25,672 bases of DNA from a virus, in the IMG/VR virus record IMGVR_UViG_3300020222_003330, positions 1 through 25,672 of that record, one strand, 5' to 3'. Below the pieces are notes generated by a model, which was not told where the DNA came from, made no database searches, and saw only the letters and a list, made by a program, of their open reading frames with translations. The translations under genes and the position numbers were made by a program. Shown here piece after piece: positions 1 through 25,672 of this stretch. Within the stretch, counting starts at the first letter, position 1; each line of letters opens with the position of its first letter.

Positions 1-1
1 C

Positions 2-226
2 GATTTTGACACAGCAAAGGATTTTTCGTTCCCAGACGACATCTTCACCCACGGAGCCGTTTTCATCGCAAAAGTGTCCGACAATCCAAACCAGCTCAGC
101 GCGGGCGCGGGCGGACTTTACAAGCTGAGCCAGATCGACGTGTATCGCCGAGAGAAAGAAGTTATTGCGTTGGGAGACATCAGAGACCACAAGGTGATTT
201 GGGGAGATCAAAAGTCTTATTTTTGA
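2..226 (+). CDS. ADP-ribosyltransferase-like protein, C-terminal end (partial, cut by left edge)
   Basis: The frame is open from the window edge to a TGA at 224-226, giving 74 residues of an incomplete protein. It matches the C-terminus of the complete protein at 992-1981: both have a hydrophobic strand, then DNP, then LYKL, then a charged turn (REKEV here, EEEV there), then LGDI and a final xKxxW. In arginine-type ADP-ribosyltransferases (R-S-ExE class) this turn carries the catalytic ExE motif, and here E-K-E fits it. The N-terminal R and STS motifs would lie outside the window. The sequence shows paralogy; the enzymatic role is inferred from the full-length paralogue. A tagged N-terminus like its neighbours' is expected but cannot be seen. 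Confidence 0.6.
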   Translation, partial: DFDTAKDFSFPDDIFTHGAVFIAKVSDNPNQLSAGAGGLYKLSQIDVYRREKEVIALGDIRDHKVIWGDQKSYF

Positions 227-227
227 T

Positions 228-308
228 TTGTCTCCGCCCGAGGCGTATAGTTATACCCCGTGAAGATACGATTAGACGAATTACGCAGAATCATCAGAGA
301 GACTCTGG
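228..308 (+). repeat. Duplicated promoter-plus-tag block, copy 1
   Basis: This stretch, from GTCTCC through the box, the start codon and the first 16 codons, is nearly identical to 3322-3402. Over the coding part only two positions differ (the first base of the start codon, and one A/G at codon 14). It points to recent duplication or recombination of the whole expression-and-targeting cassette. Confidence 0.75.
232..254 (+). promoter_or_regulatory. Late-type promoter candidate: inverted repeat plus TATAGTTAT box
   Basis: CTC-cgccc-GAG at 232-242 is followed after 3 nt by TATAGTTAT at 246-254, and the GTG start lies 5 nt further on. There is no Shine-Dalgarno. If the box acts as a -10 element, transcription would begin at or near the start codon. 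The same arrangement with a different stem sequence precedes several other tagged genes. Confidence 0.5.
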
Positions 309-982
309 TGGAGGCGAAGGGCAGCCCTGTTAAGAAAGCCCCTACGAAGACTCCCGTGAAGAAGGCTAGCACCAAGAAGCAAGGCGGGGGCGAGCCTGCT
401 CTAGCAGTTGAAGACCAGGGCGATTTCCGCCTCTTCGTGCTGTACAATCCCGACGAGATGTTAGATCTGTACAGTACAATTGACGACGAGAAATTCAACC
501 CGGGATACGCTAAGGAGCTCGTGCCGAGCCTGTACGGCGTGATCATGGTCGGCAAGACTAAAAGGCACACGGACAAGTCGGGTGCTAAAATGATTCGTTA
601 TGTACACGCGCGGTCGGGCTACGGACCCAAGATGTACGACATCGCCATGGCAGAGATGGGAGGCATATACGGAGATCGCGACCAGTTCACACCTGAAGCG
701 GAAAACATATGGCGATTCTACAAGGACAAACGCCCGGACGTTGTCAACAAACCTCTCAGCGGTGAGAACATCATGGATATTGATATAGACAGGGAAGAAA
801 ATCCGAATCACCATCTTAATCAGGCTTATTTTTTAAAAGGACCCGGACCCAACATTGAAGCCATGAAAGCGAACCACAACAAGTTCTTGAGTGACAAATC
901 GAGACAGGCGAAGAAGAACGGTAAAGAAGATTGGGAATTTTCTTTTGCCGACCTCACGGATCCCTTCTCACGGAGCCGATAG
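260..982 (+). CDS. Tagged, probably capsid-packaged protein; possible GNAT-like domain
   Basis: This 240-aa protein uses a GTG start fixed by the shared tag MKIRLDELRRIIRE at residues 1-14. Residues 15-20 (TLVEAK) offer an LVE/A site of the type cut by T4-like prohead proteases. Residues 20-43 are a Lys/Pro/Thr-rich basic linker that could contact DNA. The rest is a globular domain with GYGPKMYDIAMAEMGG, DRDQFTPEAENIW and a YKDKRPDVV segment. I associate that pattern with a phage domain sometimes annotated GNAT-like, but I cannot confirm this. The last 50 residues are polar and lysine-rich. The next gene starts 9 nt after the stop. Packaging in the head is inferred from the tag; the catalytic function is uncertain. 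Confidence 0.8.
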   Translation: MKIRLDELRRIIRETLVEAKGSPVKKAPTKTPVKKASTKKQGGGEPALAVEDQGDFRLFVLYNPDEMLDLYSTIDDEKFNPGYAKELVPSLYGVIMVGKTKRHTDKSGAKMIRYVHARSGYGPKMYDIAMAEMGGIYGDRDQFTPEAENIWRFYKDKRPDVVNKPLSGENIMDIDIDREENPNHHLNQAYFLKGPGPNIEAMKANHNKFLSDKSRQAKKNGKEDWEFSFADLTDPFSRSR

Positions 983-987
983 TTATT
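967..987 (+). promoter_or_regulatory. Late-type promoter candidate inside the end of the upstream gene
   Basis: CTC-acg-GAG at 967-975 is followed by GATAGTTATT at 978-987, 4 nt before the ATG at 992. It overlaps the last codons of the preceding gene, so the promoter-like block is kept even inside coding sequence. Confidence 0.45.
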
Positions 988-991
988 CCCC

Positions 992-1981
992 ATGAAGATT
1001 CGGTTGAGTGAATTAAGAAGGATGATCCGCGAGGCGGCGCGTGAATCGTCTTTTGACAGGGTGTTTCAGGAGCTGGAAGCTATGTCAAAGAAGGTCGATT
1101 CGAATGTGTCTCGGTCAGTGTTGGTCGACGCCCTGACGCTATTCCTGAAAGTCAAAGATTCGCTCGTTCTCAAGGCCCGCGCGAGCGGGCTCGACGCAGG
1201 AGAGCTCGCCGAGTTCGTGGACGTCTACAGGGGATTCACTCGAGGCAAGATCTTACTCGGCGACGAGTTGCTCGACGCGGTCAAGCTGAAGATCGACAGA
1301 GCGCAGAGGTCTGCTGATCCGGAGACGGTGGTCGATGACGCTAAGTTGATGATGAAGAGCCTCGTCAAGATGTCGGCTGCTCTGAGCAAGTTCGACGACG
1401 TAGAAGAGGAGGCACCTGAAGGTTCGCCCTTGGGTAAATTCGCGTTTCCTCTGCGGCGGAGGGGTAAACCACCGGAGCCCGACACCCCCGAAGAGAAGCG
1501 GATGTACAACGCGCTTGTGGCACACTTCGCCGACAATATAAAGCTGAACGCAAAGGCCGCCATGGGCATCAAGGACATGTTGTCACAGGGTCTGTACCCA
1601 GAGGTTTTTTCTCCCCCCGGTCAGAAAGAGGTCTTCCGCGGCATGAGTGTCAGCAAAGCGTGGTTATCGAAGACGCTCGGCGTGGCTGCGAAGGACATCC
1701 CGGAGAAGGGTAGCAAAGAAGTCGAAATGACCTACACGCCTCGGGGCGGAAGTGGATCTTCGTGGACTGTCAATAAAGAAATCACCAGCAAGTTTTTTAG
1801 AGATCCGTCGCGAGTCGGCGTCGTGCTTCACGCGAGGACTGCAGACAATCCTAGCAACTTTGTCATGGGAACCGATCACCTCTACAAACTCGACTTCATC
1901 GCAGGATTTGCTAACGAAGAAGAAGTAGTGGGACTGGGCGACATCAAGGTCTACAAAATTAGCTGGATAGACGAATCTTAA
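992..1981 (+). CDS. Capsid-tagged R-S-ExE ADP-ribosyltransferase
   Basis: This 329-aa protein begins with the shared tag MKIRLSELRRMIRE. The following A gives an IRE/A site suitable for a prohead protease. Residues 20-150 are helical and of unknown role. The C-terminal half shows the three ADP-ribosyltransferase signatures in order: VFRGMS with Arg216, an SSWT strand at 256-259 (STS-type motif) followed by a KFF segment, and EEEV at 309-312 with Glu309 and Glu311 as the ExE pair. Enzymes of this class move ADP-ribose from NAD+ to arginine. T4 Alt is a packaged and injected member that modifies host RNA polymerase, and this is the natural functional model. The C-terminus is paralogous to the partial gene at 2-226. 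Fold and motifs are seen; target and packaging are inferred. Confidence 0.75.
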   Translation: MKIRLSELRRMIREAARESSFDRVFQELEAMSKKVDSNVSRSVLVDALTLFLKVKDSLVLKARASGLDAGELAEFVDVYRGFTRGKILLGDELLDAVKLKIDRAQRSADPETVVDDAKLMMKSLVKMSAALSKFDDVEEEAPEGSPLGKFAFPLRRRGKPPEPDTPEEKRMYNALVAHFADNIKLNAKAAMGIKDMLSQGLYPEVFSPPGQKEVFRGMSVSKAWLSKTLGVAAKDIPEKGSKEVEMTYTPRGGSGSSWTVNKEITSKFFRDPSRVGVVLHARTADNPSNFVMGTDHLYKLDFIAGFANEEEVVGLGDIKVYKISWIDES

Positions 1982-1992
1982 TTGGCGCATCA

Positions 1993-2016
1993 CCGCCAAG
2001 TGGGATGAGCTGCGGG
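1993..2016 (+). repeat. 24-bp repeat, copy 1 (remnant of the gene at 3354)
   Basis: These 24 bases are identical to 3412-3435, which lie inside the coding sequence just after the tag of the gene at 3354. Here they sit between the ART stop codon and the end of a minus-strand gene and are not translated. They look like the leftover of a second copy of that small tagged gene. Confidence 0.65.
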
Positions 2017-2021
2017 GAGGG

Positions 2022-3185
2022 CTAGGCAGTCACGGCGCCCTTGAGGCTGGATCCGAAGCCGCCGGCCATCTTGATTCGAAATGTGAATAGTTTTCCGCCT
2101 GCTGAGCTGACAAAAGTTATGCCACTTGACCCTGCTGCTTCAGCAGTCAATTTGGCACGAGGCGTAGATAAGTGTAGCGCAACTGCAGCCGCGGCGCTCG
2201 GTGGCTTGATTACAGCACCACCTAGCTTTTTGCCAAATACGACCTTGAACGGGGGGTTTGGCAGATCCGGCACGACACTTCGAAGAAACTGTTCGACTAG
2301 GTCTTTTGATCCGCGCGTGACAAGCCTCTGCTGTATTGCAGCCAGCAATACATCTCTTGTGCCACTTTGAACTTTGTCATATAGTCCCTTGCGCTTGGCG
2401 ACTTCTCTGTAATCCTTTTTCTCTTCAGACGACATGTCACTGAAGCCCGGCACAGCTTTGTTCATGTCTTTGATGGCCGAAGCATAGACGGCTGCGACTT
2501 GAGGTGACCTCACACGAATGCCGTTTTTGAGCGGAAAACCCGCAAGTATCTCGAGCGAAGCTAGACTCGGATTGCTAAAATTAGAAGCGGCTCCGGCAGT
2601 TGCCTTTGCGCTATATCCAATTGCCGTCCCGTCATCAGTTTCAACCACGAAGTCTGAGGGATTTTTTCGACTAACTTTTGTTTCCGGTTGCACGAAATCA
2701 GCTAAATCGGCACCCCTGTCAGCAGTCCAAAATGCTTCTCCTCCACCGCAGTCCTGAAGTGCTGCCATGCCCATCGCGCTTCCTCTCGCAAGTTCCCCTG
2801 CAATATAAACAGAAGCTTCCTTTTTGCTATAACCTGCAGCTAGAGCTTTTGTCAGCACTTCCTGAAAACGTTCCTCAATAACACTCGAAGCAGATCCGCC
2901 TTTCGCATATGAGGCGACATCGCTAGCGTTAACTGGGCTTTTCTTGTTCACTGTCGCAACTGCTGCAATTTCATTGATATCGGACGAAATTGTAAGTGCA
3001 TTGCCCACGATGTCGTGTGCCAATTTAGTAAAGACCGTCCAGTCGGGCGCAGGGACATCGAGCGGCGCGCTGCTCTTCAAGTCTACTTTCTTAGCCTGCG
3101 AAGCTCTAGCTTCCCAAATTTTACTTCTGACGTACTCTCTCAAGAGGTCATGTTGAACTAGTTTTTTAATTGACATCGTGGACAC
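2022..3185 (-). CDS. Tagged protein with possible PD-(D/E)XK-like nuclease motif
   Basis: This 387-aa protein has a GTG start at 3185; an ATG three codons later is the alternative. The N-terminus SIKKLVQHDLLREYVRSKI is a divergent form of the tag, followed by WEARA, an IWE/A cleavage candidate. The centre reads ADLADFV, then NPSDFVVE, then IGYSAKAT. A conserved-looking Asp178 with S-A-K at 192-194 resembles the D...(D/E)xK core of restriction-like nucleases, except that the acidic residue is replaced by Ser. Some phage nucleases read GxSxK there. The C-terminal third is Gly/Ala/Lys rich. It lies opposite to its tagged neighbours, and its promoter faces the promoter at 3325. A packaged nuclease is plausible but speculative. 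Confidence 0.75.
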   Translation of the reverse strand: MSTMSIKKLVQHDLLREYVRSKIWEARASQAKKVDLKSSAPLDVPAPDWTVFTKLAHDIVGNALTISSDINEIAAVATVNKKSPVNASDVASYAKGGSASSVIEERFQEVLTKALAAGYSKKEASVYIAGELARGSAMGMAALQDCGGGEAFWTADRGADLADFVQPETKVSRKNPSDFVVETDDGTAIGYSAKATAGAASNFSNPSLASLEILAGFPLKNGIRVRSPQVAAVYASAIKDMNKAVPGFSDMSSEEKKDYREVAKRKGLYDKVQSGTRDVLLAAIQQRLVTRGSKDLVEQFLRSVVPDLPNPPFKVVFGKKLGGAVIKPPSAAAAVALHLSTPRAKLTAEAAGSSGITFVSSAGGKLFTFRIKMAGGFGSSLKGAVTA

Positions 3186-3187
3186 CG

Positions 3188-3214
3188 CTTAAATATTCTA
3201 AACTGAATCAGTTT
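3188..3214 (-). promoter_or_regulatory. Late-type promoter candidate for the minus-strand tagged gene
   Basis: A perfect 6-bp inverted repeat AAACTG-aat-CAGTTT lies at 3200-3214. On the minus strand it is followed by AATATTTAAG (3197-3188), just before the GTG at 3185. It has the same order of parts as the plus-strand elements but an unrelated stem sequence. Confidence 0.5.
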
Positions 3215-3256
3215 GACATGTTTTGATCTATAATACGCAAAATTGGGGGAGATGGT

Positions 3257-3310
3257 GTGTTTATTGCGATTGTGTTGATGATATTGGGGGTTATTTTGTT
3301 TAGTAGTTGA
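3257..3310 (+). CDS. Possible 17-aa hydrophobic peptide
   Basis: A GTG start at 3257 follows a G-rich, Shine-Dalgarno-like GGGGGAG. It opens an 18-codon frame whose product is almost entirely Ile/Leu/Val/Met/Phe, ending in SS. It lies in the divergent gap between two tagged genes. The size makes this weak; it could simply be noncoding. Confidence 0.15.
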   Translation: MFIAIVLMILGVILFSS

Positions 3311-3321
3311 GTAATAATTTT

Positions 3322-3402
3322 TGTCTCCTGCCCGGAGCGTATAGTTATTCCCCATGAAGATACGATTAGACGAATTACGCAGAATCATCAGGGAGACTCT
3401 AG
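3322..3402 (+). repeat. Duplicated promoter-plus-tag block, copy 2
   Basis: This is the partner of 228-308. It covers the inverted repeat, the box, the start codon and the tag codons at near identity. Identity ends where the mature protein sequences begin to differ, which supports the idea of an exchangeable cassette. Confidence 0.75.
3325..3349 (+). promoter_or_regulatory. Late-type promoter candidate
   Basis: CTCC-tgccc-GGAG at 3325-3337 is followed by TATAGTTATT at 3340-3349, 4 nt before the ATG at 3354. Compared with the copy at 232-242, the two sequences differ but both keep base complementarity in the arms. Confidence 0.5.
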
Positions 3403-3683
3403 CGGACGTCCCCGCCAAGTGGGATGAGCTGCGGGAGGATCCCTACATCGCGGCTGTGATCAGCGCGGGCGACCCGAAGGAGCTAGCAGCAGCGAAGCGC
3501 CGGTACACGAAGGACGACGACGCGGGTCTGCCGGTGCCCTCCGCTGGTGCTTTCTTCTTCTGGCACGACCGAAGAAAAGCGGAGCTCGCAGCTATGGGAC
3601 CCGCCGCGGCGCGCGGTAGGGCTGATCTCATCCTCCGGCAGCGGACGGGGTCAGGCAAAGCCATCCCCAGGAAGATGAGCTGA
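3354..3683 (+). CDS. Small tagged, probably packaged protein
   Basis: This 109-aa protein starts with MKIRLDELRRIIRETL, identical over 16 residues to the tag of the protein at 260. The body is Ala/Arg/Lys-rich with no domain I recognise. Segments include PAKWDELREDPYIAAV, KRRYTKDDDAG and FFWHDRRKAELAAMGPAAARGRADL. Base composition is clearly richer in G+C than the AT-rich genes further right. Its codons 20-27 recur as the untranslated 24-bp repeat at 1993-2016, so another copy was once present. Only the targeting is inferred; function is unknown. Confidence 0.75.
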   Translation: MKIRLDELRRIIRETLADVPAKWDELREDPYIAAVISAGDPKELAAAKRRYTKDDDAGLPVPSAGAFFFWHDRRKAELAAMGPAAARGRADLILRQRTGSGKAIPRKMS

Positions 3684-3893
3684 TCAGCTTTCGCTCTCTT
3701 CTTCCGGTAGTTTGAGAGACTGGTGAGCCCACCTCGCCAACAGTTCTCTCTCTGCGGGTCCGTTAGTCTCGCCCCTAAATCCTTGGAGACCTCGAGGTCC
3801 TTGCGGGCCCACTAGTCCTTGTAGACCGGGTTCACCTTTCTCGCCTCTTTCGCCCAGGGCCCGCGCTCGATTCTTGACCCGCCTGCGCGGCGA
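3684..3893 (-). pseudogene. Collagen-like (Gly-X-Y) gene fragment
   Basis: On the minus strand a 69-codon open stretch encodes about ten uninterrupted Gly-X-Y triplets (GERGEKGEPGLQ onward), then a polar C-terminal tail ending ELPEEESES-like before TGA (3684-3686). There is no plausible start codon upstream; the frame is closed by a TAG at 3894-3896. Collagen-like repeats are common in phage tail fibres and spikes. This looks like the 3' end of a decayed or truncated fibre-type gene. The stretch would otherwise read as empty. Confidence 0.5.
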
Positions 3894-3921
3894 CTACTCG
3901 GGCCTCTGCAGCAGCTGGGTC

Positions 3922-4018
3922 TCGCCGAGAGAGTACCACCATGTGAGAGTGCTCGTGGGAGACGTGTTGGGGCCGGACATTCTCAGATTACGTCAGCGTT
4001 GTATCTCAGCACACTTAA
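3922..4018 (+). pseudogene. Frameshifted remnant of the small SH3-like family
   Basis: The frame encodes SPREYHHVRVLVGDVLG, which aligns with PPRKYCQIKIIVGDILG in the protein at 10352 and PPRDYSRLQVLVDGNLG in the one at 8740. After the GGGG run at 3969-3972 the match continues only in another frame, as GRTFSDYVSVVS to a TAA at 4016-4018 (compare GWSYSDYVKVI). One extra G explains the shift. Either this is a decayed copy or the G run is a sequencing error. The N-terminal half of the family is not recognisable upstream. Confidence 0.6.
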
Positions 4019-4051
4019 ACAAACTACGCGAGATACTGTATCATTCTTCTC

Positions 4052-4417
4052 ATGGAATATATGAGTCTCTTCTCCGGCATGTCGCGCTTAAATCGGTGGG
4101 CACTAGTGTTCTTCGTGGTCGCTAAATTGTGCGGTGCAGCGGGTGTGGGTTTCGGCTTTATGGGTCCTGATTACTACCGTGTAGGAGGTTGGTTCTTGTG
4201 TTTTGCATTGTGCAGCATCTTCTTGTCTGTAGCACTCTGTCTCCGTCAAGGTTCTTTAGATCGAGCCAGATTTGAGAGAGAAGATGTTGAAGCGTCACGG
4301 ATGCGGTCCCTCAGGAATCGGAAGAGAGACTTGGAACAGGAGATCGCCGAGCTAGAAGAACGACGTTCGGCGGTGGAGAGCTACGTGGTCCGTCGATCTA
4401 CCAGAGGAATAGAATAA
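4052..4417 (+). CDS. Small membrane protein with C-terminal coiled coil
   Basis: This 121-aa protein has two hydrophobic segments (about residues 17-38 and 45-64) joined by a short GPDYYRVGG loop. A charged region follows from residue 68 on that reads as a coiled coil (RNRKRDLEQEIAELEERRSA). The likely topology is a hairpin in the inner membrane with a cytoplasmic coiled coil. There is no family match I can name. It follows the gene-debris region and precedes a tagged gene by 31 nt. Roles such as lysis accessory or membrane anchoring are possible, but nothing in the sequence proves one. Confidence 0.65.
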   Translation: MEYMSLFSGMSRLNRWALVFFVVAKLCGAAGVGFGFMGPDYYRVGGWFLCFALCSIFLSVALCLRQGSLDRARFEREDVEASRMRSLRNRKRDLEQEIAELEERRSAVESYVVRRSTRGIE

Positions 4418-4422
4418 TCATT

Positions 4423-4444
4423 TGCACAAAGCAGCATAATTATT
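4423..4444 (+). promoter_or_regulatory. Late-type promoter candidate
   Basis: TGC-acaaa-GCA at 4423-4433 is followed by ATAATTATT at 4436-4444, with the ATG at 4449. The layout matches the other tagged genes; the stem is weak at three base pairs. Confidence 0.4.
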
Positions 4445-4448
4445 CGCT

Positions 4449-4784
4449 ATGAAGATACGAATGAGCGATTTACGTAGAATTATCGGGGAGACAGTGGCAG
4501 AAACGATGGTGTCGAAAGACAGTCCGTTAACTGTGTGGCCGAAAGTTGGACCGTCTGGTGATTTGATGTGGATCGTTAAAGATTCTGTGCAAACCGCGGT
4601 GATTGATACTTCGAGCGGTGAAGTTCATGGTAATTTTACGGGAGGAAGTGATGTCTTCGCTACAGTTGTGGGTGCGTTGCAGGAGTGGTATGCCGTGGAT
4701 CGAGAGTCGTACGATGGTGAGAACATCGAAAAGGTGAAGGCTGAGTTGAACAGTTACACTGACCGTGAAGGTATGATAAGGTGA
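4449..4784 (+). CDS. Small tagged, probably packaged protein
   Basis: This 111-aa protein carries the tag MKIRMSDLRRIIGE; the following TVAE/T could be a processing site. The mature part looks like a compact alpha/beta domain: LTVWPKVGPSGDLMWIVKDS, a VIDTSSGEVHG turn, FATVVGALQEWYAV, then a charged helix. No family is recognised. It sits at the right end of the tagged-gene block, ahead of cysteine synthase. Packaging is inferred from the tag only. Confidence 0.75.
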   Translation: MKIRMSDLRRIIGETVAETMVSKDSPLTVWPKVGPSGDLMWIVKDSVQTAVIDTSSGEVHGNFTGGSDVFATVVGALQEWYAVDRESYDGENIEKVKAELNSYTDREGMIR

Positions 4785-4882
4785 TTTTATAATCGCCCGA
4801 TTAAATTTTCGTTGATCGTACTACCTTTGTGAAGAAATCTATCCTGCTCGAGGAGGATGGTGTATAGTCGACGTATCTACGT

Positions 4883-5758
4883 ATGGAATTCAAGAAAAAT
4901 TGTGGCAATACGCCGTTGATCAAGGTCGCCGATAAGTTGTACGCGAAGCTGGAAACATACAATCCGACCGGGTCCGTCAAAGATAGAATGATCTCGTATG
5001 TCGTCGATAAGGCGATTGAGGATGGAGTCCTGACCCCGGGAACGACGGTGTGTGAGGCGACGAGCGGCAATTCTGGAATATCTCTTGCCGCAGTTTCGGC
5101 TGCGATGGGGTCGAGGTGCGTCATCTTCATGCCGAGCAACATGTCGGAAGAGAGGAAGCAGATGATGCGCGTCTATGGTGCCGAGGTGGTGGAGGTTCCG
5201 CCCAGCGACTTTGAGGGCGCGATTCGAGCCCGAGACGAATTCTTGGTTGCCAACCCAGGTTCTTGGTCGCCGCGCCAATTCAGCAATGCAGACAATGTGG
5301 AGTGCCATCGGGAGGTGACTGGGCCTGAGATTGCGATGAGGTTGTGGTTGATGAACGAGCAATGGGCGGCTTTCGTCCACGGATCTGGTACTGGTGGTAC
5401 TATCGAGGGAATCAGGCAGTACACTCGATGTGCGGATGGTTTCATGAAGAATAACGAGATCTTGCCGAAGATTTGCATGGTCGTTCCCGCCGAATCTCCC
5501 CACGGTATCCAGGGTATTGGCGACGGCCGAGACTTCCTGGCAAAGCAGAGTGACATGGACGAGGTCATCGTTGTTTCTACCGAGGAGTCTATCGAGAGGG
5601 CGAAGCGATTTGCCAGGGAGACGGGCTTGTTGGTTGGAATAAGTTCTGGTGCAAATCTTGTTGCAGCCGAGCGGTGGATGTCCTGTAACAATCCTGCCGG
5701 CGTGGTTGTCACGATGTTGTGCGATCGCGGTGAAAGATATATGTCAGTATACGGCTGA
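4883..5758 (+). CDS. cysK: Cysteine synthase (PLP-dependent O-acetylserine sulfhydrylase family)
   Basis: This 291-aa protein is a little shorter than usual for the family (about 300-320). It makes cysteine from O-acetylserine and sulfide. The hallmarks are GNTPLIKV near the N-terminus, NPTGSVKDRM with Lys33 as the PLP Schiff-base lysine, EATSGNSG at 58-65 (substrate loop), GSGTGGTIEGI (phosphate-binding glycines), AESPHGIQGIGDG, and GISSGAN near the C-terminus. CysK and CysM subtypes cannot be separated by eye. The ATG start fits the family N-terminus. There is no adjacent Shine-Dalgarno, and the GAGGAGG further up is too far away. A Fe-S carrier gene 0.6 kb downstream suggests a shared sulfur/Fe-S theme. 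It is unusual cargo for a phage. Confidence 0.93.
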   Translation: MEFKKNCGNTPLIKVADKLYAKLETYNPTGSVKDRMISYVVDKAIEDGVLTPGTTVCEATSGNSGISLAAVSAAMGSRCVIFMPSNMSEERKQMMRVYGAEVVEVPPSDFEGAIRARDEFLVANPGSWSPRQFSNADNVECHREVTGPEIAMRLWLMNEQWAAFVHGSGTGGTIEGIRQYTRCADGFMKNNEILPKICMVVPAESPHGIQGIGDGRDFLAKQSDMDEVIVVSTEESIERAKRFARETGLLVGISSGANLVAAERWMSCNNPAGVVVTMLCDRGERYMSVYG

Positions 5759-5798
5759 ATCGTCGCAGGATTTTTGGAATTATTGTCTTTAGATTTGT

Positions 5799-5820
5799 CT
5801 TCACCCGAAGTAGATAAATA
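5799..5820 (+). promoter_or_regulatory. Promoter candidate: inverted repeat plus GATAAATA box
   Basis: CTTC-accc-GAAG at 5799-5810 is followed by GATAAATA at 5813-5820, 3 nt before the ATG at 5824. The preceding TTTGTCTTCACCCGAAG resembles TTTGTCTCCGCCCGAGG upstream of the gene at 260, with paired changes that keep the arms complementary. Confidence 0.5.
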
Positions 5821-5823
5821 GTT

Positions 5824-6087
5824 ATGAAATCGCGTGTTGTGATATTGTCGATGATATTATGTGGGTGTGGCAATATGACGATGAATTCGCCGGTAAAGAC
5901 GGCGTATGGATTACCTACGAAAGTGATTAAGCTCGAAGATGGTGGCGTAGAATTTAAGATACCTGTGGGTAAAATTGATGGGTATCAAACGGATTTACAA
6001 GTGCGAATATTATTAACAAACACTGACATCGTACCAATTCCTGTAATACCGCATGGTGGAGGCGGAGGATTACGGGTAAGTTGGTGA
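5824..6087 (+). CDS. Small predicted lipoprotein
   Basis: This 87-aa protein begins with a short signal peptide, MKSRVVILSMILCGCGN. The hydrophobic core ends at LCGC, a good lipobox with Cys15 as the likely acylated residue. The remaining ~70 residues are beta-rich (KVIKLEDGGVEFKIPVGKI, LQVRILLTNTDIVPIPVIP) and end in GGGGGLRVSW. There is no family I recognise. It is one of several predicted envelope lipoproteins in the window. Confidence 0.7.
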   Translation: MKSRVVILSMILCGCGNMTMNSPVKTAYGLPTKVIKLEDGGVEFKIPVGKIDGYQTDLQVRILLTNTDIVPIPVIPHGGGGGLRVSW

Positions 6088-6131
6088 GTATGTTATCTCA
6101 TGTCTATTGATTAAATCGTTGATGTTGGTAT

Positions 6132-6158
6132 ATGAATCATTAAATCTTCATATTTATT
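6132..6158 (+). promoter_or_regulatory. Late-type promoter candidate for a 58-aa gene
   Basis: ATGAA at 6132-6136 and TTCAT at 6147-6151 form a perfect 5-bp inverted repeat. TATTTATT at 6151-6158 abuts it, and the GTG follows at 6162. The box is identical to the one upstream of the tagged gene at 8206, and this helped to find the short gene. Confidence 0.5.
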
Positions 6159-6161
6159 GAA

Positions 6162-6338
6162 GTGAGTTATTGTAATCATGAAATAGATGGTAACTGGCAT
6201 ATTGAATGGGAAGATGGCATTTGTGCATACGAAGATGATAACAGTAATAATTTGATCGTCGACAAAGAATTACATTGTCATCCGTTTGGTACCGAATACA
6301 CTGAAGTAATTAAGTTTTATGTTCATCACGCCGAATGA
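6162..6338 (+). CDS. Small Cys/His-containing protein, 58 aa
   Basis: A GTG-started frame of 59 codons fills the gap between the lipoprotein and the Fe-S carrier. The product reads MSYCNHEIDGNWHIEWEDG, then CAYEDDN, then LHCHPFGTEYTE, ending KFYVHHAE. Cys4, His6, Cys20 and a later HCH cluster could bind a metal, although the spacing fits no zinc-finger class I know. Support comes from the TATTTATT box 3 nt before the start and from sensible codon content. No homologue is recognised. Confidence 0.5.
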   Translation: MSYCNHEIDGNWHIEWEDGICAYEDDNSNNLIVDKELHCHPFGTEYTEVIKFYVHHAE

Positions 6339-6346
6339 CGGCATAA

Positions 6347-6754
6347 GTGATATTGCGAAGTGTAGATATGAATGAACCCGTCGGTAGTTCAATAAGCGCT
6401 GATCGAGTCTATGATTTTTTTGTCTCGCCCACAGCTGCTCGCAAGATTAGGGAGGCGCTGATTAAGAGAAAGACACCCAAGGCCAGTCTTCGAGTCGGTG
6501 TTCGTGGTGGCGGGTGTTCTGGGTTTAGTTATGTCATTGAGTTTGCCGATGACCCGCCTCGGGAGGGGCGTGACCTTGTTTACATGGTACCTGTCGACGA
6601 TGGTGAAGTTCGTGTAATCTGTGATAGGAAGAGCATCATTTATCTATCGGGCACGACTCTTGAGTGGGAGAAGACCTTGAAGTGGGAGGGTTTTAAGTTC
6701 GTGAACCCGAACGCCACGGGTACATGTGGGTGTAATGAATCTTTCTCGATTTGA
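6347..6754 (+). CDS. A-type iron-sulfur cluster carrier (IscA/SufA/ErpA family)
   Basis: This 135-aa protein uses the GTG at 6347; the ATG at 6368 would give 128 aa and is equally credible. Conservation begins at FVSPTAARKI. The family signature is complete: GGGCSGFSY with Cys57, and TGTCGCNESF at the C-terminus with Cys127 and Cys129, the three cysteines that bind an Fe-S cluster. Such proteins accept clusters from a scaffold and pass them to apo-enzymes in the cytoplasm. No cysteine desulfurase or scaffold is nearby, so host machinery would have to supply clusters. Its closeness to cysteine synthase suggests a shared role, which is inference. Confidence 0.93.
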   Translation: MILRSVDMNEPVGSSISADRVYDFFVSPTAARKIREALIKRKTPKASLRVGVRGGGCSGFSYVIEFADDPPREGRDLVYMVPVDDGEVRVICDRKSIIYLSGTTLEWEKTLKWEGFKFVNPNATGTCGCNESFSI

Positions 6755-6832
6755 TGAGTTGAAGTTTAATATCGGAGCTTGGCGTTTGTCCCGACGAGGC
6801 CGATCGATTCATGACGAACAGTGGCAGGAGAC

Positions 6833-7747
6833 TTAGATTGAGGTTGGTTGGAAATAATTGGTGTCAGTTTGCGCAGATTTAACATCGCTGCAACACCTGA
6901 ACCCTTGCTGATAGAACGAGTGATTTTGATCGTGGTTTCGCGTAGACGGTCGACATCTTGAGCGAACAGGACCCCAGTAACCGCCTTTGAGAATCGACGG
7001 ATATTTGCTGGCCCTCGTTGCTGTTGTCCATTCGTCGATGTTGCCAGTCATATCGTAGGCGCCAAATGGACTCACGCACTGTGGATCTGCGCCCGACGCA
7101 TGACCCTTCCACAGCCTCAACATTTCATCACCGCATTTTTTGGTTCCTCGAGGGATCATTTTAGATCCTTCGTATAAGATCCATTGACGATCGATGTTAC
7201 ACTTCGTCGGGTCTCTTTCGTAACCGTACGGATAGGGTATCACTTCTTCACCTTCACATGCGAAGGTCCATTCGTCTTCAGTGCAGAGACGTTTGCCTTT
7301 CGACTCGCACAGTTTAGTTGCTTCATGCCAAGTGACCATAATCCATGGTGCTGCTCCGATCTCATTTGGCCATTCATATGGGTCGATACAAAAGTGCATA
7401 TCTGATCTTGGCAACGATGATCTTATCTGTTCCCATTTTGTTTGGTCAAACACTGCGCATCTCTCCGGAAAGTTCTTGTTGATCCACTTCGTGCATGTCG
7501 TCTTCTGGAGGTATTCGATCGTTCTTACTCCATAGGGATTCATGTTAACATCACGCGCAGCCGAACCTTTCACTTCGATCATGTCGCCGCCAGGACAAGC
7601 TGGAGATCCGGCAGGTTTTAATCCTGGCGTGACTTTATAAACCCAGTGATTATCGATGAATCCCCATGAATCTTGTGGTGGAAGTTCGCATGATTCTCCG
7701 TTACATGAAATTGAAAGAAGAATCTTGAAGACCAGCGTAGAATCCAT
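6833..7747 (-). CDS. FGE/SUMF1-fold protein lacking the FGE catalytic cysteines
   Basis: This 304-aa protein uses ATG at 7747, chosen because TATTATT lies 5 nt upstream; a TTG at 7762 adds five residues. The N-terminus STLVFKILLSISC could be a poor lipoprotein signal. The formylglycine-generating-enzyme fold is clear: PWIMVTWHEATKLCESKGKR, LCTEDEWTFACEGE, YPYGYE, FGAYDMTGNIDEWT, LKGGYW, RSRCRPSTRN and GFRCCSD. In true FGE two catalytic cysteines lie between the GGSY-like strand and the RYRC strand. Here GGYWGPVRSRC has no such pair, so sulfatase activation is unlikely. Alternatives are a non-heme iron enzyme of the EgtB/PvdO type or a ligand-binding C-type-lectin-like domain. Confidence 0.85.
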   Translation of the reverse strand: MDSTLVFKILLSISCNGESCELPPQDSWGFIDNHWVYKVTPGLKPAGSPACPGGDMIEVKGSAARDVNMNPYGVRTIEYLQKTTCTKWINKNFPERCAVFDQTKWEQIRSSLPRSDMHFCIDPYEWPNEIGAAPWIMVTWHEATKLCESKGKRLCTEDEWTFACEGEEVIPYPYGYERDPTKCNIDRQWILYEGSKMIPRGTKKCGDEMLRLWKGHASGADPQCVSPFGAYDMTGNIDEWTTATRASKYPSILKGGYWGPVRSRCRPSTRNHDQNHSFYQQGFRCCSDVKSAQTDTNYFQPTSI

Positions 7748-7859
7748 ATGACAATAATACAACGTTTTTAAAAAGATTTAATTGTCGTCTTTCAGAATAT
7801 GACGTAGAAAAAACAATATTGATTTGTTTTGAGGCGTTTTAAAGAATATTTATTTGTAA

Positions 7860-8129
7860 ATGAACTCGGCGATCATATCGAGTGGTAGTTTAAATCAAGA
7901 CGATATCGGTATTCCGCACTGGGCAAAACCGACTATTTTTTTCCCAATTGATGTTGGTTGTCTGGCGAGGGTCTTACCGATCGGCGGGCCCACTTGGGCA
8001 AATGAGCTCGTAATTGTTTTGGAAGTTGTAGAAACAGCTCAACAAAAAAAATTTTTAAATCGATATAGGGTCTTCGGTCGCCTTGGTGAAACAACTTTGC
8101 CACAATACGCGTTAGATGCCCAGACTTAG
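7860..8129 (+). CDS. Small SH3-like family protein (divergent member)
   Basis: This is an 89-aa protein with an ATG start; AATATTTATTTG lies directly upstream. It contains FFPIDVGCLARVLP, then ELVIVLEVVETAQQKKFLNRYRVFGRLGET. That matches the scheme seen in the proteins at 8740, 10352, 17469 and 19443: a short strand with a proline, a V(I/V)xEV strand, an aromatic or charged turn, a (Y)(R/K)VL-type strand and a final turn. The GW dipeptide typical of the other copies is absent here. Function is unknown; the pattern suggests a small beta-barrel. Confidence 0.6.
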   Translation: MNSAIISSGSLNQDDIGIPHWAKPTIFFPIDVGCLARVLPIGGPTWANELVIVLEVVETAQQKKFLNRYRVFGRLGETTLPQYALDAQT

Positions 8130-8173
8130 CGAGTATATATTTTAACATCGATCTGTAATATTTAATTTGTCGC

Positions 8174-8201
8174 TGCTTTAAAGTCAAAGCACATATTTAT
8201 T
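8174..8201 (+). promoter_or_regulatory. Late-type promoter candidate
   Basis: TGCTTT-aaagtc-AAAGCA at 8174-8191 is a perfect 6-bp inverted repeat. ATATTTATT follows at 8193-8201 and the GTG start at 8206. It is one of the clearest examples of the recurring layout. Confidence 0.55.
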
Positions 8202-8205
8202 GTTT

Positions 8206-8712
8206 GTGAAGATAAGATTGAGCGAATTAAGACAGTTAATCCGACAAGCGATTAGCGAAAATATTCAAGAAGAGCTAATTGACCACACGCTATCTCACGA
8301 GAGTGCAGTGGTATTAGAAGATTCAGATCCAGCAAAGGGTCGAGGGAAAAAGCCCGCGGGTTCAGATAGACGTTTGTATACTGACGAAGATCCAGGCGAT
8401 ACAGTTCGTGTCAAGTTTTCATCAGCGAACGCTATCAAGAATACCTTAGCAAAGAAATCTTTCAAGGCAAAATCGCACGCCCGACAATCGCAAATCATTA
8501 ATTTAATTCACCAAAGAACACGTACAGCTCACGGTCGAGCGAAAGATCCAAAGGTGAAGGCACGATTAGGGCGAGCTCTAGATTATGCAGAGGAGCGCAA
8601 GGAAGCATCGAAGCGTAAGACGAAACGCATGCGAGAGTGTGAAGAACTAATACTGAGTTTGCTGGAAAGAATGTCTGATAGTCAAGACGTGGAAAACTGC
8701 GACGTTACTTGA
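8206..8712 (+). CDS. Tagged, basic, probably packaged protein
   Basis: This 168-aa protein starts at GTG 8206, so that the product begins MKIRLSELRQLIRQ, matching the shared tag; an upstream TTG at 8200 breaks this register. AISE/N and NIQEE could be processing sites. Residues 50-170 are strongly basic (KGRGKKPAG, AKKSFKAKSHARQSQ, RTRTAHGRAKDPKVKARLGRAL, KRKTKRMRE), as expected of a DNA-associated internal head protein. No enzymatic motif is seen. It is followed closely by a small SH3-like gene. Confidence 0.75.
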   Translation: MKIRLSELRQLIRQAISENIQEELIDHTLSHESAVVLEDSDPAKGRGKKPAGSDRRLYTDEDPGDTVRVKFSSANAIKNTLAKKSFKAKSHARQSQIINLIHQRTRTAHGRAKDPKVKARLGRALDYAEERKEASKRKTKRMRECEELILSLLERMSDSQDVENCDVT

Positions 8713-8739
8713 TAGCGAACAAACTTGACGGAGCGATCT

Positions 8740-8970
8740 GTGAAAATTGGTGATCTCGTTTTACCCGTAAAGTCTGACGAACTTTTATTTTCTGCTGAAT
8801 TCGTAGCGGATTCCAATTTTTCTCCTGTCGGTCGTATTTGGAACAACACGCTAGGAATAGTGATTAAAATTGAATGTTTTATACCACCTAGAGACTATTC
8901 GAGATTACAAGTTTTAGTCGATGGAAACTTAGGTTGGACGTATTCTGATTATGTACTGACTCTGACGTAG
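8740..8970 (+). CDS. Small SH3-like family protein
   Basis: This 76-aa protein starts at GTG 8740, which has GGAG 6 nt upstream; a TTG at 8725 would add five residues. The family pattern is complete: KIGDLVLPV near the start, IWNNTLGIVIKIECF, IPPRDYSRLQVLVDG, and LGWTYSDYVLTL at the end. It aligns along most of its length with the protein at 10352 (VGDMVIP, IWENDTIGTVVDV, PPRKYCQIKIIV, LGWSYSDYVKVI). The alternating strands suggest an SH3- or KOW-like barrel. The role is unknown; such folds often bind nucleic acid or proline-rich peptides. Confidence 0.75.
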   Translation: MKIGDLVLPVKSDELLFSAEFVADSNFSPVGRIWNNTLGIVIKIECFIPPRDYSRLQVLVDGNLGWTYSDYVLTLT

Positions 8971-9044
8971 AAGTATCTTTTCATAAACGCAGATGAAAAT
9001 GTAGAAAGTCACTGATACATATTATTGTATGTAAGGCAAAAGAG

Positions 9045-10355
9045 ATGCTACGAAAAACGTTGACCACTGGTTTTATGTTTTTATCGCTTGCGATACCGTA
9101 CTTCGCATGTTCAGCATCTTCAAAGTTGATAGGTTCAGGAGAAACGAGCGATGTTCTTGACCTCGACACATACGGTAATGAGGATTCGAAACACTGCGTT
9201 TCCGAGACGGCAACGAAGGTGTCTTCCGCACGACCCGTTGATATTATTTTTGTGATTGATAATTCTGGATCGATGAGTGAAGAGATAAATGCAATCACGA
9301 AGAACATTAACGATCATTTTGCTACCGTGATGGATCAAGCCGGGTTGGATTATCGAGTCATCATGGTTGTGAAGCACGGAAATCCTGTCGAGTCATGGGC
9401 TGTCGCCGCATGTTTTGAAGCTCCTTTGAGCAAAATTCCAGTTGGCGGGTGTGCTAATATAGGAACTTCTCCTCCTGGAAACAATCCTGGGAAGTTTTAC
9501 CATTATAGTTACGACGTTCAGAGCAATGATTCACCTTGTGTGATATTGGATACTTTGTTTTCTGTGAACGACAGACCTGACACGTTTGGTCTCGCTCCCA
9601 ACGGGTGGATCAAATGGTTGCGTACTTCTGCATTTAAAGTCATCATAGAAGTGACTGATGATTCTCCTGGTTGCTGGTGGTATCCTGATCCTGACAAACC
9701 CAAGAAGAAGATATTGAACGATTTTCAATCCACTATCGGCGGTCAAATCTTCGCACTAGAGTTTGATAAACTTTTAACAAAGTTAGCCCCACAACAATTT
9801 GGAACTCCCGAAAATAGAAATTACGTGTTTTATAGCATCGTGGGAATGTTGGAGAAACCCGAGGCTGTAGATGAAGATTTTGGAAAGCAGATCGACCCGA
9901 ACGGTAAACCTGGCGATCCTTTTTATCCAAATGAAGCTATCGTTAATGATACGTGTTCGACGGCCGTGACGCCGGGTCAAGGATATCAGTCGCTCAGCAA
10001 TTTGACGGGAGGCTTGCGCTTTCCCGTGTGTCAAGCCGACAAGTTTGATGTTGTTTTTCAAAAGATTGCAGAATCGATTGATTCTATAACAACTTCGATT
10101 TGTACGTTAGAGATCCCTGCAGGTGGTAGTGAAGGCCCAATCGACGTTGCTACCGTGGAATTAAAGATTAGTGGTGCAGGAAATGACGCACTTGTTCTTG
10201 TGAAGGACGAGACATCTTGTACCGGAGCTGCTGATGAATATTATATCGACGCGACTGGCGGGCTTGTTGCCTTGTGTCCTGAAACGTGCAAGTTGGTGAA
10301 ATCTTCGTCAGAAGATGTATTGATGACAGCTGGCTGCGTAATTGACATCAAATGA
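9045..10355 (+). CDS. vWA-domain lipoprotein
   Basis: This 436-aa protein has the signal peptide MLRKTLTTGFMFLSLAIPYF followed by ACS, with Cys22 the likely lipid anchor. A von Willebrand A domain starts near residue 65 with VDIIFVIDNSGSM, whose D72-x-S74-x-S76 is the metal-binding MIDAS motif. Many paired cysteines follow, consistent with an oxidising periplasm or surface location. The C-terminal region (SICTLEIPAGGSEGPI onward) is beta-rich. Very similar architectures occur in myxobacterial surface lipoproteins. It overlaps the next gene by ATGA (10352-10355), implying translational coupling. TACATA-ttattg-TATGTA, an inverted repeat, lies about 20 nt upstream. The role in a phage is unknown; adhesion or envelope remodelling is a guess. 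Confidence 0.85.
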   Translation: MLRKTLTTGFMFLSLAIPYFACSASSKLIGSGETSDVLDLDTYGNEDSKHCVSETATKVSSARPVDIIFVIDNSGSMSEEINAITKNINDHFATVMDQAGLDYRVIMVVKHGNPVESWAVAACFEAPLSKIPVGGCANIGTSPPGNNPGKFYHYSYDVQSNDSPCVILDTLFSVNDRPDTFGLAPNGWIKWLRTSAFKVIIEVTDDSPGCWWYPDPDKPKKKILNDFQSTIGGQIFALEFDKLLTKLAPQQFGTPENRNYVFYSIVGMLEKPEAVDEDFGKQIDPNGKPGDPFYPNEAIVNDTCSTAVTPGQGYQSLSNLTGGLRFPVCQADKFDVVFQKIAESIDSITTSICTLEIPAGGSEGPIDVATVELKISGAGNDALVLVKDETSCTGAADEYYIDATGGLVALCPETCKLVKSSSEDVLMTAGCVIDIK

Positions 10356-10606
10356 ATCGTCGCAGAGGAATCAACGTCGGTGACATGGTCATACCCATCG
10401 ACGACCGAGATTTCTTATATTCAATACCTGAAAAACTTGAGTCAGAAGACGACCCGATTGATTTGATTTGGGAAAATGATACGATTGGCACTGTGGTCGA
10501 TGTGAAGGAATTTGAACCGCCTCGAAAGTATTGTCAGATTAAAATTATTGTTGGAGATATTTTGGGTTGGTCTTATTCCGACTACGTTAAGGTGATTCGT
10601 TTATGA
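10352..10606 (+). CDS. Small SH3-like family protein
   Basis: This 84-aa protein, with an ATG that overlaps the upstream stop, belongs to the same family as the protein at 8740. It has NVGDMVIPI, an acidic loop ESEDDPIDLIWEND, GTVVDVKEFEPPRKY, QIKIIVGDILGW and SYSDYVKVIRL. It also overlaps the following short gene by ATGA. The tight overlaps mean it is made together with the vWA lipoprotein, yet it has no signal sequence and should be cytoplasmic. Confidence 0.78.
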   Translation: MNRRRGINVGDMVIPIDDRDFLYSIPEKLESEDDPIDLIWENDTIGTVVDVKEFEPPRKYCQIKIIVGDILGWSYSDYVKVIRL

Positions 10607-10776
10607 ATCTAAGCGGTCTCAGATCGCTAGTGAGTTGGCGAACTTTCATCACGGGACTCCTCTTCGGCTACATCTTTGCATGGGCTATCCATCGGTCATC
10701 TTTCATCTGGGACTTTAATCGAGGTTGGATAGAGGAGCCCGTGCCCATTCTCTCGCCTAGTTGGAGTCGTCCATGA
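10603..10776 (+). CDS. Small single-pass membrane protein, 57 aa
   Basis: The ATG overlaps the stop of the preceding gene (ATGA at 10603-10606). The product has a basic N-terminus (MNLSGLRSLVSWR), one hydrophobic segment TFITGLLFGYIFAWAIH, then IWDFNRGW and a proline-rich tail EEPVPILSPSWSRP. The orientation is probably N-in. Stop-start coupling on both sides and a clean membrane segment support a real gene. No family is recognised; size and shape would suit a spanin- or holin-like accessory, but there is no proof. Confidence 0.55.
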   Translation: MNLSGLRSLVSWRTFITGLLFGYIFAWAIHRSSFIWDFNRGWIEEPVPILSPSWSRP

Positions 10777-10829
10777 GCAGTGATGCTGACTCAAGCGCCA
10801 CCAGAACAGTAGAATATTCTAAAAATTGA
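10773..10829 (+). CDS. Possible 18-aa peptide coupled to the previous gene
   Basis: Another ATGA overlap at 10773-10776 opens an 18-residue frame (MSSDADSSATRTVEYSKN) that ends just before the convergent RibA gene. The repeated coupling pattern is the only support. Confidence 0.15.
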   Translation: MSSDADSSATRTVEYSKN

Positions 10830-10837
10830 TTTAAGCG

Positions 10838-11467
10838 TCACATAGTGGGCAACCAGTGACCCATTCTATCCCGCTTTGAAATTAAATATGATTTTGAATA
10901 AATATTCGTGGAACACACGATGCTTTTTCTCTCAGCACGCACACCGCAATTTTTGATTGCTTCCAGCTTGAGAGGATTGTTGGTGAGCAGCTGTATGGAC
11001 GCCACACCCAAGTGCTTGAGCATCTCTGCAGCGGAGGTGTAGTCTCTCATGTCGTCGGGCAGACCTAAGCGTCGATTTGCGTCCACAGTGTCGTATCCCT
11101 CTGACTGTAGTTTGTAAGCTCGAATCTTATTAGCTAGACCGATTCCTCTGCCTTCCTGCCTGAGATACAATAACACGCCCTTACCTGCTTGAGAGATCGT
11201 CTGCTGCGCCTCAAGAAGCTGCTTGCGGCAGTCACACTTCAGCGAGCCGAACACCTCGCTCGTGAGGCACTCGGAGTGAACTCGGACAAGCACACCTTCT
11301 TCACCCTGGAGTTTACCCATCGTGAGTGCGATGTTATCTCGTGAGAGGCCGCAATCGAATCCTGTTTTGTTCTCATCTTCTTCCCAGCGGAACACGTGCA
11401 TGTTAAACGTTCCCCACTCTGTGGGAACAGGTGCAGAGGCTAATACTCGTAATCTATTTATTTCCAT
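10838..11467 (-). CDS. ribA: GTP cyclohydrolase II
   Basis: This 209-aa protein is of normal length for stand-alone RibA, which opens GTP to the first pyrimidine intermediate of riboflavin synthesis. All signatures are present: VRVHSECLTSEVFGSLKCDC with the three zinc-binding cysteines, LRQEGRGIGL, the YDTVDANRRLGLPDDMRDY region, LLTNNPLK, and a C-terminal KRDRMGHWL. It is the II type, not FolE, so it is not the entry point to queuosine or folate. GTAAT and ATTAC arms lie upstream of GATTCTATC next to the start codon. No other riboflavin gene is in the window, so it would boost the host pathway or feed another pterin-like or modified-nucleotide route. Confidence 0.95.
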   Translation of the reverse strand: MEINRLRVLASAPVPTEWGTFNMHVFRWEEDENKTGFDCGLSRDNIALTMGKLQGEEGVLVRVHSECLTSEVFGSLKCDCRKQLLEAQQTISQAGKGVLLYLRQEGRGIGLANKIRAYKLQSEGYDTVDANRRLGLPDDMRDYTSAAEMLKHLGVASIQLLTNNPLKLEAIKNCGVRAERKSIVCSTNIYSKSYLISKRDRMGHWLPTM

Positions 11468-11571
11468 GATAGAATCGTAATCTGTCCGAACGCGTAATTA
11501 CAAGCAACTCGCTTTCTGCAAGAAGATGTCCCAGCTCAGCAAGTGTTAAGTGCAACATAGCATAACATCGT

Positions 11572-12141
11572 TTAAAAATTGCACCACTTAAATAACGAAG
11601 GATCGACTGCATTTGCCAGTGCAACCTGTGCAACGGACGCTGCATCAGGACACCTATAGACTCCGGGTTTGATGTAAGGTGACATGAGAGTGCCTTCTAT
11701 GTGGCCTGCACCGAGGAGGTGACCGATCTCGTGAAGCGTCACACCGAGCGGATCGATTTCATATCTTCCCACGTAGAGTTTAGCTTCTTTGCCCTTTACT
11801 TGAGCTGAGGCCAACACTGTATCGGGCACGTCGGGACTAGCTTTTGTTTCCCTGATCAAGTACGTGCAAGATCCATTAATACCCACTATTGGTATCATGC
11901 GGCGCCACGAGCCTATCGCTTTGTCCCAAGCCATAACAGCATCGATCACGCTGGGTAAAGTTTCGTTCGACACACTAATACACACTGTTGACGATTCAGT
12001 TGGAGCCCACGCGTTGTTTAAATGACGAGTTTTTATCCAAGTGGGTTGACACGAACTTGCAAAAAACACAAAGAAAAATGTAGAAATTGCGCACGCGATC
12101 AAACTCTCGTCGACAGCCCTAGCAGATTGATCAGTATGCAC
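11572..12141 (-). CDS. Matrixin-like zinc metalloprotease, lipoprotein
   Basis: I place the start at GTG 12141, since AGC-aaa-GCT and TATATTTAATTAC lie directly before it; ATG 12171 would add ten residues. The hydrophobic run LIACAISTFFFVFFASSC ends in a lipobox with Cys31. The catalytic zinc motif HEIGHLLGAGH (residues 137-147) and the downstream TLMSP Met-turn mark a metzincin of the matrixin type. The fold also carries several cysteines. The protein is about 190 aa, just large enough for a minimal catalytic domain, and there is no obvious prodomain. It is expected at the outer face of a membrane and could degrade envelope or extracellular proteins. Confidence 0.85.
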   Translation of the reverse strand: MHTDQSARAVDESLIACAISTFFFVFFASSCQPTWIKTRHLNNAWAPTESSTVCISVSNETLPSVIDAVMAWDKAIGSWRRMIPIVGINGSCTYLIRETKASPDVPDTVLASAQVKGKEAKLYVGRYEIDPLGVTLHEIGHLLGAGHIEGTLMSPYIKPGVYRCPDAASVAQVALANAVDPSLFKWCNF

Positions 12142-12162
12142 GTAATTAAATATAGCTTTGCT
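12142..12162 (-). promoter_or_regulatory. Promoter candidate for the metalloprotease gene
   Basis: On the minus strand AGC-aaa-GCT (12162-12154) is followed directly by TATATTTAATTAC and the GTG at 12141. It repeats the inverted repeat, AT box, start layout and decides the start chosen. Confidence 0.4.
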
Positions 12163-12200
12163 CGCGATCATTAAAGACTTGCTGATGAATTAATTGCAAT

Positions 12201-12226
12201 TTAGCACTAAGTTGTGTTAGTATAAA
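12201..12226 (+). promoter_or_regulatory. Promoter candidate, TGTTAGTATAAA class
   Basis: TTAG-ca-CTAA at 12201-12210 precedes TGTTAGTATAAA at 12215-12226, 3 nt before the ATG at 12230. The same 12-mer occurs at 16844-16855 in front of another non-structural gene, so this is a second promoter class distinct from the TATTTATT type. Confidence 0.5.
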
Positions 12227-12229
12227 CAC

Positions 12230-12790
12230 ATGCCATTTGATCCCAATAGTCCCTTCTGCCAGTGGACTCGCAACGTCATCGATGAGTTTAAATCCCTGTC
12301 AGATGAAGACATACGACAACGATTAATTGAGAAATCCAACGAATTCGCGGTCCTCATGACCCACGTCGAGGGTGACTTCAACATCGGAACAGCGATTCGT
12401 TCAGCGAACTTTCACGGTGCAAGAGAGTTCTTCTATTACGGACGTCGGAAGATGGACCGCCGAGGTGCAGTTGGGACGTACAAGTATACCTCGGTCACAT
12501 TTCTAGAGTCTTTAGAAAAACTTTTAGAATTAAAGAGAAGTTATACCTTGATCGGTTTTGAGAATAACCTGCCGGGTACTGTAAATCTCCATGATTTTAA
12601 CTGGAAATTAGATAAACCGCCGTGTATTGTAGTGGGCGAAGAATGTAACGGAATTCCTGCAGAAATCCTCGACCTATGCGACTCTTTCGTAGAAATCCCA
12701 AACTTTGGATCAGTTCGCAGCATGAACGTCGGATCTGCGGCATCGATTGCAATGTACGACTACGTCAGTAAGAAAAGAAGAATGTCATGA
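12230..12790 (+). CDS. SpoU/TrmH-family RNA 2'-O-methyltransferase
   Basis: This 186-aa protein has the SPOUT fold and would use S-adenosylmethionine to methylate a ribose in tRNA or rRNA. The three SpoU motifs are visible: DFNIGTAIRSANFHGA (motif 1, catalytic Asn and Arg), IVVGEECNGIP (motif 2, normally GxExxG) and IPNFGSVRSMNVGSAASIAMYDY (motif 3, knotted region). No N-terminal RNA-binding extension is present beyond about 45 residues. It overlaps the next gene by ATGA (12787-12790). A target cannot be assigned by eye; phage or host tRNA is a reasonable guess given the tRNA genes in this genome. Confidence 0.92.
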   Translation: MPFDPNSPFCQWTRNVIDEFKSLSDEDIRQRLIEKSNEFAVLMTHVEGDFNIGTAIRSANFHGAREFFYYGRRKMDRRGAVGTYKYTSVTFLESLEKLLELKRSYTLIGFENNLPGTVNLHDFNWKLDKPPCIVVGEECNGIPAEILDLCDSFVEIPNFGSVRSMNVGSAASIAMYDYVSKKRRMS

Positions 12791-13452
12791 ACAAAAACAT
12801 CATCTATAGTCTGCTATTTACACTCACCGCATGTGGGCCCGACCGCGGGTTTGAAGACAAGAACATCTTCGGGTCTCAAACGTCAGCCGGCGCAACTTCA
12901 ACTTCTTCATCTAGCGGAGGATCAGAGCCTGAGTGGCCGCAAGGAGATTCTGGCGTGGACCTGTCTCAGATCATTCCCGAAGGCATGCAGTGGGAAGGCT
13001 TTCGTCAAGGTCAGGAGGCTTCAAAAAAGATCACGCTTCGACCTCGTGATTGGTTCGATCCGACAGGTGATCGAAGTATCAATGCTGTGCTGGTGATCAC
13101 CACGAAGCATCAGTGTGACAAGTGCGCTGCAGAGGCAGGATTATTGGCTGAAAGGATCTCAATGTGGAAGTCAGAAAATAAGGGCATCAAGGTCGTCCTT
13201 CTCGTCGTCGACAATGAGAACGGGAAGTCTGCGACGCCTGAGACGGCACTAAAGTGGAGACTAGATTATTATCTCGTAGGCGCAGACGTGGGAATTGATC
13301 CTCTGGCTCTAATGTTACCTGACGTGGTGTTCGGCATGCCGTACCACACGATCGTCGACCCCCGGAACATGACAGTAGTTGGTACTCAAGAAGGTATCAT
13401 TGGTGACTACAAGATGCTCGAGGATCTGTCAGCAAAGAATTCAAATGATTAA
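12787..13452 (+). CDS. Thioredoxin-fold lipoprotein
   Basis: This 221-aa protein has a classic lipoprotein signal (MNKNIIYSLLFTLTACG, Cys16). A Ser/Thr/Gly/Ala-rich spacer of about 30 residues follows, typical of tethered outer-membrane lipoproteins. A thioredoxin-like domain then reads SINAVLVITTKHQCDKCAAE with Cys110-x-x-Cys113, a KVVLLVVDNE strand, and GMPYHTIVDP containing the cis-proline. It would act as a periplasmic or surface disulfide oxidoreductase. It is translationally coupled to the SpoU gene by a 4-nt overlap, an odd pairing of an RNA enzyme with an envelope protein. It resembles myxobacterial TlpA-type lipoproteins. Confidence 0.85.
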   Translation: MNKNIIYSLLFTLTACGPDRGFEDKNIFGSQTSAGATSTSSSSGGSEPEWPQGDSGVDLSQIIPEGMQWEGFRQGQEASKKITLRPRDWFDPTGDRSINAVLVITTKHQCDKCAAEAGLLAERISMWKSENKGIKVVLLVVDNENGKSATPETALKWRLDYYLVGADVGIDPLALMLPDVVFGMPYHTIVDPRNMTVVGTQEGIIGDYKMLEDLSAKNSND

Positions 13453-13557
13453 TCCAAGCGGTCAATGTCATTTGTAAAAAATGTCTAAGTTGTTTATTAC
13501 AAACGAATAAAAATAGACCAGCTGGTTTAACACCTCACAAACTGTTGAATAGTTATC

Positions 13558-13713
13558 TTGTCAGCGAACGACGTGTCGAAGTTGGACGTGTCCCTCACGA
13601 GTCGCCCCTCACGATTTAAGTTTGTTCGTGAGTTTGGTCCACCTCCGGATGCTGTGAGAGCAAGCATCCTGAAGGACCCAGAATTAATCGAAAAAACTCG
13701 AGGATTATCATAG
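13558..13713 (+). CDS. Possible small protein, 51 aa
   Basis: The roughly 400-base gap between the thioredoxin-like and tagged genes contains this TTG-started frame, preceded directly by AATAGTTATC, which resembles the late box. The product reads MSANDVSKLDVSLTSRPSRF, then KFVREFGPPPDAVRASI, then LKDPELIEKTRGLS: polar, with a plausible C-terminal helix. A GTG at 13573 is an alternative start. A longer minus-strand frame over the same bases (13527-13832) looks less protein-like. Nothing else is visible in the gap. Confidence 0.3.
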   Translation: MSANDVSKLDVSLTSRPSRFKFVREFGPPPDAVRASILKDPELIEKTRGLS

Positions 13714-13825
13714 ACCAAGTTTTTTCTAAATTGTCTGAAACAAACAGAGAAGTCATAGTCAAATAATAGATCGTGAACCCGGAACTTAAGTAAATTTGTA
13801 GCTTTATGCGCAAGGCAATATTTAC

Positions 13826-13851
13826 TAAGCATTGTTGCTTAAGAGTATTTT
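13826..13851 (+). promoter_or_regulatory. Late-type promoter candidate
   Basis: TAAGC-attgtt-GCTTA at 13826-13841 is a perfect 5-bp inverted repeat. TATTTT follows at 13846-13851, immediately before the ATG at 13852. Confidence 0.5.
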
Positions 13852-14304
13852 ATGAAAATTAAAAAAGATCAATTACAACAGCTAATTCGTGAAGAATACG
13901 TCAAAGTCGTATTTGAATCGCAGGGGCGTAATCTCACAGCTTCGCAAGCTAAAATTATAGCAGAGAATCTTAATGAGGGCTTCTTTGACGATATTATGAA
14001 ATCTTTCAAGTCGTCGGGCAAAGAAAGTAGTGATCAGCAAGGAAAAAACGAGGCTGCAGTAGTGAAAACAGAAGAGCAGCTTAAAAAAGAGATCATGATG
14101 ATTCAACAAAAAGCCAAAGACATGCTAGAGTCTAACGGCTTTGAGGGAGACGAAAACGATGTTGCCGTTCTTGGAATTGATCTATTCCGCGCAGCTGTAG
14201 AAGAAGTCATGTCAGCAAGTAAAATTGCGGGACCTGTTAAATCTGCAGGGAGACGTGGGATCGGTTCAGGTAGATACAGTCCGTTAGGGCGCATGGCTCG
14301 CTGA
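13852..14304 (+). CDS. Tagged, probably packaged protein with a second processing motif
   Basis: This 150-aa protein has a divergent tag, MKIKKDQLQQLIREEYVKVV. A second shared motif follows at about residues 40-52, ENLNEGFFDDIMKSFKSS, which parallels ILREGFFDSLASFFRSK in the protein at 20343. LNE/G and LRE/G both fit the T4-type prohead protease rule, so the mature protein could begin GFFD. The remainder is a charged helix, then DVAVLGIDLFRAAVEEV, and a basic Gly/Arg tail (SAGRRGIGSGRYSPLGRMAR). The gene ends at a strong terminator. Packaging is inferred; function is unknown. Confidence 0.75.
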   Translation: MKIKKDQLQQLIREEYVKVVFESQGRNLTASQAKIIAENLNEGFFDDIMKSFKSSGKESSDQQGKNEAAVVKTEEQLKKEIMMIQQKAKDMLESNGFEGDENDVAVLGIDLFRAAVEEVMSASKIAGPVKSAGRRGIGSGRYSPLGRMAR

Positions 14305-14324
14305 TTAAATTAAAATAAAATATG

Positions 14325-14360
14325 GGGGATGAATTACGAATGTAAATTCATCCCCTTTTA
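14325..14360 (+). terminator. Rho-independent terminator
   Basis: GGGGATGAATT (14325-14335) pairs perfectly with AATTCATCCCC (14345-14355) around a 9-nt loop, followed by TTTTATTA. It closes the tagged gene at 13852. The downstream TATAAAT box for the next gene begins a few bases later. Confidence 0.85.
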
Positions 14361-14375
14361 TTATATAAATTAGAC

Positions 14376-14849
14376 ATGACCGAAGACGAAGATAAAATTC
14401 TCTGTCAAAAATATCCAAAGATATTCAAGAACCGCGACGGATCTATCATGGAGACATGCATGGCATGGGGGTTTGAGTGCGACTCAGGCTGGTTTGATGT
14501 GCTCGACATTCTGTGTCACGAGATTCAAGGTTACATCGACTGGAAGTCTCGTGGGCTCTCTGAAGAAGAGAGAGAGGAGCTGCAGGTAGTCGCAGACCAA
14601 GTAAAAGAGAAATTCGGCACTCTTCGCTTCTACTACAGTGGGGGTGACGACGTGATCGAAGGAATGGTGAGAATGGCTGAGTCAATGACTTACAGAACAT
14701 GCGAAGCTTGTGGCTGTCCCGGCGAAAAACGCGGCGGAGGATGGATCAAGGTCCTCTGCGACAAATGCGACGAGGAACAAAAAAGAAAATTGGGCGTACC
14801 CCGGATCGGCGAACCAGGAAGCAATGCCCCACGCATCAGCGAGATGTGA
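14376..14849 (+). CDS. Conserved zinc-ribbon protein of phages and bacteria
   Basis: This 157-aa protein has an N-terminal half (KYPKIF, MAWGFECDSGWFDVLDILC) and a middle (VKEKFGTLRFYYSGGDDVIEG) that match a widespread uncharacterised family I have seen in phage genomes. The C-terminal third holds a zinc ribbon: CEACGCPGEKRGGGW, then LCDKC. It may act in regulation or nucleic-acid binding, but no function is established that I can name. The start is ATG with TATATAAATTAGAC directly upstream and no Shine-Dalgarno. It converges with the UV endonuclease gene 2 nt away. Confidence 0.8.
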   Translation: MTEDEDKILCQKYPKIFKNRDGSIMETCMAWGFECDSGWFDVLDILCHEIQGYIDWKSRGLSEEEREELQVVADQVKEKFGTLRFYYSGGDDVIEGMVRMAESMTYRTCEACGCPGEKRGGGWIKVLCDKCDEEQKRKLGVPRIGEPGSNAPRISEM

Positions 14850-14851
14850 GA

Positions 14852-15781
14852 TTAGACGATGGACAGACCGTGTTCTTTCACGGCCAGTTCGATAGCCCAA
14901 TTCTTCATCTTGAACTCCATCTCTACATCTACCTTGCTGAGCACTGCACGTTGTTCCTTGGGAACATAGTGGACCCAGTCTGAGTGGGCTCGCCGTTTAG
15001 AAGCCGGTGCCTCTGCAGGAATTTCAGGACTTGTATTTGATAGATGCTGCAATGGCTTGATGCCGCGCCAAGTGCTAGACGCGAGCTCGATGACTTCATT
15101 GAGGTTTAAGCCACCTGTTCGAAACGTATGATGGTGGACGTCGAGCACGATGGGAACACCCGTTGCGTCACACACGGGCTTTAGATCTGCAGCACTGTAA
15201 GCATTCTCGCAGTTCTCGAGTGTGAGTCTTGATCGAATGTGATCTGGCAGTCTATTGATCTCTCGAATGAGATTATCGGGTCGACCTCCTTTACCTCCGT
15301 GGATGTTGATCGCGTAGAAGGGCGATCTGTCTAGATCCATTGCTTCCATGATCCACGCGTGCGTCTCAAGGTCACCCGCCGCGTTCTTCACGACGCTAGA
15401 GGAGTCTGATGAAAGAACGACAAACTGACCAGGATGCATAGTGATGCGTACACCTTCGCGTTTAGCTAGGTCACCAAACTTCCAGTATCGCTCACGAAGC
15501 TTGTCGTTGTCCCACCAGTGTCGAGGAACCTTGTCAGCGAGCGGAATCAGATTAGAAGAAACACGAAAGCACTTGTAACCATCGCTAACAACTCGACGGA
15601 ATGCGGTGAGGAGATTATCAGCATTGCTGAGGTAAACATGTTTGATTTCATCTTCTGAATACTTTCCCTGGTTCCATCGACCCAGCTGCAGGATGCGCTC
15701 GTCGAAGATATTTTTCTGTTTTTCGATGCCTCGAGGAGATCGCTCGAGCTCGACGTATTGACAACAAAGTCCTAAAGCCAT
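14852..15781 (-). CDS. uvsE: UV DNA damage endonuclease (UVDE/UvsE family)
   Basis: This 309-aa protein is the usual length for the bacterial enzyme, a TIM-barrel nuclease that nicks 5' of pyrimidine dimers and other lesions using divalent metals. The signatures are FRVSSNLIPLA, ITMHPGQFVVLSS (metal-binding His), INIHGGKGG, LTLENCENAYS (Glu/Asn) and VPIVLDVHHH (Asp and His ligands). The C-terminal SDWVHY region is also typical. The upstream sequence has TATACAGTACAGTACAATAC before the ATG and no Shine-Dalgarno. It joins other repair genes in this window (glycosylase, PolX-like, FEN). It probably allows repair of phage DNA without host factors. Confidence 0.94.
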   Translation of the reverse strand: MALGLCCQYVELERSPRGIEKQKNIFDERILQLGRWNQGKYSEDEIKHVYLSNADNLLTAFRRVVSDGYKCFRVSSNLIPLADKVPRHWWDNDKLRERYWKFGDLAKREGVRITMHPGQFVVLSSDSSSVVKNAAGDLETHAWIMEAMDLDRSPFYAINIHGGKGGRPDNLIREINRLPDHIRSRLTLENCENAYSAADLKPVCDATGVPIVLDVHHHTFRTGGLNLNEVIELASSTWRGIKPLQHLSNTSPEIPAEAPASKRRAHSDWVHYVPKEQRAVLSKVDVEMEFKMKNWAIELAVKEHGLSIV

Positions 15782-15817
15782 GTATTGTACTGTACTGTAT
15801 AGTCGTGTGAACTTGCA

Positions 15818-16252
15818 TCAATAAATCTTCTGTATACCCAAGTGACCTCCCCTGAGTAGAGGTAGGATGCTGAGCTGAATCGTATGAGAACCCCAGCACA
15901 TCAGCGCCATTGTGCCAGGATCGATTAAAGACAACCACGGATTGCCATCTTCTGATCCAGCAGCGACCACGAGCCGAATGAAAGCAGACTTCTTGTTGCC
16001 TCGCCACCACACCCTGACTAAAGATCCAGGTTGAAAATCTTGAGGATAGAATTTTTTCTTCGACACCCAGCCTTCCTCCTCTTCTTCTTTAATCTTTAAT
16101 TTCAGGCACAGTTTGCAACACTGCGCCTCCCACAAGTGCTTTAGATCATCTCCGCAACTGATGCAGTACATCGCAGTTGTGTGCGTGAGTAACTCGGCGT
16201 CGTTTGGCAAGTTGTCGGGATGAAAAGAATTTTCCGACGAAGAATTAATCAT
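15818..16252 (-). CDS. Zinc-ribbon protein with SH3-like C-terminal domain
   Basis: This 144-aa protein has CISCGDDLKHLWEAQCCKLC at about residues 30-49, a four-cysteine metal site. An acidic KEEEEEGW linker leads to a beta-rich region that starts FQPGSLVRVWWRGN and continues FIRLVVAAG, NPWLSLIDPGTM. The PGSLV start of that region resembles GSLVVP and GDLVLP of the small SH3-like family, so it may be a zinc ribbon fused to the same barrel. Nucleic-acid binding is plausible. It is divergent from the small lipoprotein gene at 16270. Confidence 0.65.
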   Translation of the reverse strand: MINSSSENSFHPDNLPNDAELLTHTTAMYCISCGDDLKHLWEAQCCKLCLKLKIKEEEEEGWVSKKKFYPQDFQPGSLVRVWWRGNKKSAFIRLVVAAGSEDGNPWLSLIDPGTMALMCWGSHTIQLSILPLLRGGHLGIQKIY

Positions 16253-16269
16253 GAATCGGTGAATTAAAT

Positions 16270-16485
16270 ATGCACAAATTCGAAGCCAGCTGTAATATTG
16301 CTTTCATGAGGCAGCTATTATTTTTTTGCATTGCTCACACAGGTTGCTATCATGAGTGGGATTTCCCTACAGCACCTCCAAAACATCATTACAACAATTG
16401 CGTGAGAGTTGTCAATGGGAGATATTTGAATAATGACTCTTGCGAAGTGAGAGATTCTGAATCTCAAGCTGTGCTTCCTCCATGA
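16270..16485 (+). CDS. Small predicted lipoprotein
   Basis: This is a 71-aa protein from the ATG at 16270; an internal ATG at 16306 gives a cleaner lipoprotein signal, MRQLLFFCIAHTGC. The mature part would be short, Cys-rich and proline-rich (YHEWDFPTAPPKHHYNNC, NNDSCEVRDSES). Two later cysteines could form a disulfide. No family is recognised. The gene ends 11 nt before the tRNA cluster. Confidence 0.5.
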   Translation: MHKFEASCNIAFMRQLLFFCIAHTGCYHEWDFPTAPPKHHYNNCVRVVNGRYLNNDSCEVRDSESQAVLPP

Positions 16486-16496
16486 AAGTAGATTTC

Positions 16497-16572
16497 GCCA
16501 CCTTAGCTCAGTTGGCAGAGCATCTCACTTGTAATGAGAATGTCGCCCGCTCGGTTCGGGCAGGTGGCTCCA
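16497..16572 (+). tRNA. tRNA-Thr (UGU)
   Basis: A full 76-nt cloverleaf with encoded CCA. The acceptor is GCCACCT/AGGTGGC, the D-arm GCTCAGTTGGCAGAGC, and the anticodon arm TCTCA-CTTGTAA-TGAGA with anticodon TGT. The variable loop has 5 nt, and the T-stem is GCCCG/CGGGC. The T-loop is CTCGGTT, not TTCRANY: T54 and A58 are replaced by C54 and G58, while T55, C56 and purine 57 are kept. The rest is canonical, so it is probably functional. Confidence 0.9.
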
Positions 16573-16574
16573 GC

Positions 16575-16660
16575 GGGATGATGCCCGAGAGATTAAAGAG
16601 GAATGGCTGCAAACCATTTGACTCAAGACTACGGCAGTTCGAATCTGTCCCATCCCACCA
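16575..16660 (+). tRNA. Class II (Tyr-type) tRNA with GCA (Cys) anticodon
   Basis: An 86-nt tRNA with encoded CCA, 2 nt after tRNA-Thr. The anticodon arm is AATGG-CTGCAAA-CCATT, so the anticodon is GCA (Cys). The long variable region (TGACTCAAGACTAC), the CCCGAG...TTAAAG D-arm, the G1-C72 pair and discriminator A73 are those of bacterial tRNA-Tyr; normal bacterial tRNA-Cys is class I with U73. Deviations: A7-C66 mismatch, D-stem C11-A24 mismatch, and GA in place of the GG of the D-loop. The T-arm GGCAG-TTCGAAT-CTGTC is normal. It may be a retargeted or decaying Tyr tRNA. Confidence 0.8.
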
Positions 16661-16683
16661 AGGGTCATTATATTAGTTAGATA

Positions 16684-16730
16684 GCCACTCTGGTGAAATA
16701 GACACGGCACAAAGCTGTATCTTTTCTAGA
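16684..16730 (+). pseudogene. Possible tRNA-Leu 5' remnant
   Basis: GCCACTCTGGTGAAAT followed by AGACACGGCAC looks like the acceptor and D-arm start of a leucine tRNA, but part of the D-loop is missing. No matching T-arm or GAGTGGC 3' acceptor follows. The rest of 16661-16857 holds only the promoter element before the next gene. Confidence 0.25.
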
Positions 16731-16820
16731 AATCATAATAAACCAATTACATCTTTTTGTCAATGATGGCTACGATGAATCTCATGATCTCTGAACACAC
16801 AGAGTTTCTTAACAATCTCT

Positions 16821-16855
16821 TTGTGCAAAAAATCGTCACAAGATGTTAGTATAAA
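16821..16855 (+). promoter_or_regulatory. Promoter candidate, TGTTAGTATAAA class
   Basis: TTGTG at 16821-16825 and CACAA at 16837-16841 form an inverted repeat. TGTTAGTATAAA follows at 16844-16855, identical to the one at 12215, 2 nt before the ATG at 16858. Confidence 0.5.
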
Positions 16856-16857
16856 TC

Positions 16858-17442
16858 ATGGGCATCGGAAAGATCGACCTCTATGAAGCGCAAATTATTG
16901 CGGACAAAGTTCGTCAGTACATCTCGCCAGCAATGACTCGGGTTGAGGTAGCTGGCTCAATTCGTCGACAAAAAGACGTTGTTGGCGACATCGAGATCTG
17001 TGGCATCCCCGACGATCGAGAAAAACTCATTAAATTGTTAGGTGATGTTGGTCAGCACATTAAACCAGGCGTTCCTGGCGTAGTTTTGTGGAAACCGAAA
17101 ACCTCTGCAAAATACCTCAGAGTGCGCCTCGAGGAAGGCATAAACCTTGATGTTTTCTTAGCATCGCCTCAAAACTGGGGTGGTCTCTTTATGATGCGAA
17201 CGGGCAGCGGCGCTTCGCCCGACGGTAATCCGTTTCATGGTTTTGTGCCGGCAATTTTTCAGCGCTGGAAGAAGTTGTCCGGGGGTGGTCGCATGACTGA
17301 CTGTATGCCAACTATGCCCACAGGTGAACAGCTATGGATCCCTGAGGAACAGGACTTCTTTGATCTACTCGAGATGAATTTTGTGCCACCTGAGCAACGC
17401 ATCACTAAGGGTGCAATTAAAAAGCACACAAAACATTCTTGA
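16858..17442 (+). CDS. DNA polymerase X-like nucleotidyltransferase
   Basis: This 194-aa protein carries the Pol beta palm signature VEVAGSIRRQKDVVGDIEICG. Gly33-Ser34 begin the nucleotide-binding loop, Asp44 and Glu46 take the place of the usual D-x-D pair, and INLDVF supplies the third acidic residue (Asp98). RTGS and the C-terminal MPTGEQLWIPEEQDFFDLL with PPEQR resemble the thumb of family X enzymes. The N-terminal helix-hairpin-helix domain found in full-length PolX is absent, leaving a palm/thumb core. It probably adds nucleotides in gap repair or end processing. The D-x-E variant should be checked for activity. Confidence 0.85.
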   Translation: MGIGKIDLYEAQIIADKVRQYISPAMTRVEVAGSIRRQKDVVGDIEICGIPDDREKLIKLLGDVGQHIKPGVPGVVLWKPKTSAKYLRVRLEEGINLDVFLASPQNWGGLFMMRTGSGASPDGNPFHGFVPAIFQRWKKLSGGGRMTDCMPTMPTGEQLWIPEEQDFFDLLEMNFVPPEQRITKGAIKKHTKHS

Positions 17443-17468
17443 AATAATGATCACATCATAATTTAAAT

Positions 17469-17744
17469 GTGGTAATAGAAAATTTAACAGTTGGGTCTTT
17501 AGTTGTGCCCAGGATTTCTGTGCAATTATTCTCTTCGCTGTTTAAGGGCTCAGCTGACGGTTCTGTTTTTTCACCTGAATTGGGTTTTTACGTTTGGGAC
17601 TCTCGAGAGGTGGCAATTGTGGTCGAAGTGTTTGAAATGCCCTTCGACAGAAAAAAACTCTATAAAGTTTTGCTAAGCCGAGGCGCCGCGGGTTGGGTCT
17701 GGGACAACAATCTGCTCGCCGTCTATAAGGAAAACAAAACGTGA
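17469..17744 (+). CDS. Small SH3-like family protein
   Basis: This 91-aa protein has a GTG start directly after CATAATTTAAAT. It shows the family scheme: LTVGSLVVPRIS, FYVWDSREVAIVVEVFEMPF, DRKKLYKVLLSRGAAGW and VWDNNLLAVY. The GW pair and the strand order match the proteins at 8740, 10352 and 19443. It overlaps the following J-domain gene by GTGA at 17741-17744, so both are made together; an association with the J-domain protein is possible but unproven. Confidence 0.75.
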   Translation: MVIENLTVGSLVVPRISVQLFSSLFKGSADGSVFSPELGFYVWDSREVAIVVEVFEMPFDRKKLYKVLLSRGAAGWVWDNNLLAVYKENKT

Positions 17745-18322
17745 GATGTCAAAACATCTGCAGAAAGATTCGAAGTCTTGAATACGCAGTGCTGCATTTA
17801 AAGTTAGAGATTGAAGAAGTCAATGACGAAATGAATGAGTATACTAGTAGTTTCATGCAAAGTCTGCACAAAGTTGCAGATTTCAGCACTGCCCCTGAAA
17901 CAAAAACAACAATTCATTCAAAAAATGAATTCTTTCAGTTAGCAGACAAGCCGACACAGCCAGAAGAACTTAAAAAATTGTGGAAAAAAATAGCTGCAGT
18001 AACACACCCAGATAAAACAGGCAATAATCAGAGATTAACGAGTCTATATAGACGTGCAGCAGAGGCAATAAAGGCATCTTCTGCTCATGAATTAGTGCAG
18101 ATTGCGATAGAACTTAAGCTTAAGTCGCCTGAACTCAATAACGAAATCACGTTATCTACATTAGCAGAATCAAAATCAAACCTTTCAAAAAAACTCTTTG
18201 ATCTTGAAAATTGTGTTCTGATAAAATGGGGCAGGGCACAAACTGACGAAGAAAAAAAGATCATCATAGACCATTACATTTCTTCAAAAGGTTACAGCTA
18301 CCGTGTCGGCAACAACACGTGA
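17741..18322 (+). CDS. J-domain (DnaJ-like) protein with N-terminal coiled coil
   Basis: This 193-aa protein has a GTG start that overlaps the previous stop. Residues 8-45 form a heptad-like helix (IRSLEYAVLHLKLEIEEVND). Residues 70-130 match a J-domain core: PEELKKLWKKIAAVTHPDKTG with the diagnostic His89-Pro90-Asp91, then LTSLYRRAAEAIKASS. J-domains stimulate the ATPase of Hsp70 (DnaK). The early part of a normal J-domain (helix I) is degenerate, and the zinc-finger region of DnaJ is absent. It probably redirects host DnaK for phage replication or assembly, by analogy with other phages that exploit DnaK. Confidence 0.8.
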   Translation: MRCQNICRKIRSLEYAVLHLKLEIEEVNDEMNEYTSSFMQSLHKVADFSTAPETKTTIHSKNEFFQLADKPTQPEELKKLWKKIAAVTHPDKTGNNQRLTSLYRRAAEAIKASSAHELVQIAIELKLKSPELNNEITLSTLAESKSNLSKKLFDLENCVLIKWGRAQTDEEKKIIIDHYISSKGYSYRVGNNT

Positions 18323-18342
18323 ATGCGTATTAGAGTAAAAAC

Positions 18343-19176
18343 ATGACTATTCTCTGTGTAGATTTCATGAATCAATGTCACCGGGCTCGAAGTGGTTTTA
18401 AGCTCGGCCCGGCGCCTGTGGTGTTTAACTTCTTTCGACAATTTAAAGCACTTGTTGATGAGTTTAAACCAAACCGTGTCTATGTTGTTCTCGAGGGCCG
18501 CCCCGTAAAGCGCCATGAAGCACTTTCTGCGTACAAAGCCAATAGAGTCATTTCAGAAGATGATCCGCGACGCAGCGAACTCTTGAAATTCTTTGCGCAG
18601 AAGGACAGTATTGTAGAGCTTCTTGTAAAATACTTTCCCGTCTCTGTGGTGCGCCATCCAACTTCTGAGTGCGATGACACAATCGCGAATCTTGTTCGCA
18701 GGTCCTCGACAGCAGTTCCTTGGGTAATCGCTTCATCAGATACTGACTTCATTCAGCTTCTTCAAGAGCGTGACAATTTGAAGCTCTACAATCCTGTTCG
18801 TAAAGCGTATGTAGATGCACCAGACTATCCATACGTGACCTGGAAGGCTCTTCGTGGAGATGCTACCGACAACGTTCCCGGTATTCCAGGCGTCGGTGAC
18901 AAGACGGCAGAGAAATTGGCTTCAGACCCAGATCTTTTGTCTGAATTCCTCAGCAAACCCGAGGTTGCTCCACTATTTGAGAGGAACTATGGACTCATCA
19001 ATTTCATGGAATGGTCAGACGAGGAAAGAGAAATGATGACATCTTCTGCACCCACCAAGGACTGGGATACTGTCAAAACAGTGTTTGAAAACTATGGTTT
19101 TGGATCGATTGTAAAAGATGAATCTTGGCGCAAATTCACTCAGACGTTCGACGCTTTGTGGGGATCAAATGTCTGA
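18343..19176 (+). CDS. 5'-3' exonuclease / flap endonuclease (FEN, RNase H-like of phages)
   Basis: This 277-aa protein has the Asp-rich sites of the FEN/Pol I 5'-nuclease family: ILCVDFMN (first Asp), YVVLEGRPVKRHEALSAYKANR (basic arch region), CDDTIANL, VIASSDTDFIQLL, and ALRGDATDNVPGIPGVGDK with its helix-hairpin-helix and K-binding loop. Length is typical of phage enzymes such as T4 RNase H and T5 D15. It would remove RNA primers and flaps during phage replication. The ATG follows GTATTAGAGTAAAAAC, a relative of the TGTTAGTATAAA element. Its 3' end overlaps the convergent small gene by 12 nt. Confidence 0.93.
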   Translation: MTILCVDFMNQCHRARSGFKLGPAPVVFNFFRQFKALVDEFKPNRVYVVLEGRPVKRHEALSAYKANRVISEDDPRRSELLKFFAQKDSIVELLVKYFPVSVVRHPTSECDDTIANLVRRSSTAVPWVIASSDTDFIQLLQERDNLKLYNPVRKAYVDAPDYPYVTWKALRGDATDNVPGIPGVGDKTAEKLASDPDLLSEFLSKPEVAPLFERNYGLINFMEWSDEEREMMTSSAPTKDWDTVKTVFENYGFGSIVKDESWRKFTQTFDALWGSNV

Positions 19177-19443
19177 AATTGACCGTATCCAACCTGCCCC
19201 AATCCATCCTGACTGACCCGAGGATGCTAAAACACGATATGCGCCCTGGGACCATTCATCCGAAGTTGCTTTACCAAAGTCAAGTGTCATCTCTCTAAAT
19301 TCTAAAATTAGCAGGATGTCATCAGGCTGTGCACAGCCGTGGGGCTCATCTATGTCACACTCAAGAGACGACCATAAGATAAGCTGATCAGCATCGATCA
19401 TGCTTATAGCTAATTGTCCTGGATTCAGTGTCTCTTGCAGCAT
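19165..19443 (-). CDS. Small SH3-like family protein (minus strand)
   Basis: This 92-aa protein matches the family: LNPGQLAISM near the start, DDILLILEFREM, GAYRVLASSGQSGW and GAGWIRSI at the end. The central part has an extra acidic and Cys-containing loop (ECDIDEPHGCAQPDD). The minus-strand upstream sequence reads CTAA-cat-TTTAG, then GATATAATAAAAAA and the ATG, so the transcript would be nearly leaderless. It is the only canonical member on the minus strand. Confidence 0.7.
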   Translation of the reverse strand: MLQETLNPGQLAISMIDADQLILWSSLECDIDEPHGCAQPDDILLILEFREMTLDFGKATSDEWSQGAYRVLASSGQSGWIGAGWIRSISDI

Positions 19444-19481
19444 TTTTTTTATTATATCACTAAAATGTTAGAATTGTTCAC

Positions 19482-20057
19482 ATGGTATATTTAGAGAAGA
19501 GAGGTAAAATGTCTATCAAAGATGAGTATGAATCTTTATTGGATGAAGTAAAGTCTGAATTCTCAGATTTTGAGATACTAGTCAAGAATCGATCTGTTCT
19601 CATGAAGTTTATTGATGCTGCATTGCATATTATCACTTTCGGTCAGATGAAGAACTTCATGACAGGATTCATCACCACCATGGGAAACAAAGTCTACGTG
19701 CCAGATTCGTGGGAGATGTCTTCAATTACCAATAAAATTGAGATTATTCGACACGAACGTGTACACATGCGTCAGGCAAAAAAATATGGACGCTTTCTAT
19801 TCTCTTTCTTGTATCTAGTCGTTCCCTTTCCGGTTGGCGTTGCATATTACAGAAAGAAATTTGAGCAGGAAGCTTACGAGGAAAGCCTTAAAGCGCTATA
19901 CGAATATCACGGAGAAAAGATTTTTACGCCGAGATTGAAGGAAGGCATGCTCGCTCACTTTATCACAGAGCAATATTTTTGGATGTGGCCGTGGCGGAAA
20001 GACCTAGAAAAATGGTATGACGCTGCTGTAGAAAAAGCAAAGTCACGACAATCCTAG
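19482..20057 (+). CDS. HExxH putative metallopeptidase with membrane segment
   Basis: This 191-aa protein uses ATG 19482, preceded by TGTTAGAATTGTTCAC; the ATG at 19509 with AGAGAGG upstream is an alternative giving 182 aa. IIRHERVHMRQAKKYG contains HERVH, a zinc-peptidase motif. Downstream, YYRKKFEQEAYEES could supply a glutamate third ligand in gluzincin fashion. Two hydrophobic stretches (ALHIITFGQMKNFMTGFI and FLFSFLYLVVPFPVGVAYY) suggest membrane association. Related proteins occur in bacteria as uncharacterised HExxH proteins. Substrate is unknown. Unlike the other two predicted proteases in the window it has no lipoprotein signal. Confidence 0.7.
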   Translation: MVYLEKRGKMSIKDEYESLLDEVKSEFSDFEILVKNRSVLMKFIDAALHIITFGQMKNFMTGFITTMGNKVYVPDSWEMSSITNKIEIIRHERVHMRQAKKYGRFLFSFLYLVVPFPVGVAYYRKKFEQEAYEESLKALYEYHGEKIFTPRLKEGMLAHFITEQYFWMWPWRKDLEKWYDAAVEKAKSRQS

Positions 20058-20294
20058 TTTATCTTTTGCGATGCACTTAGGACAGGGGATTCTACCCCAT
20101 TGAATGTTGTCTGAATTCATCATTCGGTGGTATGGATTTCCTATAGACTTTAGCCAGAGTTTAAGAGTTGTAGGTGATGTTTGAGAAAAATCTGACAAAC
20201 GACCCCACAATAGAGAATAGAACGCAACGCAACATATCGGAAATTTTTCCCTTTTCCCTCTATTAATGTCGTAAAAAATACTTCTCAAAAACAT
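20043..20294 (-). CDS. Small protein with Cys-x-x-Cys C-terminus
   Basis: This 83-aa protein fills the minus strand between two plus-strand genes. It contains CCVAFYSLLWGRLSDFS, LKLWLKSIGNPYHRMM and RIPCPKC near the end. CPKC could be half of a zinc site. Support for expression is the divergent palindrome TTAGAAATTCTAA at 20311-20323, followed on this strand by TAATAAATAATTTGTCCAC before the ATG. It overlaps the upstream metallopeptidase gene by 15 nt at the convergent end. No family is recognised; moderately uncertain. Confidence 0.45.
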   Translation of the reverse strand: MFLRSIFYDINRGKREKFPICCVAFYSLLWGRLSDFSQTSPTTLKLWLKSIGNPYHRMMNSDNIQWGRIPCPKCIAKDKLGLS

Positions 20295-20310
20295 GTGGAC
20301 AAATTATTTA

Positions 20311-20338
20311 TTAGAAATTCTAACTATAATATATAATA
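20311..20338. promoter_or_regulatory. Divergent promoter candidate around a 13-bp palindrome
   Basis: TTAGAA-a-TTCTAA at 20311-20323 is a perfect inverted repeat. To the right TATAATATATAATA leads to the ATG at 20343; to the left (minus strand) TAAATAAT leads to the ATG at 20294. One repeat thus serves two divergent start-proximal boxes. Confidence 0.5.
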
Positions 20339-20342
20339 CAAA

Positions 20343-20669
20343 ATGAACGAGAGCAAGATTCTTAGAGAAGGGTTTTTTGATAGTTTAGCTTCATTTTTTA
20401 GGAGCAAACCTGACGCTTCTAAGGCAGCACAAATGATTGCTGATACTTGGATTTCTGAGAAAGAAATAGATTTGGGAGAAGATCTGCCCGACGAAGTCAA
20501 AGATCAAGTTTATCAATTTACTGCTGCTCGCTACGATAGAGCTTTAAATGCCTATAAGCGCGAAGACGACCCAGCTAGAAAAGCTGTTATGGTCTTGGTA
20601 AAGCTTCTAGATAAAAAAATGGGCCCGATGATCGACAACATGTTTTATGATTCTAGCAGCTTCGATTGA
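20343..20669 (+). CDS. Probable packaged protein with LREGFFD processing motif
   Basis: This 108-aa protein has an N-terminus (MNESKILREGFFDSLASFF) with a very short leader and then the EGFFD motif shared with the tagged protein at 13852. LRE/G fits the T4-type prohead protease rule, and cleavage would remove nine residues. The remainder is helical and polar (DASKAAQMIADTW, DEVKDQVYQFTAARYDRALNAY) with no known domain. I class it with the tagged proteins on the strength of the second motif and the inverted-repeat/box promoter; this is inference. Confidence 0.65.
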   Translation: MNESKILREGFFDSLASFFRSKPDASKAAQMIADTWISEKEIDLGEDLPDEVKDQVYQFTAARYDRALNAYKREDDPARKAVMVLVKLLDKKMGPMIDNMFYDSSSFD

Positions 20670-20703
20670 TACTAAGTAAAATTTGTTTGTAGGATTACTT
20701 CTC

Positions 20704-21753
20704 ATGAGAAGATATCCGGGTTTCCTTAACGAACTACAACAGCAAATAGAGGGATTGCATCCTGAAATTCTTGAAAGAATTTCTCGATATGGTGGCCTAG
20801 ACGTCCAAGATCTAATTTCTTTGATCTTAGAACCCAAAGATCACTCTGTTGACTGCCCGGAAACTGTCGATCCAGGCGAAATATTTCAGCATGTTGAGCT
20901 TGAGTCTTATGAAGCTTTAGGTAGAGAGCTAATTGACAAGAACTCAGTTGCGCTATGCATACTAGCAGGCGGCGCCGGCACCAGAATAGGTGGCTCAAAG
21001 TGCATGCTTAATTTATTTGAGGGTGAGACACTTCTTTCACATAAGATTAGAAAAAACTCGCATGTAAAAAATATCTGGATTATAGTTACTGAGTCGCTGT
21101 CTAATATTGTTCAAGATCATTTAGAAAATATTAGATTAATGCGAGACGGGATTGAGTTGGTACTTCAATACGAGTCTGTGCGCTTAACACCAGACAATCA
21201 ACTTTACACAAATAAAGACGGCCCAAGTTTGTACCCTTGCGGACACGGTGATGTCATTCCTGCGCTAGACAGCTCTGGGCTTTTAAAGAAATTCACTGCT
21301 TCTGGTGGTAGGCACGTCGTCATAGTTAACGTTGACAATGTTTCTGCAGACATCGACGCTGCTATCTTGGGTTTGCATCATGCGAATAATGTTCCCGTCA
21401 CGTGCGAAGTTGTGAGAAAATCTGAAAATGACAAGGGTGGCATGTTATGCAAACACAGCGGCGTAAATCAGATTGTCGAAGAATTTAGAATGACTCCTGA
21501 ATCAGACGTTACTCAGTTTCAGCTGATGAACACCAATACGATGATAGTTAAGTCTGATCTTGATTTCAGCATGATAGATTGGCATTGGCACAGAGTCAAG
21601 AAAAATCTTGATGGAAGTTTGGTCATACAGCATGAAAGGCTTTTGCAGCAGCTCACAGAGCATTTTAAGACACAGTATGTCGAGGTTCAACGGGACAGAA
21701 GATTTACGCCGATAAAGAGCGCGTCAGATCTTGATAAGATCAAGCAGGCATGA
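20704..21753 (+). CDS. UDP-sugar pyrophosphorylase (UDPGP family)
   Basis: This 349-aa protein uses ATG 20704, which has AGGA about 10 nt upstream; a TTG at 20683 adds seven residues. The nucleotide-binding signature LAGGAGTRIGG (87-97) with Lys99 is followed by YPCGHGDVIPALDSSGLL and VVIVNVDNVSADID, as in eukaryotic-type UDP-glucose and UDP-N-acetylglucosamine pyrophosphorylases. It would make a UDP-sugar from UTP and a sugar-1-phosphate. Which sugar cannot be told by eye. The protein is shorter than eukaryotic members and lacks their C-terminal beta-helix. It overlaps the DNA glycosylase gene by ATGA, raising a link to DNA modification. Confidence 0.85.
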   Translation: MRRYPGFLNELQQQIEGLHPEILERISRYGGLDVQDLISLILEPKDHSVDCPETVDPGEIFQHVELESYEALGRELIDKNSVALCILAGGAGTRIGGSKCMLNLFEGETLLSHKIRKNSHVKNIWIIVTESLSNIVQDHLENIRLMRDGIELVLQYESVRLTPDNQLYTNKDGPSLYPCGHGDVIPALDSSGLLKKFTASGGRHVVIVNVDNVSADIDAAILGLHHANNVPVTCEVVRKSENDKGGMLCKHSGVNQIVEEFRMTPESDVTQFQLMNTNTMIVKSDLDFSMIDWHWHRVKKNLDGSLVIQHERLLQQLTEHFKTQYVEVQRDRRFTPIKSASDLDKIKQA

Positions 21754-22166
21754 TCCCACCCAGATCGCCCTATTGTCTCATACAAGAAGACTTGTGGCCC
21801 GATAAGTGGAAGATGCTTGTGTCCTGTGTGCTGCTCAACAGGACTGCACGAAAACAAGTTGAGAAAATTCTACCTCAGCTCTTTGCTCTGTGTCCAACAG
21901 CCAAGGACATGGCTGAGTGCAATATGTCTTCTTTGACTTCTGTCATAGCACCGCTAGGTTTTAAAAATAGAAGGGCAATAACACTCATCAAATTATCTAA
22001 GAGTTTTCTAGAGCCAAACTGGAAGCACGCTAGTGAACTTCCTGGAGTTGGTGAATACGCAGCAGCAGTTTGGGATATATTCGTGCTCAACAAGATGCCG
22101 TCAAGCGCACCCAACGATCACGCCTTGACGTGGTATTGGCATTGGAGACAACAGAATGACAATTAA
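21750..22166 (+). CDS. HhH-GPD DNA glycosylase, MBD4-like
   Basis: This 138-aa protein, short for the superfamily, keeps the helix-hairpin-helix LPGVGEYAAAVWDIF (97-111) and the catalytic aspartate in PNDHALTWYWHW (Asp123). The Lys found in the hairpin of bifunctional EndoIII is Tyr here, so it should be a monofunctional glycosylase. The layout VLLNRTARKQVEKIL, LGFKNRRA, LPGVGxY and DHxLxxYxxW is close to the catalytic domain of MBD4, a T:G mismatch and modified-pyrimidine glycosylase. It has no Fe-S cluster loop. It is coupled to the UDP-sugar pyrophosphorylase gene at the start and overlaps the next gene by 11 nt. Confidence 0.88.
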   Translation: MIPPRSPYCLIQEDLWPDKWKMLVSCVLLNRTARKQVEKILPQLFALCPTAKDMAECNMSSLTSVIAPLGFKNRRAITLIKLSKSFLEPNWKHASELPGVGEYAAAVWDIFVLNKMPSSAPNDHALTWYWHWRQQNDN

Positions 22167-22461
22167 GAGAAAAGAAGCAGTCAAAGAAAAGAAAGAGAGG
22201 GCACCAAGAAAGCCGCGACCCAGAAAAATTGCAGCTCAAATTCTACAAGATGCAGTAGTCGAGGGGAAGTGGACTGTGTCAGTGGGTCAAGATTTTCTTG
22301 TATCTAAGAAAGTCAGCGGAAAACAAACGCAGTCTATTTGCACTTTTAAAGAGATGATTAACGAGAAAACGGTCAATTCATGGGACAAAACGCTCGAGCG
22401 ATGGTATGCATTCAATATTGACGACCTAGAAAAGTTTGGTATTGTCGTGAAAAAATTCTAA
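22156..22461 (+). CDS. Small basic protein of unknown function
   Basis: This 101-aa protein has a very basic N-terminus (MTIKRKEAVKEKKERAPRKP), probably disordered and able to bind nucleic acid. A small alpha/beta part follows: AAQILQDAVVEGKWTVSVGQ, SKKVSGKQTQSICTFKEM and LERWYAFNIDDLEKFGI. No family is recognised. The 11-nt overlap with the glycosylase gene implies joint translation. It is not one of the tagged proteins. Confidence 0.6.
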   Translation: MTIKRKEAVKEKKERAPRKPRPRKIAAQILQDAVVEGKWTVSVGQDFLVSKKVSGKQTQSICTFKEMINEKTVNSWDKTLERWYAFNIDDLEKFGIVVKKF

Positions 22462-23159
22462 TTTTTTAAGAAATTTTCTATCACGCTTGCGGGGATGAAG
22501 AAACTAATATTCGGTGCAGAAACTATCATCCACGAGCACAAACCCACAAGCCTACCCTGCTCATCGAATGCACCACCACCAGAATTACCCATCCAGACAG
22601 GTGCAGATACTTGTATCGAACCAACTCTGTTTTCGTTGATTGTAGATTTTGTGCTTGCTGAAATTAAACCCTCTATGTAAGACCACCACATTCCTGACGT
22701 GTGACCTATTATGTGAAGCCGCATTCCAACCCAAGGGTCATCTTTGCTTATTTGAATTGGTTCTTTAGAAATTTTATTGGGCACTAAAAAGAGTGCTAAG
22801 TCATCTCTTTCGCTAATTTTTATTAAAGAAGCTAATTTTAAAGTGCCATCGCTCAGTGTATTCCCGGCTTCAAGATCCTCTTTCGTCATATAAAAAGACA
22901 ATAATTTATTATTGACGCAGTGTGCTGCTGTGAGGAATTTTTCGCCGTCTATCCATACGCCACTGCAATAAGGCTTTAATTTGCCAGAACCATCATCTGT
23001 CACTAGTGCAACTGTTCTGCTTTCAAGATCTCTAATAAAGTTTTTTCTGCCTTCATCTTGTGAAGAAGTTTTTATGTTGGGTCGGGCGCATACGCACCCC
23101 ATAAGAGCAATTGCAAAAGATACTAAAATAATACGCACTTTATTGCTGCATGTGTTCAT
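22458..23159 (-). CDS. Trypsin-like serine protease, lipoprotein
   Basis: This 233-aa protein begins with a lipoprotein signal (VRIILVSFAIALMGC, Cys22). The chymotrypsin-fold triad is visible: LTAAHCV (His80), ERDDLALF (Asp119 or Asp120) and GNSGGGAF (Ser193). The C-terminal SFFIPASVIENFL is typical of the DegP/HtrA or V8-like trypsin_2 group, but there is no PDZ domain. It would act on periplasmic or surface proteins after lipid anchoring. TTTA-atttatc-TAAA and AAGAAG lie upstream of the ATG. It is the second predicted envelope-anchored protease in the window, after the matrixin-like one. Confidence 0.88.
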   Translation of the reverse strand: MNTCSNKVRIILVSFAIALMGCVCARPNIKTSSQDEGRKNFIRDLESRTVALVTDDGSGKLKPYCSGVWIDGEKFLTAAHCVNNKLLSFYMTKEDLEAGNTLSDGTLKLASLIKISERDDLALFLVPNKISKEPIQISKDDPWVGMRLHIIGHTSGMWWSYIEGLISASTKSTINENRVGSIQVSAPVWMGNSGGGAFDEQGRLVGLCSWMIVSAPNISFFIPASVIENFLKN

Positions 23160-23262
23160 GTGTTACTTCTTTAAGATAAATTAAATTTGACAACATAGAT
23201 ACGTATGCTTAATTGTACGTCGAATCAAACAAATAAAATAAATTAACTATGATTTTTAGAAC

Positions 23263-23370
23263 ATGGGCACAAAAGGTTTGATAGTTAGTATTCTACTACT
23301 GACACCATGGACATTTGTGATTCCAGGCGTCGTTTATGCATATAGACATTTAAAAAATAAAAACAAATAA
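23263..23370 (+). CDS. Small single-pass membrane protein, 35 aa
   Basis: A 35-residue frame starts at ATG 23263 with CTATGATTTTTAGAAC upstream and ends exactly where a strong terminator hairpin begins. The product is one hydrophobic helix (LIVSILLLTPWTFVIPGVVY) with a Lys-rich tail (AYRHLKNKNKNK-like). Its fit between a promoter-like box and a terminator makes it convincing despite its size. It could be a membrane toxin, a holin-like peptide or a superinfection factor; none is proven. Confidence 0.6.
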   Translation: MGTKGLIVSILLLTPWTFVIPGVVYAYRHLKNKNK

Positions 23371-23400
23371 GGCCGGTAAGAAGAAAACTACCGGCCTTTA
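23371..23400. terminator. Bidirectional rho-independent terminator
   Basis: GGCCGGTA (23371-23378) pairs with TACCGGCC (23389-23396) around AGAAGAAAAC, followed by TTTATTTT on the plus strand. A T-rich stretch follows on the minus strand as well. It ends both the 35-aa gene and the convergent homing-endonuclease gene. Confidence 0.85.
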
Positions 23401-23406
23401 TTTTAG

Positions 23407-24270
23407 TTAACTAGAAGAGTTTTCTTGTAGACCTTGCGCCTCTAATGATCTTTGTTTTTCTTCGCGTTTACGAGCCCAACCATCTCTCATTCTTTGTTTT
23501 TGTTCTTTGGTTCTCTTTTTGCCTCTTGTTTTTGCAGTTCTTTTTTCAATCGTCTCTTGAGAAGGAGAGTCGAACTTCTTTCCTTTCATGGATTCTGACA
23601 TTTTTCGACGAGTCTCCTCAGACACGACTCTGCCTTTTCCTGCCTCGGACAAACGGCGTCGCGTCTCTTCTGAAGCCCTGTATTCACGCAGCTGCGCCTT
23701 GTGCTCCTCGGAGAGCTTCTTACCCTTGTGAGCTGCGGAGAGTTTCTGACGGTGTTCTTCGGATTTAGGGCCGGTATTCTTTCCCTTCATGGATTCTGAC
23801 CGTTTACGAAGAGTTTCTTCGGAATGCGGAGGGGGTTTTTTACCCTTGTTGGCTTCACGAAGCTTTTGCTTGTGCTCTTCGGAAAGGTGCTTGCCACGAA
23901 AAGCAGAACCTTTGATATATCGTTGTTCATCAGACGAATTCGAATTTGCTTCACGAATTTTTTGTATCGTTTCTTCTGAAAATTGAAAGCAACAATCACC
24001 GCCAGTGGTGAGGTTATAGCCCCTCGTGAAAGAATCAAATCTTTCTATCCAGATTTTTTCTCTTTCATTTGCGAGATCATCATCACATTCCTCTATTATT
24101 TCAAATATGAAGTTTTCTTTTCCGTGTTTTCTAATTGCAGCATGGAATTTAAAACCTTTACCAATCTCTGCCTCTTTAAGATGTCCTCTTACTCTTTCTT
24201 TAAAATCTTTCGTTTGTCCTACGTAACACTTGCCATCTAACAAGTTTTTTGCTAAATAAATAAACCGCAT
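23407..24270 (-). CDS. GIY-YIG homing endonuclease with NUMOD3 repeats
   Basis: This 287-aa protein has residues 1-90 forming the GIY-YIG nuclease domain: FIYLAKNLLDGKCYVGQT, then KERVRGHL with the catalytic Arg, HAAIRKHGKENF and EKIWIERF with the candidate catalytic Glu, and GYNLTTGG. From residue 95 on there are about seven copies of a NUMOD3-type DNA-binding motif (SEEHKQKLREANKGKK and variants), ending in a basic tail. It is a free-standing mobile element that cuts an allele lacking it and spreads by repair. It lies just downstream of prkA. Its start codon sits inside a strong hairpin (24262-24289). Confidence 0.92.
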   Translation of the reverse strand: MRFIYLAKNLLDGKCYVGQTKDFKERVRGHLKEAEIGKGFKFHAAIRKHGKENFIFEIIEECDDDLANEREKIWIERFDSFTRGYNLTTGGDCCFQFSEETIQKIREANSNSSDEQRYIKGSAFRGKHLSEEHKQKLREANKGKKPPPHSEETLRKRSESMKGKNTGPKSEEHRQKLSAAHKGKKLSEEHKAQLREYRASEETRRRLSEAGKGRVVSEETRRKMSESMKGKKFDSPSQETIEKRTAKTRGKKRTKEQKQRMRDGWARKREEKQRSLEAQGLQENSSS

Positions 24271-24289
24271 ACAATTAAGTATGCGGTTT
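24262..24289 (-). promoter_or_regulatory. Hairpin covering the homing-endonuclease start codon; also possible terminator
   Basis: On the minus strand AAACCGCATAC and GTATGCGGTTT form an 11-bp stem around TTAATT. The ATG (24270-24268) is in the 3' arm, so a transcript reading through from prkA would hide the start. A T-rich TTTATTTATTT follows on the minus strand, so it may also end prkA transcripts. T4 homing endonuclease genes use comparable hairpins that contain a late promoter. Confidence 0.6.
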
Positions 24290-24353
24290 TCTAAAGTTAG
24301 TAACTAATAATGTATGGTAAATTAACGTGAGACGTCTAAGTGGTTGAAATTAT

Positions 24354-25672
24354 TCATGAATCCCTCCACAAATTATTTGCGGCAAAGATTAATATCTCTT
24401 CTGCGGATTCCGGAGAATACGAGTAAGTTTTTATCATAGTTTCAACCATATCACTGTACTTCTTCTGTTGATCATCATTCCTAGTTTTTGACTTAGTCAC
24501 TATTCTTGCCATTGTCCGCACAGAAGAAATCAAATAAGATTCAATTGCATTCTTAAGTGGTTCATAAGTAGAGTAAATAACTTTTTCGCCTCGCCTCATT
24601 TTTGCAAACATGTATGCTGTGACGTCAGATCGGAAGCCGTCCTTTGCAGAGCCAGTAACACCGATTTGTTCTTCAATGGAAATCATAAATTGTTCATCAG
24701 GCTTTCGTTCTTCTTTTGTGACTTTGTCTTTTAGCTTCGTTCTCGTGGTGTGAGCTTCTGCGTTATCAAGATAAGACTCAAACAACGATTGTGCTTGCTC
24801 CTCGTAAGCTGAGATGAATGCTTTTGCGATCTCATTCTCGAGAATCTTTAGATATTCTTCGCGAATTGTCTTCTGGAGGAGTTCAAGGCACTTTGACTTA
24901 AACTGTTCATCCACAAGCTGTTCTTTTACCATCTTCGTCAATGAATCCATGACGGAGATCGGTGTAATCATATTCTTATCAGATGCTGTGAGAGCATTAT
25001 CGAGAGCCTTAGTTATGAAACGAGTTGAGATGCCGTCCATGCCCTCATGCTTCGCCTCTTCGCGTAGGTCTTTGATGTCGACCTTGCGCACTCGCCCTTT
25101 TTCAAGAACATCTTCGCCGTTGTAGATCTTCATCTTCGTGAGGATATCACATTTGGCAGAATCTTTAAGACGACTCATCACCGAGAACATTGAAGCAATC
25201 TTTAAGGTATGCGGTGCGATGTGCGATGTGAATTCAGATTTACCCAACATCTTCTCGTAGATTTTTATCTCCTGATTGAGTTCAAGACAGTAAGGTACAG
25301 ATATCTTCACAATGCGATCCATGATGGCTTCATTTGTGTGTTCTGACTTAAATCTGTTCCATTCGGCCTCATTGCAGTGAGCGAGGATGACACCGTCGAA
25401 GTGCAACATGTCCGACTTGCCAGGTGAAGGAACCCTCTTCTCTTGGGTTGCCGTGATGATGGTGTGGAGGAACTCGATCTCGTTCTTGAAGACCTCGACG
25501 AGCTCGACGACGCCCCGGTTGCCCACGTTGAACGCACCGTTTAGTGAGAGTGAGCGTGGATCATCCTCGGCAAACTTGTCGAGCTTCGAGATGTCGACTG
25601 ACCCGATGAGGACCGAAACGTCTTGGGAGTTTGCATCCATCGGAGGCACAGAAGCGACGCCCCGACGGCCAC
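24354..25672 (-). CDS. prkA: PrkA serine protein kinase, C-terminal part (cut by right edge)
   Basis: The frame stays open to the window edge (GRRGVASVPPMDANSQD across 25672-25620), so the N-terminal AAA+ portion is missing; about 438 residues are visible out of roughly 640 in the family. The text from VLIGSVDISKL through GVVELVEVFKNEIEFLHTII and DGVILAHCNEAEWNRF is the hallmark of PrkA/YeaG. This protein pairs an AAA+ core with a kinase-like C-terminal domain and responds to stress and starvation in bacteria. In bacteria it usually neighbours YeaH and SpoVR genes, which may lie beyond the edge. It is an unusual phage gene and could alter host stress state. A homing endonuclease follows it. 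Confidence 0.92.
   Translation of the reverse strand, partial: GRRGVASVPPMDANSQDVSVLIGSVDISKLDKFAEDDPRSLSLNGAFNVGNRGVVELVEVFKNEIEFLHTIITATQEKRVPSPGKSDMLHFDGVILAHCNEAEWNRFKSEHTNEAIMDRIVKISVPYCLELNQEIKIYEKMLGKSEFTSHIAPHTLKIASMFSVMSRLKDSAKCDILTKMKIYNGEDVLEKGRVRKVDIKDLREEAKHEGMDGISTRFITKALDNALTASDKNMITPISVMDSLTKMVKEQLVDEQFKSKCLELLQKTIREEYLKILENEIAKAFISAYEEQAQSLFESYLDNAEAHTTRTKLKDKVTKEERKPDEQFMISIEEQIGVTGSAKDGFRSDVTAYMFAKMRRGEKVIYSTYEPLKNAIESYLISSVRTMARIVTKSKTRNDDQQKKYSDMVETMIKTYSYSPESAEEILIFAANNLWRDS

What the first reader, a model, noticed from the sequence alone, without database searches (positions are those of the whole stretch)
2..1981. Two adjacent ADP-ribosyltransferase-like genes, at least one with the capsid tag
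The complete protein at 992 has Arg216, SSWT at 256-259 and E309-E-E311, the R-S-ExE set, and the partial gene at 2-226 shares its C-terminus. T4 Alt is a packaged ADP-ribosyltransferase injected to modify host RNA polymerase. A tagged pair suggests an expanded family of injected NAD-using effectors whose host targets are unknown. The long helical N-terminal region of the second protein has no match I know.
Basis: partly seen in the sequence, partly recalled or inferred. Interest (0 to 1): 0.75.

Follow-up and report, generated by a model that had tools for sequence, protein, structure and literature searches.

The report
Head-tagged ADP-ribosyltransferase effectors of giant phages
Two genes at the edge of a giant-phage fragment belong to a previously unnamed family of NAD-using modifying enzymes that carry a short address tag also found in the phage's head-building gene cluster, so they are probably packed in the phage head and injected to chemically modify the bacterial host; one related phage carries ten copies.

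Summary
The protein at 992-1981 has Arg216, SSWT256-259 and E309-x-E311. In 17 family members collected from related large-phage records these residues are invariant or nearly so. The partial ORF at 2-226 is a paralogue's C-terminus that keeps E-x-E. A third tagged gene (260-982) lies between them. No Pfam, PHROG, NCBIfam or PDB profile recognises the family by sequence. The predicted fold is nevertheless that of an ADP-ribosyltransferase (ART): in the domain-only structural comparison 49 of 50 listed matches are recognised ARTs. Relationship to T4 Alt in particular is not detectable by sequence.

The N-terminal tag (MKIRLSELRRxIRE) is enriched at N-termini across these genomes, contains a T4-protease-like (L/I)xE site, and starts the protein just downstream of the T4-type prohead protease in 10 of 10 genomes checked. 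This supports head packaging, though it remains inference. One 257-kb relative carries ten family members in arrays, five with C-terminal leucine-rich-repeat tails. Best reading: a new, expanded family of R-S-ExE ARTs that is packaged, trimmed and injected. Catalysis, packaging and targets are untested. Packaged phage ARTs are known; this family, its tag and its arrays look new.

The parts
2..226 (+). C-terminal 74 aa of a second ART paralogue, cut off by the record's start; E-x-E motif at 152-160
   Evidence: 40% identity to residues 271-328 of the 992 protein, E 1.1e-9; found by the family HMM with E about 3e-16
246..255 (+). TATAGTTATA element directly 5' of the tagged gene at 260 (late-promoter-like, putative)
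   Evidence: ATANWTA within 26 nt of the start: 6/7 tagged vs 6/32 untagged window genes
260..982 (+). Tagged gene of another family, between the two ARTs; tag MKIRLDELRRIIRETL; function unknown
   Evidence: homologues: five in G044 and one in G043, E 4.5e-40 to 8e-18, several of them in or beside the tagged-gene arrays
978..987 (+). GATAGTTATT element directly 5' of the ART gene (late-promoter-like, putative)
992..1981 (+). Complete R-S-ExE ADP-ribosyltransferase-like protein, 329 aa
992..1036 (+). N-terminal tag MKIRLSELRRMIREA with an IxE site (putative head-targeting propeptide)
   Evidence: tag enrichment and head-cluster occurrence
1043..1399 (+). Lineage-specific helical region (residues 18-136) between tag and ART domain
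   Evidence: no homologue in any fetched locus; low-confidence model
1397..1978 (+). ART domain (residues 136-329); model pLDDT 89.0, pTM 0.83
1637..1639 (+). Arg216 codon (strand 1 Arg of R-S-E ARTs)
   Evidence: nearly invariant column
1757..1768 (+). SSWT 256-259 (Ser of the R-S-E triad)
   Evidence: S257-W258 nearly invariant
1916..1924 (+). E309-E310-E311 (ExE; E311 predicted catalytic)
   Evidence: E309 and E311 invariant in all aligned sequences
2022..3185 (-). Gene with variant tag LLREYVRSKIWEA, unknown function
3354..3683 (+). Tagged gene (MKIRLDELRRIIRETL), unknown function
4449..4784 (+). Tagged gene (MKIRMSDLRRIIGETV), unknown function
8206..8712 (+). Tagged gene (GTG start; VKIRLSELRQLIRQ), unknown function
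13852..14304 (+). Tagged gene (MKIKKDQLQQLIREEY), unknown function

Best explanation
The 992 protein and its truncated neighbour are members of a new family of mono-ADP-ribosyltransferases of the R-S-E clade, made late in infection by a large T4-related ('Far-T4'-like) phage. The N-terminal tag docks each protein in the growing prohead, the phage's T4-type prohead protease cuts after an (L/I)xE site in or just after the tag, and the trimmed enzyme is packed with the DNA and injected with it. In the new host it uses NAD+ to ADP-ribosylate, most likely on arginine (ExE motif), one or more host proteins. Relatives multiply and diversify the gene and add leucine-rich-repeat tails, probably to widen or change the set of targets. 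Shown here: motif conservation, ART-like predicted fold, tag enrichment, tag in the head gene cluster, gene expansion. Inferred: catalysis, arginine specificity, cleavage, packaging, injection, targets.
For: R-S-ExE residues invariant or nearly so in 17 divergent homologues. AF2 domain model, pLDDT 89.0, pTM 0.83; in the VIA comparison 49 of the 50 listed entries are recognised ARTs (KptA/Tpt1, TreX/TreTu, pertussis S1, cholera/LT A, Vis, SpvB, SdeC), best Z 8.3, up to 136 residues aligned for Vis. Tag in the first 30 aa of 30/334 (G044), 20/326 (G009), 9/287 (G043) and 7/44 (window) ORFs against 2.5, 3.3, 2.5 and 0.4 in shuffles. (L/I/M)xE in 50/62 tags against 19% of random windows. T4-type S77 protease above the Pfam cut-off in 10/13 records, with a tagged protein just downstream in 10/10. 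Every ART homologue with a resolved start carries the tag; in G043 the tag is internal, just before the ART domain, and in G023 it lies in an overlapping frame. Ten paralogues in G044. T4 precedent: Alt and internal proteins are targeted by a 10-20 aa capsid targeting sequence removed by the prohead protease (PMC5694885).
Against: No sequence-profile link to any known ART family. Foldseek E-values are weak (none under 0.001) and VIA Z values (up to 8.3) lie in the range the tool calls middling; confidence rests on the near-unanimity of ART matches plus the motif. The top VIA matches are KptA, an H-H-h-clade ART, not an R-S-E one. No virion proteomics was found for this phage or its relatives; the window record itself is a fragment without head genes. 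The tag could serve another purpose. The Ser motif is SSW[TS], not the textbook STS.
Confidence: 0.66

Rival explanations
1. The proteins are ARTs but are not virion cargo: the tag is some other address (host membrane, replication compartment, or a chaperone-docking helix) and the enzymes are made and act inside the infected cell, as T4 ModA/ModB do.
For: No proteomic evidence for packaging. Some phage ARTs act after synthesis in the infected cell (T4 ModA/ModB, PMC9503650). Some tags lack a clean (L/I/M)xE site (12 of 62).
Against: The same tag starts a protein encoded next to the prohead protease in 10/10 genomes; T4-type protease present; (L/I)xE enrichment; late-promoter-like elements at tagged starts in the window and G009.
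Confidence: 0.2
2. The domain keeps the ART fold but is a NADase, or modifies DNA, RNA or a small molecule, rather than being an arginine-specific protein ART.
For: Best VIA matches are KptA/Tpt1; R-S-E relatives include NAD+ phosphorylases (RES, PMC9503650).
Against: The intact ExE (E309 and E311 invariant) is the signature of arginine-modifying R-S-E enzymes such as Alt; RES enzymes have lost the S and E.
Confidence: 0.2
3. These are direct orthologues of T4 Alt doing Alt's job (ADP-ribosylation of RNA polymerase alpha).
For: Same catalytic triad with an E-x-E-V-[IL] block; both tied to a head with a T4-type protease.
Against: hhalign of the two families: probability 3.4%, 24 columns aligned; no Alt-like N-terminal half; ten diverged copies in one phage argue against a single conserved target.
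Confidence: 0.06
4. The R, S and E residues are a chance pattern in an unrelated fold.
For: No curated family match; weak Foldseek scores.
Against: Conservation across divergent homologues and near-unanimous ART structural matches.
Confidence: 0.05

Closest known systems
T4 Alt (packaged, injected mono-ADP-ribosyltransferase)
   Same: R-S-ExE active site with E-x-E-V-[IL] block; T4-type prohead protease in the related genomes; short N-terminal propeptide concept (PMC5694885)
   Different: No detectable sequence-profile relationship; half the size; different tag; up to ten paralogues per genome; LRR tails in some
R-S-E clade bacterial ARTs (Vis, SpvB, Tre1, SdeC mART, pertussis S1, cholera/LT A chain)
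   Same: Predicted fold and active-site layout
   Different: No sequence family match beyond one SidE_mART trace at E 0.075 in one member; phage-encoded with a putative phage head tag
Virion-packaged phage ARTs and polyvalent proteins (PMC9503650)
   Same: General strategy: ARTs packaged in myovirus heads; multi-domain injected proteins
   Different: There the evidence is MuF/portal fusion or gene neighbourhood; here a short transferable N-terminal tag marks many separate genes, and ARTs form paralogue arrays
T4 capsid targeting sequence (internal proteins, Alt)
   Same: N-terminal, short, shared by unrelated proteins, with (L/I)xE site (T4 IPI read from the T4 record begins MKTFKEFTSTTTPVSTITEA)
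   Different: Different sequence (basic amphipathic LRxLIRExLLxE helix); sometimes internal and repeated; packaging not yet demonstrated

Membership tests
ART superfamily, R-S-E clade | ART fold | tested here: met
   domain model pLDDT 89.0, pTM 0.83; 49 of 50 listed VIA entries are recognised ARTs, Z up to 8.3; Foldseek itself weak
ART superfamily, R-S-E clade | Arg on strand 1 | tested here: met
   R216 in strand 213-220, nearly invariant
ART superfamily, R-S-E clade | Ser motif (STS-like) on a following core strand | tested here: met
   S-S-W-[TS], S257-W258 nearly invariant, in strand 255-259; not the canonical STS
ART superfamily, R-S-E clade | ExE (or QxE) at the start of a later strand | tested here: met
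   E309 and E311 invariant in all aligned members; strand 311-315
ART superfamily, R-S-E clade | NAD+-dependent transfer activity | not testable with these tools
   needs biochemistry
T4 Alt family | sequence-profile homology | tested here: not met
   hhalign probability 3.4%
Pfam ADPrib_exo_Tox (PF03496) | score above curated cut-off | tested here: not met
   0 of 9 genomes match at E<=1; no Pfam hit above chance for any of 17 members
T4-type capsid targeting sequence | short conserved N-terminal segment shared by otherwise unrelated proteins | tested here: met
T4-type capsid targeting sequence | (L/I)xE protease site in or at the end of the segment | tested here: met
   50 of 62 tags against 19% of random windows
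T4-type capsid targeting sequence | S77 prohead protease in the genome | tested here: met
   10 of 13 records above cut-off; in relatives only, the window record is a fragment without head genes
T4-type capsid targeting sequence | targets proteins into proheads and is cleaved | not testable with these tools
   needs virion mass spectrometry or a cargo-packaging assay

The most novel reading that the evidence does not exclude
A clade of large Far-T4-like phages uses one transferable N-terminal (sometimes internal, repeated) tag to load dozens of different enzymes into the head, a phage counterpart of a secretion-system effector repertoire. ARTs are the most duplicated class, in two unrelated types sharing the same tag and interchangeable leucine-rich-repeat tails that set the target.
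Probability: 0.45. Interest if true: 0.87.

Novelty: new variant of a known kind. Interest (0 to 1): 0.66.

Why it matters
Direct evidence for packaged phage ARTs comes mainly from T4 Alt; most other cases are inferred from fusion or neighbourhood. This gives a sequence-recognisable family, a candidate head-delivery tag that predicts cargo genome-wide, and an extreme case (ten R-S-E ARTs plus six YHGT-type candidates in one phage). It makes the question 'what do phages inject besides DNA' testable by a motif scan and one virion mass-spectrometry run, and gives a new set of candidate ADP-ribosylation enzymes with unknown host targets.

Tried and rejected
Sequence searches with the single protein against Pfam, PHROGs, PDB, viral contigs and annotated phages found nothing useful; relatives had to be reached through the linked PrkA-like gene. 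Weak hits (DUF2357, designed helical bundles, ribosomal S16, transposase PHROG) were rejected as chance. An alignment of all members was too diverse for a contig scan. The count of eleven matches was corrected to ten genes, because one gene had been reported as two pieces. Kinship with Alt by profile was tested and dropped. The late-promoter idea holds for the window and G009 but not for G044 or G043, where tagged genes abut or overlap in arrays. Virion proteomics for the cultured relative immuto was looked for and not found. VIA rows for the helical N-terminus (designed bundles, CAMP factor) were not used, being common arrangements.

Full report
WHAT IS THERE. The window is a 25,672-base virus record (IMG/VR), the whole of what is held for this virus. 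The ORF at 2-226 starts before the record and matches residues 271-328 of the 992 protein at 40% identity. Between them lies 260-982, a gene with the same N-terminal tag but an unrelated body. The window has seven genes with the tag or a close variant.

RELATIVES. Direct searches failed. The PrkA-like gene at 24354-25649 led to 80 related loci, in records of up to 361 kb. In those, the 992 protein finds homologues in G009 (58% identity, E 3e-69), G015, G023, G034, G043, G044 and G073. A family profile finds members in 10 of 32 of these records, ten of them in G044 alone (257 kb). The head genes place the clade near Far-T4 phages: the gp23-like capsid protein of G009 is closest to those of Microcystis phage Mel-JY01, an uncultured phage and Flavobacterium phage immuto, with Rhodothermus phage RM378 also matching.

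THE ENZYME. In the alignments E309 and E311 are invariant, and R216, G217, S257 and W258 are at least 90% conserved, in proteins otherwise 21-55% identical to the query. The domain-only AlphaFold model has mean pLDDT 89.0 and pTM 0.83. Foldseek alone is weak, but re-alignment of its candidates gives a list in which 49 of 50 entries are recognised ARTs: KptA/Tpt1 (Z about 8), Rhs toxin TreX (7.6), pertussis S1 (7.1), Vis (6.8, 126 residues), SpvB, SdeC and others; the remaining entry, CC0527, is an uncharacterised protein. Arg216 sits in the first core strand, SSWT in a following one, and ExE at the start of the next pair of strands, the layout of R-S-E ARTs. An ExE motif in this clade usually means transfer to arginine (general knowledge of Alt and related enzymes; inference here). 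The family is unknown to Pfam, PHROGs, NCBIfam and PDB sequences, and a profile comparison with nine Alt homologues from annotated phages gives 3.4% probability. So it works like an ART of the Alt kind but cannot be filed as an Alt-family member.

THE TAG. MKIRLSELRRMIRE and variants (LRxLIRExLLxE) appear in the first 30 residues of 30 of 334 ORFs in G044, 20 of 326 in G009, 9 of 287 in G043 and 7 of 44 in the window; shuffled sequences give 2.5, 3.3, 2.5 and 0.4. Fifty of 62 tags contain (L/I/M)xE, against 19% of random windows. T4 and giant-phage prohead proteases cut after a glutamate in such short motifs (PMC5694885; the L/I-x-E form for T4 is general knowledge). Ten of 13 records have a T4-type S77 prohead protease. 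In every one of those ten, a protein encoded just downstream of the protease starts with a tag of the form LKxIVKECLVEILxEG. The capsid protein itself carries an LxE site near residue 60 (read). The tag is therefore part of the head gene cluster, which is the strongest available argument that it is a head-targeting propeptide comparable to T4's capsid targeting sequence. Packaging has not been shown.

EXPANSION. In G044 the ten ARTs lie at about 180-186, 228-234 and 253-254 kb, together with six copies of a second tagged family (YHGT...YGKGLY, resembling the H-Y-E type of ART by motif only). Five of the R-S-E copies and five of the six YHGT copies (the sixth is cut by the record's end) end in leucine-rich repeats; their DNA units are 60 bp. 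The tree groups the ten G044 copies, with weak support for the whole group and good support for parts of it. The gene between the window's two ARTs (260-982) has five homologues in G044 and one in G043, several in or beside the same arrays. In G043, 229-241 kb holds tagged genes for a GNAT, a poly(A)-polymerase/CCA-type enzyme, a DUF192 protein and ARTs, some with internal tags before later domains. The ART of the closest relative, G009, has the tag joined directly to the ART domain, so the 992 protein's helical stretch is a lineage-specific insertion.

MECHANISM. Most likely: late expression, docking of the tag in the prohead core, cleavage at (L/I)xE, packing with DNA, injection, and NAD+-dependent modification of host proteins. 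Steps shown by sequence: active-site conservation, fold prediction, tag distribution, head-cluster link, expansion. Steps inferred: all biochemical and delivery steps, and the targets.

KNOWN OR NEW. That phage ARTs are often packaged is published (PMC9503650, which puts about 44% of phage ARTs in contexts that suggest packaging). The searches made here found no paper on this tag or this family; the library is incomplete and a motif is hard to search for. I rate it a new variant of a known kind.

Noticed in passing
L113-L122; G009, G043, G044 head clusters: A tagged protein (LKxIVKECLVEILxEG) lies just downstream of the S77 prohead protease in 10 of 10 genomes, and a second small tag-like protein follows it in the three clusters read in full.
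   Followed up: partly
G044 88364-90076 (L136): The prohead protease ORF is 570 aa and split by a long insertion that begins with Cys (CVPPGTEILT) and ends WTGN before the next Cys, resembling an intein.
   Followed up: no
G044 1-2011, 181405-182730, 186168-187190, 254095-256475: Six tagged copies of a YHGT...YGKGLY family, an H-Y-E-type ART candidate by motif only, five with leucine-rich-repeat tails.
   Followed up: partly
G043 229-241 kb (L167): Array of tagged genes (GNAT, poly(A)-polymerase/CCA-type, DUF192, ARTs), several with tags inside or at the end of the protein, as if polyprotein modules were separated by cleavable tags.
   Followed up: partly
window 246-255, 978-987 and similar sites: ATANWTA elements lie a few bases 5' of the start codons of tagged genes (window 6/7 vs 6/32, G009 11/16 vs 33/237), without an obvious Shine-Dalgarno sequence at 260 and 992; possibly late promoters giving very short leaders.
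   Followed up: partly
L108 near 8270-8330 (G023): Tag and ART domain lie in two overlapping frames, and the G034 homologue is also split between frames: real frameshifts or assembly errors.
   Followed up: no
L179:2287-3045 (immuto35A_190): A cultured Flavobacterium phage carries a protein starting MKKSQLRQIIKEALDA, so the tag can be tested in the laboratory.
   Followed up: partly
window 4883-5758, 10838-11467, 14852-15781, 20683-21753, 16497-16660: Host-like metabolic and repair genes: PLP-dependent cysteine-synthase-like enzyme, GTP cyclohydrolase II, UV endonuclease, UDP-glucose pyrophosphorylase-like; plus tRNA-Thr and tRNA-Cys genes.
   Followed up: no

Follow-up and report, generated by a model that had tools for sequence, protein, structure and literature searches.

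The tRNA gene at positions 16575-16660, which ARAGORN labels tRNA-Cys(gca), is very probably a large-phage tRNA-Tyr gene that is falling apart through ordinary decay and gives cysteine codons no new reading. Judged from its sequence, the gene is best classed among tRNA-Tyr pseudogenes. The window, meaning the whole stretch of DNA that was analysed, is a 25,672-base virus record handled here as a fragment, and ARAGORN found 2 tRNA genes in it. The features of the tRNA region are as follows.

16497-16572, plus strand: tRNA-Thr(UGU) with a non-consensus T-loop, CTCGGTT (ARAGORN; Rfam, 58.9 bits)
16575-16660, plus strand: class II tRNA gene, tRNA-Tyr-derived, with anticodon GCA, A73 and an encoded CCA, structurally degraded (ARAGORN, Rfam, alignment to contig L197, tree)
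16581, plus strand: A7, unpaired against C66 (16650); G7-C66 in L197 (alignment, cloverleaf)
16585-16599, plus strand: D-stem with broken C11·A24 (16585/16599) and GA at 16591-16592 instead of the D-loop GG (alignment, cloverleaf)
16609-16611, plus strand: anticodon GCA; 16610 is tRNA position 35, C here and T in all Tyr relatives (ARAGORN, L197 alignment)
16620-16629, plus strand: variable arm GAC-TCAA-GAC, its stem unpaired with A·A at mid-stem; GAC-ATT-GTC in L197 (alignment, cloverleaf)
16661-16707, plus strand: tRNA-Ile relic with a degraded 5' half and an approximate 3' limit (about 36 nt aligned to L197:668-703 at 86%)

The architecture described in the first-pass annotation is all present in the ARAGORN call and cloverleaf drawing: a class II tRNA with GCA, G1-C72, A73, A7·C66, C11·A24 and a D-loop with GA in place of GG (the loop reads GAGAGATTAAA). 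The acceptor and T-stem are drawn as 7/5, and the anticodon arm, the T arm and the encoded CCA remain sound. The broken variable stem is a further defect, absent from that annotation's list. Rfam model RF00005 matches positions 16575-16657 at 35.8 bits (gathering score 29). Single-strand folding energy separated the window tRNA poorly from shuffled sequences (z = −0.65), with z = −1.05 for the intact tRNA-Tyr of L197, and these energies were given no weight as evidence.

The tyrosine ancestry proposed for the tRNA body is borne out by two lines of comparison. Among approximately 1,400 tRNAs gathered from the loci compared, and with the anticodon masked, the nearest neighbour of the window tRNA is the intact tRNA-Tyr(GTA) of L197 (score 51.0), and the runner-up, at 29.5, is also a Tyr tRNA. 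In a FastTree phylogeny of the long tRNAs, likewise with anticodons masked, the window tRNA, its twin on contig L003 and the L197 gene are joined with support of 1.0, and this group is nested within the Tyr clade with support of 0.96. The window tRNA matches the L197 tRNA-Tyr exactly in its anticodon stem and T arm, and since this closest homolog has GTA within an identical anticodon stem, the proposed single T-to-C change at position 35 also holds. Compared with bacterial tRNA-Tyr as a class, the gene has the descent, the G1-C72 pair and A73, but its anticodon, in both the window and L003, is GCA and not GUA.

L197 is a 4.6-kb contig bearing a tRNA cluster. One of its genes is 79% identical to a gene lying about 1.8 kb from the tRNA cluster of genome G006, with counterparts in G005 and G012 as well, and by this gene content L197 can be taken to be a related large-phage lineage. 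G005 and G006, which the gene downstream in the window links to it as relatives, both carry an ordinary tRNA-Tyr(GTA); the other relatives of the window have no tRNA at the equivalent place. A direct blastn search of the window tRNA against named phages returned no match.

Relative to L197, the window tRNA has lost the 7-66 and 11-24 pairs, the D-loop GG, the variable stem and U35. Its Rfam score is 19 bits lower than the 54.7 bits of the L197 gene, and the L003 twin scores 34.1. Other Tyr tRNAs scored between 44.7 and 60.6 bits, and the window tRNA also falls below all eight class II GCA tRNAs scored elsewhere (L046, 59.0; L074, 58.4; L125, 57.7; L175, 60.7; L192, 55.7; L187, 54.8; L174, 53.4; L189, 50.5). 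One or two mismatches are tolerable in real tRNAs. The combination seen here, at least 2 stem mismatches with neither a D-loop GG nor a variable stem, occurs in 0 of 308 other long tRNAs (79 nt or longer), and the GG is kept in 50/50 of the Tyr(GTA) genes among the long tRNAs compared. A score well below those of intact relatives together with broken stems is the mark of a tRNA pseudogene, and the window tRNA has both. Against decay, ARAGORN still calls the gene, its Rfam score clears the threshold, its anticodon and T arms are sound, it encodes CCA, and it is common to 2 contigs approximately 3% apart. Acceptor pairs 3 and 5 differ from L197 on both sides and are still paired, so the gene was once under selection and worked as a tRNA during part of its divergence.

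The neighbouring tRNA genes are also degraded. The L003 copy of tRNA-Thr has a 1-nt insertion in the T arm and scores 39.6 bits, versus 58.9 in the window, and the Ile relic is called by neither ARAGORN nor Rfam. The corresponding Ile-like sequence of L197 is itself uncalled as a tRNA. A tRNA-Leu remnant had been considered for the sequence after 16660 and was rejected, the L197 alignment showing tRNA-Ile. As a separate observation, tRNA-Thr(UGU) genes of class II size, with a long variable arm, occur in phage contigs (L197:247-335; L033, from the G005 cluster; L124, L125, L128 and L058), and these carry G1-C72, C2-G71 and either U73 or A73.

Contig L003 (IMGVR_UViG_3300020193_002094) and the window share about 97% identity over 11.9 kb. 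Between the 2 contigs, the two tRNA genes differ by 3 substitutions and 1 indel in 162 nt, and the local flank (14376-17442) by 16 substitutions and 0 indels in 2,865 nt. The tRNA block thus shows no sign of protection from change, as far as such small numbers (four changes, two contigs only) can indicate. Over positions 13454-23406 the divergence from L003 is patchy, from about 0.6% at 14376-17442 to 11-20% in the intergenic stretches 13600-13851 and 23160-23406, a pattern that suggests recombination.

The first-pass annotation had left open whether the departures from tRNA-Tyr mark decay or a new identity. The structural defects, the degraded neighbours and, as far as so few changes can tell, the lack of a purifying-selection signal between the two phages favour decay. 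A new identity, or misreading of cysteine codons, fares poorly: A73 is wrong for CysRS, U35 is lost, TGT and TGC codons still align with cysteine and no TyrRS or CysRS was found in the relatives, many of which are fragments. Bacterial tyrosylation relies on A73 and U35, the latter being critical, and cysteinylation relies on U73 and GCA (PMC9976931). In these terms the window tRNA holds half of each set, A73 without U35 and GCA without U73. The search proposed earlier for a phage-encoded synthetase gave no match to TyrRS (PF00579) or CysRS (PF01406) in 14 related records, many of them fragments.

That this is instead a true class II tRNA-Cys, which the host CysRS charges and which supplements cysteine decoding, is a very unlikely reading. 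The GCA anticodon and the presence of U73 class II tRNA-Cys genes in many viral contigs would fit it, as would the fact that cysteine codons are not rare in the window (127 of 7,246). Class II tRNAs with GCA also occur elsewhere: a length-restricted pattern for them hit 49 stretches in viruses and 19 in genomes (the pattern searches required CTGCAAA, and these case counts are not a frequency). Among the 36 distinct long GCA tRNAs called, 29 have the U73 needed by CysRS (PMC9976931) while 7, including the window tRNA and its twin, have A73 (L189 was counted with A73 on inspection, its drawn ends sitting one base off). None of the 29 U73 genes lies in the Tyr clade that holds the window tRNA, so the clear grouping with class II tRNA-Cys that had been named as a refuting outcome is not seen; both the tree and the nearest-neighbour search place the gene with Tyr, and its combination of defects is absent from the U73 group. 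Of the features of class II tRNA-Cys, it shares GCA, but has neither U73 nor kinship with the U73 genes.

That the locus yields a tRNA of Tyr type which decodes cysteine codons with low-level Tyr charging, or an uncharged decoy with a cysteine anticodon, is equally doubtful; if it were true, low-level Tyr charging would mean Cys-to-Tyr missense during infection. A working missense tRNA, placing tyrosine at UGU and UGC after low-level charging by TyrRS, or serving codons that are partly recoded, is hard to credit. It would explain why the class II body of bacterial tRNA-Tyr is retained along with G1-C72, A73 and G34, but the fold is damaged and the U35 critical for tyrosylation (PMC9976931) is lost. 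In addition, TGT/TGC codons of the window's genes align with cysteine in 137 of 214 cells, conserved cysteine pairs included, and with tyrosine in 1 of 214 (relatives excluding L003), so cysteine codons have not been reassigned.

A non-decoding role, as an anticodon-nuclease decoy or as a regulatory or tRNA-fragment RNA that has been retained although its fold is broken, has a similarly slim chance of being right. No part of the gene is better preserved than the anticodon arm, whose stem is identical to that of L197, but nothing positive points to such a role, the tRNA block changes at or above the flank rate (four changes only), and the Thr and Ile neighbours are decaying alongside. The last alternative, that position 35 of an intact tRNA-Tyr was misread in sequencing or misassembled (assembly error had been named earlier as a refuter), has next to no chance, because the separate and approximately 3% diverged IMG/VR record L003 carries GCA with all the other defects of the window tRNA, plus a C10-to-T change, even if 3 bacterial MAGs with an otherwise intact GCA tRNA-Tyr beside tRNA-Thr (L174:3344-3428, L187:67-151 and L189:2916-2999) possibly contain such errors. 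Those 3 genes may be MAG errors or real variants; by pattern, no class II GTA tRNA was found in the genomes of L174, L187 or L189.

Decay of a tRNA-Tyr gene would have proceeded as follows. The ancestor would be an intact Tyr(GUA) gene like the one that the related L197 cluster still has. On losing its function, this gene would have gathered substitutions, U35 to C among them, so that the anticodon became GCA through drift. Probably no usable tRNA is expressed from it, or the RNA folds badly and is badly charged; with TyrRS deprived of the U35 determinant and CysRS of U73, cysteine codons would be read by the host tRNA-Cys. Automated callers give a tRNA-Tyr in this state of decay the label tRNA-Cys, and claims of recoding, or of cysteine supplementation by phages, could be inflated in this way. 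The U73 class II tRNA-Cys genes spread through phage contigs are a more promising lead than 16575-16660.

Elsewhere in the window, at least 6 proteins (gene starts at 260, 992, 3354, 4449, 8200 and 13852) share an N-terminal motif resembling MKIRLxELRRxIRE, which may be a targeting tag or a propeptide that is cleaved off. The phage fragment also holds many metabolic-type genes, of which seven regions are listed.

4883-5758: PALP enzyme
6347-6754: Fe-S biosynthesis protein
10838-11467: GTP cyclohydrolase II
12230-12790: SpoU methylase
14852-15781: UvdE
20683-21753: UDPGP family
24354-25649: PrkA kinase

Several known systems resemble the window tRNA in part. The selC* tRNA-Cys likewise combines a long variable arm with a cysteine anticodon, but it has an 8/4 acceptor/T-stem and U73 (reviewed in PMC7609411), versus 7/5 and A73 here, which places the window tRNA outside that family. 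The U73 class II tRNA-Cys(GCA) of phages and some bacteria (such as L047, L125 and L175) share GCA and the long variable arm; they differ in U73, in their mostly sound stems and in lying outside the clade of the window tRNA. Such genes were seen in viral contigs L047, L057, L061, L068, L125, L170 and others and in bacterial MAGs L175, L180 and L192, most of them with a 7/5 fold unlike that of the reviewed selC* tRNA-Cys (PMC7609411). In RtT RNA (RF00391), the tRNA-Tyr-like 5' part found in the enterobacterial tRNA-Tyr operon is, like the window gene, a Tyr-derived relic with a CTGCAAA loop, but its 3' part is the RtT element and it lies on a chromosome, next to intact tRNA-Tyr genes. Fusions of this kind, a Tyr-like 5' part with CTGCAAA joined to RtT RNA, were observed at L183:6083-6223 and at L178:4743-4882 and 5042-5181 (all minus strand); they adjoin intact tRNA-Tyr in Citrobacter, Kosakonia and relatives, the GCA-like loop being common to several genera. 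With bacterial and phage tRNA-Tyr(GUA) the window tRNA shares G1-C72, A73, G34, the CCC on the 5' side of the D-stem and a variable region of 13-14 nt, and differs in its GCA anticodon, broken 7-66 and 11-24 pairs, missing D-loop GG and unpaired variable stem. Finally, the tRNA pseudogenes of decaying phage tRNA clusters have the same low model score, scattered mismatches and degraded neighbours; compared with these, the window tRNA is still recognised at full length and has a readable sense anticodon.
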